This document shows positions 1-64,000 of a DNA stretch of 64,000 bases, in pieces; within the stretch, counting starts at the first letter, position 1, and each line of letters starts with the position of its first letter. Source of the stretch: Candidatus Poribacteria bacterium (GTDB taxonomy: Bacteria; Poribacteria; WGA-4E; GCA-2687025); assembly GCA_028818695.1 (NCBI GenBank), contig JAPPNK010000025.1, positions 99,018 through 163,017 on the forward strand. Reading direction: 5' to 3'. Position numbers and translations under genes: made by a program. Below the pieces are notes generated by a model. The model ran no database searches. It was not told the origin of the DNA and saw nothing but the letters and a program-made list of their open reading frames with translations.

Positions 1-2
1 TC

Positions 3-446
3 AACGCGGACGCCCCGCTGCAGTTTGCCCGCGAAGCGGCGCCGTATCTCCGCCAAAACGCCCATGCGTCCGACGAAACGCCGACGCGCGGCTCCGTCGT
101 CGGAATCTCATCGTATGTGACGGAGTGGGAAGAGTTGAGCTCGGAGTATCTTCGGCATTACGCGGAATCGAAGCGGCGCATGGAGCGCGGGATGCTTACG
201 CTGGCGCGGGAGCTGCGCCCCGACAACATCAACGTGAATGTCATCGCCGTCGGGGTGGTTTATGCCGGCATGGGCATGGCGACCATCGAACGCAAGGAGG
301 AGGCGCTGCGCAGAGGGGAATTGCCTGTCGCCAAGTTTGCGTCGGCAGACGCGGTCGCGTTTGAGGCGCTGTGCTTGACGCATCCGCGCGCGCATTACAA
401 AACGGGGCGGATTGAAGTCCTGGACGGCGGGTGGAACCTGTTTTAA
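3..446 (+). CDS. Short-chain dehydrogenase/reductase, C-terminal part (5' end outside window)
   Basis: The open frame runs into the left edge of the window, so this is the last ~147 codons of an SDR oxidoreductase that begins upstream. The sequence shows the end of the Rossmann fold: a GSVVGISS strand carrying the catalytic Ser, then the active-site YxxxK motif (YAESK) followed by the typical helix and the INVNVIAVG strand. It ends in a GRIEVLDGGWNLF tail, like the GxxxxvDGG endings of the family. SDRs use NAD(P)H on alcohols or ketones; the substrate cannot be told. An internal ATG at 117 is not the real start, because the catalytic Ser strand lies upstream of it. Confidence 0.85.
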   Translation, partial: NADAPLQFAREAAPYLRQNAHASDETPTRGSVVGISSYVTEWEELSSEYLRHYAESKRRMERGMLTLARELRPDNINVNVIAVGVVYAGMGMATIERKEEALRRGELPVAKFASADAVAFEALCLTHPRAHYKTGRIEVLDGGWNLF

Positions 447-586
447 CCCGCTCTTGACGCTCAAACGACGAATGCGTCGGCGCGTTATGATTGAAGCGCC
501 GCCGTATGCCCAGAGCGCGCGCCGACGCGCCCCAGCTTGACAGAACCCGACGCGTACGGCATCATGAAAACGTTGAATTTAGGCGA

Positions 587-1084
587 ATGAACAGCAGGAT
601 GGTACGGCTTAGCGCGTTTTATTTCTCATTTAGAGGGAGCATCGGCTGGGCGCAGTGGCTCCTAGGCTGCGTTTCGCTTTGCGCCGGCTATGTGGGTCTT
701 GGGATCGTCTCGGCGTTAGCCGACGATTATCCATCGACAAAAGACCTGTGGGTCGCCGCCCTTATTGTCGGAGCGGTTCTCTGTCTCTGGTCGGCAACAG
801 CCCTGACGCTGAAGGGGCTGCGCGGGCTATGGAACGGACGGATCCTGCGCTTTTTCTTTTCATTTGAAAGGCGCATCGGCTGGGGGAGTCTGCTCTTGGG
901 CTGCGTCTCGATCTGCGCCGGTTACGCCGCGCTTCTCAACATCTCCAGCTGGGGCCGCAACATCTGGTGGATTCATGCGCTCTGGATAATTATTTTGACG
1001 GGCGCGGGTCTGCTCGCTCTCTGGTCAGCCGCCGCCTTGACGGTCAAACGCCGGCGCGGTATGCGCTCTCGGACGCGCCCATGA
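587..1084 (+). CDS. Small membrane protein made of two tandem DUF805-like repeats
   Basis: The ~165-residue product consists of two copies of one unit: FYFSFRGSIGW...GCVSLCAGY... and FFFSFERRIGW...GCVSICAGY.... Each opens with an aromatic F-F-x-R-IGW segment and is followed by two hydrophobic helices ending in LWSA(T/A)ALT. The opening segment resembles that of DUF805 membrane proteins, so a four-helix inner-membrane protein from internal duplication is likely. The frame is open from a TTG at 491; ATG 587 is preferred because the extra N-terminus is low in hydrophobicity and rich in Arg. Its stop overlaps the next start (ATGA at 1081). The function is unknown. Confidence 0.6.
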   Translation: MNSRMVRLSAFYFSFRGSIGWAQWLLGCVSLCAGYVGLGIVSALADDYPSTKDLWVAALIVGAVLCLWSATALTLKGLRGLWNGRILRFFFSFERRIGWGSLLLGCVSICAGYAALLNISSWGRNIWWIHALWIIILTGAGLLALWSAAALTVKRRRGMRSRTRP

Positions 1085-3570
1085 AACGTCGACCTCAACC
1101 CGAACGGAAACAGAACCGTATGCCTACAAAACGACCGCTCTATTGGATATACTTCGCCGCTTGGACCGCTCTTCTCGCCTTCGCGCTGCCAGCGGCTCCC
1201 GCATTTGCCGACACTCATAACGAGATGGACGCCCCCTGGCCGCACTGGCGCGGACATGCCCAGAACGGCTCTTCAACCGAGACGGGACTCCCGGATTCTT
1301 GGGAGATGAACGGCAAGAACCATCTTTGGACAGCCGACATCGTTCTCCGATCGACGCCTGTCGTCATGAACGGGCGCGTCTATGTGATCGGGCGAACGGG
1401 GATGGACATCTCCGAGCAGGAGCGCGTCGCCTGCTTTGACGCGAAAACGGGCGATCTCGTCTGGGAGGACACATTTAACATCTATCTGACGACGATACCT
1501 TTCACGCGCGGCGGATGGGCAAATCCCGCCGGCGATCCTGAAACGGGAAACATCTATACGCACGGCGTCGGCGGCGTCTTCCGCGCATATGACAAGGACG
1601 GCAACATTCTCTGGTCAAAGTCGCTCACAGAGCTCTACGGGCGCATCTCCGGTTACGGCGGGCGCACGAACACTCCAGTCATCGTCGACGATCTCGTCGT
1701 CCTTAGTTATCTGAACTCCAGCTGGGGCGGACAGATTCCGCGGCATCGGTTCTGGGCGTTTGACAAAAAAACGGGAAGCCTTGCCTGGATAACGACCCTG
1801 CCCAACCCCCCGTATGACACGACCTACAGCGTTCCCGTCGTCGCGGACATCAATGGGCAGCGGCTGATTGTCACCGGCGGAGCGGACGGCTCCATTTACG
1901 CGCTTCAGGCTTCGACCGGCAAGATCGTCTGGTCATTCGCGCTCAGCAAACGCGGGATCAACGCCTCCGTCGTCGTCGACGGCGATAAGGTGTATGCCGC
2001 GCACAGCGAAGAAAACATCGGCTCCAGCGAGATGGGATCGGTCGTCTGCATCGATGGAACGGGCGAAGGGGACATCACCCAAAGCGGCGCTCTCTGGCGG
2101 CGCGACGGTTTCAGCGCCGGTTACGCCAGTCTTGCGGTTCACAACGGCGTCGTCTATGCGGTTGAAAACGCTTCAAACCTGATCGCGATGGACGGCGAGA
2201 CAGGGGACCCGCTCTGGACGCACAGCCTCGGGACGGTCGGCAAAGGCTCGCCCGTCATCGCCGACGGCAAAATCTACGCCCCCGAAGTGAACGGGCTGAT
2301 CCATATCCTGAAATTGACCGAAAACGGCGTTGAAACGCTGGATGTCGACAAGCTCCTGCTAGGCGACCGACCCGCTGAAATCTACGGCTCCCCCGCTGTC
2401 GGGTATCGGCGCGTCTATATTCCGACCGAGACGGGGCTTTACTGCATTGGAACGGACGCGGACGCTTCAACGAAGGTTTCGTCGCCTCCGATGCTGGGTC
2501 CGCGTCCTGAATCGGCGGATGAGAAGGTTGCGCAGCTGCAGATTCGTCCGGCGGAGGTTCTGTTGAAGCCGGGCGAATCGGTTCAGTTTACCGCTTACGC
2601 CTTCGCGGCGAACGGGCGGCTCATCGGCGCAAAAGAGGTTATATGGTCGGTCACAGGCGCGCAAGGCTCCGTCAACTACGCCGGCATGTTTCAAACGCAT
2701 TCGGCGGCGGCAGCAAGCGCAGGCATCGTCACCGCGGAAGAGGTGGCACCGCCCGGCCTTGACCGTCCGCTCCGTTCCCCGTCCGATTTTCAGCGGGCGA
2801 TCGGGTACGCTGTCAGCCTGCTCCGCCGAAAAGCGGGCAGCCCCGACGCGGAGCTCGTCAAAGGCTTCGTCGAGTCGGTTGATGAGAACGCCCTGACACT
2901 CGAGGACAGAAACGGGCAGCTCATTTCAACAAATATGAAAGCGGTCATCGGCGGCAAGTTCGACGGAATGCAGGCGGTCGGCCGCATCCGAATTTCGCCC
3001 AACCTGCCGTACTATGAGGATTTGACCGATGTTGCGGACGGACAGGCTCCAGGCTTCTGGATCGGCTCCGCCGGCAAATTCAAAACAATAGAGAGGGGCG
3101 GCGAACGGGTCTTGCATAAAGGGCGAGTCGCTCGAGGGCTTGACCGCTCCTACGTTTATATCGGCGCGCCGGACGCATCGGGCTATACCGTTCAAGCCGA
3201 CCTGATGGGAACGCGGCCCCGACGCAGCATGCCCGATATGGGGCTGATTGCCAACCGGTATGTGCTGACCCTGGAAGGGAACCATCAGGCGCTGCATATC
3301 TTCTCGTGGGCGTCCGACCTGCGCATGGCAAAACAGGTGCCGTTCAAATGGGAACCGGATGTCTGGTACCGCATGGAGCTGCGAGTCGACATAGAGGACG
3401 GCGAAGCGGTCGTTCGAGGCAAGGTGTGGAAACGCGTCAACCCTAAACCGGACGCCTGGACCATTGAAGCGGTCGACCCGTATCCGAACCTTGAAGGAAG
3501 CGCCGGCATCTACGGATTCTCCTATGCCGACATCTACTACGACAACATTACCGTTAGGAAAAGCGAATAA
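1081..3570 (+). CDS. Secreted PQQ-type beta-propeller protein with Ig-like and LamG-like C-terminal regions
   Basis: The product has ~829 residues. A signal peptide lies around residues 14-43 (MPTKRPLYW... to APAFA), so it is periplasmic or exported. Residues ~50-480 repeat the PQQ-propeller blade signature (e.g. VACFDAKTGDLVWED, FWAFDKKTGSLAW, IYALQASTGKIVWSF, LIAMDGETGDPLW). A Big/Ig-like module follows (LLKPGESVQFTAYAF), then a concanavalin/LamG-like end (ERGGERVLHKG..., DIYYDNITVRKSE). Whether it binds PQQ is not visible; many such proteins are non-catalytic. ATG 1081 overlaps the upstream stop; ATG 1120 would give a more ordinary signal peptide. The stop overlaps the next propeller gene (taATG at 3570). 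Confidence 0.8.
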   Translation: MKRRPQPERKQNRMPTKRPLYWIYFAAWTALLAFALPAAPAFADTHNEMDAPWPHWRGHAQNGSSTETGLPDSWEMNGKNHLWTADIVLRSTPVVMNGRVYVIGRTGMDISEQERVACFDAKTGDLVWEDTFNIYLTTIPFTRGGWANPAGDPETGNIYTHGVGGVFRAYDKDGNILWSKSLTELYGRISGYGGRTNTPVIVDDLVVLSYLNSSWGGQIPRHRFWAFDKKTGSLAWITTLPNPPYDTTYSVPVVADINGQRLIVTGGADGSIYALQASTGKIVWSFALSKRGINASVVVDGDKVYAAHSEENIGSSEMGSVVCIDGTGEGDITQSGALWRRDGFSAGYASLAVHNGVVYAVENASNLIAMDGETGDPLWTHSLGTVGKGSPVIADGKIYAPEVNGLIHILKLTENGVETLDVDKLLLGDRPAEIYGSPAVGYRRVYIPTETGLYCIGTDADASTKVSSPPMLGPRPESADEKVAQLQIRPAEVLLKPGESVQFTAYAFAANGRLIGAKEVIWSVTGAQGSVNYAGMFQTHSAAAASAGIVTAEEVAPPGLDRPLRSPSDFQRAIGYAVSLLRRKAGSPDAELVKGFVESVDENALTLEDRNGQLISTNMKAVIGGKFDGMQAVGRIRISPNLPYYEDLTDVADGQAPGFWIGSAGKFKTIERGGERVLHKGRVARGLDRSYVYIGAPDASGYTVQADLMGTRPRRSMPDMGLIANRYVLTLEGNHQALHIFSWASDLRMAKQVPFKWEPDVWYRMELRVDIEDGEAVVRGKVWKRVNPKPDAWTIEAVDPYPNLEGSAGIYGFSYADIYYDNITVRKSE

Positions 3571-5069
3571 TGCGAACCGCACATTTAAGTTGGATCGCCG
3601 TCATCATCTTTAGCGCCGGCGTCTTGGCGCATGGCTCCTCTCACTTGCCCAGCGAACAAGACGCGACGATGTGGGGATTCACCCTCGGACGCAACATGGT
3701 CTCGCACGAAAAGAACCTCCCCGCCGAATGGGACCCCGCGACCGGCATGAACATCAAATGGACGGCAGAACTCGGCTCTCAAAGTTACGCTGGACCAGTT
3801 CTGCATGGAGGAAAGGTGTTTGTCGGCACCAACAACGAATCGTTCAAACAGCCCGTTCTGACCGGCGACCGCGGGAACATCATGGCGTTCCGTGAAGAAG
3901 ACGGCGAATTTCTATGGCAGACGACGCACACCAAACTGACGGCGGGGCGCGTGAACGACTGGCCCTACCAGGGCGTCTGCTCCGCGCCGTATATTGAAGG
4001 CGACCGGCTCTACTATGTCTCCAACCGCTGCACCGTCGTCTGCGTCGATACCGAAGGCTTTTACGACAGCCAAAACGACGGTCCCTACATTGGCGAAACC
4101 GACGTCACGATGCAGCATGGCGACATCGTCTGGGAATACGACATGATTGAGCAGCTGGAAGTGTTTCCGCACAACCTCGCTGTCTGCAGTCCGATCGCGG
4201 TCGGCGACCTGCTGTTTATCGTGACAGGAAACGGCGTGGACGAGGGGCATATCAACATTCCGTCCCCCTTTGCGCCGAGTTTCATTGCGCTCAACAAGAA
4301 GACGGGCGCGCTCGTTTGGGAAGACGCTTCGCCCGGGCAGAATATTCTTCACGGGCAATGGTCGAACCCGGCATACGGCGAAGCGGGCGGACGCGGACAG
4401 GTCATCTTCCCCGGCGGCGACGGATGGATCTATGCGCTGGATCCGAAAACGGGCGAACTGATCTGGAAATTCGACTGCAATCCGAAAGACTCGATCTGGG
4501 AGCTGGGCGGCGGAGGGACGCGCAACAACATCGTTTCAACCCCCGTTTTCCATGACGGCGTCGTCTATATCGGCGTCGGTCAAGACCCTGAACACGGCGA
4601 GGGCGAAGGGCATCTCTACGCCATCGACGCGACGAAGACGGGCGACATCACCGAAACGGGCGCCATATGGCATGTGTTCGGCGACGACGAAACGGCGAAA
4701 AGCGACAATCCGTTTGTGAAGAAAAAGAAATTCTACCGCACCATCTCCACCGTCTCCATCCATGACGGGCTTGTCTACGCCGCCGATCTGAACGGATATG
4801 TGTACTGCTTCGATGCGAAGACAGGCGAGAAAAAATGGAAGCATGACATGGAGGCGGCTGTCTGGGGTTCCACGCTCGTGGCGGACGGAAAGGTGTATAT
4901 CGGCGACGAGGACGGAGATATGGTTGTCCTGAAGGAGGGGCCGGAGCTGGAGGTTCTGTTTGAGGTGAACATGGGCAGCAGCATGTACACGACGCCTGTG
5001 CCGAAGGACGGAACGATCTATCTCGTCAGCCGAAATCGGCTCTTTGCGGTGGAAGCAGCCGCCGAATGA
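3570..5069 (+). CDS. Secreted PQQ-type beta-propeller protein
   Basis: The product is 499 residues with an N-terminal signal sequence (MRTAHLSWIAVIIFSAGVLA). Nearly the whole mature part is propeller blades with Trp-docking motifs: FIALNKKTGALVWED, IYALDPKTGELIWKF, LYAIDATKTGDITETGAIW, VYCFDAKTGEKKWKH. It resembles outer-membrane-assembly or quinoprotein-like PQQ-repeat proteins, but no dehydrogenase active site could be recognised. It is the second of two consecutive propeller genes and overlaps both neighbours (TAATG upstream, ATGA downstream at 5066), so the three genes are probably translated as one unit. Confidence 0.8.
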   Translation: MRTAHLSWIAVIIFSAGVLAHGSSHLPSEQDATMWGFTLGRNMVSHEKNLPAEWDPATGMNIKWTAELGSQSYAGPVLHGGKVFVGTNNESFKQPVLTGDRGNIMAFREEDGEFLWQTTHTKLTAGRVNDWPYQGVCSAPYIEGDRLYYVSNRCTVVCVDTEGFYDSQNDGPYIGETDVTMQHGDIVWEYDMIEQLEVFPHNLAVCSPIAVGDLLFIVTGNGVDEGHINIPSPFAPSFIALNKKTGALVWEDASPGQNILHGQWSNPAYGEAGGRGQVIFPGGDGWIYALDPKTGELIWKFDCNPKDSIWELGGGGTRNNIVSTPVFHDGVVYIGVGQDPEHGEGEGHLYAIDATKTGDITETGAIWHVFGDDETAKSDNPFVKKKKFYRTISTVSIHDGLVYAADLNGYVYCFDAKTGEKKWKHDMEAAVWGSTLVADGKVYIGDEDGDMVVLKEGPELEVLFEVNMGSSMYTTPVPKDGTIYLVSRNRLFAVEAAAE

Positions 5070-6139
5070 GCTTAGAGGCAAAAGTTGCGGAGGCGCAGCG
5101 GCGTCTAGACGCGCATGTGCGCGAGATGATTCAGTGGCATTTTAGCCCCGAAACGGGCGCGCCGTTCTGGATCGACTACGCGCGCCGTCTCGACTTCGAT
5201 CCGCGCAAGGAGATTGGCGGCTTCGACGACCTGCATGCGCTCGGACCGTTCCAAGACGAATGGCTGCGCGGCGGACCGGTGCGCCGGTGGGTGCCGAAAG
5301 CGTACGAAAACAGCCCAGTCTATGTGTTTGAAACGGGCGGATCAACAGGGCTGCCGAAAAACCGCATCAGCGTCCGCGATTTTCAAATCGACTATGAGAT
5401 GTTCAGCGACTCGCTCTCGGAGGAGGGCTTCCCGCGCGGGGCAGACTGGCTCATGCTCGGCCCGACGGGACCGCGCCGGCTGCGCCTTGCGGTTGAGCAT
5501 CTGGCGCAAACGCGCGGCGGCGTCTGTTTCCATGTCGACATGGACCCGCGCTGGGTGAACCAGCTGATACGCGACGGCAAGCGCATGGAGATGGAGGCGT
5601 ATAAACGGCATGTGGTTGATCAGGGGCTGAAGATACTGCGCGCCCATGAGAGCGTCGCCTGCCTCTTCACAACGCCGAAACTGCTGGAGGCGCTGTGCGA
5701 AAAAATATCGCTGCAGCAGGCGGGCGTCAAGGGCATCTTCTGCGGCGGAACGGAGATGAACGCGCAGTTCAACCGCTTCGCGCGCGAGGAGCTGATCGCC
5801 GGCATTGAGTTTGTGCCGACCTACGGCAACACGCTCATGGGCTTGGCGATGTCGAAGCCGTTCGATCCCGCCGACGAGTATGCGATCACCTACTATCCGC
5901 CGCTGCCGCGCGCCTATATTGAGCTGCTTGATCCGTCCGACACGACGCGGCGAGTAGATTACGGCGAGACGGGGCGCGTCGCGCTGACGACGCTCACCAA
6001 AGAGTTCTTTATGCCGCGCTTTCTGGAGCGGGACGAGGCGGAACGCGCCGAGCCGATCGATCTATACCCTTGGGACGGCGTCGAGAATCTGCGGCTGTTG
6101 ACGGAGCTGCATGATACGGTGGTGGTGGGGGTGTATTGA
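5066..6139 (+). CDS. Adenylate-forming enzyme, phenylacetate-CoA-ligase-like
   Basis: The 357-residue protein shows acyl-adenylate synthetase motifs in order: the phosphate-binding loop ETGGSTGLPKN (~residue 90), a CGGTEM segment, VPTYGNTLMG (the Y-G-x-T adenine/substrate motif) and YGETGRV before the hinge. It ends soon after, so the small C-terminal domain of full-length ligases (~430 residues or more) is short or missing. It may activate a carboxylate as an acyl-AMP; the substrate is unknown. The start overlaps the stop of the propeller gene (ATGA), which couples it to secreted proteins, an odd pairing with an apparently cytosolic enzyme. Confidence 0.7.
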   Translation: MSLEAKVAEAQRRLDAHVREMIQWHFSPETGAPFWIDYARRLDFDPRKEIGGFDDLHALGPFQDEWLRGGPVRRWVPKAYENSPVYVFETGGSTGLPKNRISVRDFQIDYEMFSDSLSEEGFPRGADWLMLGPTGPRRLRLAVEHLAQTRGGVCFHVDMDPRWVNQLIRDGKRMEMEAYKRHVVDQGLKILRAHESVACLFTTPKLLEALCEKISLQQAGVKGIFCGGTEMNAQFNRFAREELIAGIEFVPTYGNTLMGLAMSKPFDPADEYAITYYPPLPRAYIELLDPSDTTRRVDYGETGRVALTTLTKEFFMPRFLERDEAERAEPIDLYPWDGVENLRLLTELHDTVVVGVY

Positions 6140-6164
6140 GCAGGCGCGTTCGGAATTGCCATGC

Positions 6165-7103
6165 CTATTCGCCTTTTCTGTATTCATCTCTGAAATAATT
6201 CACACCGCCATGCCTCTTCCATCTACCTTTATGATGCTCAATGTCTATGGGTTCGAACCCTAGAGCTTCCAGATCCGGAGGCGGACTCACCTTAAATGTC
6301 TCCGATTTGCCGTTTTTAAAGTTCAAGAATACTTTGCGCGTAAGGGAGCCGTCTTTCTCTCGATAATAGAAGATTTCAAAATTCTCGGTCATGTAACCGA
6401 CGGATCCGCCGCCGGTGTATGCAATGGTCGGCTCCTCTCGCATTCCGCCTTTATTCAGCAGAATATCCTCCGCCAACAAGACGTCAAAGCGGGCGACAAA
6501 GCTCCTCGCCACATAGGCGACATCGTCGCCTTCGCCAAATTCCCGCTTGACATATCCTTCTCTAGGCTCGCCAATAATCAACCCTTTTTCGATGGCGGCG
6601 TTCTGCTCATTCTCAATTTCTTTGCTCCGTTGGCGCGTCTCTTCAGAGGGTCTGTAAACGAGGGCTGTAGCGCCTTTAACCCGCTCCATGATTCCGACTT
6701 CTTCCAAAGGTCTGTGCCAATGCCATGTGTCCCAATGGGAGTAATCGGGCTTCCATCCTTCTGGAGGCTCGCCGATCTGCCCGTTGTCGTCGTATTCTCG
6801 GGCGGCGGCGTCCAAATCGTTGACAGAAGCCTCCGCGCCGACGGACGCCCGCCCGTTTTCATTGCCAGATCCGCCTTCCATATCGGCTGCTTTGGACGTC
6901 TGCCCAGTTTCAGACGCCGCGCCGTTCGCTGCCTTGGAGAAGGAGCGCAAGCGCGGAGATTGCTCGGCTTCATCCAAAGAGAAGACTGTCTCGACATCTT
7001 TGCCTGTATCGAAGACGCCGCGATGAAAGAGAAATGCGACCGCAACGATCGCAAGCGCCGTGAGTCCTGCGATGATCCAAAAGATTTGCTTGGTCTGTTT
7101 CAC
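6165..7103 (-). CDS. Membrane-anchored protein of unknown function
   Basis: From the GTG at 7103 the product has 312 residues: a short basic N-terminus (MKQTKQ), one transmembrane helix (IFWIIAGLTALAIVAVAFLF), a low-complexity linker of ~90 residues, and a charged domain with many Trp/His residues (HWDTWHWHRPLEEVG). The frame stays open to 7175, but a good promoter covers 7147-7175, and an AAGGAG stands before the GTG, so the shorter form is preferred. No family is recognised. The topology suggests a domain exposed outside the inner membrane. It converges on the adenylating-enzyme gene and diverges from the M16 peptidase pair. Confidence 0.55.
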   Translation of the reverse strand: MKQTKQIFWIIAGLTALAIVAVAFLFHRGVFDTGKDVETVFSLDEAEQSPRLRSFSKAANGAASETGQTSKAADMEGGSGNENGRASVGAEASVNDLDAAAREYDDNGQIGEPPEGWKPDYSHWDTWHWHRPLEEVGIMERVKGATALVYRPSEETRQRSKEIENEQNAAIEKGLIIGEPREGYVKREFGEGDDVAYVARSFVARFDVLLAEDILLNKGGMREEPTIAYTGGGSVGYMTENFEIFYYREKDGSLTRKVFLNFKNGKSETFKVSPPPDLEALGFEPIDIEHHKGRWKRHGGVNYFRDEYRKGE

Positions 7104-7146
7104 TCTTCCAATCTCCTTATCATCCGCTGTCTCACTTGGCATACGC

Positions 7147-7175
7147 ATCATAACGCAGAATTGTGTTGAGCGCAA
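7147..7175 (-). promoter_or_regulatory. Sigma-70-type promoter of the membrane-anchored protein gene
   Basis: On the minus strand TTGCGC and TATGAT are separated by 17 bases. The predicted transcription start (~7140) lies downstream of the ATGs at the far 5' end of the frame, which is why the GTG at 7103 was chosen as start. Confidence 0.6.
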
Positions 7176-7247
7176 GCTTCGCTTAATGCGCGGCTAAGAT
7201 TTCCGCATGCGCGGGAGTATCGGTGTCCAAATGCTGCCATAAGGCGT

Positions 7248-7276
7248 TTGCATCCGCCGCCCATTGAATGTATGAT
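7248..7276 (+). promoter_or_regulatory. Sigma-70-type promoter of the M16 peptidase operon
   Basis: TTGCAT and a perfect TATGAT are separated by 17 bases. Transcription would begin near 7283, which makes ATG 7285 an unlikely start and favours ATG 7303, preceded by GGAGAGG. Confidence 0.65.
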
Positions 7277-7302
7277 GCGTCCGTATGGAAACGGAGAGGT
7301 AT

Positions 7303-8832
7303 ATGATAGGCAATCGGTTCGTTCGCTTCGCCGCCCCGCTGATCTCCGCATGCGTCGCCTTGTGCTTGACCGCCTCGGCGCAAAACCTAGAGGAGCGGGT
7401 CGTCGAACACACGCTCGACAACGGAATGAAACTGCTCCTGATGCGCCGAGCGCAGTCGCCGACCGTCGCGCTGCATATTTGGGTCAAAGCAGGCTCCGTC
7501 GACGAACCGATCGACCGAACGGGCATTGCGCATATGCTGGAACATATGCTCTTTAAAGGAACCCGCCAGCTCGGCGCTCTCAACTACGAAGCGGAGAAGC
7601 CGCTGCTTGACAAACTGGACGAGCTCCATGCCCAGTACGATCCGCTCAAAGTCGCCGACGATCTCTCTGAGGAGCAAGCCGCCCTGCGCGACAGCCTCAA
7701 GGCGGAAATCGAGCGGGTTCAGGAGCAGGCGCGGGAGCTGGTTGTTCCAAGCCAAGTTTCAGAACTCTACGAATACGAAGGCGCCATTGGGCTGAACGCC
7801 GGCACCGGAACCGACTTCACGAACTATGTCGTCTCCCTTCCCGCCAACAAGATTGAGCTGTGGATGCGCATCGAAGCGGAGCGGATGCGCGACCCTGTGC
7901 TGCGCGAATTCTACACGGAGCGCGATGTTGTCATGGAGGAGCGGAAGCAGCGGTATGAAGCGAGCTCGTTTGGACGTTTGAGCGACGCGCTGCTCACAAC
8001 CGCGTTCAAGGCGCACCCCTACGGAACGCCTATCATCGGCTGGGAATCGGACATTGAACGGCTCAAACGGCCGGAAGCGGAGCTTTTCTTTAAGACGTAT
8101 TACGCGCCGAACAACGCCGTCGTGACGATCGTCGGCGACATTGACATCGAGTGGGTCATTGAGCGTATGACGCAGTATTTTAGCGACATACCCGCCCAGG
8201 AGATACCGCCGCGCATCGGCACAAAAGAGCCGAAACAGATTGGCGAACGGCGCGTCTATGTGAAATTTGCCGCGGAGCCGCGCCTGCAGGTCGCCTACCA
8301 TAAACCGACCATTCCGTCCTACGACGATTTTGTCTTTGACGTTATCAACAGTCTGCTCACATCGGGGCGCACCGCGCGTCTGTATAAGGCTCTGGTTGAA
8401 GAGCGGCAGGTCGCCTCGAGCGTCCGTTCGGTGAACGGATATCCAGGCGCGCGTTTTCCGAACCTGTTCATGATCGACATTGTTCCGCGCAGCCCGCACA
8501 CGCCGACGCAGGTTGAGCGGGCTTTGTACGCCGAACTGGAACGGCTTAAAAATGAGCCGGTCAGCGATCGGGAACTGCAAAAAGTGCGCAACCAGTTTCA
8601 AGCCGACTTCATCCGCGGGCTTAATTCGAACGCGGGGATGGCGAGTCAGCTGGGCTACTATGAGCTGATCGCCGGGTCGTGGCGTTATACGCAGACGCTT
8701 TTAGACACGGTGAACCGCATCGATGCGGAGGATATTCAGCGGGTCGCGCGGGAGTATTTAACATGGGAAAATCGGACGGTCGCTGTTCTGGTTCGAGAGG
8801 CGCCGGCAGCGCAGGAGGAGGCGGGCAAATGA
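7303..8832 (+). CDS. Zinc-dependent M16 family peptidase (active subunit)
   Basis: The product is 509 residues with a signal peptide ending near residue 26 (LCLTASAQ). It carries the inverted zinc motif HxxEH (HMLEH, residues 77-81) and a downstream Glu in the RIEAERMRDP helix (~191-193), as in pitrilysin/insulinase-type peptidases. Between them sits a charged helical insertion (about residues 95-150). A second M16 half follows with the usual LLTSGRTARLYKALVEERQV segment. It probably works as a heterodimer with the next gene, whose start overlaps its stop (ATGA at 8829). It is expected to degrade or process peptides in the periplasm. Confidence 0.9.
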   Translation: MIGNRFVRFAAPLISACVALCLTASAQNLEERVVEHTLDNGMKLLLMRRAQSPTVALHIWVKAGSVDEPIDRTGIAHMLEHMLFKGTRQLGALNYEAEKPLLDKLDELHAQYDPLKVADDLSEEQAALRDSLKAEIERVQEQARELVVPSQVSELYEYEGAIGLNAGTGTDFTNYVVSLPANKIELWMRIEAERMRDPVLREFYTERDVVMEERKQRYEASSFGRLSDALLTTAFKAHPYGTPIIGWESDIERLKRPEAELFFKTYYAPNNAVVTIVGDIDIEWVIERMTQYFSDIPAQEIPPRIGTKEPKQIGERRVYVKFAAEPRLQVAYHKPTIPSYDDFVFDVINSLLTSGRTARLYKALVEERQVASSVRSVNGYPGARFPNLFMIDIVPRSPHTPTQVERALYAELERLKNEPVSDRELQKVRNQFQADFIRGLNSNAGMASQLGYYELIAGSWRYTQTLLDTVNRIDAEDIQRVAREYLTWENRTVAVLVREAPAAQEEAGK

Positions 8833-10259
8833 ATCGACATCAACGATGGACGGGAGCGCGCGCGCTTCTCGTTGCGTTCGCAGGTTTCATGGCGGGGCTG
8901 GCGCACGGGCAGCTGCCGATTTTGGAGGGGCTTGAGTATCCGCCGCTGAACGCGAATCCGCCGAAAGCGGAAAAGGTTGTCCTGAAAAACGGGATGCGCC
9001 TCTTTCTGCTGGAAGACCATGAGCTCCCGATCTTGAACATCACCGCCTACATCAAGACGGGCGAAATATACGACCCGCCCGGCAAAACGGGACTCGCCGG
9101 CATGACCGCAGCCGTCATGCGCAACGGAGGCGCCGCGGCGCGTACGCCCGACGAGATCAACGAGGCGCTGGAGTTCATCGCCGGCTCCATTGAGGTCGGC
9201 ATGTCCGATGAGTACGGAACGGCAAGCCTGAACGTTCTCGTCAAAGACGCGGATATGGGCGTTCAGCTGTTTGCGGACATACTGATGAACCCCGCCTTTC
9301 AAGAGGAGAAAGTGGAGCTTCAGCGCGGGCAGCTCATCGAAGCGATACGGCGGCGGAACGACAGCCCGCTGCAGACCGCGTTTCGAGAGATGCAGGTTCG
9401 CCTCTACGGCGATCATCCGTATGCGCGGTATTCGACGATGGAGTCTGCCATGGCGATTGGCCGGGAGGATATGATCGCGTTCCATCGGGAGCATTTTCAC
9501 CCTGAAGGAATCTGGATGGCCGTTTCAGGCGATTTTCAAACAGACGATATTGTTCAGAAAATTGAGAAGGCGTTTGAAGGATGGAACCCGCCGGCGGTTG
9601 AGCGTCCTGAAACGCCCGCCCCGCAGTTCAAACCGGGCGGCATTTACCACATTGAGAAAGAGATTGGGCAAACCTTCATCGTCTTTGGACATGCGGGCAT
9701 TCAACGGACAAACCCCGATTGGCACTCGATACTTGTCATGAACGACATTCTCGGCGGTTCCGGCTTTTCCTCAAGGCTGATGCGGAAGATACGGGTGGAG
9801 CGCGGGTTGACTTACGGCATTTCGACCAACTTTTTCCGTAAGAACCTGGACGGCTTCTTTTTCGGGTATGCGAGTACGCAGCATCAAAATGTCGTTGAGC
9901 TGATTGAGCTGGCGAAGGAGACCATGGCGGGGATGCGCGCCAACCCGGTGAACGATCTGGAGCTGGCTTTGGTGAAAAATCAGAACATCAACTCGTTCGT
10001 TTTTCTGTACACATCCAGCGCGCAGATCGCCGCGCAGAGCCTCGTTTACCAGTTTCTCGGTTATCCGGAGGAGTATCTTGAGAACTGGACGAGCAACATC
10101 GCCGCCGTGACAAAGGAGTCGGTACTTGCCGCCGCGCAGAAGTATCTGAACCCGGACGAAATGGTTATTGTCACCGTTGGTCAACGGGAGAAGTTCGGCC
10201 GTCCGCTTGAGGAGTTGGGGGAGGTGAAAGAGATTCGGCTTGAATCTCCAGAAAAATAA
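8829..10259 (+). CDS. M16 family peptidase homologue lacking the zinc motif
   Basis: The product is 476 residues with a signal peptide (ALLVAFAGFMAGLAHG). It has the M16 fold segments, including the late R/Y pair (RVERGLTYGISTNF) used for substrate binding. At the position of HxxEH it has GMTAAVMRNGG, so it cannot bind zinc. This is known from two-subunit M16B enzymes, in which one chain is catalytic and the other supplies the Arg-Tyr site. Overlap with the active gene (ATGA) supports a 1:1 complex. The frame extends upstream to 8679, but ATG 8829 is chosen because of that overlap and the signal peptide. Confidence 0.88.
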   Translation: MNRHQRWTGARALLVAFAGFMAGLAHGQLPILEGLEYPPLNANPPKAEKVVLKNGMRLFLLEDHELPILNITAYIKTGEIYDPPGKTGLAGMTAAVMRNGGAAARTPDEINEALEFIAGSIEVGMSDEYGTASLNVLVKDADMGVQLFADILMNPAFQEEKVELQRGQLIEAIRRRNDSPLQTAFREMQVRLYGDHPYARYSTMESAMAIGREDMIAFHREHFHPEGIWMAVSGDFQTDDIVQKIEKAFEGWNPPAVERPETPAPQFKPGGIYHIEKEIGQTFIVFGHAGIQRTNPDWHSILVMNDILGGSGFSSRLMRKIRVERGLTYGISTNFFRKNLDGFFFGYASTQHQNVVELIELAKETMAGMRANPVNDLELALVKNQNINSFVFLYTSSAQIAAQSLVYQFLGYPEEYLENWTSNIAAVTKESVLAAAQKYLNPDEMVIVTVGQREKFGRPLEELGEVKEIRLESPEK

Positions 10260-10299
10260 CCTGTTTCGCTTCGTTGTGCGCATTTTTTCCACTTTGTGT

Positions 10300-10328
10300 T
10301 TGACATCGTTTATGTCCTATGTTAGAAT
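10300..10328 (+). promoter_or_regulatory. Sigma-70-type promoter of the DUF2089/SHOCT/DUF4097 operon
   Basis: A perfect -35 TTGACA and a TAGAAT -10 are separated by 17 bases in the 110-base gap before the DUF2089 gene. An imperfect inverted repeat (CGAT-A-ATCG) near 10345 could be an operator, but this is only a guess. Confidence 0.7.
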
Positions 10329-10369
10329 ATGGCATAGACAGGTTCGATAATCGATAGATGGAGCGATTG

Positions 10370-10792
10370 ATGCGTTTGAAAACACGACCCGAAACCTCTT
10401 CATGTTTTTCCTGCGGCGGCGAGCTGGTAATTCGGCAGTATGAATGCCCCGACTGCGGCGTTTCGATCGCCGGCTCTTTTGAGCGGAACCGTTTCACAAA
10501 GCTCTCCTCAGACGCGCAGAGTTTTCTGCTGCTGTTTATCAAGAACCGCGGAAATCTCCGCGAGGTGGAGCGCGAACTCGACATCTCTTATCCGACGGTG
10601 CGGAATCGGTTGAACCGCATCATTCGGGATCTGGGTCTGGCGGTCGATCAAAAATGGTCTCCCAGCGAGATCGCTTCGGAGCGCTCTGCCATCGTACAGG
10701 AGCTGAACGACGGAAAATTGACGCCCGACGAAGCCGAAGAACTTCTGAATGCGCTCAACAAGGTTCAATCTGACGAAGGAGAAGAAGCATGA
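10370..10792 (+). CDS. DUF2089 family zinc-ribbon/HTH protein, likely transcriptional regulator
   Basis: The 140-residue protein begins with two Cys pairs (CFSCGG and CPDCG), a zinc ribbon. A helix-turn-helix-like segment follows (LREVERELDISYPTVRNRLNRI), then a SHOCT-like C-terminal helix pair (LNDGKLTPDEAEELLNAL). This order is that of DUF2089 proteins. ATG 10370 has a well-spaced GGAG; ATG 10358 does not. Its stop overlaps the next start (ATGA at 10789). The last module is the same kind as the N-termini of the next two proteins, so the three products may interact. It probably regulates this operon itself, by inference from position. Confidence 0.8.
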   Translation: MRLKTRPETSSCFSCGGELVIRQYECPDCGVSIAGSFERNRFTKLSSDAQSFLLLFIKNRGNLREVERELDISYPTVRNRLNRIIRDLGLAVDQKWSPSEIASERSAIVQELNDGKLTPDEAEELLNALNKVQSDEGEEA

Positions 10793-11121
10793 CCCAAGAA
10801 CGAATTCTGATTTTGAAAATGGTGAGCGAGGGCAAGTTGACGCCCGAAGAGGGCGAGCGGCTGATTGCGGCGCTGGAAGGCGGCGGCGGAGCCAACGGCC
10901 AAGCCGCCCGAATCAACTCCATTCAAAACCTGTTGAGCCAAGCGTCCAGAGATGTGCAGAAAGGCCTCAAAAAAGCGGGCGAAATCCTGCGCAATCGGCA
11001 GCGCGATCTGCGTAAGCATATCGAAAATCTGACGCGCAAAAAAGGCGAGACGGAATCGAACGTCCATCGAACCATCACCATCGAAGTGGAAGAAGAAGGG
11101 ACGGATCATGACTCCAAATGA
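10789..11121 (+). CDS. Small SHOCT-like protein
   Basis: The 110-residue protein opens with the SHOCT-like helix pair (ERILILKMVSEGKLTPEEGERLIAAL). A glycine spacer and an amphipathic, strongly charged region follow (AGEILRNRQRDLRKHIENLTR), with no membrane helix. It may be an interaction module pairing with the similar N-terminus of the next protein and C-terminus of the previous one. Both ends overlap neighbouring genes, so it belongs to one translationally coupled operon. The exact function is unknown. Confidence 0.65.
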   Translation: MTQERILILKMVSEGKLTPEEGERLIAALEGGGGANGQAARINSIQNLLSQASRDVQKGLKKAGEILRNRQRDLRKHIENLTRKKGETESNVHRTITIEVEEEGTDHDSK

Positions 11122-12079
11122 ACGCATTCTTGTCCTTGAGCTTCTCAAAGAAGGCAAAATATCGACTGAAGCGGCAGAAAAACTGCTTTCAGCGTTGAGC
11201 CGAGAAAATGACGGCGGACGGGGCATGAACCCCCGCAAGCGATTTGAAGAGGCGTTTCAGCGGGTGGAGCGCGAATTTCGCGCCATCGACCTGAGCGACT
11301 TTGAAAAGAAAATGAACGGGTTTTTTGAAGAGATGCGCAGGCGGTTTCCCGATATGCAGGGGAAAACGAAGCGCGGCGGCGCATCCGAAAAGAGCGAAAG
11401 CGGCGGCCTTTACCATGTTTCCAAAAACGCCTCGCTCAATATAGCGCAAAAAGGCGGCTCGATTCGGCTCTTCGGCGCCAATGGCGACCAGATCCGCGTC
11501 GACAGCCCCGGCGCAAGCGTTGAGACCTCGCAGGACGGCGCGCGCATTGAGATCGAGTCGATCGGCGGAACGCTAGAGATCGGGATACCGAACGGCTTGC
11601 GGCGCGTTTACATTGATGCGTCAGGGGCGCAGATTGAAGCGGTTGACGCGGCGCCGAAGGAGTTCACCGCCCGTTCCTCCGGCGCCGGCATCCGCGTCAA
11701 GGGCGTTGGAGGAATCCTGCGGCTCAGCGTTGTCGGCGGCGGCATTCACATTGAGCGTCCGACATCGGAAAACATTGACGCTGAAACGAACGGGGGCGGC
11801 GTCAAGGCGCGCCTCGGCAACCGGACGCAGGGCGTTTACAAGTTCCGATCTGCCGGCGGGAGCGTCGAGATGGAGCTTGGCTCCGATTCCGAGTTTGAGC
11901 TGGAGTACGACGTCGCAGGCGGCATGTTTGAATCGAACTGGGAGGCGGAGGCGGTCGGCGACAATCGGCTGCGCGTCGGACAGGGCGGCGCGACATTGAG
12001 AGCGTCCGCTATCGGCGGCTCCGTCGCGCTGCTCCGCGCGGACAGCGCGAATCAACAGGAAGGGGGCGGCGATGCTTAA
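11108..12079 (+). CDS. SHOCT-like plus DUF4097 beta-strand repeat protein
   Basis: The product has 323 residues. Residues ~1-32 are again the SHOCT-like module (ERILVLELLKEGKISTEAAEKLLSAL). A linker of ~65 charged residues follows, then a DUF4097-type region of short repeating beta strands (e.g. SAGGSVEMELG and related GG-x-(I/V) strands). DUF4097 proteins of this layout occur in bacterial cell-envelope stress operons with small membrane proteins, as is the case here. The start lies 14 bases inside the preceding gene. Confidence 0.75.
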   Translation: MTPNERILVLELLKEGKISTEAAEKLLSALSRENDGGRGMNPRKRFEEAFQRVEREFRAIDLSDFEKKMNGFFEEMRRRFPDMQGKTKRGGASEKSESGGLYHVSKNASLNIAQKGGSIRLFGANGDQIRVDSPGASVETSQDGARIEIESIGGTLEIGIPNGLRRVYIDASGAQIEAVDAAPKEFTARSSGAGIRVKGVGGILRLSVVGGGIHIERPTSENIDAETNGGGVKARLGNRTQGVYKFRSAGGSVEMELGSDSEFELEYDVAGGMFESNWEAEAVGDNRLRVGQGGATLRASAIGGSVALLRADSANQQEGGGDA

Positions 12080-12305
12080 GAAAATCAGCGGCAGCGTTCT
12101 CATTCTTCTTCTGGGCTGCATTGGGCTGCTTCTGCTTGAGCAGGCGCTCATCGCGGCGGCCGGGGTGATTCCAGCGGCGCTTCCGTTTCTGTTTTACGGC
12201 GGCGCCGTTGCGGGAGCCGTCTTTGCCGGGACTCTCGTCTATCAAAAAATGCTCGCGCATCCGAAGGAGCCGAAAAAAATCCTACAAGGAAAGGAAGACA
12301 CATGA
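12072..12305 (+). CDS. Small two-helix membrane protein
   Basis: The 77-residue protein has two hydrophobic segments (GSVLILLLGCIGLLLLEQAL and ALPFLFYGGAVAGAVFAGTL) and a Lys-rich tail. No family is recognised. It overlaps the genes on both sides (8 bases upstream, ATGA downstream), so it is part of the DUF2089/DUF4097 operon and is probably its inner-membrane component. Confidence 0.6.
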   Translation: MLKKISGSVLILLLGCIGLLLLEQALIAAAGVIPAALPFLFYGGAVAGAVFAGTLVYQKMLAHPKEPKKILQGKEDT

Positions 12306-12499
12306 ACGGCTTTAAAAAAATACTTCTCTGGGCTGCAATTCTCATTCTGGGATATTTCGCGCTCCAGAAAGTCGCCGCAATCATTTTTGGGACGTTGACG
12401 CTTCTCTGGTATCTAGCGCTTCTGATCTTTTGGGCGGCGGTACTTCTGGGCGTTGTCAGCCTAATCCGCGTTCTCTACCGCAAGACGCAAGAGAAGTAG
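12302..12499 (+). CDS. Small two-helix membrane protein
   Basis: The 65-residue protein is almost entirely two transmembrane helices (LLWAAILILGYFALQKVAAI and LLIFWAAVLLGVVSLI) with a basic end. It has no recognisable family. It is coupled by ATGA overlap to the preceding small membrane protein, and the two may form a complex. Confidence 0.6.
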   Translation: MNGFKKILLWAAILILGYFALQKVAAIIFGTLTLLWYLALLIFWAAVLLGVVSLIRVLYRKTQEK

Positions 12500-12506
12500 C
12501 GGACGC

Positions 12507-13184
12507 ATGCAATGGGCGTTGGGCGCGGCGTTCAGCCTTGCGTTTGGGCTGGCTGCGCTCGCGCTCAAAGCGGTCGACAAACGCGGCATGGCGGCGGGAG
12601 TTTGCGTCGGAACGGCGGCGTATGCAGGCTTTGGATTCAGCGGTTTTGCGCTGTTGATTCTCTTTGTCGCTCTCGGTTCGCTGCGTTGGAAGCGGGGGAA
12701 GAAGCGCGTACGCCGTTCCGCGCGCCACGCTTTGGCGAACGGGGCGGTCGGCGCGTTGTTAGGTTTGACAGCGGCCGCGCTGCCGACTCCGCCTTCGGCG
12801 TTAACGGCCGCTTTTGCGGGTTCGTTCGCCGCGGCCGCGGCAGACACCGTCTCTGGCGAGGTTGGACAGGCTTGGGGCGGATGCCCCGTTCTGATCTCCA
12901 CATTTCGCCCCGTCGCGAAAGGGGAAAACGGCGGGGTCACATGGGTCGGTTTTATAGCGGGGGCGGCGGCGGCGGGAGTCATGGGGCTGACAGCGGCCGC
13001 GCTGGGTATGAACGTTTCATTTGAGGCGGTTTTGGCGGGCGGCGCCGCTGGGAATATCGCCGACAGCCTCCTCGGCGCGACCCTTGAACGGCGGGGACTC
13101 ATCGGCAACAGCGCTGTGAACTTCGCATGCGCGGGCGTTGGCGCCGCCGTCTCCGCCTTATTGTCCATGAGCATGTTAGGTTAA
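12507..13184 (+). CDS. DUF92 (TMEM19-like) integral membrane protein
   Basis: The 225-residue product is a multi-helix membrane protein with the DUF92 signatures: an Ala/Gly-rich helix ending AADTVSGEVGQAWGG, a VTWVGFIAGAAAAGVMG helix, and the terminal DSLLGATLERRGLIGNSAVN motif. Plant and archaeal relatives include a phytyl-phosphate kinase (VTE6), so an isoprenoid-phosphate role is possible; in bacteria the function is mostly unknown. It starts 7 bases after the envelope-stress-like cluster and could be cotranscribed with it. Confidence 0.8.
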   Translation: MQWALGAAFSLAFGLAALALKAVDKRGMAAGVCVGTAAYAGFGFSGFALLILFVALGSLRWKRGKKRVRRSARHALANGAVGALLGLTAAALPTPPSALTAAFAGSFAAAAADTVSGEVGQAWGGCPVLISTFRPVAKGENGGVTWVGFIAGAAAAGVMGLTAAALGMNVSFEAVLAGGAAGNIADSLLGATLERRGLIGNSAVNFACAGVGAAVSALLSMSMLG

Positions 13185-13261
13185 TGGGGACAGCTCCTGT
13201 GGATTCTCGACCTGCCGGGCGGCGGTTGACCTGTCGCCCGCAACGCGTTACCATCCTTTGA

Positions 13262-14014
13262 ATGAGCGCATCCATCTTACCGCCTTTATCGGACCTTGCC
13301 GCTGTGAGCGCCGTCTTTTTGATAGCGTCGCTGCTGCAGGGAACGACAGGCTTCGGCTTCGGCATGCTTCCGATGGCGCTGCTGCCGTTCTTGATGTCCG
13401 TTAGGTACGCCAGCGTTCTCGTCGCGATGCTCGCCGTCTTCAACGCGGCTTATCTCGTATGGTCGCTTCGAAAGTCGATACCATGGGGCGTTTTGTTTCG
13501 CCTGCTGATTGGCTCTGTTGTCGGGCTTCCGCTCGGCGTGTATCTGCTGAAAGCGGCGCCTGAGTCGTTTATCAAGCGAATCGTCGGCGTCATGGTGATT
13601 GTTTATTCCGTTTACCATGTCGTCAACCAGCGCAGGCGAGACAAAAAGGCTAAATTGCTGCCTCTGTGGTGGAGCTATCCGACGGGGGCGGTTGCCGGGT
13701 CGTTGGCTGGGGCGGCGAATGTCGCCGGTCCGCCGCTCATCTTCTACCTGTATAGTCAACCGTTGGGGCGGGATGTTCTCCGCTCCGCCTTGGCGAGCTA
13801 CTTTCTCGTCGCCTCTTTCGCCAAAAGCGGATTGTCGATTGCTGTCGGCCTCGCAGAATGGAGTATGATTGCGTATGCTGTCGTTTTGCCGTTTATCTGG
13901 ATCGGGGCTAAAATAGGGTTGGAGTTGGGAACGCGCTTGAATAGGGATATGTTTGCGAACGTAGTTCTGGTAACATTAGCCATACTCGGAATCATTCTGG
14001 TGGTGAAAGGTTAG
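13262..14014 (+). CDS. TauE/SafE family anion exporter
   Basis: The 250-residue membrane protein has about seven or eight hydrophobic helices and the family's opening motif, a Gly-rich QGTTGFGFGMLPMALLPF segment after the first helix. The second half repeats the pattern (GSLAGAANVAGPPLIFYLY). Members of this family move sulfite, sulfoacetate and other organic anions across the inner membrane. The substrate here is unknown. The closely spaced downstream oxidoreductase gene (10 bases) suggests the two are transcribed together. Confidence 0.85.
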   Translation: MSASILPPLSDLAAVSAVFLIASLLQGTTGFGFGMLPMALLPFLMSVRYASVLVAMLAVFNAAYLVWSLRKSIPWGVLFRLLIGSVVGLPLGVYLLKAAPESFIKRIVGVMVIVYSVYHVVNQRRRDKKAKLLPLWWSYPTGAVAGSLAGAANVAGPPLIFYLYSQPLGRDVLRSALASYFLVASFAKSGLSIAVGLAEWSMIAYAVVLPFIWIGAKIGLELGTRLNRDMFANVVLVTLAILGIILVVKG

Positions 14015-14024
14015 AAAGGTTCAC

Positions 14025-15038
14025 ATGAAATCAGCCCTTCTCGGTTGCGGCGGACGCGCCCGCGGACACGCCGACGCCTATCAACATGTAACAAAAGGGG
14101 AGCTGGCGGCAGTCTGCGACCTCGACGAACAGCGGCTCCATGGACTGGCCGACCATTTCGGCATCGAGACGCGCTACACGGACGTTCATAAGATGCTGGA
14201 CGAGGTGAAGCCGGATCTGCTGCACATCGTCACGCAGCCGCATCTGCGCGTTCAGCTTCTGACGCTCGCGCATGAGCATAACGTTCCCGCCGTTCTTGTG
14301 GAGAAGCCGATCGCGCTTCAAGGCGAGGATTACAATCAGCTGGTGAAACTGGAAGCTGAATCGGACACGAAGTTTGCGGTCAACCATCAGCTCCATTTCC
14401 ACAAAAAATCGCTGGAGCTCCAAGAAGCGGCGGAGAGCGGCGCCATCGGCGAGCGACGGTTCATTGACGCCAGCGCGCGGCTGAACCTGGCTGGGCAGGG
14501 GACGCACGTTTTGGAGCTGGTCTCCGCTTTCAACTCCAACTCGGCGCCGACATCGGTCTTTGGGCAGGTTTCGGGTGGGGGAGGCATCGGCGGCGGCGGA
14601 CATTCCGCCCCCGAGCAGTGCGTCGCGATCATCAACTATGAAAACGGAACGCAGGCGCAGCTGTTGTGCGGCACAAACGCGCGCCCCATCAACGACGACG
14701 GGACGCAGCACATGCACAAGCGCATCGCTGTTTACGGCACAAAAGGCGTCGTCCACTGGACAATGGCGTACTGGGAACGGACGCTTTCGAACGGCGATCT
14801 CGAGCGCGGCGACCACAGCTACTGGGCGGAAGATGTGATCGGCCAGGCGGGGCTGACGGACGCCATGTTTGAATGGGCGGCAGACGACGACAAGCCTTGC
14901 CCGACAAACCTGTCCAACTCGCTGAGTCAATTCAACATCATTCTCGGCATCTACATGAGCGCGCTGCAGCATCGGCCGATCGATCTGCCGGTTGAGCCGG
15001 ACGAGAATCTGCTGAACCAGCTCAAAGAGCGTCTGTAG
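14025..15038 (+). CDS. Gfo/Idh/MocA family oxidoreductase
   Basis: The 337-residue protein starts directly with a Rossmann nucleotide-binding motif (LLGCGGRARGHADAY) and contains the family's VEKPIA motif at ~93-98, whose Lys is catalytic, followed by the typical alpha/beta C-terminal domain. Such enzymes oxidise or reduce sugars, inositols and related compounds with NAD(P). A clear AAAGG precedes ATG 14025. The substrate is not predictable. It is followed by a nitroreductase-family gene 17 bases downstream. Confidence 0.88.
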   Translation: MKSALLGCGGRARGHADAYQHVTKGELAAVCDLDEQRLHGLADHFGIETRYTDVHKMLDEVKPDLLHIVTQPHLRVQLLTLAHEHNVPAVLVEKPIALQGEDYNQLVKLEAESDTKFAVNHQLHFHKKSLELQEAAESGAIGERRFIDASARLNLAGQGTHVLELVSAFNSNSAPTSVFGQVSGGGGIGGGGHSAPEQCVAIINYENGTQAQLLCGTNARPINDDGTQHMHKRIAVYGTKGVVHWTMAYWERTLSNGDLERGDHSYWAEDVIGQAGLTDAMFEWAADDDKPCPTNLSNSLSQFNIILGIYMSALQHRPIDLPVEPDENLLNQLKERL

Positions 15039-15055
15039 ATCGAAAGGAGAGCGGA

Positions 15056-15637
15056 ATGAGCGGAAGCCCTGTCCGAGACGCCCTGCGCAATCGGCGCACC
15101 GTCTTTCAGTTTAAGAAGGAATCGATCCCCAGGGACGATCTGCTCAAAATACTGGAGGCAGGCACCTGGGGACCGAACCATCATCTGACGCAGCCTTGGC
15201 GGTTCACCGTCGTCGGTCCGAAGACGAATGAGATTCTCGCTGAACGGTACCGCGAGATTCAGATGGCGAAGGTGAGGGGGAAGGTTCCTGTCGATATACT
15301 GGCAATCGCGGGGCAAAAAGGGGTGGATAAATGGAAATCGAAACCGACCGTCGTGTTCGTTTCGTGCCGTCAAGAAGGGGACGAGCAGGAGAAGCGGGAA
15401 GATTACGCGGCTGCATGCTGCGCGATGCTTGGGATACAGCTCGCCGCAGCGGAGATTGGCGTCGGCCTTCAGTGGAGCACCGGCCCGATCACGATGGAAG
15501 ACGCCGCCTACAAGCTGCTGGGCATCGATCCTGAAAATGAGTACATCATCGGGTTGCTTTACATGGGCTACCCTGAAGAGTTCAAAGAGCCGACGCCGCG
15601 CATGGGCGTTGAAGAGGTGACGCGCTGGACGGATTGA
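15056..15637 (+). CDS. Nitroreductase family flavoprotein
   Basis: The 193-residue product has the nitroreductase layout: an N-terminal RNRRTVFQF, an ILEAGTWGPNHHLTQPWRF segment that contacts FMN and substrate, and a late Gly-rich YIIGLLYMGYP strand. An AAAGGAG precedes the ATG. These are FMN enzymes reducing nitro groups, quinones or enones with NAD(P)H. The length is normal for a small family member. Its stop overlaps the possible TTG start of the giant peptidase gene. Confidence 0.88.
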   Translation: MSGSPVRDALRNRRTVFQFKKESIPRDDLLKILEAGTWGPNHHLTQPWRFTVVGPKTNEILAERYREIQMAKVRGKVPVDILAIAGQKGVDKWKSKPTVVFVSCRQEGDEQEKREDYAAACCAMLGIQLAAAEIGVGLQWSTGPITMEDAAYKLLGIDPENEYIIGLLYMGYPEEFKEPTPRMGVEEVTRWTD

Positions 15638-15645
15638 AGATTGAG

Positions 15646-18600
15646 ATGACGATTCTGCGCCTTTTGGCATGCGCGGTTCTCTCGGCGGGCGTCAGCGGAG
15701 GGGCTGAAGAAAGTCGAGTCGCCGAGCCGGCGATTCAGCTGCTCCACGCGGACGAGTCGGGCGTTACGTTTCGGGTTGAGTTTCCCGCCGTTGAAGCCGC
15801 GCCGCTGGACGAATCGGGGAGCGTTCTGCTCTCTTTCTCAGGGAGTTATCCTATCGGGCGGGTTGGGGAGCCGCAGCTGCCGGCGTCGTCGGTCGCCCTC
15901 GGCGCGCCTCATGACGCGCAGATTCACGTTCGGGCGTCTCCTGGGCATGTGACCGAGCTGAGCGGATGGCGTCCCGCGCCGGTTCCGCTCGCCGTCAATG
16001 AGCGGCCTGTTTATCGAGAAAATGCGGAGGCGTACCGTTCGAACAAGTATCTCCCCGCCCAGTGGGCTGAAATCGTCTCGGACGGGCTGATCCGAGATCG
16101 GCGCGTCGTTCAGATTGAGATGCGCCCCGTGCGCTTTCAAGCCTCAACAGGGCGGGCGCGGCAATGCGCATCGATGACGGTGCGCGTCGATTTTATGCGT
16201 CCGCCTTCCGCTTCGTTCTCTTTTTCTGGCTCCGCCGCCCCGAAGGCGAGGTATGAATCGCCGACGTTTCAACGCTACTTTGAACGGCATCTTCTGAACG
16301 AAGAGGCGTCTCGCGCTTGGCGCGCGCCGGCGGCTCCGAACAGCGATGAGGGCGGCGACTCTGAAACGCGGCGATTCGCTGTCAAGATGCATGTCGCCGA
16401 AGAGGGCGTTTGCCGAATCACAGGGGCGCAGCTGCAAGCGTTGGGCGTTGATCTTGACGCGGCGCTGCCGAGCCGTCTCCGCATAGAATGGAACGGCAAG
16501 GAGCTGCCTGCGTATGTGTCCGGCGCGCAGGACGGGCGTTTTGACCCTGAAGATTATGTCGATTTTTTGGCAACGACGCCCGAATCGCATTACTCGCGTT
16601 ACAATGTGTATTGGCTCATTGCGGGCGAGAGGCGCGGTCTGCGGCCCGCGGAGCTGGAAGGCGCCGTTCAAACCTCGCTAGCGGCGACGGCTCCGGCGTT
16701 TCGCTCCAAGATCAAGCTGGAGGAAAATCTGCTCCATACGCGGCTTCAAGAATCGCCGCCAAAAGCGGAACCGCCCGAAGACCCGCATACATGGTACGAC
16801 AACCGCAACCATTGGCTATGGTTCGGCGTCCAAAACGGCTCGATTAACACCATCCCAAATAAAGCGTCGCGCGAGTTTCCGATTTACGATCCCGCCAAAT
16901 CGCTCGATTTTGCCCGTGTAGATGTCGCGTTGCAGGGCGGAACGCCTGTTGAGCATGAAGCGATTGTCATGTTCAACGGCCTCCTCATCGGGCGGGCGCT
17001 GGAGGACTGGTATGATCAGGAGCCGCTTCAAATGGGCAGGACGATCCGCATGGAGCATCTGATCGATCCTGTGGACGGGTTGAACACGCTGGAAATCACG
17101 CGCGTGGACGACAACGGAGACAGCGGACAGGACGGAGATGTGAGCAACATCGACCTTTACCCCTACCATATGTATGTCGACAGCCTTGAGATCGAATACA
17201 CGCGGCTATACCGCGCTGTATCCGACTCTCTCTTTGCGTCGTCGCCTCCTTCTAAGGCGCCTCTTGCAGATCGGCAGCTGCGGACGCTTCAATACGACGT
17301 CTCCGATTTTTTGAACCCGAACATTGCGGTGTATGAACATGACGGGCTTGGGCTGACGGCGCGGCTTCGGAATGTTGAGACGCGCTCGGCGCCGCTGGAT
17401 CAGGAGGCGCGGGAGCGTCTGTTGGCGATTCAAGCCGCGCAGGGAAAAACGGAGCCGCTGCCCGACGCGACCTACGCCGCCCGTTTTCAGATGCGCGACA
17501 ACAGGGATTGGAGCTTCATCGCTGTGTCGGACGACGGCGTCATTCAACCCGACCGGCTGGAGTTGGACACACCCTCCAATCTGAAAGATCCGGCGAACGG
17601 CGCCGACTGGATCGTCATCTACCATTCGCGGTATGAGGAGAACGCGCGTCGTCTGCGCGATTGGCGGACGACCGCGAAGGGAGGCGGACACCGCGCCTTC
17701 ATGGCGAATATCGACGACATCTACGACGAATTTTCGCATGGCGCCGTCTCGCCGTGGGCGGTCAAGGCGTTTTTGACGCATGCCTATGTTCACTGGAGCG
17801 GCGCGCCTGTCACGCATGTTGTCATTCTGGGAGACGGCACATACGATTTATACGGCGTTGACACGGAACGTTACCCTGAAGCGCCGGAGTTTTTGGGTTA
17901 TATTCCGACGCATTATGTGTGGTCGTATTACGGGGAGACGGGGATTGATCACTGGTATGCGACGGTGAGCGGCATTGACGCGCTGCCCGATCTGTTTCTT
18001 GGGCGGATACCGGTTGAAAATCCCGACGAGGCGCGCGCCGCCGTTGAGAAGATCGTCCGCTACGAGGAGCGGCCGCCCAACGGAACATGGCGGCGGCAGA
18101 TCATCTCCATCGCGGACGACGATACGACGAATTCGGGCGATTTCATCTTTAAAAAAAGCCTGACCGAGATCAGCCAGAACCACACCCTGCTCGGTTATGT
18201 GACGAACAAAATTTTTCTGTCCGACTATTTGGAAGAACACAACGACAACATACCGCAGGCGTCTAGGGCAGCGCGGCGGGCGATCATGGACGCGCTCAAC
18301 CAAGGCGCCGTTATCTCGCAATACGCCGGGCATGGCGGACGGCTTGTCTGGGCGCATGAGATTATCTTTGACAACATCGGCATTCGCGGGCTTTCCGAGA
18401 CGGACCGGCTCTCGCTCATGTTTGTCTTGAGCTGCAACAACGCCTACTTCGACGCGCCCGCCGAGCCGAGCATGGGCGAATTGCTGATGCGCATCGAAAA
18501 CAGGGGCATCGTCGGCATGATCGCGGCGACGCGGTACACCTTCGGCGCCGGAAATGATGCGCTCGCCAAGATCATCTTCGACGACATCTTCAAGCGCAAT

Positions 18601-21552
18601 GTGCGGGGCTTTGGCGAAATCGCCTTCAATCCGAAGACGCAGCTGCTGTTGGAACGCAGCCTCGGACATCTGGACGTCATGCAGCAGTACCTGCTCTTCG
18701 GCGATCCAGCGACCCAGCTGTATACGGCGAAATACGAGGCGCATCCGATACTGGAAGCTCGGTCTATTGAGCCGGGCGGAACGCTGCGCATTCAGCCTGG
18801 CAGCGTTCTGAAATCGACCTACGACCCGAAAACGCGCGAGAAAACCTACGCGCCTGTGTCGAGTTTCAACGGGCGGCTCTTTGCGACAGCGCAATTTGTC
18901 GACAAAGAAAGCGGATCGATGATTGAAAAAACGGCGGAAGCGGACGCTGTGAACGGGCGGTACCCCGCCTTGACGCTTCCCGTGCCGATGAACGCGCAGA
19001 AAGGGCGCGCGCAGGTGGAGCTGTACATTCAATCCAGCTCCGATCTAGCCGTTGGAGGCAGCGGATTTGCGGTTTCAGAGCCGGTCATTGAGGAGATCGA
19101 CATCGCCGAGAAGGACGGAAATGTTGAGATCGCGCTGAAAGTGACGGACGACGGGGCGGTAGAGAGCGTCGTGTTGGAATGGCAGCAATATGATGACGAG
19201 GATCGCTCAGAGTGGCTCTCGGCGCCGATGGTTCCCGACGCAGAGAAAGGCGCTGGATGGTACCGGCAGAGCCAGACGATACCGGCTCCGGACGCGGGCG
19301 ATCGATTTCGTTACAGCGCGGTCGTAACGGACGCGGACGGAAACGAAACGAAGACAGAGACGTTCTCCATCGCGTTCCATTCCGCTCCCGACTGGAGCGT
19401 CGCTATCGATCATGAAACAGGCGATCCGATGATCCGATACGGGTACGACAGCGCGCGCGGATGGGGGTTCCATTTGCGCATTGAAAACGAGAATGAAGCG
19501 CAGGCTGAAACGCCCGTGAAAGTCGTTCTGTATCTTGGAAACCCTGACCTGAACGGGGACGACGCGTCGGACGAGGACGCCAAAACGATTGGAGAGGCGG
19601 TTGTAAAGCCGTCTGAATGGACGCGCCTCAATCCGCTTCTTGACAGCACGGACGGCGAGAATCGGCTCCGCGATCCGAATACGCCCCTGAATCTGAACTG
19701 GACGGCGGAGGCGTTTGCGCCGTACCGGCTGGAGGACGGCGCCTACTGGATCGCCGCATGGACCGACCCGGACGGCGAGACGGCGGAGACGGAGAACCTG
19801 CGTAGGGACAACCTGTCGCATCGGCGTATACAGGTGAACGAAACGCGCCCCGGCGCCTCTCCCGTCGATCTTCAGACGCGGGACGGGGCGATAACCGCCA
19901 CTCTGAGTCGTCAGACGCTGGGCGGCGCCTACACCGCGCGTCTCTCGGCCGAGGAGGCGTCTCTGCCTGCGCAGGCGTCGCTGACTCCGCTTCCTTGGCT
20001 GAATACGGACGCGGCGGCGCTGACTATAGCGGCTGACGGACTCCCTTCCGACGGCTCGTTGAACGAACCGGCGCCCATTCAGGTACGCTTCGACCTGGAC
20101 GCCGTTCGCAGAGCGATTGAGCAGGCGAATAAAGACAAGGAAGATGAAGAGGAGAATGATCTGGACGCGTCTTTGATTAACTTGCTGACTTCGGCAGGCG
20201 TCTATGAATGGCGCCCGCAGTTGGAGCGGTGGAGGCGTCTACGCGACAGCGGCTTCGCCAAAAACGCGCAGCGGCAACCGCAAACGTTCGCCGTGTTGGC
20301 CGAGCCAACCGCGCCAAAATTTCGAGCTGACGCCAGATGGGTGTTCGACCCCGCCTCCGTGGAGCGCGGGCGGTATTTCGCTTTCGTTGTGGACGCGAGA
20401 ACCTACGATCTATACCGCCTAGACCAGAGCAGCAGAACGCTCGAGCGCGTGCTGGAAAGCCAGCAATCGCGCCCCGTCTATGAGCCGCTGCCGGCCGAGG
20501 CGGACCTGCGCTACCCGTATCTTCGAAACGGGCTGTCGGCGCTGCAGTTTGGAGAAGTATGGGAAGCGAACCTGAACTTCACTCAGACAGGCGAGACGGG
20601 GGTTGTGAACGCATATCTTGGAAACTCCGGCGGCGGAGTCGTCCAACCTTCTCTGACGGGGGATGAGATTGAGGAGGATGCGTGGACGGTTATGTTCATC
20701 AGCCGGCGCGAATTTGAGGTGCGCCGCCGATCCCGCCCCGGCGAATCGCCCCGTCTCGGCTCCATTGTTGACGGATGGACAAGCGCAGATGGAACGCTGC
20801 GCATTGAAGCGTTGTCAGGAAAGAAACCGTTTGAGCCGGGCGACGCGATACGGTTTGAGACGCGCCATGTCGGAGCTCTGAACGGGACAACGCCGCGGCT
20901 TGGAACCTTCGCCGCCTTTTACACCAACGACGAGAGCGCTCCCGAAATCAGCTTTGCGGTTGAGGGACAGGACTTTGCGGACGGGGACGCCGTCTCTCCG
21001 AAGCCGGCAATTGCGCTCGTCGTGTCGGACGACAGCGGGGTTGACCCGTTGGATGTGTCGCTCTCCTTGACCCGCGACGGGCAGCCCGCCCCGCCGATTG
21101 ACGCCTCCGATCTGCGGGTTCATGCCGCGCCCGGTTCTAACAAACTTCTCATCAACTACGCGCCGGAGCTGGAGCCTGGAAGCTACCGACTCAAGGCGTC
21201 CGCAGCCGATCTGGACGGGAACGAAGCGAGCAGAGAAATCCGCTTCAACGTTTCGCAGTCTGTCGAGCTCATCAGCGTATTGAACTATCCGAACCCGTTT
21301 CGAACGGAGACGGACATCGCCGTTGAAGCGGCTGGCGAAATTGAGACGTTGGACATCGCCGTTTATTCGCTTCAGGGGCGTGTCGTTCGGCGGCTCCAGC
21401 ATCCGCCGTCGGCAGGTTTTGTTCGCGTCCGCTGGGACGGACGGGACGCGGACGGGCGCGAGGTTGCCAACGGAGTTTATTACGCTGTCGTCAAAATGAC
21501 CGCGCGCGGGGAGACGCGGTCGCAAACCTTGAAGCTGTTGAAACTGAAATAA
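15646..21552 (+). CDS. Giant secreted C25 (gingipain-like) cysteine peptidase with FlgD/T9SS-like C-terminal domain
   Basis: The product has about 1968 residues. It has a signal peptide (MTILRLLACAVLSAGVSGG), a long N-terminal pro-region, and a caspase-like C25 domain from ~650 to ~1030. The catalytic dyad is visible: His ~896 in QYAGHGGRLVW and Cys ~930 in MFVLSCNNAYF, preceded by the VVILGDGTYDLYG strand. Several Ig/cell-adhesion-like modules follow, then an NYPNPFRTET...LQGRVVRR...WDGRDADGREVANGVYY tail (~1875-1968) of the FlgD-like/T9SS-type sorting class. ATG 15646 is chosen; an in-frame TTG at 15634 would overlap the upstream stop. The next gene encodes a PorV-like barrel, the usual partner for export of such proteins. 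Confidence 0.9.
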   Translation: MTILRLLACAVLSAGVSGGAEESRVAEPAIQLLHADESGVTFRVEFPAVEAAPLDESGSVLLSFSGSYPIGRVGEPQLPASSVALGAPHDAQIHVRASPGHVTELSGWRPAPVPLAVNERPVYRENAEAYRSNKYLPAQWAEIVSDGLIRDRRVVQIEMRPVRFQASTGRARQCASMTVRVDFMRPPSASFSFSGSAAPKARYESPTFQRYFERHLLNEEASRAWRAPAAPNSDEGGDSETRRFAVKMHVAEEGVCRITGAQLQALGVDLDAALPSRLRIEWNGKELPAYVSGAQDGRFDPEDYVDFLATTPESHYSRYNVYWLIAGERRGLRPAELEGAVQTSLAATAPAFRSKIKLEENLLHTRLQESPPKAEPPEDPHTWYDNRNHWLWFGVQNGSINTIPNKASREFPIYDPAKSLDFARVDVALQGGTPVEHEAIVMFNGLLIGRALEDWYDQEPLQMGRTIRMEHLIDPVDGLNTLEITRVDDNGDSGQDGDVSNIDLYPYHMYVDSLEIEYTRLYRAVSDSLFASSPPSKAPLADRQLRTLQYDVSDFLNPNIAVYEHDGLGLTARLRNVETRSAPLDQEARERLLAIQAAQGKTEPLPDATYAARFQMRDNRDWSFIAVSDDGVIQPDRLELDTPSNLKDPANGADWIVIYHSRYEENARRLRDWRTTAKGGGHRAFMANIDDIYDEFSHGAVSPWAVKAFLTHAYVHWSGAPVTHVVILGDGTYDLYGVDTERYPEAPEFLGYIPTHYVWSYYGETGIDHWYATVSGIDALPDLFLGRIPVENPDEARAAVEKIVRYEERPPNGTWRRQIISIADDDTTNSGDFIFKKSLTEISQNHTLLGYVTNKIFLSDYLEEHNDNIPQASRAARRAIMDALNQGAVISQYAGHGGRLVWAHEIIFDNIGIRGLSETDRLSLMFVLSCNNAYFDAPAEPSMGELLMRIENRGIVGMIAATRYTFGAGNDALAKIIFDDIFKRNVRGFGEIAFNPKTQLLLERSLGHLDVMQQYLLFGDPATQLYTAKYEAHPILEARSIEPGGTLRIQPGSVLKSTYDPKTREKTYAPVSSFNGRLFATAQFVDKESGSMIEKTAEADAVNGRYPALTLPVPMNAQKGRAQVELYIQSSSDLAVGGSGFAVSEPVIEEIDIAEKDGNVEIALKVTDDGAVESVVLEWQQYDDEDRSEWLSAPMVPDAEKGAGWYRQSQTIPAPDAGDRFRYSAVVTDADGNETKTETFSIAFHSAPDWSVAIDHETGDPMIRYGYDSARGWGFHLRIENENEAQAETPVKVVLYLGNPDLNGDDASDEDAKTIGEAVVKPSEWTRLNPLLDSTDGENRLRDPNTPLNLNWTAEAFAPYRLEDGAYWIAAWTDPDGETAETENLRRDNLSHRRIQVNETRPGASPVDLQTRDGAITATLSRQTLGGAYTARLSAEEASLPAQASLTPLPWLNTDAAALTIAADGLPSDGSLNEPAPIQVRFDLDAVRRAIEQANKDKEDEEENDLDASLINLLTSAGVYEWRPQLERWRRLRDSGFAKNAQRQPQTFAVLAEPTAPKFRADARWVFDPASVERGRYFAFVVDARTYDLYRLDQSSRTLERVLESQQSRPVYEPLPAEADLRYPYLRNGLSALQFGEVWEANLNFTQTGETGVVNAYLGNSGGGVVQPSLTGDEIEEDAWTVMFISRREFEVRRRSRPGESPRLGSIVDGWTSADGTLRIEALSGKKPFEPGDAIRFETRHVGALNGTTPRLGTFAAFYTNDESAPEISFAVEGQDFADGDAVSPKPAIALVVSDDSGVDPLDVSLSLTRDGQPAPPIDASDLRVHAAPGSNKLLINYAPELEPGSYRLKASAADLDGNEASREIRFNVSQSVELISVLNYPNPFRTETDIAVEAAGEIETLDIAVYSLQGRVVRRLQHPPSAGFVRVRWDGRDADGREVANGVYYAVVKMTARGETRSQTLKLLKLK

Positions 21553-21553
21553 C

Positions 21554-22552
21554 GTGAAGATACGCATCGCCCTTGCTGTCATGGCTTTCTTGATTTTGCC
21601 CCTGCGCCCCTGCGCTGCGGAGCCGTTTGCGGGCGAGTTTTTGACCCTTGGGGCGGGCGCGCGCGCGATCGGGATGGGGGGCGCCTATTCCGCGCTCGCG
21701 GACGACGCCTCCGCCGCATACTGGAACCCCGCCGGCCTCGCCCAAGTGGATCGAACGCAGGCAGCCTTCATGCACTCGACGCTCCATGGGCTGGACGCCT
21801 ACGATTATTTCAACGCGGCGCATCCTGTCGGCGGCGGCGTATGGAGCCTCTCATGGCTGCGCGTCGCTATTGACGATATTCGGCTCACCTCGACGCCGAA
21901 TTCGCAGCCTGTCAGCTCGGTCAACCGGCCGACGGTTCGGGCGGAAGGGTCCGTGTCGAACAACGCCTTCACGCTTGCATGGGGGACGCGCGCCTTTGAG
22001 AAAGATCGGCTCGCCGCGTATGTCGGTCTTGCCGGGAAGTTCATTTTCATCGCGGCGCCGGAAGGCAACAACGCGTTTGGCGTCGGGGCGGACGCTGCGG
22101 CTCTGGGCGCGTATCGTCTTTCTGACGAAGCCCAGCTGCGCGCCGCCGCGAACCTGCAGGACGCGACCGAGACGAAAATTTATTGGAACACCGTCCCGAA
22201 GAGCGGCGAATCGTCTCACCGAGACGTTATTGATCAGAACCTGAAACTTGGACTTGCGCTCGCGCATTCCGTTCCGCCGGGGGAGAATTCGTCCTTTACG
22301 ATCGCCGCTGAAGTGAACTCAAAATACGATTTTGAGAAAAACTTTGGCGCGGAATGGAACCTCGGCAACGCGCTTGCGCTGCGCGTCGGATTGATGGAGC
22401 GCAAATCTGCCGCCGAGACGCTGCGCGACATCTCCGCCGGCGCCGGCTTCAGGCTTGGATTCACCGGCGGGCAGTCGTTTGCGGTCGATTACGCCTTCAC
22501 GAACGGCGAGATCGGCGGCAGCCACAGGCTATCGATCGCCGTCGGGCTGTAA
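21554..22552 (+). CDS. PorV/UPF0164-like outer membrane beta-barrel protein
   Basis: The 332-residue product has a signal peptide (ALAVMAFLILPLRPCAAE) and the family's opening motif: FLTLGAGARAIGMGGAY...DDASAAYWNPAGLA. Alternating hydrophobic strands follow to a C-terminal strand. PorV-type barrels act in type IX secretion as shuttles carrying sorted cargo. The start is a GTG one base after the stop of the C25 peptidase gene, so the barrel and the peptidase are probably made together. No other type IX component is in this window. Confidence 0.8.
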   Translation: MKIRIALAVMAFLILPLRPCAAEPFAGEFLTLGAGARAIGMGGAYSALADDASAAYWNPAGLAQVDRTQAAFMHSTLHGLDAYDYFNAAHPVGGGVWSLSWLRVAIDDIRLTSTPNSQPVSSVNRPTVRAEGSVSNNAFTLAWGTRAFEKDRLAAYVGLAGKFIFIAAPEGNNAFGVGADAAALGAYRLSDEAQLRAAANLQDATETKIYWNTVPKSGESSHRDVIDQNLKLGLALAHSVPPGENSSFTIAAEVNSKYDFEKNFGAEWNLGNALALRVGLMERKSAAETLRDISAGAGFRLGFTGGQSFAVDYAFTNGEIGGSHRLSIAVGL

Positions 22553-23482
22553 ACTTAAGACGCGCGATTTCAACAGGGCGAGAATGCGCGCTTCGTCCGC
22601 TTCAAACGCGGCGCGCGCGTTCGGAGTTCCGCCCGCCTCATGGTAGGTTCTCCCTAAAGACGCTCCCTCCGCCGTCTCCACCCGCGCGCAGACATGCTCC
22701 AACCGAAACAGGCTCTCGTCTAGGAGATAGGCGATGACGAGAGCGTCATGGACGTGCATGCCGTTGACGCCCGCCGCTTTTTGTGTGAACGCCAGCAGTT
22801 GAGCCGAGATGTCGCGCGTGAAGCGTCCCAGAGAGCCGCGCGCTTCCGCCAGCGTTTGCGGGGTCAGCAGAACAGAGCTTGTCGCGTCCAGCGGAATGAA
22901 GGTCAGCTGCAAGCCCGCCGCCAAAACCTCTTGAAGCGCATGCGGGTCGGCATATACGTTAAATTCTGCCTGCGGCGTGACGTTGCCCGATGTCCGAAAC
23001 GCCCCGCCCATGACGACCAGCTCTGCGTATCGGCGCATCTTGCGGGCGTCGGCGCGTACGGCGAGCGCGACGTTGGTGAGCGGGCCGAGCGCCGCGAGGA
23101 CGGTCTCTTCGTCTGCCGCGTCTAAGATGAGATCGACCGCATGGCGCTGGTCGAGCGGCGTCTCGGAGGGCGGATAACGCAGGCTTCCGTTTTGACCGCG
23201 CAGCTCGGTCGCGCCGCCGAGGCCGTCTCCGCCATGCACATGTTCCGCTCCGACGCGCGGGCGGGAGAGCGGCTGATCCGCCCCCTTCGCTACGGGCGGA
23301 CGGGGCGACGGGTTCAACACATCCAGGATGCGAAGCGCGTTCGCGGCGGCTTTTTCGACAGAGGCGTTGCCGTTCACTGCGCAGACAGCGACAGGGGAGA
23401 GTTCCGGGGAACGAAGCGCCAGCGCGAGAGCTAGGGCGTCGTCCACGCCTGGGTCGGCGTCTATGAGGATGCGGCGGGGCAT
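22529..23482 (-). CDS. Inosine/uridine-preferring nucleoside hydrolase family protein
   Basis: The 317-residue product carries the N-terminal calcium and ribose-binding cluster DADPGVDDA (Asp8, 10, 14, 15), a later LTNVAL...VVMGGAF stretch and a C-terminal HDALVIAYL motif supplying the last Asp and His. It cleaves the N-glycosidic bond of ribonucleosides in purine or pyrimidine salvage. Its 3' end overlaps the PorV-like gene by 24 bases, tail to tail. A damaged copy of its first ~30 codons lies at 24038-24143. Confidence 0.9.
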   Translation of the reverse strand: MPRRILIDADPGVDDALALALALRSPELSPVAVCAVNGNASVEKAAANALRILDVLNPSPRPPVAKGADQPLSRPRVGAEHVHGGDGLGGATELRGQNGSLRYPPSETPLDQRHAVDLILDAADEETVLAALGPLTNVALAVRADARKMRRYAELVVMGGAFRTSGNVTPQAEFNVYADPHALQEVLAAGLQLTFIPLDATSSVLLTPQTLAEARGSLGRFTRDISAQLLAFTQKAAGVNGMHVHDALVIAYLLDESLFRLEHVCARVETAEGASLGRTYHEAGGTPNARAAFEADEARILALLKSRVLSLQPDGDR

Positions 23483-23517
23483 GTGTTATCTTCCACCTTA
23501 CCGCCAGCGCGTCGCGC

Positions 23518-23922
23518 TTAGAGGTCTTTTTCCAGGTTCTGCAGCATTGCGTCAAATTCGGGTTGGCTTCGTAAGTCGTCCCAAAGGGCTTCAGATTCCC
23601 GCTCAGCCTGCATAATCGGCTCAAAGATTTCTATGTAGAAGTCGGGATTGAGGGAAATAGCCCAGTAAATGTCCTCGTGCGCGTCGTCTGACTCGCCTCT
23701 TTCTCGGTGAAGAAGTCCTTTTAAGAGATATGCTTCGGCGTATTTAGGGCTTATCTCAATTGCTTTCTCAAAACTCTGAATTGCCTCATCCGACGCGCCG
23801 ACTCGCCAATACGCGCCTCCCAAGAGTACATAGATCTCCGCGAGCGGCGACAAGTCGTTTCCTTTCCGTGTATGGAGCGCACTCAAGAAGCCGCGCCCTT
23901 CCCATTCGCCTTCAGTGACCAT
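23518..23922 (-). CDS. TPR repeat protein, paralogue of the proteins at 43811 and 59734
   Basis: The ~134-residue product has about two TPR motifs (AEIYVLLGGAYWRVGASDEA and AEAYLLKGLLHRERGESDDA). Its tail, ISLNPDFYIEIFEPIM...LWDDLRSQPEFDAMLQNL, is shared in pattern with two other proteins of this window. It is cytosolic by sequence and probably a protein-interaction adaptor. The frame is open from a TTG at 23952; the ATG at 23922 is preferred. It sits between the intact nucleoside hydrolase gene and its truncated copy. Confidence 0.7.
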   Translation of the reverse strand: MVTEGEWEGRGFLSALHTRKGNDLSPLAEIYVLLGGAYWRVGASDEAIQSFEKAIEISPKYAEAYLLKGLLHRERGESDDAHEDIYWAISLNPDFYIEIFEPIMQAERESEALWDDLRSQPEFDAMLQNLEKDL

Positions 23923-24037
23923 ATCATACCGCCAGCCTTTCGATAACTGCAACGCGGTTTCCGTTTTATTTTATGTCGCCCGGAATAGACTCCTTTTGAC
24001 GCGATCCGGTCCGCGTAGATCAACGGCTTGCCGACCA

Positions 24038-24143
24038 TGCGCAGACAGCGGCTGGTCTAAGAGTTCAGGGAACGAAACGCCAGCGCGAGAGCTAGGGCGT
24101 CGTCCACGCCTGGGCCGGCGTCTATGAGGATGCGGCGGGGCAT
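24038..24143 (-). pseudogene. Truncated copy of the nucleoside hydrolase 5' end
   Basis: Bases 24071-24144 match 23410-23483 with only 2 differences in 74 positions, and weaker similarity continues to ~24039. The copy starts at the same ATG codon and would encode 28 residues (beginning MPRRILIDAGPGVDDALALA) before a stop at 24057-24059. The Asp that binds calcium in the intact gene (DADPG) is Gly here, and the frame shifts beyond codon ~25. It is a dead relic of a tandem duplication. Confidence 0.8.
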
Positions 24144-24147
24144 GGGT

Positions 24148-24993
24148 CTATCTCCTGAGCCATTCTAGCAATTCTTGCAGGCTGGGTTCAACGCGGTCAT
24201 ATGAGATGCCGTTTTCTCTGCAAAACTCGCGTATGATTGGCAAAAACCTGTTAGCATATCGTTCCGTTTTCCAGGGCCCGATCCTATCGATTTCTAAAAA
24301 TTCTTCTTCTGTTTGCGGGAGATAAATCGCCATCTGCTTCAGTGTTCTGTCCCAAAAAACTTGAAACGCATCGACCTTCTCCTCAGCGGCAATCCGATTG
24401 CGCTCATCCTTTAGCAGTTCGTACAGCCTGGGAGCGTACTCGCTTGGGTCTGCGTACTGCTGCCCTTTGGCGACGGAGATAGCAGGCGGATGTCCTTGCT
24501 TCTCACAGTAGTCTTTAATAATTTTCAGAAATATATCGGCGTACCTTTCAGTTTTCACTGGACCAATGCCATGAATTTGTCTGAATTCTGCTTCGGTTTG
24601 CGGTAGCAGGCTGGACATTTCTCTCAGTATTCTGTGAGTAAATATCCCTCCCCCCTCCTTTTTTGCCAACTCACGATTCTTTTCGAGAAGGAGGTCGTAA
24701 AGTTTGGGATGTTTCATATTCTGATCTCCAAAGGTCTGTTTGTTGCTTATGATATTGCGCTCCTCACAGTATTGGCGAATCGCGTCTAAAAACTCATCAA
24801 CATACCGCTCCGCCATTGGGGCGGAGGTACCCCAAATCCGCAGAAACTCTTCTCTGTCTCGGGGTCTATTTTCCGCCATCTCCTGCAGCGCGCGGTCTAA
24901 GAATACCTGATATTGCATAATCCCGTCTCTCTCGGCGATTGCTCTCCGCATTTCTCTCAGATATTCATACAGCTCTGCAGACATATTAGGCAT
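24148..24993 (-). CDS. Stand-alone protein of three tandem HRDC domains
   Basis: The 281-residue protein is built of three HRDC units, at ~6-75, ~98-170 and ~192-275. Each has the pattern LYE(Y/L)L...R..A...(Q/F)VF.DR.L..M....P....EF..I.(G/R)(I/T)(G/S)P.K.ERY...FL..I, for example FRQIHGIGPVKTERYADIFL. HRDC domains are nucleic-acid-binding helical modules normally appended to RecQ helicases or RNase D; here no helicase or nuclease domain is present. The gene overlaps the upstream DNA methyltransferase gene by 8 bases, so the two are coupled. A role in binding DNA for that enzyme, or in repair or defence, is an inference. Confidence 0.8.
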   Translation of the reverse strand: MPNMSAELYEYLREMRRAIAERDGIMQYQVFLDRALQEMAENRPRDREEFLRIWGTSAPMAERYVDEFLDAIRQYCEERNIISNKQTFGDQNMKHPKLYDLLLEKNRELAKKEGGGIFTHRILREMSSLLPQTEAEFRQIHGIGPVKTERYADIFLKIIKDYCEKQGHPPAISVAKGQQYADPSEYAPRLYELLKDERNRIAAEEKVDAFQVFWDRTLKQMAIYLPQTEEEFLEIDRIGPWKTERYANRFLPIIREFCRENGISYDRVEPSLQELLEWLRR

Positions 24994-25855
24994 AAACCGC
25001 GCTCTCTATTCGCGCTTGCGCGCTTGCGGCAGTTTCCGCCTCAATCTCATAACCGATAAAGGCGCGCCCTTCGCGCTTCGCCGCCACTCCCGTAGAGCCT
25101 GACCCCGCAAATGCGTCCAACACCAGCGACCCTGGCGCCGAAAAGATGCGTATGAGATGCTGAAGCAGCGCGACAGGTTTCGGCGTCAGATGCCCATGCC
25201 GCTTCTTCGGCTTAGAAACCGGTATGACGGAGCCAGGAAACTGATCAGGGTTGATGAGCGGCGAGCTGACATCGATCAAGCCGGTCTCCCAGCGGTCCCA
25301 GTTGTCGACCAGCGTACCCTCGACCGGCGCCTGCCCTAGAATAATCATCTCCCCCTGCGGTTTCAGCTGCGCCGTTTTGCGTCCGCCCAGTTTGCGTATC
25401 AGCCGCCTCTTTTCGGCGTCCGGCAGCTTCCGTTTCCGCACCCAATGCTCCTGCGAAAACGCCTTCGCCTGCCCCTCATACCGCCAGAGCAGGACGTCGC
25501 GTATCTCAAAGCGCGCTTCTTCCAGCGCAACCGCCGTCCGATGCGCCAAGCGGTTCTGGCTAAACACGAGGCAGAAGCCGCCGGGGCGAATGACGCGCAT
25601 CCACTCGCAAGCGACGGGCGTCAAGAACCGCTGCAGATCAAGCCCCTGCTGCGCCGAAAACTTCATTCCCGCCGGCAAGGAGCCGACGACGCCTTTTTTG
25701 ACGCGCCGCTTCAACTTTGCCGCGTCCCAGTCGTCGCCCATGCCGTCCATGAAATAGGGCGGGTCGGTCAAAATGAGCGAGACGGAATTGTCAGCCAGAC
25801 GCTTCATCCCGACGCGGCAATCCTCGTTCTCGATATGGACGTTCGATCTGCTCAT
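24986..25855 (-). CDS. Site-specific DNA methyltransferase (N4-cytosine/N6-adenine type)
   Basis: The 289-residue protein has the catalytic motif DPPY (LILTDPPYF, ~32-37) early and the SAM-binding motif DAFAGSGSTGVAA near the end, the order of beta-class amino-methyltransferases. LTPKPVALLQHLIRIF before it is the usual helix. The central region is probably the target-recognition part. No cognate restriction enzyme is next to it; the downstream partner is the triple HRDC protein. Its start overlaps the DtxR-type gene (ATGA). Confidence 0.88.
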   Translation of the reverse strand: MSRSNVHIENEDCRVGMKRLADNSVSLILTDPPYFMDGMGDDWDAAKLKRRVKKGVVGSLPAGMKFSAQQGLDLQRFLTPVACEWMRVIRPGGFCLVFSQNRLAHRTAVALEEARFEIRDVLLWRYEGQAKAFSQEHWVRKRKLPDAEKRRLIRKLGGRKTAQLKPQGEMIILGQAPVEGTLVDNWDRWETGLIDVSSPLINPDQFPGSVIPVSKPKKRHGHLTPKPVALLQHLIRIFSAPGSLVLDAFAGSGSTGVAAKREGRAFIGYEIEAETAASAQARIESAVYA

Positions 25856-26577
25856 CCGTTTCCGTTCATACAGCGTTTCGGCGCGGCGCGCTCCACGTAG
25901 ACGCCCTCCGCCAGGACGCTCTCCATCTCTTGGGGGCTGCCGGCGACGCGCATCTGCAGCCGCCCCGCTTCAAACGCCAGCACATGAACGCTCCTGCCGG
26001 GAAACAGCCCCAGATCGCCAAAACGGCGCAGACGGCATGAATCGCGGTCGGAGACGCGGCGGACGACGGCGCGTTCCCCCGCTTCGATCTGGTCTAAAGG
26101 GGTGTAGAGCGCGTTGTCGCGTATATGCCCCTCGCGGGACGGAATCGGATGCCCGTGCGGGTCGGTGTCGGGGTAGCCGAGCAGGGCATCAATGCGCGCC
26201 TCAAACGCCTCCGAGATCACATGCTCCAGCGCCTCCGCTTCGGCGTCCACCTCGTCCCACGAATAACCCATCCGCTCCGCCAGATACAGCTCCAGGAGCC
26301 GATGATGGCGGATGATTTCCAGCGCGATGCATCGCCCCGTCTCGGTCAGCTCCGCGCCCTGATACGGTTCATAGAGCGCCAGATCGAACCGCGCCAGGCG
26401 TTTTAGCATTTTTGTTACAGACGCCGCGGAGACCTGCATTCGATTCGCGATCAGAACCGTTGTCGCCCTGCCATGACGACGCTGCGCCTTGTAGATCGCT
26501 TTGATGTAATCCTCCATCGATGTTGTCAAGATGGGGGACATCGCTTGGCGGGCTGCGGACATGTCCGATGAGCGCAT
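25852..26577 (-). CDS. DtxR/MntR family metal-dependent transcriptional regulator
   Basis: The 241-residue product has an N-terminal winged helix (SMEDYIKAIYKAQ...TVLIANRMQVSAASVTKMLKRL), a dimerisation and metal-binding region with the typical HHRLLELYLAE...DEVDAEAEALEH pattern, and a C-terminal SH3/FeoA-like domain. Such proteins repress metal-uptake or activate export genes on binding Mn or Fe. ATG 26577 follows a GGAG and overlaps the dapF stop (TGATG). It lies inside a lysine-biosynthesis/methyltransferase run, an unusual place for this regulator. Confidence 0.88.
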   Translation of the reverse strand: MRSSDMSAARQAMSPILTTSMEDYIKAIYKAQRRHGRATTVLIANRMQVSAASVTKMLKRLARFDLALYEPYQGAELTETGRCIALEIIRHHRLLELYLAERMGYSWDEVDAEAEALEHVISEAFEARIDALLGYPDTDPHGHPIPSREGHIRDNALYTPLDQIEAGERAVVRRVSDRDSCRLRRFGDLGLFPGRSVHVLAFEAGRLQMRVAGSPQEMESVLAEGVYVERAAPKRCMNGNG

Positions 26578-27404
26578 CAGTAGCTCCACGCTTCTTTGCT
26601 TAATTCGCCTGTGAAAACGACGCGGGCGTCTCCTTCCAAGCGAATATCGCTCGCCGCCCCGTCGTTCAGTTCAAAATGGACGATGAGATCGAATCCGCCC
26701 CGGACGCGCACCGTGACGGGCGGACGCGCCTTTCCGCGCAGGGCTGCCGTCACCGCCGAGGCGACGGCTCCCGTGCCGCACGCTAAGGTTTCATCTTCGA
26801 CGCCGCGCTCATAGGTTCGCGTCCGCAGGAGCTGTTCGCTCTCGACGCGGACAAAGTTGGCGTTGGCGCCCGCCTGTCCGAACGCTTCATGGTAACGCAT
26901 CTCGCGTCCCGCCGCCGGCACATCAACAGAATCGATCTCGTCCATGAAACGCACAGCATGCGGAACGCCTGTGTTGGCAAACGAGGCGACCGCCTCCCCC
27001 TCCGCCAGTTCCAACGGAAAATCTAGGCGTATGTCGCGCGGATCGCCGAGGCCGAGAAGCACATTGTCGCCTGCCATCTCCGCCGAATAGACGCCGGCAA
27101 GCGTCTCAAAATGCATTTTTTCGTCTGCGACGCCGTTCAAAAAGGCAAAGCGGGCGATGCATCGGGCGCCGTTGCCGCAGGTTTCCGCTTCGCCGCCGTC
27201 CGCGTTGAAATAGCGCATTCGAAAATCAGCTTCAGACGGATCCTCCGGCGATTCTACCAGCAGGAGGCCGTCCGCGCCGACCGACACGCGGCGGGAGCAT
27301 ATCTTCGCCACAAACTCGGCGGACGCTTCGATTTGACCGGCGCGGTTGTCAATGACGACAAAATCGTTGCCCGCGCCGCTCATCTTTGTGAATGAAATGG
27401 ACAT
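26577..27404 (-). CDS. dapF: Diaminopimelate epimerase
   Basis: The 275-residue product converts LL- to meso-diaminopimelate for lysine and peptidoglycan synthesis. The two active-site cysteines are visible in their motifs: ADGGEAETCGNGARC in the first half and ETLACGTGAVASA in the second, and it begins with the family start FTKMSGAGNDFVVID. It lies one base after lysA, so the two enzymes form one unit, and it overlaps the DtxR-type gene downstream. Confidence 0.96.
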   Translation of the reverse strand: MSISFTKMSGAGNDFVVIDNRAGQIEASAEFVAKICSRRVSVGADGLLLVESPEDPSEADFRMRYFNADGGEAETCGNGARCIARFAFLNGVADEKMHFETLAGVYSAEMAGDNVLLGLGDPRDIRLDFPLELAEGEAVASFANTGVPHAVRFMDEIDSVDVPAAGREMRYHEAFGQAGANANFVRVESEQLLRTRTYERGVEDETLACGTGAVASAVTAALRGKARPPVTVRVRGGFDLIVHFELNDGAASDIRLEGDARVVFTGELSKEAWSY

Positions 27405-27405
27405 A

Positions 27406-28692
27406 TCAGCTCTCTTTTCCGTCTAGTAAGATTTCAGGGATTCGTTCGCCTCTCGTCAGATCGTCCAGCGTTTCGCGCTCGCGTATGAGCAGCGCCTCGC
27501 CGCCGATCGTCATCGCTTCTGCCGCTCTCGGTCTGGAATTGTAGTTGGAGGACATGACGAATCCGTATGCCCCCGCGCTGAAGATGGCGAGCGTTTCGCC
27601 CGCTTCCATGCGCGGTAGGGATCTGTCTTTCGCCAAAAAATCGCCCGATTCGCAGATCGGACCGACGACGTCCACCGTTTCGATCTCCCGTTCGCGCAGC
27701 TCCACCGGGCGTATCTCATGCCAGCTGCCGTAAAACGAGGGGCGGATCAGGTCGTTCATCGCGCCGTCGACGATGATGAATGTCTTATGGCCAGTCTCTT
27801 TTCGGTAAAGGACGCGGGCGCAGAGTATCCCAGAATTGCCGCTGATATACCGCCCTGGCTCCAGCGCCAGCCGGCATCCGACCTTCGCCGCGCCGTCCAT
27901 CATGACCCGCGCGTATTCGTTCAGGTCCAGCTCCGTTTCGTCTTTATAGACGATGGGCAGCCCGCCTCCCATATTCAGCAGGCGGAGCGAGCGCGACCCG
28001 TTATCCCGCAGCTTCGCAATGAGCGCGACCGCCTTGTCCATTGCGGATTCGTACGCCTCGATTGTTGTGACGGGGGAACCGAGATGGATATGCGCCCCGC
28101 ATACGTCCAGATGCGCATGGTTTTCCAGCTCCTTGAAGAGGCGCGGCGCGGCGTCTATGTCCACGCCGAATTTGACGCCTTTTTTTCCCGTCGTTGTGTG
28201 GCGGTGCGTCTTCGCGTCAACGTCGGGGTTGATGCGCAGCGTGATGGGAGCGCGCTTGCCCGCCTTTTCAGCGGCGCGTCCGACCGCATATGCTTCTGGA
28301 GCCGACTCGACCGCGAACGCCAAGATGCCGGCGTCAAGCGCCTCTGCGATCTCCGCCTCCGTTTTGCCGACGCCTGCGAAGACGATCTTTTGCGGATCGA
28401 CGCCGGCGGATAAGGCGCGGCGCAGCTCGCCGACGGAGACGATGTCGGCGCCCGCGCCCTCCTGCGCCAACGCCCGTATGACCGCTATGTTCGAGTTCGA
28501 CTTGACCGAGTAGCAGATGGTCGCGTCCACGCCTGAAAACGCCTCCCGCAGCCGTCGAAACCGACCTGTCAGCGCCGCATGGCTATAGATGTAAAGCGGG
28601 GTGCCGTACCGCTCGCATATCTCGGCGACCGGCGCGTCGTCGCAGTACAGCTCGCCGTTGCGGTAGGCAAAACCTTCGAACGCTTCTTTCAT
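27406..28692 (-). CDS. lysA: Diaminopimelate decarboxylase
   Basis: The 428-residue PLP enzyme makes L-lysine from meso-diaminopimelate. The PLP lysine is in ICYSVKSNSN (~60-69). GAHIHLGS, the LNMGGGLPI phosphate-binding loop and the GPICESGDF motif, with the catalytic Cys from the partner subunit, follow in order. The length is normal. It is the first gene of a compact minus-strand run (lysA, dapF, DtxR-type regulator, methyltransferase, HRDC protein), and an AGGAG precedes the ATG. Confidence 0.96.
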   Translation of the reverse strand: MKEAFEGFAYRNGELYCDDAPVAEICERYGTPLYIYSHAALTGRFRRLREAFSGVDATICYSVKSNSNIAVIRALAQEGAGADIVSVGELRRALSAGVDPQKIVFAGVGKTEAEIAEALDAGILAFAVESAPEAYAVGRAAEKAGKRAPITLRINPDVDAKTHRHTTTGKKGVKFGVDIDAAPRLFKELENHAHLDVCGAHIHLGSPVTTIEAYESAMDKAVALIAKLRDNGSRSLRLLNMGGGLPIVYKDETELDLNEYARVMMDGAAKVGCRLALEPGRYISGNSGILCARVLYRKETGHKTFIIVDGAMNDLIRPSFYGSWHEIRPVELREREIETVDVVGPICESGDFLAKDRSLPRMEAGETLAIFSAGAYGFVMSSNYNSRPRAAEAMTIGGEALLIRERETLDDLTRGERIPEILLDGKES

Positions 28693-28760
28693 ATAAACTC
28701 CTCCCAGATAACTTTGTAGCGCGCCATGCGGCTTAAAGTCAACCCTATCGGCTGCGCCTC

Positions 28761-29519
28761 CTACATCAAACTCATGAGACCTTCGGCGCCGGGCGGCGGG
28801 TTCTTTTCAAACGCCTCGCCGATCCAACGCGCGCCGGAAGGGCGCCCTGGATTGCGGTATGCATAGACGGCCGTCCAGCGGGTGGGACTGCCTTGCCGGC
28901 GCGGACTCACCGCATGGGCGGCGTGCGTCCACATAAGCGCGACCGTTCCCGCCGGCGCCGACAGCTCCTGAATCGACAGCGGTTCGCCCGTCTTCAGATG
29001 CGTTTTTCCCGCCAGCCAGCCGTTACGCAGGTCGTCGTCGTCGCGTCCATGGATGCGCGCGTCCCGAAACAGATGGCTCCCCGCCGACACCTTCAATCCC
29101 CCGTCCCCCGGCTCAAAGCCGTTCACATAAAAGAAGATGCGCACAAAGCCGAGGGACGGGTCGTCGTCGCTGTAAGCATGGCTGTGCCAGCCGATGCCGC
29201 CGTTGCCGCCGGGTCGGTTCAGCGCGACGCAATGATCGTAGCGGATGTTTTTGCCGAGGATGCGCCGCGCCAGTTCGAGCATCTGCGGATGAGCGATCAG
29301 GCTCGCAAGATACTCATTCCATTCGGCTGAATACCGCTGTGGATGGCGTTTTTCTTCGGGTCCCGTTTGCGCGCTCAGCTCTTGGACGCTGCGCAGCGCT
29401 TCTGTCATTTTCTCCTGCGCCGTCTTCGTCATGACGCCCGGCAGCAGATAATGGCCGTCATGATCCATCATCCGCTGTTCCCGTTCGCCAAACGCATACT
29501 GGTGAAAGATGCGCTCCAT
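28761..29519 (-). CDS. Phytanoyl-CoA dioxygenase (PhyH)-like non-heme iron oxygenase
   Basis: The 252-residue protein has the PhyH double-stranded beta-helix core: IGWHSHAYSDDDPSLGFVRI, then GDGGLKVSAGSHLFRD, then a C-terminal THAAHAVSPRRQG with the distal His and an Arg that would bind 2-oxoglutarate. In most family members the first iron motif is HxD; here the corresponding place reads HSH. So the iron site may use another acid from the following DDD, or be altered. The substrate is unknown. It stands 68 bases upstream of lysA on the same strand. Confidence 0.8.
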   Translation of the reverse strand: MERIFHQYAFGEREQRMMDHDGHYLLPGVMTKTAQEKMTEALRSVQELSAQTGPEEKRHPQRYSAEWNEYLASLIAHPQMLELARRILGKNIRYDHCVALNRPGGNGGIGWHSHAYSDDDPSLGFVRIFFYVNGFEPGDGGLKVSAGSHLFRDARIHGRDDDDLRNGWLAGKTHLKTGEPLSIQELSAPAGTVALMWTHAAHAVSPRRQGSPTRWTAVYAYRNPGRPSGARWIGEAFEKNPPPGAEGLMSLM

Positions 29520-29665
29520 CGCTTTCGCTCCAATGCCGATTTTTGTTATTGTAAAACTCTTTTGGACAGAGCGCGAGTCCTTCCGTTGTCGGCGTCGTAT
29601 CGAAAGAACCCATGCTGTCCAAATTCTATTCGCGCGATGCCATCGCCTTCAGGCGCTGCCTTTTC

Positions 29666-29694
29666 TTGACTCCTGCATCGGCATGCCGCATGAT
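29666..29694 (+). promoter_or_regulatory. Promoter of the first tRNA-Leu gene
   Basis: TTGACT and CATGAT are separated by 17 bases, 20 bases before the mature tRNA. The corresponding second copy has TATGAT, so this one is the weaker version of a duplicated promoter. Confidence 0.6.
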
Positions 29695-29713
29695 ATTTAC
29701 GCTCATAAAGGCT

Positions 29714-29796
29714 GCCCCCGTGGCGGAATTGGTATACGCGGCAGGATGAGGACCTGTGCTTCTTTAAGCGTGTTGGTTCGAATCCAACCGGGGGCA
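29714..29796 (+). tRNA. tRNA-Leu (anticodon GAG)
   Basis: The 83-base sequence folds as a class II tRNA. It has acceptor GCCCCCG/CGGGGGC with discriminator A, a D-arm GCGG...GCGG, an anticodon stem GCAGG/CCTGT with loop ATGAGGA (anticodon GAG, reading CTC and CTT), a long variable arm typical of Leu, and a T-arm with TTCGAAT. No CCA follows directly. Confidence 0.92.
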
Positions 29797-29902
29797 TCCA
29801 TCCTTCTCCCTAGACAACCCCCTCCGCTTTGCGCTTCTTCAATGCATACGAGGCTGCGCGCCCGTGTCTTGACAACCTTAAAGAGAGAGCCGCGATCTAT
29901 TC

Positions 29903-29931
29903 TTGACTCTTGCATCGGCATGCCGTATGAT
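29903..29931 (+). promoter_or_regulatory. Promoter of the second tRNA-Leu gene
   Basis: TTGACT, a 17-base spacer and a perfect TATGAT stand 19 bases before the tRNA. It is the duplicate of the promoter at 29666-29694. Confidence 0.7.
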
Positions 29932-29950
29932 ACTTACGCTCGCAACGGCT

Positions 29951-30032
29951 GCCCCCGTGGCGGAATTGGCATACGCGGCAGGTTGAGGGCCTGTGCTCTC
30001 TGAGCGTGTTGGTTCGAATCCAACCGGGGGCA
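29951..30032 (+). tRNA. tRNA-Leu (anticodon GAG), second copy
   Basis: The 82-base sequence is nearly identical to the copy at 29714 in all stems. The anticodon loop is TTGAGGG (again GAG), and the variable arm is one base shorter. Differences are limited to the loops and variable arm, so both copies look functional. CCA is not encoded. Confidence 0.92.
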
Positions 30033-30102
30033 TCCATCTTTCCGCCCTAGCCCCGCCCTTCGCCTTGCGTCTCTTCAATGCGTACGAAATGCGTATGAGG
30101 CT

Positions 30103-30594
30103 ATGCGCGCTCTTGTGTTGATCGTCTTTCTCGTCTGCTTGTTGAACGGCTGCGCTGTGTTTGCGCCATCGCCGCTGAGCGCGAACTATGCGCTCGAAAA
30201 GGGAGCCGCCGCCGAATGGCATTGGAAAGACACGGTTCAACCTGCGCCGGCGCTGATCGACGGCGACTTAAAAACGGAAGGCGAAACCTCGCGCGAAATA
30301 CAGATACGCCTCCCCTCGCCGCGCTCCATCCATAAAGTGCGCGTTCTCGGCTCCAACTACAAAGACGCCGTTCTTTACATCGGCGGACGCGGGGACGGCG
30401 ATTGGAAGATGGTCGGCAGGGTCGATGAGAACCGCAGCGGCGTCATCGAGTGGACATTCAAATCGTCCCGCGCCGACCGCATACGGCTCCGCATCAGCAA
30501 CACCGCAGACGACCGGCTCAGCGCAGGGAAATTGATACCCGGCAAGCCGATCGCGGCAGAAATCGAAATCTACGGCTTTCAGAGCGGAAAATAG
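30103..30594 (+). CDS. Lipoprotein with discoidin/F5-8C-like domain
   Basis: The 163-residue product starts with a lipoprotein signal peptide with lipobox LLNGC, Cys at residue 20 or so, so it is anchored in a membrane by lipid. The mature part resembles a galactose-binding/F5-8 type C sandwich: ALIDGDLKTEG, IHKVRVLGSN and VIEWTFKSSRADRIRLRI strands. It could bind carbohydrates on the cell surface. The stop directly abuts the start of the SelA-like gene at 30595. Confidence 0.7.
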   Translation: MRALVLIVFLVCLLNGCAVFAPSPLSANYALEKGAAAEWHWKDTVQPAPALIDGDLKTEGETSREIQIRLPSPRSIHKVRVLGSNYKDAVLYIGGRGDGDWKMVGRVDENRSGVIEWTFKSSRADRIRLRISNTADDRLSAGKLIPGKPIAAEIEIYGFQSGK

Positions 30595-31764
30595 ATGGGA
30601 ATCTACGACGACCTTAAACTCAAAACAGTGATCAATGGAGACGCGACGCTCACAACGCTCGGCGGTTCGCTCATGCCGATGCCCGTCATCCGCGCGATGA
30701 TGGAGGCGGCGCGCTCCTATGTGGATCTGCGGGAGATGCAGGCGCGCGTCGGGGAGCAAATCGCGCAGATGACAGGCAACGAGGCAGCCTTTGTGACGAC
30801 AGGGGCGGCGGCAGGCATCTATCTCGCCGCTGCCGCATGCATGGCGGGCGAGGACCCTGAAAAAGCGTCTCGGCTGCCGGATACAGCCGGCATGAAAAAC
30901 GAATTTATCGTTCAAAAACCGGCTGTCACGGAGCATGACCATCTATTGAGGCGCGCCGGCGGAAAAATCGTCTCCGTTGGAACTCCCGAAAAGGCAGATC
31001 TGAGCGACCTTCAAGACGCTTTCACGCGGAAGACGGCAGCCCTTTTCCTTGCGCCTAAAGGCGACGGACCCCCTGGAACGGCGCCGATAAAAGAAGCGAT
31101 TGAAGCGGCGAAAGAAGCGGGCATACGTGTCATTGTGGACGCGGCGGCGCAGCTTCCGCCGTACGCGAACCTGTGGAGATTCACCGTCGATTACGGCGCG
31201 GACGCCGCCATCTTCAGCGGAGGAAAAGGGCTGCGCGGACCGCAATCGACCGGCGTTCTTCTCGGCAAACCGGACATCATGCGGGCGTGCGCCTTTCACT
31301 CAAGCCCAAACCCGCGCATCGGGCGGACGCTCAAGGTCGGCAAAGAGGAGCTGGCGGGCATCTGGGCGGCTGTGCGCGAGTATATCCTGATGGATCACGA
31401 TCAGCTCGAGCAGCAGTACGAAGAGCAGGTGAGGCGCGTCGTTGAAGCGTTTCAGGATGTTGAAGGCGTTGAGGCGGAGCGCGATTTCCCGTCCGAAGCG
31501 GGTCAGCCGATGCCGCGCGCGCTCATCCGCATTGATCAGGCGGCGCTGGGTCTTTCAAATCGGGATGTGTTGGCGGAGCTGCGCAGCGAGTCGCCGCCGA
31601 TCATGCTCGCGGCAGGACCGGGCAACGGCGTCTATGTGAACCCGCAAACGCTCCGCGTCGGCGAAGAGCAGATCGTGGCGAACAGGCTGCGGCGGATACT
31701 GCTGACGCGGCGCATCCGCCGACTGACGCAATCGCGCTCAGATGACGATATTCCGGTTATCTGA
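30595..31764 (+). CDS. SelA-like PLP-dependent enzyme
   Basis: The 389-residue protein belongs to the fold-type I group that includes L-seryl-tRNA(Sec) selenium transferase and D-glucosaminate-6-phosphate ammonia-lyase. Visible motifs are NGDATLTTLGGSLMP at the N-terminus, VIVDAAAQLPP (the Asp binding the PLP ring) and FSGGKGLRGPQSTG, whose Lys forms the PLP aldimine. It is shorter than a true SelA and no Sec genes are near, so a sugar-acid or amino-acid lyase is more likely. It overlaps the next gene by 23 bases. Confidence 0.75.
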   Translation: MGIYDDLKLKTVINGDATLTTLGGSLMPMPVIRAMMEAARSYVDLREMQARVGEQIAQMTGNEAAFVTTGAAAGIYLAAAACMAGEDPEKASRLPDTAGMKNEFIVQKPAVTEHDHLLRRAGGKIVSVGTPEKADLSDLQDAFTRKTAALFLAPKGDGPPGTAPIKEAIEAAKEAGIRVIVDAAAQLPPYANLWRFTVDYGADAAIFSGGKGLRGPQSTGVLLGKPDIMRACAFHSSPNPRIGRTLKVGKEELAGIWAAVREYILMDHDQLEQQYEEQVRRVVEAFQDVEGVEAERDFPSEAGQPMPRALIRIDQAALGLSNRDVLAELRSESPPIMLAAGPGNGVYVNPQTLRVGEEQIVANRLRRILLTRRIRRLTQSRSDDDIPVI

Positions 31765-32473
31765 ACCGAAGCGGAGAGCGGACTGCGCGGACGCCGTCGA
31801 CGCCGTGGACTTGACCGGGCCGCCGCGAATCGCGCTCGTGCGCCGCGTCCGTCAGGAGCCGCCGAAGCGGATTGGAGCGCTCGCGGCGTCGTTCAATCCT
31901 CCCACCAAGGCGCATTTGAAAATGGCTGAAATTGCGCACACGGAGAGCGGATGCGGCGAGATCCTCATGGAGCTCGCTAAGGCGAACGTCGACAAAAAAA
32001 CGGAGCATGCGCCTCTCCACGAACGGCTCATGATGCTTGACCTGATGGCGCAGGGGCGCGACTGGATGTCGATCGGCGTCGGATCGCATGGGCGGTTCAT
32101 CGACAAAACCGCCGCCATACGCGAGCTGTATCCGGCGTCGGACATCGTGTTCATCGTCGGGTACGACACCTTCATCCGCGTGTTTGACGAGAAGTATTAC
32201 GACGATCGGGACGCCGAGCTGGACGCTCTCTTTAGCGCGGCGGCTTTTCTATGCGCAAACAGGCTGGACGACGGGGTTGAAGCGGTTGAAACGCTGCTCA
32301 GCCGGCCGGAGAACAGGCGTTTTCGCGGCGCCGTCCAGACGATGCGCCTGCCCCAGAAATACGCCGATATGTCCTCCAGTTCGGCGAGGCTGCACGCGGG
32401 CAGCCGCAAGGCGATGGAGGAACTGACGCCGAAGGTGGCGGACTATATCCGCCGGCGGAATTTATACCGTTAG
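31742..32473 (+). CDS. NadD-like nucleotidyltransferase
   Basis: The 243-residue protein has the nucleotidyltransferase signature GALAASFNPPTKAHLKMAE (T/HxGH-like, read here as TKAH) and a late MSSSSAR motif equivalent to the ISSTxVR of NMN/NaMN adenylyltransferases. IVFIVGYDTFIRVFDEKYY forms the central part. It probably transfers AMP to a nicotinate or nicotinamide mononucleotide-like substrate. The first ~40 residues are an extra N-terminal segment of unclear role, and the start lies inside the preceding gene. Confidence 0.7.
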   Translation: MTIFRLSEPKRRADCADAVDAVDLTGPPRIALVRRVRQEPPKRIGALAASFNPPTKAHLKMAEIAHTESGCGEILMELAKANVDKKTEHAPLHERLMMLDLMAQGRDWMSIGVGSHGRFIDKTAAIRELYPASDIVFIVGYDTFIRVFDEKYYDDRDAELDALFSAAAFLCANRLDDGVEAVETLLSRPENRRFRGAVQTMRLPQKYADMSSSSARLHAGSRKAMEELTPKVADYIRRRNLYR

Positions 32474-32474
32474 G

Positions 32475-33815
32475 TTATGAAAGTCGGCGCAAAGCGGTGA
32501 ACCGCCGCCGCATTCGGCGCGAATCGCGCGATGTCGGTATGCGCGGATTTTCGATCGTTCTGTCTTCGGGGCGCGCAAAGATCTTGAAAAAATCGAAGCG
32601 CGTGATCGTTGGGGACATGTTGCCCGGACACAACGCATGCAGACCGACAAAGACCGTTTCGGGCATGCTCATGAACCTTGACCCGCAGCTGATCCAGTCG
32701 ACGCCGTTGGAGCTTGCGGAGGCGCGGAATTCGTTGCCGGAGCGTTCTAAGCGTAGATACACATGGCTGGAGCCTCGAAGCCCCTCGCTGCGCCCGATGA
32801 GTCCAGCGCCCCGAAACGAATGCTGCTCAAAACGTACATCTCCTTTGAAGTCATGGTCGTCCGCTGTCCGCTCAAGGGCTAGAAAGTTGCCGTCGTCATA
32901 CCAGACGAGGAGGCCTCCGTGCGGTCTGCTGTCGCGCGTGACCTGGATGCGCGTTTCAATCGAAAAATCGCCTGCGACGGGCTGAATCAGTCGGGGCGCG
33001 TCAAAGTTTTCTCCGCGCCGCAGGTCTTGCCCCGCCTGAGCGCGCAGGATGAGCCACCCTTGCCGTTCTTTCCATTCTCCGTCTTCGCGCGGGTCGACCC
33101 ATTCCCAGTTTTCATGCAGGCGCGTTCCGTCAAATTCGTCCTGAAACACGACGCTCGTAAACTCCGTCGAGCTTGTCCAGCCCTCGATTTTCATGGAGCC
33201 GACCGATTGTACGGCGGTTTGCGGAAGCGCGCGCATGTCCGGTATCTCATAGACCGAATCGCGCTGCGACAGCTCCACCGAGACAGGTTCTCCCTCAAAG
33301 TCGACGGCTGGATACAGCTGGATGCGGCAGCCGATGGGGGGGCAGTCAGGACCTTTCATGATGCGCATGGAGCGAACCTCGTTAGCGAATCGCGCCGTCA
33401 TCTGCGGCTCATCGCGCACGACGACCGTCTTTCGTCCGCCGAAGTTCAACTCCGAGTAAAGCTCAATCACCGCCGGCGCGCCGCCCCATACGGGACCGTC
33501 CGAGCGGCTCTCGGAGCGCACCGCGATGGAGGAGATCACATTTCCGAAGTTGTAAGAGAACTGATGAAGCGACTGGTAGTAGCCCGGTCCTAAGGCGAGG
33601 CGCCTGCCCTTGAAATCGCGGTCCTCAAAGAAGAGCGCTTTTTGGCTTGCGCCAGGGGCGTAGCCCGGACCTTTGTAGATTCGGACGGAGGAGATGTTGT
33701 CGTTGAATCCGATGGCGCGCGTGTCCGGTATGTCTTCAATGACGACGCCGCGCAGCCCCCGGTACCATGAATACTGAAACACCTCAATCACTAAGCGAGG
33801 CATGTTAAAACGCAT
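32475..33815 (-). CDS. Beta/gamma-crystallin and DUF1349-like concanavalin domain protein
   Basis: The 446-residue protein begins with several Greek-key motifs of the beta/gamma-crystallin type. The first ends FNDNISSVRIYKG, the (N/D)(N/D)xxSS calcium-binding signature. Others are ALFFEDRDFKGRRLALGPGY...NVISSIAV, IELYSELNFGG and IQLYPAVDFEG. A C-terminal concanavalin-like domain follows from ~residue 210 (FQDEFDGTRLHENWEW..., GGLLVWYDDGNFLALER). No signal peptide is seen. AAGGAG before the ATG supports the start. It may bind calcium and a carbohydrate-like ligand; the role is unknown. Confidence 0.75.
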   Translation of the reverse strand: MRFNMPRLVIEVFQYSWYRGLRGVVIEDIPDTRAIGFNDNISSVRIYKGPGYAPGASQKALFFEDRDFKGRRLALGPGYYQSLHQFSYNFGNVISSIAVRSESRSDGPVWGGAPAVIELYSELNFGGRKTVVVRDEPQMTARFANEVRSMRIMKGPDCPPIGCRIQLYPAVDFEGEPVSVELSQRDSVYEIPDMRALPQTAVQSVGSMKIEGWTSSTEFTSVVFQDEFDGTRLHENWEWVDPREDGEWKERQGWLILRAQAGQDLRRGENFDAPRLIQPVAGDFSIETRIQVTRDSRPHGGLLVWYDDGNFLALERTADDHDFKGDVRFEQHSFRGAGLIGRSEGLRGSSHVYLRLERSGNEFRASASSNGVDWISCGSRFMSMPETVFVGLHALCPGNMSPTITRFDFFKIFARPEDRTIENPRIPTSRDSRRMRRRFTALRRLS

Positions 33816-33856
33816 TCGCCCGCTCCTTGTCCGTTATGCTCTGACCTTAGCGCTTT

Positions 33857-33992
33857 AGTTGGGACATTCGCCTGGGCGAACGCAGACGGCTTCTGCGGCG
33901 CCTCTGGATTCCCGCTTTCGCGGGAATGACGGCCTGGTTGGCGGCGCCTTTTTCCCATAAATAAAGCGATCATTCGTTCAAATGTCCCAACT
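33857..33992. repeat. MITE-like repeat, family A, copy 1
   Basis: A ~136-base element bounded by inverted termini GTTGGGACAT...ATGTCCCAAC, with a central palindrome ATTCCCGCTTTCGCGGGAAT. It is the same element as 47999-48134 in the opposite orientation, and a decayed one lies at 59489-59648. It fills most of the gap between the 3' end of alaS and the 5' end of the crystallin-like gene. Confidence 0.85.
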
Positions 33993-34024
33993 TACGCATG
34001 AGGTCGGTTATGCTCCGTTGACGT

Positions 34025-36682
34025 TCATTTGGAGAGCTGCCGCGCCGCCGCTTCGCGCGCGTGTTCGACCGCCTCTTCCAGTTTTGAAAGGTCGCGTCCG
34101 CCCGCTTGCGCCATGTCGGGCCGTCCTCCGCCGCCTCCTTTTGCGACCGCCGCCACCTCTTTAATGAGCGCCCCTGCGTGTATGCCGTCCTGCTCCACGG
34201 CCGTTTTGGACGCTCCCGCGACGAAGATCGGTTTGCCGTCCGCCTCGGCGCCGAGGACGACGACGCTTCTGCCGCCCAGACGCTTCAACGCCGCTTCCAT
34301 CAGCTGCCGCAGGGCGTCCCGATCCTCCACAGGGGCGACGCCCGACGCGACCTTCACGCCGCCGACATCCTGCGCCGCCGACACAATCTCTTCCACATTG
34401 CCGAGAGCCGATTGACGGCGCAACTCCGCCATCTCCCGCTCCAGCCGTTCCGTCTTCTCGACCGCTTTTTCGATGCGCTGGACGATTTCGGAACGCTGCC
34501 GCGCGCCGACAGCGTCCGCCGCCGCGTTCAGCAGAGCCTCCGCCGCGACTGCCTGGCGGTACGCCGTTTCGCCGGCGGAAGCCTCGACTCGCCGGACGCC
34601 CGCCGCGACGCTCTGTTCGCGCAGTATTTTAAAGAGGCCTATCTCCGCCGTCGCCCCGACGTGGCATCCGCCGCACAGCTCGAAGCTGACCTCTCCCATG
34701 CGCACCGTCCGCGCCGTTTCGTCATACTTTTCGCCGAAGAGCGCCAACGCTCCAGCCTCCCGCGCTGCGTCTAAGTTCATGAGAGCCGTCTCGACAGGAT
34801 AGTTTTTGAGCGCATGCTCATTGACAAACGCCTCCACTTCGCGCAGGCTGTCCGCGCTCACCGCCTCATAATGAGAGATGTCAAAACGAACGCGGTCGGG
34901 CGCGACAAGAGACCCCGCCTGCGACACATGATCGCCCAAAACCTTCCGCAAACCCGCGTGCAGCAGATGCGTCGCCGAATGCGCCCTTGAAACGGAGCGG
35001 CGCCAATCGACATCCGCCTGCGCCAGAACGGCGCCGTCAGGATTCTCCGGCAGCCGGTCGACGGTATGCGCGATGGAGCCGTCCCCGCCGCGCTGTGTGT
35101 CGAGAACTTTTACCGTCTCTCCGTCCACATTCAGTATGCCGCGGTCGCCGACCTGCCCGCCCGCCTCGGCGTAAAACGGCGTCTTGTCCAGCGTCAGCTG
35201 AACGACGGGACCGCCGCCCTCGGACGCGCTCTCCATGAGGCGAATGCGGCGAATGCGCGCCTCCGCTTCCAACGAATCGTACCCGACAAACAGAGATTCC
35301 TCCCCCTCCGAGACGGTCTGCCAGACAGCCGCCGCGTTCGGATCGACCGTGAATTTTTGGGACGCCCTCGCCCGCTCCCGTTGTTCAGACATGCGTTCGT
35401 TGAAGGCGTCTGTATCGACCGACATGCCGCGCTCCGCCGCCATCAGTTGCGTCAGATCCAGCGGAAATCCGTAGGTGTCGTAGAGTTTGAAGGCGTCGTC
35501 TCCGGAGAGGGTTTTGGCTCCGTCGGCTTCGCTTTTCTGCGCCGCTTCTTCAAACCGCTCAATGCCTCTGTCGAGCGTTCGTCCGAACGACTCCTCCTCC
35601 GCTCGAATCACCCGTTCAATGTGGGTTTGGCGCTCGGCGATCTCCGGAAATTCGCCTCCCATCATTTCAGCCAAGACGGGCGTCAAGCGGTGAATGAAAG
35701 GCTCCTCCATGCCGAGCGAGCGCCCGTAACGCGCCGCGCGCCGCAGCACTCGACGCAGCACGTATCCGCGCCCGTCGTTGCTTGGAAGCGCCCCGTCCGC
35801 GACGGCAAAGGTGAGCATGCGCGCGTGGTCGGCGATGACGCGCATCGGCGCGCCGTCCTCGCCAGAATCGTAGGCATGTCCAGACAGCTCGCTGACCCGC
35901 TCAATCAACGGGGCGAACAGGTCGGTTTCGTAGTTGGAAGGTTTCTTCTGCAAGATTGCGCAGAGCCGCTCAAAGCCCATGCCTGTGTCCACATGTTGGG
36001 CGGGAAGCGGATCCAATGAGCCGTCCGCCTTGCGGTTGAACTGAATAAAGACGAGATTCCATATCTCGACGACGCCGTCTCCCTCCGGATCAAACTCCTG
36101 CGGGTTGACAGGCTCAGGGTTCAGATCGATCAGTATCTCTGAACACGGACCGCAGGGACCGGTGTCGCCCATTTCCCAAAAATTGTCCTTTTTGCCTAAA
36201 CGCATGATGCGGTTTTCGCTGATGTCGGTGACGGCGGTCCATAGGTCTGCCGCTTCGTTGTCGGGGGGGACGCCGTCCTCCTCGTCGCCCGCAAAGACGG
36301 TCGCATAAAGCCGCTCCTTCGGCAGACTCCAGACCTCCGTCAGCAGCTCCCATGCCCATAGAATCGCTTCTTTTTTGAAGTAGTCGCCGAACGACCAGTT
36401 TCCAAGCATTTCAAAAAAAGTATGGTGGCTGCGCGAATAGCCGACCTCGTCCAGGTCGTTGTGTTTGCCGTGAACGCGGATGCATTTTTGGGTGTCCGCC
36501 GCCCTTGAGTATGCGCGCGAGCCTGCGCCTAAGAACACATCTTTGAACTGGTTCATGCCGGCGTTTGTGAAAAGCAGCGTTGGGTCGTTGCGCGGTATCA
36601 GCGGCGCGCTTGGGACAATCTCATGCCCGCGCTCTTTAAAATACTGCAGAAAGCTGTCGCGCGTTTCGTTGGCTGTCATCAT
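34025..36682 (-). CDS. alaS: Alanyl-tRNA synthetase
   Basis: The 885-residue enzyme charges tRNA-Ala. The class II catalytic domain shows FLQYFKERGHEIVPSAPLIP, NAGMNQFKDVFLG and HHTFFEMLGNWSFGDYF. The editing domain has AHSATHLLHAGLRKVLG and CGGCHVGATAEIG with zinc ligands, and the C-terminal DHHA1-like part carries GGGGGRPDMAQAGG. The frame opens at 36718, but ATG 36682 or 36679 is used because GGGAG lies before it and homologues begin at about MTANETR. Confidence 0.95.
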   Translation of the reverse strand: MMTANETRDSFLQYFKERGHEIVPSAPLIPRNDPTLLFTNAGMNQFKDVFLGAGSRAYSRAADTQKCIRVHGKHNDLDEVGYSRSHHTFFEMLGNWSFGDYFKKEAILWAWELLTEVWSLPKERLYATVFAGDEEDGVPPDNEAADLWTAVTDISENRIMRLGKKDNFWEMGDTGPCGPCSEILIDLNPEPVNPQEFDPEGDGVVEIWNLVFIQFNRKADGSLDPLPAQHVDTGMGFERLCAILQKKPSNYETDLFAPLIERVSELSGHAYDSGEDGAPMRVIADHARMLTFAVADGALPSNDGRGYVLRRVLRRAARYGRSLGMEEPFIHRLTPVLAEMMGGEFPEIAERQTHIERVIRAEEESFGRTLDRGIERFEEAAQKSEADGAKTLSGDDAFKLYDTYGFPLDLTQLMAAERGMSVDTDAFNERMSEQRERARASQKFTVDPNAAAVWQTVSEGEESLFVGYDSLEAEARIRRIRLMESASEGGGPVVQLTLDKTPFYAEAGGQVGDRGILNVDGETVKVLDTQRGGDGSIAHTVDRLPENPDGAVLAQADVDWRRSVSRAHSATHLLHAGLRKVLGDHVSQAGSLVAPDRVRFDISHYEAVSADSLREVEAFVNEHALKNYPVETALMNLDAAREAGALALFGEKYDETARTVRMGEVSFELCGGCHVGATAEIGLFKILREQSVAAGVRRVEASAGETAYRQAVAAEALLNAAADAVGARQRSEIVQRIEKAVEKTERLEREMAELRRQSALGNVEEIVSAAQDVGGVKVASGVAPVEDRDALRQLMEAALKRLGGRSVVVLGAEADGKPIFVAGASKTAVEQDGIHAGALIKEVAAVAKGGGGGRPDMAQAGGRDLSKLEEAVEHAREAAARQLSK

Positions 36683-36795
36683 CGCAGCGATTCTCCCAAC
36701 TGCGGTTGTATTCCCCAAGCAACCTTATGATACCTTATTTGAGCCGCTTTTCTTTAAACGATCTGTCCATCGCGTATGAACCGCCGGAAGACTGT

Positions 36796-37125
36796 TCATT
36801 CAGAGGCGGCGGCGCCGTACTCCTCATCCTCCACAATCTCGGTGATGGTCGGCTTGCGTTCGCCGTCAAATCCGATCTGCTCCATATGGTCTGTCATGCT
36901 TTCGCCGGCCTGGTGAATCGCCGTCCGCAATTGATCCAGAACTCCGTCGACGCCCTCAAAGACCGCTTCAACCTCCATGAACTGCCGGTAAAGCTCGGCG
37001 GCGTTCTTGCGGGTCATTCCGCTCAATTCGATTTCCGCCAACTGCCGGTATGAAACGATCGCCTTCTCCAGCTGTTCTCGAATCGTTTCGCTCTGACGTT
37101 CAAACTCTGCTACCGAAGACGACAT
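36796..37125 (-). CDS. Small coiled-coil protein of unknown function
   Basis: The 109-residue product is almost all charged helix (FERQSETIREQLEKAIVSYR...), with an acidic C-terminus. It resembles no family I recognise. ATG 37125 is preceded by GGGAG, better than the in-frame GTG at 37131. It lies upstream of alaS on the same strand, with a gap of ~115 bases. Confidence 0.55.
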   Translation of the reverse strand: MSSSVAEFERQSETIREQLEKAIVSYRQLAEIELSGMTRKNAAELYRQFMEVEAVFEGVDGVLDQLRTAIHQAGESMTDHMEQIGFDGERKPTITEIVEDEEYGAAASE

Positions 37126-37390
37126 GGCCACTCCCTACATCAAATTGCGCAACTGCTGCGCGCGCAATTATTGAGCTCTATGCGCAAATTATGACGTTCG
37201 CCGCTGCTTTTTTCTGAGGCGCGCTTGTATTAAGTATAGCGCCGTTGTCTCCGTCTGTCCTGCTAAAATTGCGTTGATGGCGCCGATTAACCCGCTTACA
37301 GCCTTTCTTTACGGCAATAAAGGGGCGCGGCGGGCTTTCTTTAGCAAAAAAACAGCGGCTCCGCCTCGATTCCGGTCGCGCGTGAAAGCT

Positions 37391-37406
37391 TGGCACAATC
37401 CTTGCT
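37391..37406 (+). promoter_or_regulatory. Sigma-54-type (-24/-12) promoter upstream of the sigma-70-type factor gene
   Basis: TGGCACAATCCTTGCT matches TGGCAC-N5-TTGCW at every fixed position, with GG and GC 11 bases apart as required. It lies 70 bases before the sigma factor ATG. It would be read by RpoN and an enhancer-binding activator. The remainder of the 37126-37475 gap shows no gene; I see no clear -35/-10 pair there. Confidence 0.55.
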
Positions 37407-37475
37407 TTAAAGGCGGCGCTGCGATAGGAACGTTAGGAAAGGCGGAAGACGATAAAATCGACAACTCTCTCGTTT

Positions 37476-38345
37476 ATGCCGGTTCGCGAGTATGTGACCA
37501 TCAGCCAAGACCCGAACGAACGGGAAACGCAGGACGTCTGGATCGAAATGGCTCAGGCGCACCCGCTTTTGACGCGCCAGGAGGAGATTGAGTTGACTCA
37601 GCGCATTCAAGCGGGCGACGAAAAAGCGCAGGAACGGCTCATCATGTGCAACCTGCGGCTGGTTCTCAAGCTCGCGCTGCGATACCGGCGGCACAATGTC
37701 CCCTTGGTTGACCTGCTCCAAGAGGGCATCGGAGGACTTTTGCAGGCGATACGGCGCTTTGATGAGCGGCGCGGTTTCAAGTTCAGCACCTACTCCGTTC
37801 ACTGGATACGGCAGGCAATTTCGCGCCATATCGACCGCACCGCGCGGACGATTCGGCTGCCGTCGTACATACTCGCCTTGATGGGAAATCAGAAGCGAAT
37901 CAGCGCCGAGTTGGAGCGTTCGTTTGAGCGCATGCCGACGCCGGAAGAGCTGGCGGCAAACCTCGGAGAGACTGCCGCGCGCATCAGCTCGATTGAGACG
38001 CTGCCGGAGGAGCCGATCCCGCTTGAAACGCCGGTCGGCAACCCGGACGGGAACACCACTCTGTCCGATGTTGTTGAGGACACCTCGAACGAGACGCATA
38101 AGCGTCTTGAGCAGTGGATGCGCCGCGACGAGGTGAATCGGCTGATGGAGGTTTTGACGAGCCGAGAGCGCACCGTCATCAATCTGCGCTTTGGACTCTC
38201 TACAGGCGAGGGCGAAACGCTGCGCGCCATTGCGCAAAAGCTGGATGTCACCAAAGAGCGCGTGCGCCAGATCGAAACGCAGGCGATGGAAAAGATGACC
38301 CAGCGCGCCATGAAGAATGGACGCGGCAGACGCTCCGCCGCTTAA
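37476..38345 (+). CDS. Sigma-70 family RNA polymerase sigma factor (RpoD/RpoS-like)
   Basis: The 289-residue protein has region 1.2 (PLLTRQEEIELTQRIQAGD), region 2 (LIMCNLRLVLKLALRY, LVDLLQEGIGGLLQAIRRFD, FKFSTYSVHWIRQAI), region 3 and region 4 with the helix-turn-helix GETLRAIAQKLDVTKERVRQIE. It lacks region 1.1 and is short for a primary factor, so it is best called a group 2/RpoS-like sigma. The promoter ahead of it is of the sigma-54 type. The gatCA genes follow after 20 bases and could be read from the same transcript. Confidence 0.9.
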   Translation: MPVREYVTISQDPNERETQDVWIEMAQAHPLLTRQEEIELTQRIQAGDEKAQERLIMCNLRLVLKLALRYRRHNVPLVDLLQEGIGGLLQAIRRFDERRGFKFSTYSVHWIRQAISRHIDRTARTIRLPSYILALMGNQKRISAELERSFERMPTPEELAANLGETAARISSIETLPEEPIPLETPVGNPDGNTTLSDVVEDTSNETHKRLEQWMRRDEVNRLMEVLTSRERTVINLRFGLSTGEGETLRAIAQKLDVTKERVRQIETQAMEKMTQRAMKNGRGRRSAA

Positions 38346-38365
38346 ACCGAAAGAACGGAGCCGAC

Positions 38366-38656
38366 ATGGCGAGCATCTCGCTTGAAGATGTGGAATACGC
38401 CGCTGAACTCGCCCGACTTGATCTACAACCTGCCGAAAAAGAGGCTCTTGTGGATCAACTCGGGCGCATTCTACAATACATCGGAAAACTGAATGAGCTG
38501 GACACCGAGGGCGTGGAGCCTACGTCTCATGTACTGACGATTCAGAACGTTTTTCGAAAAGACCGCGCCGATGAGCCGATGGACAGGGACGACGCCCTGC
38601 GGTTGGCGCCAGACGCAAGCGGCGCGTTCTTTCAGGCGCCCAAGGTGATCGAATAA
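38366..38656 (+). CDS. gatC: Asp/Glu-tRNA amidotransferase subunit C
   Basis: The 96-residue product has the GatC pattern: SLEDVEYAAELARLDLQPAEKE, LGRILQYIGKLNELDTEGVEPTSHV and a terminal FFQAPKVIE. It holds the GatAB complex together. The frame is open well upstream, but ATG 38366 follows GGAG and gives the normal length. It is followed by gatA 25 bases downstream. Confidence 0.93.
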   Translation: MASISLEDVEYAAELARLDLQPAEKEALVDQLGRILQYIGKLNELDTEGVEPTSHVLTIQNVFRKDRADEPMDRDDALRLAPDASGAFFQAPKVIE

Positions 38657-38681
38657 CAAGACAACGCGCGAGCCGAATAAC

Positions 38682-40154
38682 ATGTCCACATGCTTTCTGC
38701 CGGCGCATGAGATTGCGCGGCGCCTTCGGCAGGGCGAACTCACCGCCGTACAGACCGCCGAAGACCTGTTTGAACAGATACGCCGATTCGACCCGCAGAT
38801 AAAGGCATACCTGTCGCTGAACGAGGAGCAGGCGCTCCGAACCGCCCAAGAGGTGGACGCGGCGCTCCAGCGCGGAGAGGAGCTGCCCCCTCTGGCGGGG
38901 ATGCCTGTCGGCGTCAAGGATGTGATCTGCTCCAAAGGCGAGCAGGTTACCTGCGGCTCGAAGATACTAGAGAATTTCATCTCCCCCTACGATGCGACCG
39001 TTATCCGTAAGCTGCGCGAGCAGAAGGCGCTTCTCATCGGCAAGCTGAATATGGACGAGTTTGCGATGGGTTCTTCGACCGAAAATTCGGCTTATATGAA
39101 GACGCGAAACCCTTGGGATTTGGAACGCGCTCCCGGCGGGTCGAGCGGAGGCTCTGCGGCAGCGGCAGCCGCCGGCATGGCCGCCGTCGCTCTCGGCTCC
39201 GACACGGGAGGCTCCGTGCGGCAGCCGGCGGCATTTTGCGGAACGGTCGGGTTCAAGCCCACTTACGGGCGCATCTCGCGTTTTGGGCTGGTCGCGTTCG
39301 CCTCTTCGCTTGATCAGATCGGGCTTCTGACGCGGAATGTTCGGGACGCGGCGCTGGTTCTGAGCTCCGTCTGCGGCAACGATCCGCTGGATTCGACTTC
39401 CGCCGATATTCCCGTTCCTGACTTCACGGACTCGCTGCAGAGCGGTCTGGAAGGCATGCGGGTTGGCGTTCCGCGCGAGTATTTTATTGATGGGCTGGAT
39501 CCTGAAGTGGAGGCGGCTGTTCAGGCGGCGATTCAGACGCTGAAAAATCTGGGCGCGCAGACGGACGAGCTCTCGCTCCCGCACACCGAATACGGCGTCG
39601 CCACCTACTACATCATCGCGCCCGCCGAGGCGAGCTCCAACCTCGCCCGATACGACGGCATACGGTACGGCTACCGCTCCAGCAACGGCGGCGGCCTCCT
39701 TGACACCTACCGCAAAACGCGGGGCGAAGGTTTTGGCGATGAAGTGAAGCGGCGCATCATGATCGGCGCCTACGCCCTGAGCGCCGGCTACTACGACGCA
39801 TATTATCTGAAAGCGATGAAGGCGCGGACGCTCGTGAAACAGGATTTTGACCGCGCTTTTGAGAACTTTGACCTGATTGTGTCGCCGACGGCTCCGACGC
39901 CTGCGTTCAAGCTGGGCGAGATGACGGACGATCCGCTTCAGATGTATCTTTCGGACGTCTTCACGATACCGGCGAGCCTTGCAGGTTTGCCGGGCGTTTC
40001 CATTCCGTGCGGATTTAGCGGCGGCGGGCTGCCGATCGGCTTGCAGCTGCTTGGAAAACCGTTTGACGAAGAATCGGTCCTGCGGGCAGCCTACGCCTTT
40101 GAGCAGTCCGCCGGGCTTCATGATCTCCGCCCGCCGCTCATGGAAGGCTCATGA
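38682..40154 (+). CDS. gatA: Asp/Glu-tRNA amidotransferase subunit A
   Basis: The 490-residue amidase releases ammonia from glutamine for converting Glu-tRNA(Gln) or Asp-tRNA(Asn). The Ser-cisSer-Lys triad is visible: Lys in GMPVGVKDV, and the two serines in the APGGSSGGSAAAAAAG / LGSDTGGSVRQPAAFCG region. The length is normal for GatA. Its stop overlaps the start of a small membrane-protein gene (ATGA at 40151) that separates it from gatB. Confidence 0.96.
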   Translation: MSTCFLPAHEIARRLRQGELTAVQTAEDLFEQIRRFDPQIKAYLSLNEEQALRTAQEVDAALQRGEELPPLAGMPVGVKDVICSKGEQVTCGSKILENFISPYDATVIRKLREQKALLIGKLNMDEFAMGSSTENSAYMKTRNPWDLERAPGGSSGGSAAAAAAGMAAVALGSDTGGSVRQPAAFCGTVGFKPTYGRISRFGLVAFASSLDQIGLLTRNVRDAALVLSSVCGNDPLDSTSADIPVPDFTDSLQSGLEGMRVGVPREYFIDGLDPEVEAAVQAAIQTLKNLGAQTDELSLPHTEYGVATYYIIAPAEASSNLARYDGIRYGYRSSNGGGLLDTYRKTRGEGFGDEVKRRIMIGAYALSAGYYDAYYLKAMKARTLVKQDFDRAFENFDLIVSPTAPTPAFKLGEMTDDPLQMYLSDVFTIPASLAGLPGVSIPCGFSGGGLPIGLQLLGKPFDEESVLRAAYAFEQSAGLHDLRPPLMEGS

Positions 40155-40666
40155 TGAATCGTCCGTCAAAACCGTCGCTGGGACTGGCGGCTGCGTTCAC
40201 GCCAGCTGTTCTCGGTTCGTTCTTGCTTGCATATGCGCTTCCGCGCGGAATGGGGGCGCATTATTCCGTCGCGATTGGGATGGGGGCGGTCGTCGGAATT
40301 ACGACGTTAGGCGTTGGGCGGACGCGCGCATGGGGCGCCGCCGCGGGGGCGGCTCTCGTTGCGGCCGTCGGCGTCTGGATCGGACTGCTTCTTGATGTTC
40401 GATTGAACAGTTTGACCTACGTTGCGCGGGAGTTTGCAGAGACGTATGGTCTTGACATGGCAACCGCAGAAGCCCAAGCCGAGGGGATCTTGATCGGAAG
40501 CAGCTTTATGGATCTGGCAAAGGAGCGCTTCTTGAGATACGATACGCTGATCATGTCGTTTTTAGCCGCTCTCGGCGCCTTTTTAGCCATGCGCAGCCGT
40601 TTGACGGCTCGGCTCCTGCGCGTTCAACCTATGCAGAATAAGGATGCGTTCGACGATGAAATATGA
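40151..40666 (+). CDS. Membrane protein of unknown function between gatA and gatB
   Basis: The 171-residue product has about four hydrophobic segments (LAAAFTPAVLGSFLLAYAL, VAIGMGAVVGITTLGVG, AAAGAALVAAVGVWIGLLLD, LIMSFLAALGAFLAM) around a hydrophilic helical loop. No family is recognised. It overlaps gatA (ATGA) and gatB (11 bases), so it is an integral part of this amidotransferase operon although its job is unclear. Confidence 0.6.
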   Translation: MMNRPSKPSLGLAAAFTPAVLGSFLLAYALPRGMGAHYSVAIGMGAVVGITTLGVGRTRAWGAAAGAALVAAVGVWIGLLLDVRLNSLTYVAREFAETYGLDMATAEAQAEGILIGSSFMDLAKERFLRYDTLIMSFLAALGAFLAMRSRLTARLLRVQPMQNKDAFDDEI

Positions 40667-42089
40667 AACGGTCATCGGTCTCGAAATACATGCCGAACTG
40701 AACACGAACGCGAAGCTGTTCACCTGGACAGAAAACCGCTTCGGCGGCGAGCCGAACACGCGCATCGATCCGATCACGCTTGGAATGCCGGGCGTTCTGC
40801 CTGTACTTAACAAAAAAGCGGTCGATTATACGATACTCGCGGGCCTCGCCATGGAGTGCGCGATTCAGCCTTACAGCAAATTCGACCGCAAGCATTACTT
40901 TTACCCCGACCTGCCGAAAGGGTATCAGATTTCGCAATACGACCTGCCAATCGCCAAAAACGGCATGGTGGAGTATGAGCTGAACGGGGAGACGCGCTCC
41001 TGCCGCATACGGCGCATTCATCTTGAAGAGGATGCGGGCAAGCTGATACATGCCGAGGGAGGCGCCAACGTCAGCTGGGTCGATTACAACCGCTCATGCG
41101 TTCCGCTGATTGAGATTGTTGGGGAGCCGGATCTGCGCTCTTCGGACGAGGCGGTCGCTTACTGGCGCGCTGTCAAGGAGATACTGGAATACGCAGAAGT
41201 CAGCGACTGCAACATGGAGGAGGGCAGTTTTCGCTGCGACGCGAACATCTCTCTGCGCCCCGTCGGCTCCAAAACGCTCGGCTCGCGCGCCGAGTTGAAG
41301 AACATGAACTCCTTCAAGTTTGTGCAGACCGCGCTGGAGTATGAGATACGGCGCCAGACGCGCATTTTGGACGGCGGCGGAACCGTCGACCAAGAAACGC
41401 GCCTCTTCGATCCCGCCAAAGGAACGACGCGCGCGATGCGTTCTAAAGAGGAAGCGAGCGACTACCGCTACTTTCCAGAGCCGGACCTTGTGCCGCTCGT
41501 CATTGACGATTCCTGGGTGGAGGATGCGCGGGGGCTTTTGCCTGAATTGCCGCGCGCGAGGCGGAAGCGTTTAGAAGACGAATACGGCGTGAACGCGCAG
41601 ACGGCGAAGGCGTTGACGGCTGAAAAGGCGTTTGCCGATTACTATGAAAAGACGGCGAAAACATGCGGCGATCCGACCGGCGCCGCCAACTGGGTTCAGG
41701 GCGATCTGATCGGGATGCTGCGGGCGGAGAACCGATCGATTCACGATTCGCCCGTCAAGCCTGAGCAGCTTGGGGCGCTCATTAAGATGATCAACGACGG
41801 CTCTATCAGCGGGCGCATGGCGAAAGAGGCTCTAGACGAGATGATGAAAACGGGCAAGCCCGCGCAGCAGGTCGTCCAAGAGCGCGGTTTTATTCAGGTC
41901 TCCGACGAATCGGCCATTGACGAGTGGGCGCGTCAGGTTATAGAGGAGAACCCGGACGCCGCCGAAAAAATACGCGCCGGGAACGACCGCGCCATCGGCT
42001 TTCTGGTCGGGCAGATGATGAAGCTGTCGCGCGGCAAAGCGAACCCGAAGCTGGCGAACGCGGCGCTGCGAAAGGCGCTGGAAGACTAG
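40656..42089 (+). CDS. gatB: Asp/Glu-tRNA amidotransferase subunit B
   Basis: The 477-residue subunit begins with the typical YETVIGLEIHAELNT and has the conserved PDLPKGYQISQYDLPI segment with zinc/Mg-binding and substrate regions, and RIHLEEDAGKLIH; a YqeY-like tail closes it. It phosphorylates and amidates the mischarged tRNA using ammonia from GatA. ATG 40656 is preferred to the in-frame ATG at 40644 because the homologous proteins start at about this residue. Confidence 0.96.
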   Translation: MKYETVIGLEIHAELNTNAKLFTWTENRFGGEPNTRIDPITLGMPGVLPVLNKKAVDYTILAGLAMECAIQPYSKFDRKHYFYPDLPKGYQISQYDLPIAKNGMVEYELNGETRSCRIRRIHLEEDAGKLIHAEGGANVSWVDYNRSCVPLIEIVGEPDLRSSDEAVAYWRAVKEILEYAEVSDCNMEEGSFRCDANISLRPVGSKTLGSRAELKNMNSFKFVQTALEYEIRRQTRILDGGGTVDQETRLFDPAKGTTRAMRSKEEASDYRYFPEPDLVPLVIDDSWVEDARGLLPELPRARRKRLEDEYGVNAQTAKALTAEKAFADYYEKTAKTCGDPTGAANWVQGDLIGMLRAENRSIHDSPVKPEQLGALIKMINDGSISGRMAKEALDEMMKTGKPAQQVVQERGFIQVSDESAIDEWARQVIEENPDAAEKIRAGNDRAIGFLVGQMMKLSRGKANPKLANAALRKALED

Positions 42090-42130
42090 ATCCCGCGCGC
42101 TGCTTTGCGAGTGGAAACCCCGCTGTCCGC

Positions 42131-43039
42131 CTAGAATTGTAACGCTTTCAAATTCTCATCCAAGAGCTCAAGAAGCGGACGATCTCCTCCCCATGGGACA
42201 GCTTCTTCAAGCGGGGAAGAACTGTATTGCTCGCAAAACGCGAGAATAGCGTAGGCTGCAAACGCGGCGTAAAAGTGGAGCCTCCAACTTGGAAACTCGC
42301 TTAATTTCAGCAATTCATCCAGGATCGGCGTACCGTGATAATGAATCATCGCATCTCCATACGGCACAGCCGGATCGCCATGCTGTATATTCGGCATATG
42401 TATTTGGCGCAGGCGATTGGATGGAGAAACGACAAGATAATTGCGCGCATTGGGATCCGCGTTGATGACATGCGGAACCGGCGTCTCCTCATCCAGTTTA
42501 TTGCGCAGAGATTCAAAGCGCTCCCGCAGCTGTTCGAACCGCATCGCCGCCATACGAAGCGCTTTGTCGCGCTGTCGATTCAGATACTGATCCAAATAAT
42601 CGGTCCATGAAGCGAATTCGGGAGACCTCGTGAGCGTTGGGCGCCCAAAGCCTTCGGCTGGAACGGTCAGCAAATATTGAAACGTCCGATGCAGATCGCT
42701 CGCCCACATCTTCGCTTGTTCCTGTGAGAATGCGCCCTTGCGGATGACCGAATCCAATGAAGAGCCGTCGATATACGGCCGAATCACCAAGGATCCTTCA
42801 GATTCCTTCAACCGTTGAACATGCGAAATCGGACAGAAGAGGTCGTTGGGGGCGAGCTTATCAATAACCGCTTTCTCAATAAAGGGGCGCATTGTCGGAT
42901 CTAGAATCTCTTTCACAACATGCCGCCCTGACGCAGTTTCAGCCAAATAAACGCGGCGGTGCGTTTGGCTGATGAGCTCTAACGCTTCGATGGAACCCGC
43001 GATCTGCTGAATGATGGTCAGCGCTTCGCTGGAAAGCAT
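42131..43039 (-). CDS. Kinase-fold protein, aminoglycoside/choline-kinase-like
   Basis: The 302-residue product looks like a protein-kinase-like fold: an N-lobe with RVYLAETASGRHVVKEIL (candidate ATP-binding Lys) and IRPYIDGSSLDSVIR (hinge), then VPHVINADPNARNYLV, which matches the phosphotransferase catalytic loop HxDxxxxN with Asn in place of the His. YGDAMIHYHGT follows where the metal-binding Asp motif is expected. The substrate is unknown. The frame opens with a TTG at 43045; ATG 43039 is preferred. Confidence 0.6.
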   Translation of the reverse strand: MLSSEALTIIQQIAGSIEALELISQTHRRVYLAETASGRHVVKEILDPTMRPFIEKAVIDKLAPNDLFCPISHVQRLKESEGSLVIRPYIDGSSLDSVIRKGAFSQEQAKMWASDLHRTFQYLLTVPAEGFGRPTLTRSPEFASWTDYLDQYLNRQRDKALRMAAMRFEQLRERFESLRNKLDEETPVPHVINADPNARNYLVVSPSNRLRQIHMPNIQHGDPAVPYGDAMIHYHGTPILDELLKLSEFPSWRLHFYAAFAAYAILAFCEQYSSSPLEEAVPWGGDRPLLELLDENLKALQF

Positions 43040-43102
43040 TGGCAATCTTTCTGATAGAACCGTCTCTAGAGCGCTGGGAGCCGCGCCGATTTAATTGGTC
43101 GC

Positions 43103-43579
43103 TTATATCCCGTCCCTCGCCCAGCTTGCCAGCGCCTTGGAGGGATCGCCGATCTCCTCCACCGATTCATACCAGTGGTCGCGCCAGCTGTCCTTCGGCA
43201 AGCCCGCAAACGCCATCAGGTTGAGCGGGTATTCTTCGCTGTCAGCGCAGTGGCGGAAGTCGTCTCGGAAGAGAAACGCAGGCTTCTCCCAGGCGAACGC
43301 CATTCCGAGCTCCACCATGACCCCCTCGTCGGGCGGGCATCCGTTGACGACGGCGAAGATGGCGTCGGCGTCCCGCACATCGCGCATATCGGCGAGCGCG
43401 ACCTGATAAGCCCATCCCGCCTTCGCTTTGTCGATCTGGTTGTTGCGCGCAAACGGCTCCCATACCTCCAGCCCCAGCGCGGACAAGGCAGCCTCCAGTT
43501 CCGCCAGCGGTCCCTCGCGCTGCTGCTTTGAAAAGCCGTACGGGTTTGCGAGATAGATCGTCTTTTTTGCCGCGCCCAT
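43103..43579 (-). CDS. Nucleoside 2-deoxyribosyltransferase-like protein
   Basis: The 158-residue protein has the layout of this family: a first strand IYLANPYGFS, a DADAIFAVVNG strand, and the PPDEGVMVELGMAFAW helix, which carries the nucleophilic Glu. The later YPLNLMAF supplies the Asn that contacts the ribose. These enzymes exchange or remove nucleobases on deoxyribosides in salvage. A purine-rich ribosome site (GAAAGGGA) precedes the ATG. Confidence 0.8.
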   Translation of the reverse strand: MGAAKKTIYLANPYGFSKQQREGPLAELEAALSALGLEVWEPFARNNQIDKAKAGWAYQVALADMRDVRDADAIFAVVNGCPPDEGVMVELGMAFAWEKPAFLFRDDFRHCADSEEYPLNLMAFAGLPKDSWRDHWYESVEEIGDPSKALASWARDGI

Positions 43580-43740
43580 TGATTGCCGCGTCCCTTTCAG
43601 GTTTCCGCTTTCATGCCTATATCATCCCTCTATTCCTGCCCGCTTGCAAGCAGACCTTTCCGCGGGCAGCGCATGAAGACGGCGGCATTGTGGGGAAACG
43701 AAATTTGAATTGCCATTCCCGCATCAGAACGCCGAGCAAT

Positions 43741-43769
43741 TTGACAATCCGCTTCTGTCAGCATACATT
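43741..43769 (+). promoter_or_regulatory. Promoter of the TPR gene at 43811
   Basis: A perfect TTGACA and TACATT are separated by 17 bases, ~40 bases before the ATG. A second possible -10, CATTAT, begins two bases later. Confidence 0.55.
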
Positions 43770-43810
43770 ATAGATGCGCAGACGGGCGCGTTTCCTATGG
43801 AGAACCTGTT

Positions 43811-44350
43811 ATGCATGAGCTCAGTAAGAGACGCTTTGAAGAAGCGGTTGAGCAGATGAATGAAACCCTTGAACGCGATCCATATTTTGCCGGGGCAGGC
43901 GTCAAGTCTCATGCTTTAGGCGAGCATCGACAAGCTGCGGAAACGTTGGCTGGATCGGTTAAAGCGGATCCTACAGCGAAAACGTTTGCGTCTTTGGGCT
44001 TTGCGCATCTCAAAATTGGCGAATTTGACAAGGCAATTGAACATTGCGCTAGCGCGATCCAGCTGGATCCGTATCTCGCAGACGCTTTTTTGTGCCGCGG
44101 ATGCGCCTATTCGCATAAAGGCGAATTCATGGACGCTTACGAAGATTTTTTTGCCGCCGTCTCTCTTGATCCTGATCGGCATCCGGCGCTTACGGAGCAG
44201 GTACAGGAAATTGAGCGGGAGCAGCGGGAGCGTTGGGATGAACTGCTAAACAGCCCTGAATCGGATGAGCTGCTGAGCCGATGGTCAAATAAGATCTCGA
44301 AAGATCTCAAAGCAGGGGAAACGACGTCTTTGGAGATTGAGGATATGTAA
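43811..44350 (+). CDS. TPR repeat protein, paralogue of the proteins at 23518 and 59734
   Basis: The 179-residue protein contains about three TPR-like motifs (AKTFASLGFAHLKIGEFDKA, ADAFLCRGCAYSHKGEFMDA). It has the shared tail AYEDFFAAVSLDPDRHPALTE...RWDELLNSPESDELLSRWSNK seen in two other proteins of this window. No signal peptide is visible. Its own promoter lies upstream. It converges on the ligase gene of the proteasome operon across a MITE-like repeat. Confidence 0.75.
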   Translation: MHELSKRRFEEAVEQMNETLERDPYFAGAGVKSHALGEHRQAAETLAGSVKADPTAKTFASLGFAHLKIGEFDKAIEHCASAIQLDPYLADAFLCRGCAYSHKGEFMDAYEDFFAAVSLDPDRHPALTEQVQEIEREQRERWDELLNSPESDELLSRWSNKISKDLKAGETTSLEIEDM

Positions 44351-44370
44351 TGCGCTCCCGCGCGACGATA

Positions 44371-44517
44371 GCCTCTACAGGCGATGATATACGAAAATCC
44401 TGTTCAAATCGGGAAGATCGTCATTCCCGCGAAAGCGGGAATCTAGAGTTCTCCCAGACAGCCTCCCCATTCTAAAACGGCTCTTTAAAATCAAAATCAT
44501 CGCCTATAGAGACTGCC
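44371..44517. repeat. MITE-like repeat, family B, copy 1
   Basis: A ~147-base element with inverted termini CTCTACAGGCGATGAT...ATCATCGCCTATAGAG and a central palindrome ATTCCCGCGAAAGCGGGAAT. It is almost identical to 63793-63940 and to the reverse complement of 53166-53313. It lies between the convergent TPR and pafA-like genes and could fold into a bidirectional terminator. Confidence 0.88.
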
Positions 44518-44561
44518 CGAGCGACAGCGTCGTTGATGCGCTCAGGAGGCGGTAGCGGAAG

Positions 44562-46028
44562 CTACTCCATTTCCGCGGACGGTTCAGACGCCTGTCGATC
44601 TAGTATGTCTTCTAGGGCGCCGCGCATCGATTCGTATGTGTGGAAAGGATCCAGCATCTTCACCAGCTGTCCTGTTTCTAGATAGATTGTGTCCCAGTCG
44701 ACCGCGCTCATGATCGGGCGCTCCGAGAGCATGCGCATGATGAGGGAACGGCCGTAGGCGCGCGTGTCGCGCGGGGCGTCGTACATCGCGTCTTCCACCT
44801 CGCGGTCGCTCACCAGCTCCCGCATCAAGCCCTCCTCCACAAGATCGGCGTAAAGGCTCCTGTCAGGGTCGATCTTATGGTATTCCAGATCGACGCTTTG
44901 AAGCCATGGGTCGTCCCAAGACAGCTTCTCCTCCTCCACAAACGTCTCCAGAAGCCACTTCTTCGCCACCCAGTCGATCCGATCCTTCAACAGCTCAGGG
45001 TCCTGCGACAGCCCTTCCAGCGCGCTGCGCCATTCTCGAAGGATCGCGTCCATCTCGATCGACTCTCCCAGAAGGTAACGCTCCGCCATTTCCAGATATG
45101 TTTCCTGGATCTCCATCGCGCTTGTGTATCCGCCCTGCGCGAGCGCGATCGGCCAAGGGCTTTTCACCGCGCGCGAGACAATGCGCAGCGACCGTATCGG
45201 ATTCGCAATATCCATCTCCGGAAAATTGACCCCCGCTTCAATCATCTGCAGAACCGCCGCCGTCGATCCGATCTTCAGCATATGGGCGTACTCCGACATG
45301 TTCGTGTCGCCCAGCAGCAGATGCAAACGCCGAAAGCGGTTCGAATCTGCCAGCGGTTCGTCGCGCGTGTTGATGATGGCGCGGCTGAACTGAACCCACT
45401 GGTACTGCTCCGTCACGATATGGTCGCTGCGCTGCGAGATCTGATACGGCGAGTCGAGATCGATGCGCGTCGCGCGCCGATGCCGCCGCGGCGAGTCTGC
45501 CTCCCACATATCCTCTTCATGGCAGCCGATGCGTCCGGCGCCTGCGTAAATCTGCCGCGTGATCAAAAACGGTATCAGAGCTGGAATGACGCGCTGATAA
45601 AAATCTATATCTCGGCTCATCAGATAATTTTCGTGGTATCCGAAGGTCGCGCCCGTCACATGGTCGATGTTGTTGCGCACAAAAGAGGCTTGATCCCGCA
45701 AGCCCAGCCCGTCTAGCGCGTCCACAATCAGGTTGTCCATCGCCCGCTCATACACAATCAGGTCGCGCACCGAGCGGCACTCCGGGGTCGCATATTCGAT
45801 ATGCCCCATGTCGATATAGAGGCGTCCGCCGTTGAACATGAAGCCGCCGTTGCCGGGAGGCTCCCCCCAGTCGCGGTAATGCTCGTCCAGCATTCCGACA
45901 TCCATTTCGCGGAACATGTAATCTTTCACGCGGAGCGCTAGGGCTTCAGGCGTGATCTCCATCGCCAGATCGTCGTCTTCAATGAGGCAGCCGTATTCGA
46001 TCTCCGTGCCAAATAGACGCGGGTTCAT
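44562..46028 (-). CDS. pafA: PafA/Dop family ligase of the UBact-proteasome system
   Basis: The 488-residue product belongs to the glutamine-synthetase-like PafA/Dop family. The N-terminus has GTEIEYG with ATP/Mg-binding Glu residues, then NGGRLYIDMGHIEYATPEC with the catalytic-base region, and a VRNNIDHVTGATFGYHENYL segment that fits PafA (NNTDSAGNSYGCHENYL) better than Dop. The enzyme would join the C-terminal Glu of the modifier to lysines of target proteins. It is the last gene of the operon; its ATG overlaps the alpha-subunit stop (ATGA). No second Dop-type gene is in the window. Confidence 0.88.
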   Translation of the reverse strand: MNPRLFGTEIEYGCLIEDDDLAMEITPEALALRVKDYMFREMDVGMLDEHYRDWGEPPGNGGFMFNGGRLYIDMGHIEYATPECRSVRDLIVYERAMDNLIVDALDGLGLRDQASFVRNNIDHVTGATFGYHENYLMSRDIDFYQRVIPALIPFLITRQIYAGAGRIGCHEEDMWEADSPRRHRRATRIDLDSPYQISQRSDHIVTEQYQWVQFSRAIINTRDEPLADSNRFRRLHLLLGDTNMSEYAHMLKIGSTAAVLQMIEAGVNFPEMDIANPIRSLRIVSRAVKSPWPIALAQGGYTSAMEIQETYLEMAERYLLGESIEMDAILREWRSALEGLSQDPELLKDRIDWVAKKWLLETFVEEEKLSWDDPWLQSVDLEYHKIDPDRSLYADLVEEGLMRELVSDREVEDAMYDAPRDTRAYGRSLIMRMLSERPIMSAVDWDTIYLETGQLVKMLDPFHTYESMRGALEDILDRQASEPSAEME

Positions 46029-46840
46029 CTGTCTTGCCCGTTCTCCTTTGGACGCAGCTTTTCGGCCGCTTCTTCGACGACGCGCAGCTCCTCTTTCGTC
46101 AACTTGCGGTATTTCGCCTTGCCGCTCAATGTATGGTCTAGGACTGCCGCTTCAGGCAGAAGCCGCTCCGCCGCTTTTGCGAGAGCCGCTCCGACTGCGT
46201 CGTCCGACGGCGGGGGCCGCTCCTCAATTCGGTCGTCGTCCGCCTCGTTGAACGCCGCGTCGAAGGAGGCTCCCCATGCGTAAACGGCGCAGCGCAGCGA
46301 TTCTTCAAGACCTGGCGATTCGGACAGGCGCGACTCCATCGCATGCAGGGCTGTTTCTTCCGCGTCCTGCGTTCCGGCTGCGGCTCCGAAGCGGTCATGC
46401 GAGCTGAAGTTGCCGTCAAAATTGACGGTGAAAAACTGCGTCTGCTCCGCTTTCGGCGCCAGCTCCGCCATTAAGCATTTGGCGATGAACGGGGAACGGT
46501 AGATTTCGTCGAACGCCTGCTTGATCTGGGGAGCTATAGTGAAATGGAGCAGCCGCTGGAGCGTCACATCGTCCGCGGAGCGCGCAAACCCCTCCACATG
46601 CGCCAGGTTAACGGCGATCATGCGCAGCCGCTCCACATCGGCGGGATGCCCCAACGCGCCCATCGCCAGCCGATCGTACACCTCATAGACTTTCTGCTGC
46701 CCGCGCGGGCGCATTGTGAAGAGCAGAGCGCCGTTGTTGTAGGGCAAGCCGACTACGGGGCTGCCGCTGCGCAGACGTTTTTCGACGTACTGAACGCGGT
46801 TTTCTAGCGCCTGAATCCATCGGCGCGGCTCGTCATACAT
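46025..46840 (-). CDS. prcA: 20S proteasome alpha subunit
   Basis: The 271-residue protein matches bacterial proteasome alpha subunits: an opening MYDEPRRWIQALENRVQYVE, then GSPVVGLPYNNGALLFTMRP, then KVYEVYDRLAMGALGHPADVERLRM. It ends with a long charged tail, which may gate or bind partners. It would form the outer rings of the core particle. It overlaps the beta-subunit gene upstream by 8 bases and the ligase gene downstream. Confidence 0.9.
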   Translation of the reverse strand: MYDEPRRWIQALENRVQYVEKRLRSGSPVVGLPYNNGALLFTMRPRGQQKVYEVYDRLAMGALGHPADVERLRMIAVNLAHVEGFARSADDVTLQRLLHFTIAPQIKQAFDEIYRSPFIAKCLMAELAPKAEQTQFFTVNFDGNFSSHDRFGAAAGTQDAEETALHAMESRLSESPGLEESLRCAVYAWGASFDAAFNEADDDRIEERPPPSDDAVGAALAKAAERLLPEAAVLDHTLSGKAKYRKLTKEELRVVEEAAEKLRPKENGQDR

Positions 46841-47618
46841 CGGACCCGCCGATCGCTGTCAGCGTCTCTTCAGAGAGCGTCTCGACGCCGTCTTCGGTCA
46901 AGCATTTGACGGTGGGCGTTCCGCCTCCTGTCGCGGAGTCGAAGTGCGCCGCGGCTTGAAGCATGCGCTGGGTCAGCTGGATTGCCGCCCGTCTGTCCAG
47001 ATCGGCGATTCGCTGCCGCCAGCGGTTTTCATAATACAACGCGCCGCGTATCCATACCGATCCGGAGCCTGCCGCGGCGAAGTCGGTCATTTCAAACTGG
47101 GCGCCGAGCGCGTCGTAGAAGTAGAGCCGCGTTTCGCCTGCGAGGTTGTCGTACGCCGCAAAAATGGGCAGCACCCCGCCGATGCCCTGCAGCGCCATCC
47201 CAAGATTTTCTTTGATCAATTGCGAAAGGGCGCGCAATTTCCCTTCTAGGCTCATCTCCTGAAGTTGACTGCGCTTGTAGTACCTAAAGGAGTATTCCAG
47301 AACGCGCGCCATCTCATATGCGGCGGCGGGGGAGCCTGAGATCGCCATCACCGAGCGTTCGTCGATCTCAAGGACCTTGTCGGCGCGGTCGTACATAATG
47401 GCGGAGCCGGCTACGGCGCGCCGGTCGCCGGCGATGAGAGCGCCGTCTTTGTAACGCAGCGCCAGCACGGTTGTGCTTTCGGTATGTTGAAGCGCGCCGT
47501 CGGCGCCGTCGGCGTTGAGAGCGGGCATCGGGGACATTCCCTGCGCGCGCAGGAGCGACAGAAAATCGCCGCGGAAGCCCGCGCCGTATAACGCCCATTG
47601 GCTGGATGTGTCGTCCAC
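46833..47618 (-). CDS. prcB: 20S proteasome beta subunit (catalytic)
   Basis: The 261-residue precursor has a ~48-residue propeptide, then the Thr1 nucleophile in the TTVLALRYKDG motif. Counting from that Thr, Asp17 (AGDRR) and Lys33 (RADKV) fall at the correct catalytic positions. SPAAAYEMARVLEY continues the fold. The residue before Thr1 is Ser (HTES/TTV), where Gly is usual, so self-processing might differ in rate. The GTG start at 47618 follows a GGAG overlapping the UBact stop. The core particle degrades tagged proteins. Confidence 0.92.
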   Translation of the reverse strand: MDDTSSQWALYGAGFRGDFLSLLRAQGMSPMPALNADGADGALQHTESTTVLALRYKDGALIAGDRRAVAGSAIMYDRADKVLEIDERSVMAISGSPAAAYEMARVLEYSFRYYKRSQLQEMSLEGKLRALSQLIKENLGMALQGIGGVLPIFAAYDNLAGETRLYFYDALGAQFEMTDFAAAGSGSVWIRGALYYENRWRQRIADLDRRAAIQLTQRMLQAAAHFDSATGGGTPTVKCLTEDGVETLSEETLTAIGGSDV

Positions 47619-47629
47619 TCTTGCGGCTC

Positions 47630-47824
47630 CTATTCGCCTGTCCGCTGCCGATACCGGCGCGCCTGGTCTTTGTCGACCTGGCGCATTCGCCGCAGCAGTC
47701 GTTTTCGGCTCGGCTCTTCTATGTCGGGGCGCGTCGGGCCGGCGTCGTCTCCGCCGCCTTCCTTGCGCCAGGGTTCTTTAGTTCGCTGCGGGCGTTCTTT
47801 GCGCGTCGCGTCTTCCATTTTCAT
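47630..47824 (-). CDS. ubact: UBact, ubiquitin-like protein modifier
   Basis: The 64-residue product is rich in Arg, Lys and Glu, has no membrane or signal segment, and ends in YRQRTGE. That ending is the hallmark of UBact, the Pup-like modifier described in several Gram-negative phyla. The terminal Glu could be conjugated directly without deamidation. ATG 47824 is preceded by AAGGAG at good spacing; the frame extends 13 codons upstream without an SD. It lies 11 bases before prcB, the typical place for Pup-like genes. It is small and disordered, so similarity searches can miss it. Confidence 0.88.
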   Translation of the reverse strand: MKMEDATRKERPQRTKEPWRKEGGGDDAGPTRPDIEEPSRKRLLRRMRQVDKDQARRYRQRTGE

Positions 47825-47853
47825 TGCGCTCTCCTTCTTTATCGCTTGGAAGG

Positions 47854-47882
47854 AGATTACCAAACATGGAGCCGTTTGTCAA
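47854..47882 (-). promoter_or_regulatory. Sigma-70-type promoter of the UBact-proteasome operon
   Basis: On the minus strand TTGACA and TAATCT are separated by 17 bases. The predicted start of transcription (~47847) leaves a short leader of ~22 bases before the UBact ATG. No other promoter is seen inside the operon. Confidence 0.65.
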
Positions 47883-47998
47883 ACGCATTCTATCCATAAG
47901 CGGATAGGCGGCAGCTTTTCCGCTGGTCATGGCAGATCTTTTGTTATGACGTCTCAACTTCACGCATGATGTCAGAGAGAATCTAGCCTCATGCATGA

Positions 47999-48134
47999 AG
48001 TTGGGACATTTAAACGAATGATCGCTCTATTTATAGGGAAAAGGCTCCGCCCACCAAAGCGTCATTCCCGCGAAAGCGGGAATCTAGAGGCGCCGCAGAT
48101 ACCGCCTGCGTTCGCATGTCGACATGTCCCAACT
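47999..48134. repeat. MITE-like repeat, family A, copy 2
   Basis: A ~136-base element with inverted termini GTTGGGACAT...ATGTCCCAAC and the central ATTCCCGCGAAAGCGGGAAT palindrome, in the reverse orientation to 33857-33992. It lies in the divergent gap between the UBact operon and rplM, ending 24 bases before the rplM -35 box. An outer arm near 47955-47971 (CTCAACTTCACGCATGA) pairs with the element's left flank (TCATGCATGAAGTTGGG). Confidence 0.85.
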
Positions 48135-48158
48135 AAAGACGTAAGTCAAAGAATCTCC

Positions 48159-48187
48159 TTGACTTTGCTCTAGGCGCGGGTTAGGAT
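48159..48187 (+). promoter_or_regulatory. Promoter of rplM-rpsI-purA
   Basis: TTGACT and TAGGAT are separated by 17 bases, ~54 bases before the rplM ATG. Confidence 0.6.
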
Positions 48188-48240
48188 AATTCTTGCCGTC
48201 AACAATGCGGCGGACGAATACTTAGAAACGGGCATTCTCG

Positions 48241-48717
48241 ATGTTGAACGATCGTTTTGCGATGAAGGACGGAACGCACAGGAGAGAGCGGAGCTACGTC
48301 AGCCCGCCGCAAAAGGAGCGTCAATGGGCGGTCGTTGATGCGTCCAATCAGACGCTCGGGCGACTCGCTTCGCAGGTAGCGGCGATGATACGCGGGAAGC
48401 ATAAACCCGATTTCACCCCGCATATCGACACGGGCGACAATGTGATTGTCATCAACGCCGCGCATATTCGAGTCACAGGGCGCCGTCTTGATCAGAAAAT
48501 TTACTACCGGCATACGGGGTATATCGGCGGGCTTAAGAGCGAGAAGCTGCGCGATGTGATGGAGCGGGACCCTTCGGAAGCCGTTCGGCGCGCTATCAAC
48601 GGAATGTTGCCGCATACGCGGTTGGGGCGCGTCTTGCGAAAGCGGCTGCGCGTCTATAACGGGCCTGACCATCCGCATGAAGCGCAAAAACCGTCGGAAG
48701 TGAAGCTGCAGTACTAG
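48241..48717 (+). CDS. rplM: 50S ribosomal protein L13
   Basis: The 158-residue product matches L13: [19 protein letters not shown], the [16 protein letters not shown] loop, [10 protein letters not shown] and PHTRLGR...[17 protein letters not shown]. It is an early-assembly protein of the large subunit. It carries about 12 extra N-terminal residues compared with typical L13; ATG 48262 is another possible start, and neither has a clear SD. It is followed by rpsI, the standard pairing. Confidence 0.95.
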
Positions 48718-48748
48718 ATTCGAATTGCTGACGAAGAAGGAGCCGAGC

Positions 48749-49138
48749 ATGGCTGAGTATGTTTGGGGAACAGGGAGACGAAAGACATCGGTCGCCCGCG
48801 TCCGCATTTCCCCGTCCGGGAGCGGTCAATTCATTGTGAACGGGCGCGAACTGGACGCTTATTTCAACCGAGACGTCCACAGCACAACCGCCCAAGAGCC
48901 GATCAAAGCGACTGAAACGGAAGGCATGGACGTCTTTGTCAATGTAAAAGGCGGCGGACAAACAGGACAAGCAGGCGCCATACGGCACGGACTCTCCCGC
49001 GCGCTCGTGAAACACAACGAAGCGCTGCGCCCGACGCTCAAGCAGCGCGGTTTTCTCACGCGCGACGCTCGGATGGTCGAGCGTAAAAAGCCGGGGCGCC
49101 CCGGCGCGCGCAAGCGATTCCAATTCTCTAAGCGTTAA
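48749..49138 (+). CDS. rpsI: 30S ribosomal protein S9
   Basis: The 129-residue product has the S9 signatures: [14 protein letters not shown] at the start, [23 protein letters not shown], and the C-terminal [17 protein letters not shown], whose final residues reach the P-site. AAGGAG precedes ATG 48749. It is in the conserved rplM-rpsI order. Confidence 0.96.
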
Positions 49139-49178
49139 ACAGGCCGCGTCTCCGCTGAAAGGTCGGGAGGAAGGCAGC

Positions 49179-50444
49179 ATGTTACTTAAAGGCAACACGT
49201 TTGTGGCGGGCAGCCAGTGGGGCGATGAAAGCAAGGGCAAGATCGCCGACTGCCTCGCCGCCGAAGCCGACATCGTCGCCCGCGCGCAGGGCGGACCGAA
49301 CGCCGGACACACCGTCTGGATCGGCGAGAAGAAGTATGTGTTCCATCTGCTTCCCTGCGGCATTCTCCATGACCATTGCGTCAACATCGTTGGCAACGGC
49401 GTCGTCATCGGGGTCGAAGGAATCGTCCATGAGATCGAAAGCCTGCAGGAACGGGGCTGGCGCGTTGACGGGAAGAACCTGCTCATCAGCGACCGGGCGC
49501 ATTTGATCCTGCCCCGCCATCTCGCCGCCGACAACGCAAACGAGGATTCCGAAGGCAACAAGCTCGGCACAACGCGCCGCGGCGTCGGTCCGGCGTACTC
49601 CGACAAAGCCGCCCGAATCTCCGCCATGCGCATGTGCGACCTGATGGAGTTTGACCTGTTCCGCGAAAAATACGCGCGCATTTGCGACATGTCCGACATC
49701 CCCGAAGAGGAGATGAACGCGACGCTAGACGCATACGCCGACCATGCGGAATTTCTGCGTCCGCATGTGACGGACACAACCGCGGTTCTCCATGACGCGC
49801 TGGAAGCGGGCAAGCGAATCGTCTTTGAAGGCGCTCAAGGGACGCTGCTTGACATCGACTTCGGCACCTATCCCTATGTCACCTCCTCCAGCACGACTGC
49901 GGGCGGCGTCTGCACCGGCCTCGGAATTCCGCCCAGCGCGGTTCAGGAAACGATGGCGGTCGTCAAGGCGTACACGACGCGGGTCGGCCTCGGCCCGTTT
50001 CCCAGCGAGATGGACGACGTATTCGGCGCGAAGGTGCGCGAGGCGGGCGACGAATACGGAGCCACCACAGGACGCCCGCGCCGCTGCGGATGGCTCGACA
50101 TGGTCGGCTTGCGCTACTCAAGCCGCATCAACGGCTTCACGCAGCTTGCGGTCTCTAAGATGGATGTGCTGGACGGGCTTGAGACGCTGCGCATCTGCGT
50201 CGGCTATCGGCGCAACGGCGAGGCGGTCGACCGCTTCCCTGCGCTGCTCTCGGTTTTGGAAGAATGCGAACCTGTTTATGAAGAGATGCCCGGCTGGTCG
50301 GAGGACACCTCCGCCGTTCGGGAGTATGATCAACTGCCGGCGAACGCGCGCGCCTATCTGGAGCGGATTGAGGCGCTGCTGGATACGCCCGTGACATGCG
50401 TCTCGGTCGGCAAGGAACGCTCGGCGACGATGGCGCGTATGTGA
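49179..50444 (+). CDS. purA: Adenylosuccinate synthetase
   Basis: The 421-residue enzyme joins IMP and aspartate using GTP in AMP synthesis. The N-terminal P-loop-like motif is GSQWGDESKGK (Ser in place of the usual Gly of GDEGKGK), followed by ARAQGGPNAGHTV, GTTRRGVGPAYSDK and the late TGRPRRCGWLD. The length is normal. A GGGAGGAAGG site precedes ATG. Its TGA stop overlaps the first two bases of a tRNA-Lys gene. Confidence 0.95.
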   Translation: MLLKGNTFVAGSQWGDESKGKIADCLAAEADIVARAQGGPNAGHTVWIGEKKYVFHLLPCGILHDHCVNIVGNGVVIGVEGIVHEIESLQERGWRVDGKNLLISDRAHLILPRHLAADNANEDSEGNKLGTTRRGVGPAYSDKAARISAMRMCDLMEFDLFREKYARICDMSDIPEEEMNATLDAYADHAEFLRPHVTDTTAVLHDALEAGKRIVFEGAQGTLLDIDFGTYPYVTSSSTTAGGVCTGLGIPPSAVQETMAVVKAYTTRVGLGPFPSEMDDVFGAKVREAGDEYGATTGRPRRCGWLDMVGLRYSSRINGFTQLAVSKMDVLDGLETLRICVGYRRNGEAVDRFPALLSVLEECEPVYEEMPGWSEDTSAVREYDQLPANARAYLERIEALLDTPVTCVSVGKERSATMARM

Positions 50445-50517
50445 CCCGCTAGCTCAGTGGGAGAGCAACGGACTTTTAATCCGTAGGTCCTGGGTTCAAG
50501 TCCCAGGCGGGTCACCA
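50443..50517 (+). tRNA. tRNA-Lys (anticodon TTT), CCA encoded
   Basis: The 72-base body plus CCA folds with acceptor GACCCGC/GCGGGTC, D-arm GCTC/GAGC, anticodon stem ACGGA/TCCGT with loop CTTTTAA (anticodon TTT), a 5-base variable loop and T-arm CTGGG/CCCAG. Its first base is inside the purA stop codon, so it must be cut out of a shared transcript. Confidence 0.93.
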
Positions 50518-50544
50518 TCCTCCTCGCCGCGACAGAAAGCGGAA

Positions 50545-50910
50545 ATGAAAGCGCCCCCGATACCGCTCTTGCTTGCGCTCAACATTGTTTTGACGGTCGC
50601 CGCGCAGTCGATGCTCCGCGCCGGCATGAAACATATCCATATGGACGACAGCGCGCTGCGCTTTATCTGGCGCGCCGCGACGAACGGCATGGTCGTCGGC
50701 GGGATCGTCATGTTCGGCGTCTCGCTGCTGCTCTGGCTCGCGCTTCTCTCCAAAATGAAACTGAGCATACTCTATCCGATGCAGCAAGGGCTTGTGTTCG
50801 TCGGCATTCAAATTGTCGCGTGGAAATGGCTCGGCGAAGGCGTCTCGCTCCTGCGGTGGGCGGGCGTCGCCGTCATCTGCCTCGGCGTTTATCTCGTATC
50901 TAGGGGTTAA
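50545..50910 (+). CDS. Small SMR/EamA-like four-helix transporter
   Basis: The 121-residue membrane protein has four hydrophobic helices: PLLLALNIVLTVAAQSMLRA, VGGIVMFGVSLLLWLALLS, a YPMQQGLVFVGIQIV helix and WAGVAVICLGVYLV. It resembles small multidrug resistance or ArnE/F-type transporters, but the SMR Glu of helix 1 is not present (Thr-Val-Ala-Ala in that stretch). The substrate is unknown. It starts 27 bases after the tRNA-Lys and ends 1 base before the ankyrin gene. Confidence 0.7.
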   Translation: MKAPPIPLLLALNIVLTVAAQSMLRAGMKHIHMDDSALRFIWRAATNGMVVGGIVMFGVSLLLWLALLSKMKLSILYPMQQGLVFVGIQIVAWKWLGEGVSLLRWAGVAVICLGVYLVSRG

Positions 50911-50911
50911 G

Positions 50912-52198
50912 ATGCGCGCTCATCAGTTTTTTGCTTTGGTTAAAAAGAACGACGCGGATGCGGTCAGCGCCGCCCTGGATTCCGACCCTTCCCTGATAGA
51001 AGCGTTTGACGGCGATCATCAGGCGATTCACGAGGCGGCGCTGCGCGGGAACGCCGACGTCTTGGACGCGCTCATGGAGCGCGGAGCCGACATCAATCGA
51101 AAAAACGGCTGGGGATGGACGCCCATCGTTTTAGCCGCCTACCATAACCGCATCGAAGCGGCGCGTCGGCTGATTGCGGCGGGGGCGGAAGTCGGCGAAA
51201 ACGGCGGGAATCCGATCCATTACGCAGGTCAGAATCGGCATCGAGAAGTGTGCCGCCTCTTGGTTGAACATGGCGCCGTCGATTCGATGGTTCCCGACGG
51301 CGACCCTGACGCGCTGTCCGTTTTCCGCGCCGCTTACGCTTACGACGCGCACGCGCTTCGGCAGCTCTTGAACCGCAGGCAGGAGCTGGCAAATGCGCGC
51401 GACGAATGCGAACGTACGCCGATGCATGAAGCGGCAACGGCGGGCGCGTTAGAGATCGTGGAAACGCTCATCGAAGCGGGGGGAGATGTGAACGCGCGGG
51501 ACGAAGACGATGAAACGCCCCTGACGCGCGCCGCGGCGCATCGTCAAGAGGAGGTTGTGAACGCGCTCATCGCCGCGGGGGCGCGCGTCGACCTGTTCTC
51601 CGCTGTACAGTTTAATATATTGGAAGAGGCGCGCCGTTTGTTAGAAGCGAACCCCTCAAGCGTCCACTCAACCCGCAACGGACACGCGCTCATCGAATGG
51701 GCGGCTGAAGCCGGTTTTGTTGAAATGGGGCGTCTTTTAGCCGAATTCGGCGCGAATATCGATATCCATGCGGCAGCCAGCTTCGGATTGACGGGACGCG
51801 CCGAGCAGCTGCTGGACGACGACCCAGACCTTGTCCATGCGCGGCGCCGTATGGGCGGGTACGCCCCGCTCCACGCAGCCGCCGAATGCGGACAGGCGGA
51901 AACCGCCGCGCTTCTTATCCAACGCGGAGCCGACCTGAACCAGAAAAACGACTGGGGATTTCGTCCGCTGCATCTGAGCGTTCTGGCAGCGCGGGGGCAT
52001 GCTCCGACCGAGGCGCATCTGCGCATTTCGACCGCCCTGATTGAAAACGGCGCCGATCTTGAACCCGAAGACGATTACGGACGAACGCCGCTCTCCCTGG
52101 CGGAAGGACACTGGACGAAAGGAGAGATCGAAAACGCGCTTATCCAACTGCTCCGAAACTCCATTAACCCGCAGAGTCGACGCAATGAGAATTCATAA
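50912..52198 (+). CDS. Ankyrin repeat protein
   Basis: The 428-residue product is a chain of about ten ankyrin repeats, e.g. AIHEAALRGNADVLDALMERGADIN, ETPLTRAAAHRQEEVVNALIAAG and APLHAAAECGQAETAALLIQRG. No signal peptide or membrane part is seen. Ankyrin proteins are frequent in host-associated bacteria, where they bind host or bacterial proteins; no target can be named. The frame is open upstream, but ATG 50912 follows the previous stop directly. It overlaps the cysteine synthase gene by 14 bases. Confidence 0.85.
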   Translation: MRAHQFFALVKKNDADAVSAALDSDPSLIEAFDGDHQAIHEAALRGNADVLDALMERGADINRKNGWGWTPIVLAAYHNRIEAARRLIAAGAEVGENGGNPIHYAGQNRHREVCRLLVEHGAVDSMVPDGDPDALSVFRAAYAYDAHALRQLLNRRQELANARDECERTPMHEAATAGALEIVETLIEAGGDVNARDEDDETPLTRAAAHRQEEVVNALIAAGARVDLFSAVQFNILEEARRLLEANPSSVHSTRNGHALIEWAAEAGFVEMGRLLAEFGANIDIHAAASFGLTGRAEQLLDDDPDLVHARRRMGGYAPLHAAAECGQAETAALLIQRGADLNQKNDWGFRPLHLSVLAARGHAPTEAHLRISTALIENGADLEPEDDYGRTPLSLAEGHWTKGEIENALIQLLRNSINPQSRRNENS

Positions 52199-53144
52199 CA
52201 GCATTTTAGAGGCGGTCGGCGCGACGCCGCTCATCGCGCTTGACCGCATACGCTCAAAGGACGGCGCCCGCCTGCTCCTGAAGATGGAGCTGCTGAACCC
52301 CGGCGCGAGCATGAAGGACCGCATCGCCCTGCAAATCATCGAAGACGCGGAGAACTCTGGGCTTCTGAAGCCGGGCGGCGACGTTGTGGAGCTGACAAGC
52401 GGCAACACGGGCATCGGCTTGGCGATGGCATGCGCCGTGATGGGGTATCGGATGACGGCGGTCATGTCGGAAGGGAACTCGGTGGAGCGGCGGAGCATTC
52501 TGTCGGCGCTGGGCGCGCGCGTGGAGCTGGTTGCGCAGGCGGGCAGGTCGGCGCCGGGTCTGGTTTCAAAAGAGGATATGGAGCTGGTTGAAGAGCGGAC
52601 GCAGGAGCTTGTACGGGAGCTGGCAGCGTTTCGGCCTGACCAGTTCAACAATGAGAGCAATCCGCGGGCGCATGAACTCGGGACGGGGCGCGAAATCTGG
52701 GAGCAGACGGGCGGACAGGTGGACGCCTTTGCCGCGGCGGTTGGGACGGGCGGGACGTTCGTCGGGGTGTCGCGGGCGTTGAAATCGCGCAATCCGCGCG
52801 TGAAATGTTACGCGGTGGAGCCGGCGGGGGCGCCGTATCTGGCGGGCAGGGAGGTGACAAATACCCGCCATCAGATACAGGGCGCGGGATACGCCATGAT
52901 GCCCGGTTTCTGGGACGAGTCGCTGGCGGACGGGTATCTCGCCGTTTCGGACGAAGAGGCGGCGGAGGCGGCGCGCCGCTTAGCGCGTCAGGAGGGGGTC
53001 TTGGCTGGCTATTCGACGGGGGCGAATCTGGCAGCGGCAGAACGCATCGCGCGTTCGATGCCGTCCAGCGCCGTTGTTGTCACGGCGGCGTGCGATTCAG
53101 GGATGCGGTATTTGAGCGGGGAGCTTTACCGCTTTTCTGGTTGA
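52185..53144 (+). CDS. Cysteine synthase/cystathionine beta-synthase family PLP enzyme
   Basis: The 319-residue protein has the CysK/CysM fold-type II pattern: SILEAVGATPLIALDRI, the PLP lysine in NPGASMKDRIALQII, ELTSGNTGIGLAMAC binding the substrate carboxylate, and the phosphate loop VGTGGTFVGVSRAL. It would form cysteine from O-acetylserine and sulfide, or a related beta-replacement. The start overlaps the ankyrin gene; ATG 52185 is used because it begins the homologous part. Confidence 0.9.
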   Translation: MRIHNSILEAVGATPLIALDRIRSKDGARLLLKMELLNPGASMKDRIALQIIEDAENSGLLKPGGDVVELTSGNTGIGLAMACAVMGYRMTAVMSEGNSVERRSILSALGARVELVAQAGRSAPGLVSKEDMELVEERTQELVRELAAFRPDQFNNESNPRAHELGTGREIWEQTGGQVDAFAAAVGTGGTFVGVSRALKSRNPRVKCYAVEPAGAPYLAGREVTNTRHQIQGAGYAMMPGFWDESLADGYLAVSDEEAAEAARRLARQEGVLAGYSTGANLAAAERIARSMPSSAVVVTAACDSGMRYLSGELYRFSG

Positions 53145-53165
53145 TAGAGCGGCGCGCCGTTCAAA

Positions 53166-53313
53166 GGCAGTTATGGACGATGATTTTGATTTTAAAGAGC
53201 CGTTTTAGAAGCGGAGGCTGTCTGGGAGAACTCTGGATTCCCGCTTTCGCGGGAATGACGATCTGCCCGATTTGAACGGGATTTTCGTATATCAATCATC
53301 GCCTGTAGAGGCA
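53166..53313. repeat. MITE-like repeat, family B, copy 2 (reverse orientation)
   Basis: Its reverse complement matches 44371-44517 across its length, including the CTAAAACGGCTCTTTAAAAT end and the ATTCCCGCTTTCGCGGGAAT palindrome. It lies between the convergent cysteine synthase and methyltransferase-HNH genes, 22 and 5 bases from their stops, and may serve both as terminator. Confidence 0.88.
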
Positions 53314-53318
53314 CCCGT

Positions 53319-54638
53319 TCAAAGAACCCCCTGCCTTTTCAACTCTGCCAGCATGAACTCCTGCGGGCGGCCTCCTTTCAGGCTGTTGCATGCGGCGCAC
53401 AACAGCTGCAGGTTCTCCTCATGGTCCGAGCCGCCCCTGCTGCGCGGAACGATATGGTCTATCGTGAAGTTGCGGAACGGGAACATCGCCCGGCAGCCGG
53501 CGCAAAGCCCCTCCTGTTTGCCGAACAACAGATGCTTATGCGTCCTGTAATTCGGCAGCTTGCCTAGGTCGGTTCGCTTTGGAATGTCGGTGCGGTGCGT
53601 GATCGCATATTTCGTTCCGCCCATGGAGGAAAGCAAGCCTGTCAGCTCCTTTTCCGCGCGGATTTTGACCAGCTCCGCCGCCTTAGGGCTTAAGTCGATG
53701 GCGACCCACTGCCGCCCCATTTTTTCCGCCGCGACGCAAGCCGCCGCGCATCCCGCAAACGGATCCAACACCATATCGCCTTCATTGGAGGACGCCTTCA
53801 CAATCCGCTTCAGCAGCGCGATCGGCTTCTGCGTTGGATAACCAATCTTCTCTGGAGACTTCGGATCGACGACCTTAACATATTGTACGGTTCCAATGCG
53901 GCTTCCAGTCAATCGATGCACAACATCGTTCTCTTCCGGTTCTCTGCCATGCTCCTTACGGAACCGCTTGAGGTAGGAGGCGAATCTCTTGTCATGGCTT
54001 GGCATGTTTCGCCCGTAGATGCAGTTGTCCGCCTCAATGTATTTCCGCCAACGCTTGTAATTGACCTGCTCCTGCGCGTTGTCTTCATACTGAATGTTGA
54101 AAGTGAGCTTCTCAGACTTGCTATAGTAAAGAATCGTATCGTGGCGTCTGGGGTAACGTTTTCCCGGCTGAATCCATGACCCTTGATGGCTCCAGACAAT
54201 TTCATTTCTAAAGTTCGCTTGTCCAAAGACGGCGTCCATCGCCAGTTTCAGATAATGGCTCGCGGTCGGGTCGCAGTGGAGATAGATGGAGCCGGTCGGT
54301 TTCAGAATGCGCCGCATCTCCAGCAGCCGTACGGTCATCATGACCGCGTACGCTTTCATGCTTTTGCTGTGGGCGGTTCCAGCGGCGTCGATGACCGCAT
54401 AGAGCGCCGGCTCTCGATCGGCGATTTCGCCGTGCCATGCGAGATCGATCTCGTCCAGCGTCCATGAGTCCTTGAACGCCGCGCCCGCCGCCTCGGAGCC
54501 GATCGGCGCCTCGTAGGCGCGGCTGGAGTTGAACGGCGGGTCTAGATAGATCAGGTCGACGCTGTCGGAGTTCATGCCGCGCATGACATCCAGATTGTCG
54601 CCTGTCCACATCGTTCGGTTTGTCCAGTTCGCGCTCAT
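53319..54638 (-). CDS. DNA methyltransferase fused to an HNH endonuclease
   Basis: The 439-residue product has a beta-class DNA methyltransferase part (LIYLDPPFNSSRAY near residue 30; SAM-binding DPFAGCAAACVAAEKMG near 290) followed by an HNH nuclease part at ~370-420: CAGCRAMFPF, FTIDHIVPRSRGGSDHEENL and LLCAACNSLKG, with zinc-binding cysteine pairs and the HNH residues. The SAM motif reads FAGCA, not FxGxG. The single chain could both modify and cut DNA. It is the last gene of a minus-strand run, 2 bases after xdhC. Confidence 0.85.
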   Translation of the reverse strand: MSANWTNRTMWTGDNLDVMRGMNSDSVDLIYLDPPFNSSRAYEAPIGSEAAGAAFKDSWTLDEIDLAWHGEIADREPALYAVIDAAGTAHSKSMKAYAVMMTVRLLEMRRILKPTGSIYLHCDPTASHYLKLAMDAVFGQANFRNEIVWSHQGSWIQPGKRYPRRHDTILYYSKSEKLTFNIQYEDNAQEQVNYKRWRKYIEADNCIYGRNMPSHDKRFASYLKRFRKEHGREPEENDVVHRLTGSRIGTVQYVKVVDPKSPEKIGYPTQKPIALLKRIVKASSNEGDMVLDPFAGCAAACVAAEKMGRQWVAIDLSPKAAELVKIRAEKELTGLLSSMGGTKYAITHRTDIPKRTDLGKLPNYRTHKHLLFGKQEGLCAGCRAMFPFRNFTIDHIVPRSRGGSDHEENLQLLCAACNSLKGGRPQEFMLAELKRQGVL

Positions 54639-54640
54639 GC

Positions 54641-55732
54641 CTACACCTCGCAGCCTGGCGCCGCTTTAGACGCCAGCGCCTCGGCGAAGCCGCCCAACTT
54701 CTGCGTGTTGCGAACCTGTATCAGCTGCGCCGCGATGCTGACGGCGATCTCCGGAACCGTCTTGGAGGCGATGTCTATCCCGATGGGCGCATGAACCCGC
54801 GTCATCCTGTCAGGGTTGACGCCCATCTCGATCAGGTCGTCGAAGATCAGCTTGATCTTGCGCCGGCTGCCGATCATGCCGATATAGCCCGCGTTGGAGT
54901 TGATAACCGCATGCAGGCACTCTTCATCATGGTGATGCCCGCGCGTGACGATGACGACGAAGGTCATCGGGTCGATGTTCCGTTCCCGCAGCGCTTCAGC
55001 CAGGTCCTGAACGACGATCTCGTCCGCGTCGGGAATGTTCTGCGCGTTGGCGAATTCAGGGCGGTCGTCAATGACGCACACATGGAAGCCGCAGAAATTG
55101 GCGAGGCGCGCCAGCGCAGAGCCGACATGCCCCGCGCCCGCGATGACGAGCCGAATCTTCGGCAGCGCCGCCTCCACATACACCGCCTCCGTCTTGTCGT
55201 CCGATTGGAGCAGCTGCGGCTGATGCGTCTCCAGCGCTTTGACGGCGAAGGGCAGCAGCGACGCCTCGTCCAGCGAGCCGACGCGCGTTCCGTCCAGTCC
55301 GATCAGCAGCTTTTGTCCAAGCTTCCCGCGGTCGGGCGATTCTACGACGGTCGCTGTGACGGCGGGGATGTCGGCGTCCAGCAGCGCGTTCATTTTTTCA
55401 AACAGCTCCGCGTCTTCAGGGCGGTCGGTCAGGTCGATAAAGATGTTCATGCGTCCGCCGCAGATGAGTCCGTCGTCCCATCCGTAGTCGTTGTCGAGCT
55501 GGAACTGGAGCAGTTTGCGCTGTCCCGTTTGCATGAGTTGAGCTGCCTGTTTTCGCGCTTCCGCTTCGACGCAGCCGCCGCCGAGCGTGCCGACGCTTTG
55601 GAAGGTCGGCAGGATGAGCAGTTTGGCGCCCGCCTTTTGGGGGGTGGAGCCGACCGTTTTCACAACGGAGCAGTAGGCGGCGCGCTGCCCTGAACGTATG
55701 ATCTGCGGGAGCTGGCGGAGGATGCGGCTCAT
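54641..55732 (-). CDS. XdhC/CoxI family molybdoenzyme maturation factor
   Basis: The 363-residue protein has the XdhC N-terminal domain (KTVGSTPQKAGAKLLI, GTLGGGCVEAEARKQA) and a C-terminal Rossmann domain (VIAGAGHVGSALARLANF). XdhC proteins sulfurate and insert the molybdenum cofactor of xanthine dehydrogenase-type enzymes; no such enzyme is in this window. It lies 30 bases after the UbiA-like gene and 2 bases before the methyltransferase-HNH gene on the same strand. Confidence 0.85.
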   Translation of the reverse strand: MSRILRQLPQIIRSGQRAAYCSVVKTVGSTPQKAGAKLLILPTFQSVGTLGGGCVEAEARKQAAQLMQTGQRKLLQFQLDNDYGWDDGLICGGRMNIFIDLTDRPEDAELFEKMNALLDADIPAVTATVVESPDRGKLGQKLLIGLDGTRVGSLDEASLLPFAVKALETHQPQLLQSDDKTEAVYVEAALPKIRLVIAGAGHVGSALARLANFCGFHVCVIDDRPEFANAQNIPDADEIVVQDLAEALRERNIDPMTFVVIVTRGHHHDEECLHAVINSNAGYIGMIGSRRKIKLIFDDLIEMGVNPDRMTRVHAPIGIDIASKTVPEIAVSIAAQLIQVRNTQKLGGFAEALASKAAPGCEV

Positions 55733-55762
55733 TTGTCTTGTCTCCTTTTCATTGCCATGAGT

Positions 55763-56608
55763 TTACCCGATATAAACGGCGATGAGGCCAAAAACGGCGC
55801 TTGTTTTGAGCGTCCGCTGCGTCTGCCGCGCCGAGCCTCCGCGCCAAAACCGCGCGAACGTCCAGCATATCGGCAAGTTGACGCCAAGCGCCGCCGCGGC
55901 GAGATAGAGGGGTCCAAAACCGCGCCATTCTAGCAGAAACGGAACGGGGCTCCATAGAACGCCGCCGGCGGCAAACGCGGAAGCGGCGGCTTGAGCTGCC
56001 GTTTTTCCCCAGACAACCGGCGCCGTTCTCGCCCCGTGGAGCGCGTCCCCCTCCATGTCTTCGATGTCTTTCACCAGTTCCCTCGCCGCCGTGAAGAGGA
56101 AGATGAAGACGATAGGGGCGTATGTATGGCGCGCGCCTTCTACCGCGACACCCCCGGCGTAAAACGCGGCAGATGTGAGCAGGGCGACCGTCAGATTGCC
56201 TGCCAGCGGCATGCGTTTCAAAAATCCCGCATACGCCGCCAAAGCTCCCGCGGCGCCGGCCGCAATCAGAAACGCTTCTAAGCTGACAAGCGCGGCAAAA
56301 ATGAGACCCGTCAAGACGCATGCCGCCGCAAAACGCCTCGCCTGTTGAACCGTAACGCGTCCGGACGGTATCGGGCGTTTTGGACGGTTGATGCGGTCGA
56401 TTTCAGCGTCTGCGGCGTCGTTCAGCGCGTTTCCAGCGGAGAGGGTGAGAGCTGTCGCCAGCGCGGCGGCCAGGGTACTCCAAGCGCGGCCGTATGTCCA
56501 TTCCAGCGCGCTCCCCTGCAGCCCGAACTGCGCACCGACAAAAACGCCCAGAGCCGCAATCAAGGCGTTGACGGGGCGGGCAAGCTGGATATACGGGAAT
56601 CGTCTCAC
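55763..56608 (-). CDS. UbiA family prenyltransferase
   Basis: The 281-residue membrane protein has eight or so helices and the two Asp-rich motifs: NALNDAADAEIDRINRPKRP (NDxxDxxxDxxNRPxRP) and ELVKDIEDMEGDALHG. Members attach an isoprenoid chain to aromatic rings or glycerol phosphate; this short type resembles the geranylgeranylglyceryl-phosphate or digeranylgeranyl group. It is placed 3 bases after the metallohydrolase gene. Confidence 0.85.
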   Translation of the reverse strand: MRRFPYIQLARPVNALIAALGVFVGAQFGLQGSALEWTYGRAWSTLAAALATALTLSAGNALNDAADAEIDRINRPKRPIPSGRVTVQQARRFAAACVLTGLIFAALVSLEAFLIAAGAAGALAAYAGFLKRMPLAGNLTVALLTSAAFYAGGVAVEGARHTYAPIVFIFLFTAARELVKDIEDMEGDALHGARTAPVVWGKTAAQAAASAFAAGGVLWSPVPFLLEWRGFGPLYLAAAALGVNLPICWTFARFWRGGSARQTQRTLKTSAVFGLIAVYIG

Positions 56609-56611
56609 CGG

Positions 56612-58264
56612 TCAACTTTCAGGAGCATCGATCCAGATCGGGTTTGTCATCGCCAGTCCGCTCTCCGTTTCACACTCGACGCGCAGGTAGGAGTCGGCGT
56701 CCAGGGCGAGGCGCGTATGGAACTTCCGCTCGTACCCGACATGTTCGCCCAGAACAATAGAGCGCTCCTCTTCCGCGCCGATGCGTCCGACCATGAGCGA
56801 CGTTCGGCGTACCGCCCCAAACTCCTCGGTTGAGACGGCATGTATCTGCGCGGCGATGTTGCGTCCTACGGCTGTTTCTCCCATTTCGACGCGCTTTGCT
56901 CCGTCCGCCTCAATTTCAAAGTGGACGAAGGGTCCGTTCGTCATAACCGCCTTGCCCGTTTTGAGCGCGTTGAACAGTTCGGCGCGCGTTCCGCCTGGGG
57001 CGTAGAGAGCCGTTCTCGGCCGTCCGAACCCCTCATTGAAATCTTCCGTGACGCTGATGAAAGGAACCTTGACGCGGCGCGAGCGGTTGAAGTCGCCATG
57101 CGCGTCGCTGCCGGCAATGCCGGGCTTGCGGTATCCGTTCAGCAGCATTTTGATCCAGCGCGCCCTCGACTCTTCCATCCGTTCAGGGATGTTGCGGTTC
57201 CACACCTCTATGCCGTCCAGCGCCTGCGCTAGATCGCTTTCGCCCCATGAGGAACGGTTGAGCGCGATCCGTTCGCCCAGCGAGAGACGATGCATGGGAT
57301 GCGCCGCAAAGGCGGCGGCGCCGTTTTGGCGGGCTGTCTGCAGCGCCTGCTCAAGTGTGATGTCGGGGTCGTTGCGCCATATCTTCCACCCTTTGCCGGC
57401 GTCTCCTGAACCAGGTATCAGCTCCGGCGAGCCGTACACGAGCAGATGCAGATTTTTTTGATCTGCCGATCCGCATGAGACCTCTTCGCCGCGGATGAGT
57501 CGGGCGCCTGTGTTGGATTCATTGACCGCCTCGATTTCGCGTTCCAGCTGTTTCCATCGTTCGCCGTCCGGGTCGATGCCGAACCATCGTCCGACAGGGG
57601 TTACAAGATCGAACGAGTGGTCGGTCACAAACACCCACTCTAGCCCGACGGCGCCGCCGAATAGAGAAATGAGCGCCGGCGGAGCGCCAAACTCAATCTG
57701 ATCAGACGTATGCCAAGAGTGGGTGTGCATTTCGGCGTATGTCCATCCGGGCAGACGGGGAAGCTCGTTCTGCGCCGCATAAACGCGCAGCGGTTCCTTT
57801 GAGAAGGCGGGATGGCTTGAGACGCCGACCGTCCGCTCTTTTGATCCAATCTGAACGCGCATTTTGGGCGAGACGAGAACGGGACCGGCAGCCTCTTCTG
57901 GAAAATCGACCTCCATGACCGCATAGAAAAACGGCACGTCCGCCTTCGCGGGGAACTTCAGATTCGATCGTACGTTGAGCCTGTAGGTTTTTCCGCCGCA
58001 TGTTGCGTTGATGACAGGTTCATGGAGAACGGCTGGAAACTGGCGCGCGTCCTTCACAATCATCGCCATCGGAAGCGGTCTGCCGCGCATGAAACGCCAT
58101 GGGCAGTCCCAGTAGATTTCCGGCTCCCGCCTATAGAGCCGGCTTGCCCACGGCGCGATATTGAAATGCGTTTCGGCGTATGAAGGCGCGGCGACGAGAG
58201 CCGCCGCTCCGAGAAGCAGCAAGAGCGCCGTTATTTCCGTCGTTGGTATGTTTGCCCTTTCCAC
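56612..58264 (-). CDS. CehA/McbA-like PHP-domain metallohydrolase, secreted
   Basis: The 550-residue product has a signal peptide (ALLLLLGAAALVAAPSYA) and a PHP-type metal site: EMHTHSWHTSDQIEF, WVFVTDHSFDL, FAAHPMHR and IAGSDAHGDFNR supply the His/Asp ligands. An N-terminal beta-rich region precedes it. The family includes carbaryl and other ester or phosphodiester hydrolases; the substrate is unknown. It overlaps the GT2 gene by 34 bases. Confidence 0.8.
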   Translation of the reverse strand: MERANIPTTEITALLLLLGAAALVAAPSYAETHFNIAPWASRLYRREPEIYWDCPWRFMRGRPLPMAMIVKDARQFPAVLHEPVINATCGGKTYRLNVRSNLKFPAKADVPFFYAVMEVDFPEEAAGPVLVSPKMRVQIGSKERTVGVSSHPAFSKEPLRVYAAQNELPRLPGWTYAEMHTHSWHTSDQIEFGAPPALISLFGGAVGLEWVFVTDHSFDLVTPVGRWFGIDPDGERWKQLEREIEAVNESNTGARLIRGEEVSCGSADQKNLHLLVYGSPELIPGSGDAGKGWKIWRNDPDITLEQALQTARQNGAAAFAAHPMHRLSLGERIALNRSSWGESDLAQALDGIEVWNRNIPERMEESRARWIKMLLNGYRKPGIAGSDAHGDFNRSRRVKVPFISVTEDFNEGFGRPRTALYAPGGTRAELFNALKTGKAVMTNGPFVHFEIEADGAKRVEMGETAVGRNIAAQIHAVSTEEFGAVRRTSLMVGRIGAEEERSIVLGEHVGYERKFHTRLALDADSYLRVECETESGLAMTNPIWIDAPES

Positions 58265-59403
58265 ACTACTTTTTTGGAGAAGATCGTCGCCAGTCCAATC
58301 AGCCCGCCGTAGAGCGTGTAATAGACCGCAAACGGGATGTAAGGCATTAAGATGTCGCGCCGGTTAAATTGACGGGCGGCTTGCCATACAAGGTAGAAGT
58401 CTGCCGCCAGTTTTGACGCGATCGCCGCGGCCGTTACGATGAGCAGCTCTGGAACGAGAAACGCGACGATTGGGGAAAAGACCAGATACCAGCAATAGAA
58501 CATCATGACGCGCATAAAATAGACTGGAAGCGAACGCATCTCAAAGCCGCCGAGAAACCATCGCAGGCGCTGGCGATAAAACTCGCGCCATGTACGCGCC
58601 GGCTCGGTGATCATGATCGATTCTGGCTCTAGGGCGGCTGCGATCTTCCAGTCGGTCTCTCGATGTATCATTCTAACGAGCTCCCCGTCTTCGGTGAGAG
58701 CCTGCCTCATCGCTTCGTATCCGCCCACTTCGTCGAACGCGGCTTTTCTGTAAGCGAAGTTGTTGCCGATGCAGCTGATTGGGAGGCTCCATCCTGCAGC
58801 TCCTGCCGCCATGGTGAGGAGCGCAGCCATGTCGAGCGTTTGAATGCGCGCCACCAGCGGCGCCTTCTTCTCTTTTACATGGGTCAGCGTGATTCCGATG
58901 ACCAGCCCCGCGTCTTCTGAAAAACGGCTGATCATGGAGCGCGCCCAATGCGGGGGAGCCTCGCAGTCGGCGTCCGTATTCAGCACAAATTCATCGTCGC
59001 ACAGCTGGACGCCATGGCGCAGGGCGTTCTGCTTCCCTGTTAACCCGACAGGGTCTTTATCGATGCGCAGCGTTGTTAAGTTTGGGTACTTCTCCGCATA
59101 TTTCTGGATCAATTCAGGCGTTCGGTCGGTTGAGCGGTCGTCCACGATGACGACTTTGTACCTGTCGGACGGGTAATCCTGCGTCATGAGCGATTCTAGG
59201 CACGCCTCAATGTTCCGCTCCTCGTCTTTAGCCGCCACCAGCACCGAGACGGACGGCAGCGGTTTGTCAGGATCGCGCTTTTTCCAACGGACGATGCGCC
59301 TTGCGCCGGCGGCAGTCCAGAATACGTTGAAGGCATGGAATGCGGCCAGCGCTCCGATCAGGACGATAAAGACGGTCAGCATGATAGCGGCGCCCAATGC
59401 CAA
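58231..59403 (-). CDS. Membrane-bound family 2 glycosyltransferase
   Basis: The 390-residue protein has one N-terminal helix, a GT-A domain (VSVLVAAKDEERNI, VVIVDDRSTDRTPE, LNTDADCEAPP with the DxD motif, TEDGELV, RQRLRWFLGG as the QxxRW motif) and three C-terminal helices. It resembles processive or ceramide-type GT2 enzymes. It probably builds an extracellular or lipid-linked glycan. It is the first gene of the minus-strand run that ends with the methyltransferase-HNH gene. Confidence 0.88.
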   Translation of the reverse strand: MALGAAIMLTVFIVLIGALAAFHAFNVFWTAAGARRIVRWKKRDPDKPLPSVSVLVAAKDEERNIEACLESLMTQDYPSDRYKVVIVDDRSTDRTPELIQKYAEKYPNLTTLRIDKDPVGLTGKQNALRHGVQLCDDEFVLNTDADCEAPPHWARSMISRFSEDAGLVIGITLTHVKEKKAPLVARIQTLDMAALLTMAAGAAGWSLPISCIGNNFAYRKAAFDEVGGYEAMRQALTEDGELVRMIHRETDWKIAAALEPESIMITEPARTWREFYRQRLRWFLGGFEMRSLPVYFMRVMMFYCWYLVFSPIVAFLVPELLIVTAAAIASKLAADFYLVWQAARQFNRRDILMPYIPFAVYYTLYGGLIGLATIFSKKVVWKGQTYQRRK

Positions 59404-59488
59404 AGTACACGCAACCGCGGACCTTCGCCTTAAGCATAGCGGGGAAGCGCTGTTAATTCAATGGCGAATGCTGGAAGTCAACGCTTGA

Positions 59489-59648
59489 GTTGGGACATGT
59501 CAGCGGCTGAACGCGGTCGGTTTTGCGGCGCCTAAGATTCCCTCCTCGTTCCCGTTTCACGGGGACATGCTTCACGGAGAAATGGCTTGCGCGGGAATCT
59601 TAAGCGTCGCAGACGCCGTCAAAGCTCGCATTTAGAATTGTGCCAACT
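59489..59648. repeat. Decayed MITE-like repeat, family A, copy 3
   Basis: Begins GTTGGGACATG and ends TGTGCCAAC; the interior keeps GCGGCGCC and a degenerate hairpin GGATTCCC/GGGAATC-like centre. It is longer and less regular than the other two. It sits between the divergent GT2 and TPR genes, ending 26 bases before the TPR gene's -35 box. The remainder of 59404-59733 holds only that promoter. Confidence 0.6.
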
Positions 59649-59674
59649 CAAGGGATCATGTCGGGGAGGCGCCA

Positions 59675-59704
59675 TTGACATCAACCTGCGCCAACGCATA
59701 TAAT
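59675..59704 (+). promoter_or_regulatory. Promoter of the TPR gene at 59734
   Basis: Consensus TTGACA and TATAAT separated by 18 bases, about 30 bases before the ATG, which has an AAAGGA. Confidence 0.72.
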
Positions 59705-59733
59705 ATACTGTAAGCAAACGAAAGGACGCGCGC

Positions 59734-60507
59734 ATGCCTGAATTTAGGACATCGGAGGACGGTCGGTTGTCGGTTCATTTCGGCGATTTTGACGAAAGCG
59801 TGAGGAAGATTGCCGAAGCGACGAATACGTTCACCGGTCATATGGGTCCTACTGCCGAAGTTACCGAGCTGTTGATAGCTGTGTTAAACATAAAAAGAAC
59901 GTTTGATAAAATCAAAGAGAATATTGCCCAAAGAGATATGCTCTGTCGCCTGTTTAAAAAGGCGCATGAACATTTAAGCGAAGTGATTCGTTTGACAGCG
60001 GAGGTAGACATGGGGGAGGCTGCGCATTCCTCGTCGGCGCGTTTCTACACTTATCGCGGCATTTTCTCTTTGAACCTGTACCGGTTGGGGGACGATTTGG
60101 CGGACGCGCTTAGCTCCGCAACTGCGGACCTTGTCAAATCGATTGAACTGAACCCCGCCGCCGAAACGTACACGTTCTTGGCATATGCGTATGTCGAAGC
60201 GGACAAACTGGACGACGCTATGGAAAGTCTTGAGAAAGCGATTGAGCTGGACCCAGAGCATGCCCATGCGTACCTTTTAAAGGGGCGCATCCACCAAGCA
60301 AACGGCGAGACCGATGCCGCTTATGACAACATCTACGAGGCAATCCTGCTTGATCCTGAACTTTACAGGGATGAGTTCAAGCCTATAGTGGAAGACGCAG
60401 AAAAATGGGACGCCGTCCGGGATGAAACGCTCCGAAGCCCTGATTCGGTTGCCATGCTGCAAGAAATGGTCGAGAAATCGCGAAGAGCCGGCGGTAAGAA
60501 TAAATAG
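59734..60507 (+). CDS. TPR repeat protein, paralogue of the proteins at 23518 and 43811
   Basis: The 257-residue protein contains an N-terminal alpha-helical region, then TPR motifs (AETYTFLAYAYVEADKLDDA, AHAYLLKGRIHQANGETDAA). It has the shared tail AYDNIYEAILLDPELYRDEFKPIV...AVRDETLRSPDSVAMLQEM. It is the longest of the three. No signal peptide is seen. It has a strong promoter of its own and precedes the RND gene by ~145 bases, a gap in which I see no further gene. Confidence 0.75.
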   Translation: MPEFRTSEDGRLSVHFGDFDESVRKIAEATNTFTGHMGPTAEVTELLIAVLNIKRTFDKIKENIAQRDMLCRLFKKAHEHLSEVIRLTAEVDMGEAAHSSSARFYTYRGIFSLNLYRLGDDLADALSSATADLVKSIELNPAAETYTFLAYAYVEADKLDDAMESLEKAIELDPEHAHAYLLKGRIHQANGETDAAYDNIYEAILLDPELYRDEFKPIVEDAEKWDAVRDETLRSPDSVAMLQEMVEKSRRAGGKNK

Positions 60508-60651
60508 TACGGAAGACAGCGCTCTGACGCCCTCCTTGCCGTCTAAACTCCCCCCTTAGAATCTGTGAAGCGGGCAGAGAAGATTCAACGCGCGTCCGCT
60601 ATACTTAATTAAAATGAAACGCAGCCCAAGCTCAAACCGCGCCAGGAGCCT

Positions 60652-63600
60652 ATGAACTCAGCCCCAAACCGCAAATGGTCAATACCGCGCCTGTCGGTCG
60701 AAAACCCTGTCTTTGCGAACCTTCTCATGGCCGCCATTGTGATCGCGGGAAGCTACGCCTACCTGACGCTCCCCCGCGAACTCACCCCTGACGTCTCCTT
60801 CCAGCTCGCGCAGATCCGAACCGTTTATCCTGCCGCTTCTCCAGAAGAGGTCGAATCGCTCGTCACGGTACCCATCGAAGAGGCGGTACAGGCGGACGTC
60901 AGCAACATCGACCTCATGACATCCTTCTCGTCCGAGGGCTTGTCGGTCGTTACGATACAGTTTGAGGAGATGAGCGACCGCGACTTCGACCGCGAAATGC
61001 GGCTCATGCGCGACGCTGTCGCCAACATTGACGACCTGCCCGAAGAGGTTGTGGACGCCCCGAAGATTATAGAAATCAACAGCTCCTTTGAAGCGGTCGC
61101 GACGGTTGTTGTCGGCGGCGCCGCGTCCGAATCGGAGACGATAGAGCTCGCCGAAGAGATCGAAGCCGACCTGATGAAAATACAGGGCGTCTCCGACGTC
61201 CGAACCTCCGGGCTGCGCGAACGCGAAATCTGGGTTGCCGTCGATCCTGAGCGGCTGTCGGCATACCGCCTGTCGCTTCAAGACATCTCGCTCGCGCTGC
61301 GCCGGCAGAACCTGAACGTCCCGGCGGGACCGCTGGAGGTCGGGGCTCTTGAGTATTCGGTCCGCGCGCTCGCGCAGTTTCAGTCGATACAGGACATCGA
61401 AAACGCGGTTGTGCGGTCGCTGCCGTCGGGGGAGCCGCTGCGCGTCGGCGACGTCGCCAAGGTTTCCGACGCCTTTGAAAAACCGCGCACGCTGTCCCGC
61501 CTCAACGGCAAACGCGCCGTCAGCCTCGACATTCTCAAAACAAACGACGGCAACACGATACGCCTCGTCAAACTGGTACGCGAATACGCCGCAAACCGAC
61601 AGGCGGACCTGCCCAAAAATGTGGAGATGAGCGTCGTCAACGATTCCTCCGTTATCCTGAGAGAGCGTCTTGGAATCTTGCAGAACAACGCGCTCTTCGG
61701 ACTCGCGCTCGTCGCCCTGCTGCTCTACGCGCTGCTCGGTTGGAGAAACGCGCTTTTCGCTTGCTTAGGCATACCGGTCGCGTTCATGGCGGCGTTTCTG
61801 TTCCTCTACTGGTCGGGCGGAACGATCAACGCGGTCGCGCTGTTCGGGCTGATCCTTGTCGTCGGCATCGTCGTGGACGACGCGATCGTCGTCATCGAGA
61901 ACATCTTTCGATATGTCCAAGAGGGTCTGCCGCCGAAAGAAGCGGCGATACGCGGCGCCGAAGAGATCGGTTCGCCCGTCCTTGCCGCCAGCTTGACGAC
62001 CATCGCCGCGTTTGCTCCGCTGATGCTCCTGTCGGGGGTGACGGGTCAATTCATGCGCATCGTTCCGACGGTCGCCATCATCGTTTTGAGCGCGTCGCTG
62101 CTGGAGGTGTTTGTCATTTTGCCGTCCCATGCGGCGGAATGGGGCAGGCCGCCGCGCCTCGACTCAAGCGGGCGCCCCCGCCGGCAGCGCTGGTTCGACG
62201 CGCTGCGGCGCGGCTACACGCGAATCTTGGCGCGCGTCATACGGCATCGCTACGCCGCCTTGGGCGTAACGCTGCTGGTCGGCGCGGCGGCGACGGCGGC
62301 GGCGTTCAGCATACTTCCGCGCGAACTGTTCCCCGGCGAAGACTTCCCGCAGGTGAATATACGCATCGAAACGCCGACATCGTACAGCCTTCAACAGACC
62401 GGCAAGACGATTTCCGCCATCGAAGCGGTTGCGATGGAGCTGTCCGAGGAGGAGCGGCTGGCGGTGACGAGCCGCGTCGGGCTGCATTCGGCGAGGTCCA
62501 ATCTCGACTCGCCGCCCGTGCGTCCGAATGTCGGGGAGGTGTCGGTTGAGTTGACGCCGAAGAACGAGCGGCGCCGTTCGGTGGATGAGATCGTTGACGA
62601 CCTGCGCGGGAAGATTGCGCTCATCGCCGAAATTGAAACGCTGTCGGTCGACAAAGCTCTCGGCGGACCGCCCTCCGGCAAAGATGTCGATGTGAAGGTG
62701 ATCGGAAGCGATTTTGAGCAGATGCGCGCCGTTTCAAAACGGCTCCAAGACGCTCTGCGCGAAATGCCCGGCGTCTATGAGATTCAGGACGATTACCTGG
62801 TCGGGCGAAATGAGCTGCAGATCGATGTGAACAAGGAAAAGGCGCGCGCTCTGGGTTTAGACGCGGCGCTCATCGCCCAGACGGCGCGCGCCGCGCTCGC
62901 CGGCGTCGTCTCAACAACCTACCGGGACGCGGACGAATCGCCCGACATCGTCGTCAAATACGCGCCTGAGGCTCTCAATTCGCCCGAAGACCTCGGCAAC
63001 ATCATGATCGGAGCGTCGCCGTTGAGAGACGTCGCCGAGATACGCATGACGCAGGGGCTGGCAGAGATACGCCGTTTTGAGGGGGAGCGCTCCATCGCCG
63101 TCACCGCCTCCATCGTGGACGGAATGAACGACCCTGTCTCTGTCAACAAGGCGCTGCAGGCGTCGTTTGCGGAATTCAGCGGGCTGTACCCTGATGTTTC
63201 GCTCGATTTTCGCGGCGTCTTTGACCAGATCAACGAGTCGTTTTCGGAGATCGGAAAGCTGTTTATTGTCGGCATCATCGCCATCTATGTGATCCTTGGG
63301 GCGCAGCTGAAGTCGTTCATTGAGCCGTTTGTCGTGATGTTTGCGGCGCCGTTCGGCATCATTGGAGCGATGCTCGGATTGCTGGCGATACAGGCGACGC
63401 TTAGCATTGTGGCGCTGTTTGGAGTGGTCGCGCTGTCAGGCATTGTGGTGAACGATTCGATTGTGCTGATGGACTTCATCAAGAAAGGGGGCGAGCGGGG
63501 GATGGGCAAGTTCCGCGCCGCGCTCGCCGGGGGGAAGGCGCGTTTTCGTCCTGTGCTGCTCACATCGGTCACGACGATCGCCGGGCTGACCCCGATGGCG

Positions 63601-63753
63601 ATGGGCATCGGCGGCAAATCGCCCATCTGGATACCGATTGCGAGCGTCATCATCTTCGGCTTGGCGGCGTCGACGCTGCTGACTCTCTTTTTGATACCGG
63701 CGCTGCATGTGATGACGGTCGATCTGCGCGAGTTTATGAAGAAGCGCGCCTGA
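60652..63753 (+). CDS. RND family efflux transporter (AcrB/MmpL-type pump subunit)
   Basis: The 1033-residue protein has 12 expected transmembrane helices and two large periplasmic loops. The proton-relay pair is visible in helix 4 (GIVVDDAIVVIENIF, Asp409/Asp410), and the second half repeats the pattern (GVVALSGIVVNDSIVLMDF). N-terminal ENPVFANLLMAAIVIAG is typical. AGGAG precedes the ATG. It would export lipophilic compounds with an adaptor and a channel protein, neither of which is in this window. A MITE-like element follows ~40 bases after its stop. Confidence 0.93.
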   Translation: MNSAPNRKWSIPRLSVENPVFANLLMAAIVIAGSYAYLTLPRELTPDVSFQLAQIRTVYPAASPEEVESLVTVPIEEAVQADVSNIDLMTSFSSEGLSVVTIQFEEMSDRDFDREMRLMRDAVANIDDLPEEVVDAPKIIEINSSFEAVATVVVGGAASESETIELAEEIEADLMKIQGVSDVRTSGLREREIWVAVDPERLSAYRLSLQDISLALRRQNLNVPAGPLEVGALEYSVRALAQFQSIQDIENAVVRSLPSGEPLRVGDVAKVSDAFEKPRTLSRLNGKRAVSLDILKTNDGNTIRLVKLVREYAANRQADLPKNVEMSVVNDSSVILRERLGILQNNALFGLALVALLLYALLGWRNALFACLGIPVAFMAAFLFLYWSGGTINAVALFGLILVVGIVVDDAIVVIENIFRYVQEGLPPKEAAIRGAEEIGSPVLAASLTTIAAFAPLMLLSGVTGQFMRIVPTVAIIVLSASLLEVFVILPSHAAEWGRPPRLDSSGRPRRQRWFDALRRGYTRILARVIRHRYAALGVTLLVGAAATAAAFSILPRELFPGEDFPQVNIRIETPTSYSLQQTGKTISAIEAVAMELSEEERLAVTSRVGLHSARSNLDSPPVRPNVGEVSVELTPKNERRRSVDEIVDDLRGKIALIAEIETLSVDKALGGPPSGKDVDVKVIGSDFEQMRAVSKRLQDALREMPGVYEIQDDYLVGRNELQIDVNKEKARALGLDAALIAQTARAALAGVVSTTYRDADESPDIVVKYAPEALNSPEDLGNIMIGASPLRDVAEIRMTQGLAEIRRFEGERSIAVTASIVDGMNDPVSVNKALQASFAEFSGLYPDVSLDFRGVFDQINESFSEIGKLFIVGIIAIYVILGAQLKSFIEPFVVMFAAPFGIIGAMLGLLAIQATLSIVALFGVVALSGIVVNDSIVLMDFIKKGGERGMGKFRAALAGGKARFRPVLLTSVTTIAGLTPMAMGIGGKSPIWIPIASVIIFGLAASTLLTLFLIPALHVMTVDLREFMKKRA

Positions 63754-63792
63754 ATAAGCGGCGCAACGATCAACAGGCTAATTTTTTGGGTA

Positions 63793-63940
63793 GCCCCTAA
63801 CAGGCGATGATGTACGAAAATCCTGTTCAAATTGGGCAGATCGTCATTCCCGCGCAAGCGGGAATCCAGAGAGCTCCCAGACAGTCTTCGCATTCTAAAA
63901 CGGCTCTTTAAAATCAAAATCATCGCCTATAGAGACTGCC
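63793..63940. repeat. MITE-like repeat, family B, copy 3
   Basis: Nearly identical to 44371-44517: same GGCGATGAT termini, ATTCCCGCGCAAGCGGGAAT centre (one arm altered) and CTAAAACGGCTCTTTAAAAT segment. It is downstream of the RND gene. ATTTTT(T)GGGTAG stands on both sides (63781 and 63941), a possible target duplication. Confidence 0.88.
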
Positions 63941-64000
63941 ATTTTTGGGTAGTACCTGAAGGCGATGGTATTGGTATAATTTGTTTGATTTTCATTCAAC
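63941..64000. other. Window end: possible start of a second family B-like element
   Basis: After the repeated ATTTTTGGGTAG comes a GAAGGCGATGGTAT stretch resembling the left end of family B (ACAGGCGATGATGT). It may be a truncated tandem copy. No gene is seen here; TATAAT occurs at 63975 without a clear -35. Confidence 0.4.

Follow-up and report, generated by a model that had tools for sequence, protein, structure and literature searches.

A UBact-proteasome operon in a Poribacteria genome that also holds a complete Pup-proteasome gene set

The UBact operon in the window

The window, a stretch of 64,000 nucleotides from contig JAPPNK010000025.1 of a Candidatus Poribacteria bacterium (assembly GCA_028818695.1), covers a portion of one of this genome's two tag-proteasome systems. 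The genes and signals at the locus are listed below; UBact-type and Pup-type proteins are marked U and P throughout.

47630..47824, minus strand: ubact, protein tag of 64 aa with C terminus YRQRTGE (PF20513, NF033388)
46833..47618, minus strand: prcB (UBact type), the catalytic beta subunit of the proteasome, bearing a propeptide (PF00227, 20S_bact_beta, solved beta chains)
46025..46840, minus strand: prcA (UBact type), proteasome alpha subunit with Ile119 in the pocket (PF00227, solved bacterial alpha chains)
44562..46028, minus strand: pafA (UBact type), predicted UBact ligase with catalytic Asp73, without the Dop-loop and with its own conserved loop HxRxxxEPPxNGGF
47831..47836, minus strand: AAGGAG, likely ribosome-binding site of ubact (read from the sequence)
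47854..47882, minus strand: candidate promoter TTGACA-17-TAATCT with a weak -10 box (read from the sequence; absent from the promoter-scan list)

An earlier, sequence-only reading of this DNA had proposed that the tag gene is followed, with gaps of 11 bases or less, by genes for the beta and alpha subunits of a proteasome and for a PafA/Dop-type ligase, and the coordinates on the minus strand confirmed this arrangement: the UBact stop and the prcB start are 11 bases apart, prcB and prcA overlap by 8 bases, and prcA and pafA by 4. The single TTGACA/TAATCT promoter proposed for all four genes was upheld in part. Both boxes are present (TTGACA at 47882-47877, TAATCT at 47859-47854, spacer of 17 bases), but the -10 box has three of the six consensus bases and the pair upstream of ubact was not among the promoters listed by the scan.

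The identification of the 64-residue, RTGE-ending protein as UBact was borne out when 47630-47824 was searched with UBact models, as both PF20513 (64.7 bits, E 6.4e-18, cut-off 27.8) and NF033388 of NCBIfam (67.7 bits, cut-off 35) were matched over their cut-offs. The C terminus fits the R(T/S)G(E/Q) signature named in that reading, and the ends of 37 UBact proteins were RTGE (31), RTGQ (5) and RSGQ (1). Since UBact ends in Glu, a deamidation step would be unnecessary, and covalent attachment of UBact to lysines is predicted. The tag does not fit Pup: it ends in TGE, with no GG(E/Q) end, and the genome has its sole PF05639 match on another contig (C25). A protein search with the window UBact gave a single match, a 64-aa protein without a name that is 98% identical. 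The frame is conserved in related genomes, with PF20513 found in 71 of the 78 genomes of the class (this one included), and dN/dS of UBact ranged from 0.04 to 0.28 across five relative pairs (stop-to-stop frames; the window's species excluded). The model matches, this occurrence and the low dN/dS indicate that the UBact frame did not arise by chance. All six UBact-type genes are under purifying selection in the relatives, which, together with intact frames and conserved catalytic residues, suggests a functional UBact system.

The beta subunit matched PF00227 with 97.8 bits and solved beta chains with a best E of 5e-26, and scored 150.1 bits against 20S_bact_beta, below the cut-off of 191.9. 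Alignment to the solved beta chains placed its residue 49 at mature residue 1, and the triad Thr1, Asp17 and Lys33, which had been read as intact, is indeed present as Thr49, Asp65 and Lys81, with a spacing kept in all 36 UBact-type beta subunits. The alpha subunit matched PF00227 with 29.9 bits and solved bacterial alpha chains with a best E of 9e-14; alpha and beta alike missed the NCBIfam equivalog cut-offs. With a paired alpha subunit and with Thr1, Asp17 and Lys33 in place, the two genes would encode a bacterial 20S proteasome.

Two gene sets in one genome and across the class

The UBact-type ATPase (Mpa_U) and depupylase (Dop_U) sit on a separate contig, C35, and a Pup-type set (Pup, PafA_P, Dop_P, Mpa_P, PrcA_P and PrcB_P) lies on contigs C25 and C31. 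The UBact tagging and degradation system proposed from the sequence was supported as an interpretation, but the operon in the window is incomplete and represents one of two systems. The genome has four Pup_ligase genes, one UBact, one Pup, four proteasome subunits and two Mpa-type ATPases (the best two of five matches). Four of the six proteins of the Pup-type set scored above NCBIfam cut-offs, and the C35 ATPase, with 452.2 bits, missed the cut-off of 504.75 of the pup_AAA equivalog TIGR03689. UBact-type and Pup-type counterparts within the genome are 27 to 44% identical, and the tags 20%.

Among the 78 genomes of the class, UBact was found in 71, Pup in 73, both in 66, and neither in none; both tags were present in 50 of the 54 good genomes. 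Exactly four ligase matches were obtained in 59 of the 78. One genome gave nine Pup_ligase matches, and the split of its pafA_U (L070) over many overlapping frames is the likely reason for the excess; L070 was left out of the ligase counts and of the core-charge comparison. Both six-gene operons were located on one contig in all six single-contig genomes (G017, G025, G041, G043, G050 and G052). All six UBact-type genes were together in 16 of 20 relatives, and the Pup-type genes of relatives were in the order mpa-dop-pup-prcB-prcA-pafA. No Pup-type gene occurred in the 20 UBact loci, nor any UBact-type gene in the 20 Pup loci.

In the named-genome comparison, 32 of 46 loci were used; judged by coordinates, nine of the ten named Poribacteria of those 46 loci were already within the 78 genomes and are not new cases. 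Three of the four UBact-only named genomes had exactly two ligase matches and one had three, two of them being pieces of one broken gene, and two Nitrospirota genomes with both machineries (G092 and G100) had four each. Loci of UBact-only genomes carried UBact-type genes, and those of Pup-only genomes Pup-type genes. Minimum lengths were 380 residues for ligases, 400 for ATPases and 200 for subunits, and the broken Dop_U of L024 fell below. Rows L082, L107, L109 and L110 (repeats of L019, L058, L063 and L044) were removed, with L109 kept in one ligase-clade analysis.

In the trees, U and P each formed one clade for Mpa, PrcB and PrcA (SH-aLRT 100), and the ligases formed four clades (PafA_U, Dop_U, PafA_P and Dop_P). 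UBact-type and Pup-type clades both span phyla, indicating two old cassettes and no recent duplication; a recent duplication of one system within the class was ruled out on this ground. The two gene sets are separately inherited.

Charge, tail, pocket and the predicted ligase of the window

The last 30 residues of the tag carried a charge of +4 to +7 in UBact and of -12 to -3 in Pup, the two ranges being separate; mean tag charges were +5.5 (n=37) and -9.4 (n=37), respectively. Core charge was -21.4 in PafA_U compared with -1.9 in PafA_P, and -25.6 in Dop_U compared with -13.2 in Dop_P; the Dop_U and Dop_P of this genome showed no charge difference. Column-wise basic-to-acidic swaps numbered two in PafA and three in Dop, with none in reverse, too few for a groove to be located from them. 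A short or acidic N terminus of Mpa_U was considered as the tag receiver and rejected, since the protein of this genome has no acidic stretch and the lengths are alike.

The penultimate residue of the ATPase was Tyr or Phe in 48/48 Pup-type proteins and Val, Ile or Ala in 32/32 UBact-type proteins, none of which had Tyr or Phe at this site. The C35 ATPase ends in LEGAI, without a GQYL-like tail with penultimate Tyr. As described in PMC9599533, the GQYL tail is contacted by alpha pocket residues 119, Lys52 and Asp144. Residue 119 was Ile in 35/35 UBact-type and Glu in 44/44 Pup-type alpha subunits, whereas Lys52 (79/79) and Asp144 (76/79) were common to both types. As tail and pocket switched together, the change suggests a new key and not a lost one. 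We conclude that this genome, with the UBact pathway of the window and a complete Pup-proteasome set, likely runs two parallel lines with little cross-talk.

The two tags might instead share machinery, either ligase, ATPase or core serving both and the second set providing dosage or stress-specific expression. The homology of all U and P parts, the unchanged Lys52 and largely unchanged Asp144 of the docking pocket, and the like charge of the genome's own Dops would agree with such sharing. We consider it unlikely, given the opposite charge of the tags, the lost Tyr tail of UBact-type ATPases with the alpha pocket changed to match, the absence of mixed loci (0 among 40), and the match between tag and locus type in UBact-only and Pup-only genomes.

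It seems quite improbable that UBact conjugation regulates and does not degrade, a reading in which loss of the Tyr tail would have cost the UBact-type core its gate opening by the ATPase. The missing penultimate Tyr/Phe in every UBact-type ATPase would be expected of such a core, but the Thr1/Asp17/Lys33 spacing is retained throughout, and the joint change of tail and pocket favours a new key.

The window PafA/Dop-type enzyme has the Pup_ligase fold (PF03136, 429.6 bits) and missed the cut-offs of both the PafA equivalog TIGR03686 (330.4 bits, cut-off 551.3) and the Dop model (330.6 bits, cut-off 492.3); the Pup-type PafA of the genome was likewise below the TIGR03686 cut-off (503.8). Its predicted fold (mean pLDDT 87.6) fits Dop and PafA alike, Dop slightly better, which leaves the activity undecided by fold. 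We infer that it is the UBact ligase. The Dop-loop W motif was found in 0/35 PafA_U compared with 30/31 Dop_U, by a strict pattern that detects 20/47 Dop_P, and a PafA-like Asp or Asn precedes the C-terminal Trp in 35/35 PafA_U. According to Table 1 of PMC7947786, PafA is marked by an extra residue beside the catalytic Asp. This residue is absent in 34/35 PafA_U, the window's included, where the Asp-His gap is two residues. Such Dop-type spacing, the Dop identity of the nearest solved structures and the central tree split that groups PafA_U with Dop_U (90/92) would suit a second depupylase-like enzyme, with UBact joined by another, e.g., Dop_U or PafA_P. This is doubtful at best, considering the missing Dop-loop motif, the residue ahead of the C-terminal Trp, the Dop with Dop-loop already contained in the UBact-type set, and an alternative tree uniting both Dops that stays unrejected (p 0.246). 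The same split suggests an independent origin of the UBact ligase, weighed against that alternative tree.

Contamination of the assembly by the Pup-type set, which lies on short contigs of 20.5 and 13.2 kb, is hardly conceivable and was rejected, as tetranucleotide use matches the window in C25 (r 0.98), C31 (0.96) and C35 (0.95), compared with an r of 0.28-0.74 in eight loci taken from other genomes, and 6/6 single-contig relatives hold both sets on one contig.

Proposed working and meaning of two disposal lines

Enzymatic activities, the pairing of parts and insulation are proposed here by analogy with pupylation and from the residue patterns. PafA_U would use ATP to activate the C-terminal Glu of UBact and link it to target lysines, and Dop_U would remove it. 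The N-terminal helical region of Mpa_U may capture the basic tag, after which the target would be unfolded and threaded into the PrcA_U/PrcB_U barrel. Pup targets would be handled likewise by PafA_P, Dop_P, Mpa_P, PrcA_P and PrcB_P. Two factors may keep the lines apart: the tags are oppositely charged, with UBact enzymes more acidic as a trend, and the ATPase tail and alpha pocket changed together. In the putative Pup-type lock, an ATPase end of Tyr/Phe-X would face Glu119 of the alpha ring, and in the UBact-type lock Val/Ile-X (Ala-Ile in this genome) would face Ile119, with Asp144 and Lys52, which would hold the tail backbone and carboxylate, the same in both. For the whole class, we regard as evenly balanced the proposal that each cell keeps two mutually insulated pathways by opposite tag charge and a re-keyed ATPase-barrel lock, and that the UBact ligase may represent a second, separate ligase origin from a depupylase-like ancestor.

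The UBact-proteasome system was reportedly described by Lehmann and others in 2017. The window set resembles that system in its PF20513/NF033388 tag, RTGE end and operon with prcB, prcA and PafA/Dop enzymes, but differs in sharing its genome with a complete Pup system, in the ATPase without Tyr tail and the changed alpha pocket, and in having the ATPase and depupylase genes on another contig. The Pup-proteasome system of Actinomycetota has the same six kinds of parts, and the C25/C31 set appears to belong to it. In the window set, by contrast, the tag is basic, the predicted ligase carries its own loop, the ATPase tail is Val/Ile/Ala and the pocket has Ile119; this set groups apart from the Pup-type clades. 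The Nitrospirota genomes G092 (isolate L.E.N.18) and G100 (isolate RCB) likewise each carry a UBact-type six-gene operon and a Pup-type mpa-dop-prcB-prcA-pafA, although in G092 the pup gene sits on a different contig and in G100 none was found.

Among the literature matches listed, judged by titles and the openings of abstracts, none dealt with the two tags together in the same cell; an earlier mention, for instance in the founding UBact paper, is possible. Poribacteria may be among the phyla with reported UBact. According to PMC7947786, a published tree took a single Dop and a single PafA from each genome, a sampling in which a second pair would be hidden. Moreover, since the five non-tag UBact-type proteins fall below NCBI equivalog cut-offs, two-system genomes may appear to have a single system. 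Such genomes bear on the history of pupylation. Cells with both tags would allow us to ask how two ubiquitin-like pathways stay apart, which residues decide the ATPase that a proteasome accepts or refuses, and for what reason two disposal lines would be kept by a bacterium, the matched change of tail and pocket being a ready test of docking specificity. An insulated second pathway could become a targeted-degradation tool in laboratory bacteria.

The UBact operon and a second, Pup-type set in the same genome

The operon, the repeat copies around it and the Pup-type genes on other contigs of the same genome (C25 and C31) are as follows:

47824-44562, minus strand: four-gene UBact operon (in order, the tag of 64 aa, the beta and alpha subunits of the proteasome, and an enzyme of PafA/Dop type)
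33908-33930: repeat copy
44420-44442: repeat copy
48061-48083: repeat copy
53237-53259: repeat copy
63843-63865: repeat copy
C25: Pup-type genes, order mpa, dop, pup, prcB, prcA
C31: PafA of the Pup set

All four frames of the operon are intact, and both curated UBact models matched the 64-aa protein, confirming the identity proposed in the sequence-only reading. The tight gene order also held, with a single 11-base gap followed by overlaps of 8 and 4 bases, and the predicted beta catalytic residues Thr1, Asp17 and Lys33 were all present. As for the single TTGACA/TAATCT promoter claimed for all genes, the TTGACA upstream is perfect, but the -10 box fits at only 3/6 positions, and the promoter is absent from the list of the promoter scan. 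The plus-strand frames beyond it resemble, by eye, ribosomal proteins and purA, and are presumably unrelated to the operon. The reading was correct in its finding, and as a UBact operon this one is ordinary.

The window holds five copies of a palindromic 23-base repeat, ATTCCCGCTTTCGCGGGAATGAC, one of them with a mismatch (chance 0.01). The copies at 44420-44442 and 48061-48083 share one orientation and lie on either side of the operon. The fetched parts of contigs C25, C35 and C31 of this genome, and five loci from three family members, showed no copy.

By analogy with Pup, the UBact pathway would require an unfoldase, and also a depupylase if tagging is to be reversed; genes for both are absent from the four-gene operon. 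On contig C35 an Mpa-type ATPase gene adjoins dop, and we assigned both to the UBact set because they group in UBact-type clades. The six genes mpa-dop-ubact-prcB-prcA-pafA lie together in 16/20 UBact loci from relatives. Of the four exceptions, L071, L072 and L073 belong to the family of the window's genome and have no mpa-dop beside the tag, and L080 is a contig of only 4.8 kb. In another family member (G001, locus L070) the six genes are together and pafA is broken, being split among several overlapping frames through assembly errors or decay of the gene.

Counted over the whole genome, there are four Pup_ligase genes, and the proteasome alpha-beta pair and the Mpa-type ATPase are each present twice. 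The Pup on C25 (66 aa, ending QRGGE) reached 57.3 bits against Pfam (cut-off 27) and 39.5 against the NCBIfam C-terminal model, slightly below the cut-off of 41.45. Mpa, Dop, beta and alpha of the Pup set exceeded their NCBIfam cut-offs; its PafA fell below (503.8 vs 551.3), as did the five UBact-set proteins besides the tag. The tetranucleotide use of C25, C35 and C31 correlated with that of the window at r 0.95-0.98, compared to 0.28-0.74 for eight loci from other genomes.

Phylogeny of the two cassettes and role of the PafA/Dop-type enzyme

In quick trees of Mpa, PrcB and PrcA, the last carrying a long-branch warning, the UBact-type (U) rows formed one clade and the Pup-type (P) rows another (SH-aLRT 100). 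The ligases fell into four clades, supported in the careful 69-row tree at 100/100 (PafA_U), 100/96 (Dop_U), 100/100 (PafA_P) and 95/98 (Dop_P); Dop_U had 88 in the quick tree, whose 151 rows include a long Chthonomonas branch. The UBact-type clades cover Poribacteria, Verrucomicrobia and Nitrospirota, with a Chthonomonas added for Dop and PrcB, and the Pup-type clades cover Poribacteria, Nitrospirota, Nitrospinota and Actinomycetota. Within the window's genome, U and P counterparts are 27 to 44% identical and the tags 20%. The two sets are two old cassettes. The deepest ligase split joins PafA_U with Dop_U (90/92), which would imply that ligase and depupylase arose twice separately, but a tree with both Dops together was not rejected (p 0.246).

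In three Verrucomicrobia with a UBact-type operon (L020, L024 and L025), pafA shares 48 to 50% identity with that of the window. This falls inside the range of Poribacteria from other families and suggests a transfer between phyla.

Among the PafA_U proteins, the W motif of the Dop-loop was found in 0/35, and 32/35 have a loop of their own in its place, HxRxxxEPPxNGGF, whose core EPPxNGGF was found in none of PafA_P (0/37), Dop_U (0/31) and Dop_P (0/47). At the distinguishing positions listed in Table 1 of PMC7947786, they are PafA-like at the Asp/Asn preceding the C-terminal Trp (35/35) and at the alpha-loop His (at least 29/35), but their spacing at the catalytic Asp resembles that of Dop. 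Both the sequence and the predicted fold are slightly closer to Dop. Since the set already includes a full Dop, we infer that PafA_U is likelier the ligase.

Tag charge and the docking interface

Over the last 30 residues, the charge of the tag lies between +4 and +7 in 37 UBacts and between -12 and -3 in 37 Pups. Enzyme charges lean the opposite way, at -21.4 for the PafA_U core vs -1.9 for PafA_P, and -25.6 for the Dop_U core vs -13.2 for Dop_P. Compared pairwise within genomes, the difference was seen for PafA in 7/7 and for Dop in 6/7, the exception being the window's own genome. The gap was modest for the ATPases (-22.7 vs -16.1), and the proteasome subunits differed little (beta -5.9 vs -5.5, alpha -11.0 vs -8.1).

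The penultimate residue of the ATPase is Tyr (43) or Phe (5) in all 48 Pup-type proteins, and Val (27), Ile (4) or Ala (1, the window's genome) in all 32 of UBact type. As described for the mycobacterial alpha ring in PMC9599533, the tail Tyr contacts Arg26 or Glu119, Lys52 contacts the tail carboxylate in one of two binding modes, and Asp144 contacts the tail backbone. At the aligned position 119, Glu occurs in 44/44 Pup-type and Ile in 35/35 UBact-type alpha subunits; position 26 is Lys/Arg in 32/44 of the former, and Leu, Pro, Gly or Val in 25/35 of the latter. Lys52 (79/79) and Asp144 (76/79) are common to both types. Thus the residues that hold the Tyr are altered where it was lost, and those serving any tail are kept. 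The differences in tail and pocket are fixed between the clades, and each may stem from one event.

Distribution of the paired systems

UBact proved conserved in related genomes, being present in 71 of the 78 genomes of the class, a count that takes in the window's own (named relatives are Candidatus Poribacteria); Pup is present in 73, both in 66 and neither in 0. In the 54 better genomes (≥90% complete, ≤5% contaminated), the counts were 51, 53 and 50 for UBact, Pup and both. Exactly four ligase matches were found in 59/78, and the 12 single-tag genomes had two (7), three (3) or four (2). All six one-contig genomes (G017, G025, G041, G043, G050 and G052) carry both full operons on that contig.

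The cross-phylum survey covered 32 genomes reached via named loci. Both tags were found in 10/10 Poribacteria, with four ligase matches in eight and five in two. Three Verrucomicrobia and one Chthonomonas had UBact only, with 2, 2, 2 and 3 ligase matches, two of the three being pieces of a broken gene. Among the remaining 18, Nitrospirae isolate L.E.N.18 had both tags, and Nitrospira isolate RCB had UBact while the Pup search gave no match; each has four ligase matches and both kinds of machinery. The other 16 had Pup only, with two ligase matches in 12, one in two, three in one (one a fragment) and four in one genome with two Pups.

Gene arrangement also varied. In some Nitrospirota (L042/L111, L054/L113, L033/L112 and L035/L105), pup is apart from mpa-dop-prcB-prcA, by about 84 kb in G097 and more than 100 kb in G102, and on a different contig in G090 and G092. 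Chthonomonas (L109) has adjoining dop-ubact-prcB and a second ligase gene on another contig (G109:C46); alpha and Mpa were both undetected within the fetched 14 kb. Isolate JZ-2, a bacterium without a phylum name (L108, G106:C59), has a second Pup gene outside the operon, ending FTQRGGE.

Across four or five pairs of relatives per gene, the window's species having no sufficiently close relative, dN/dS ranged from 0.04 to 0.28 in the tag and from 0.04 to 0.16 in the other five genes of the UBact set, which encode the enzymes and the proteasome subunits.

Paired complete tag-proteasome systems throughout a class, with tags of opposite charge and a re-keyed docking interface, are not ordinary. 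We predict from these sequences that the two systems would be insulated from each other through their tags and docking.
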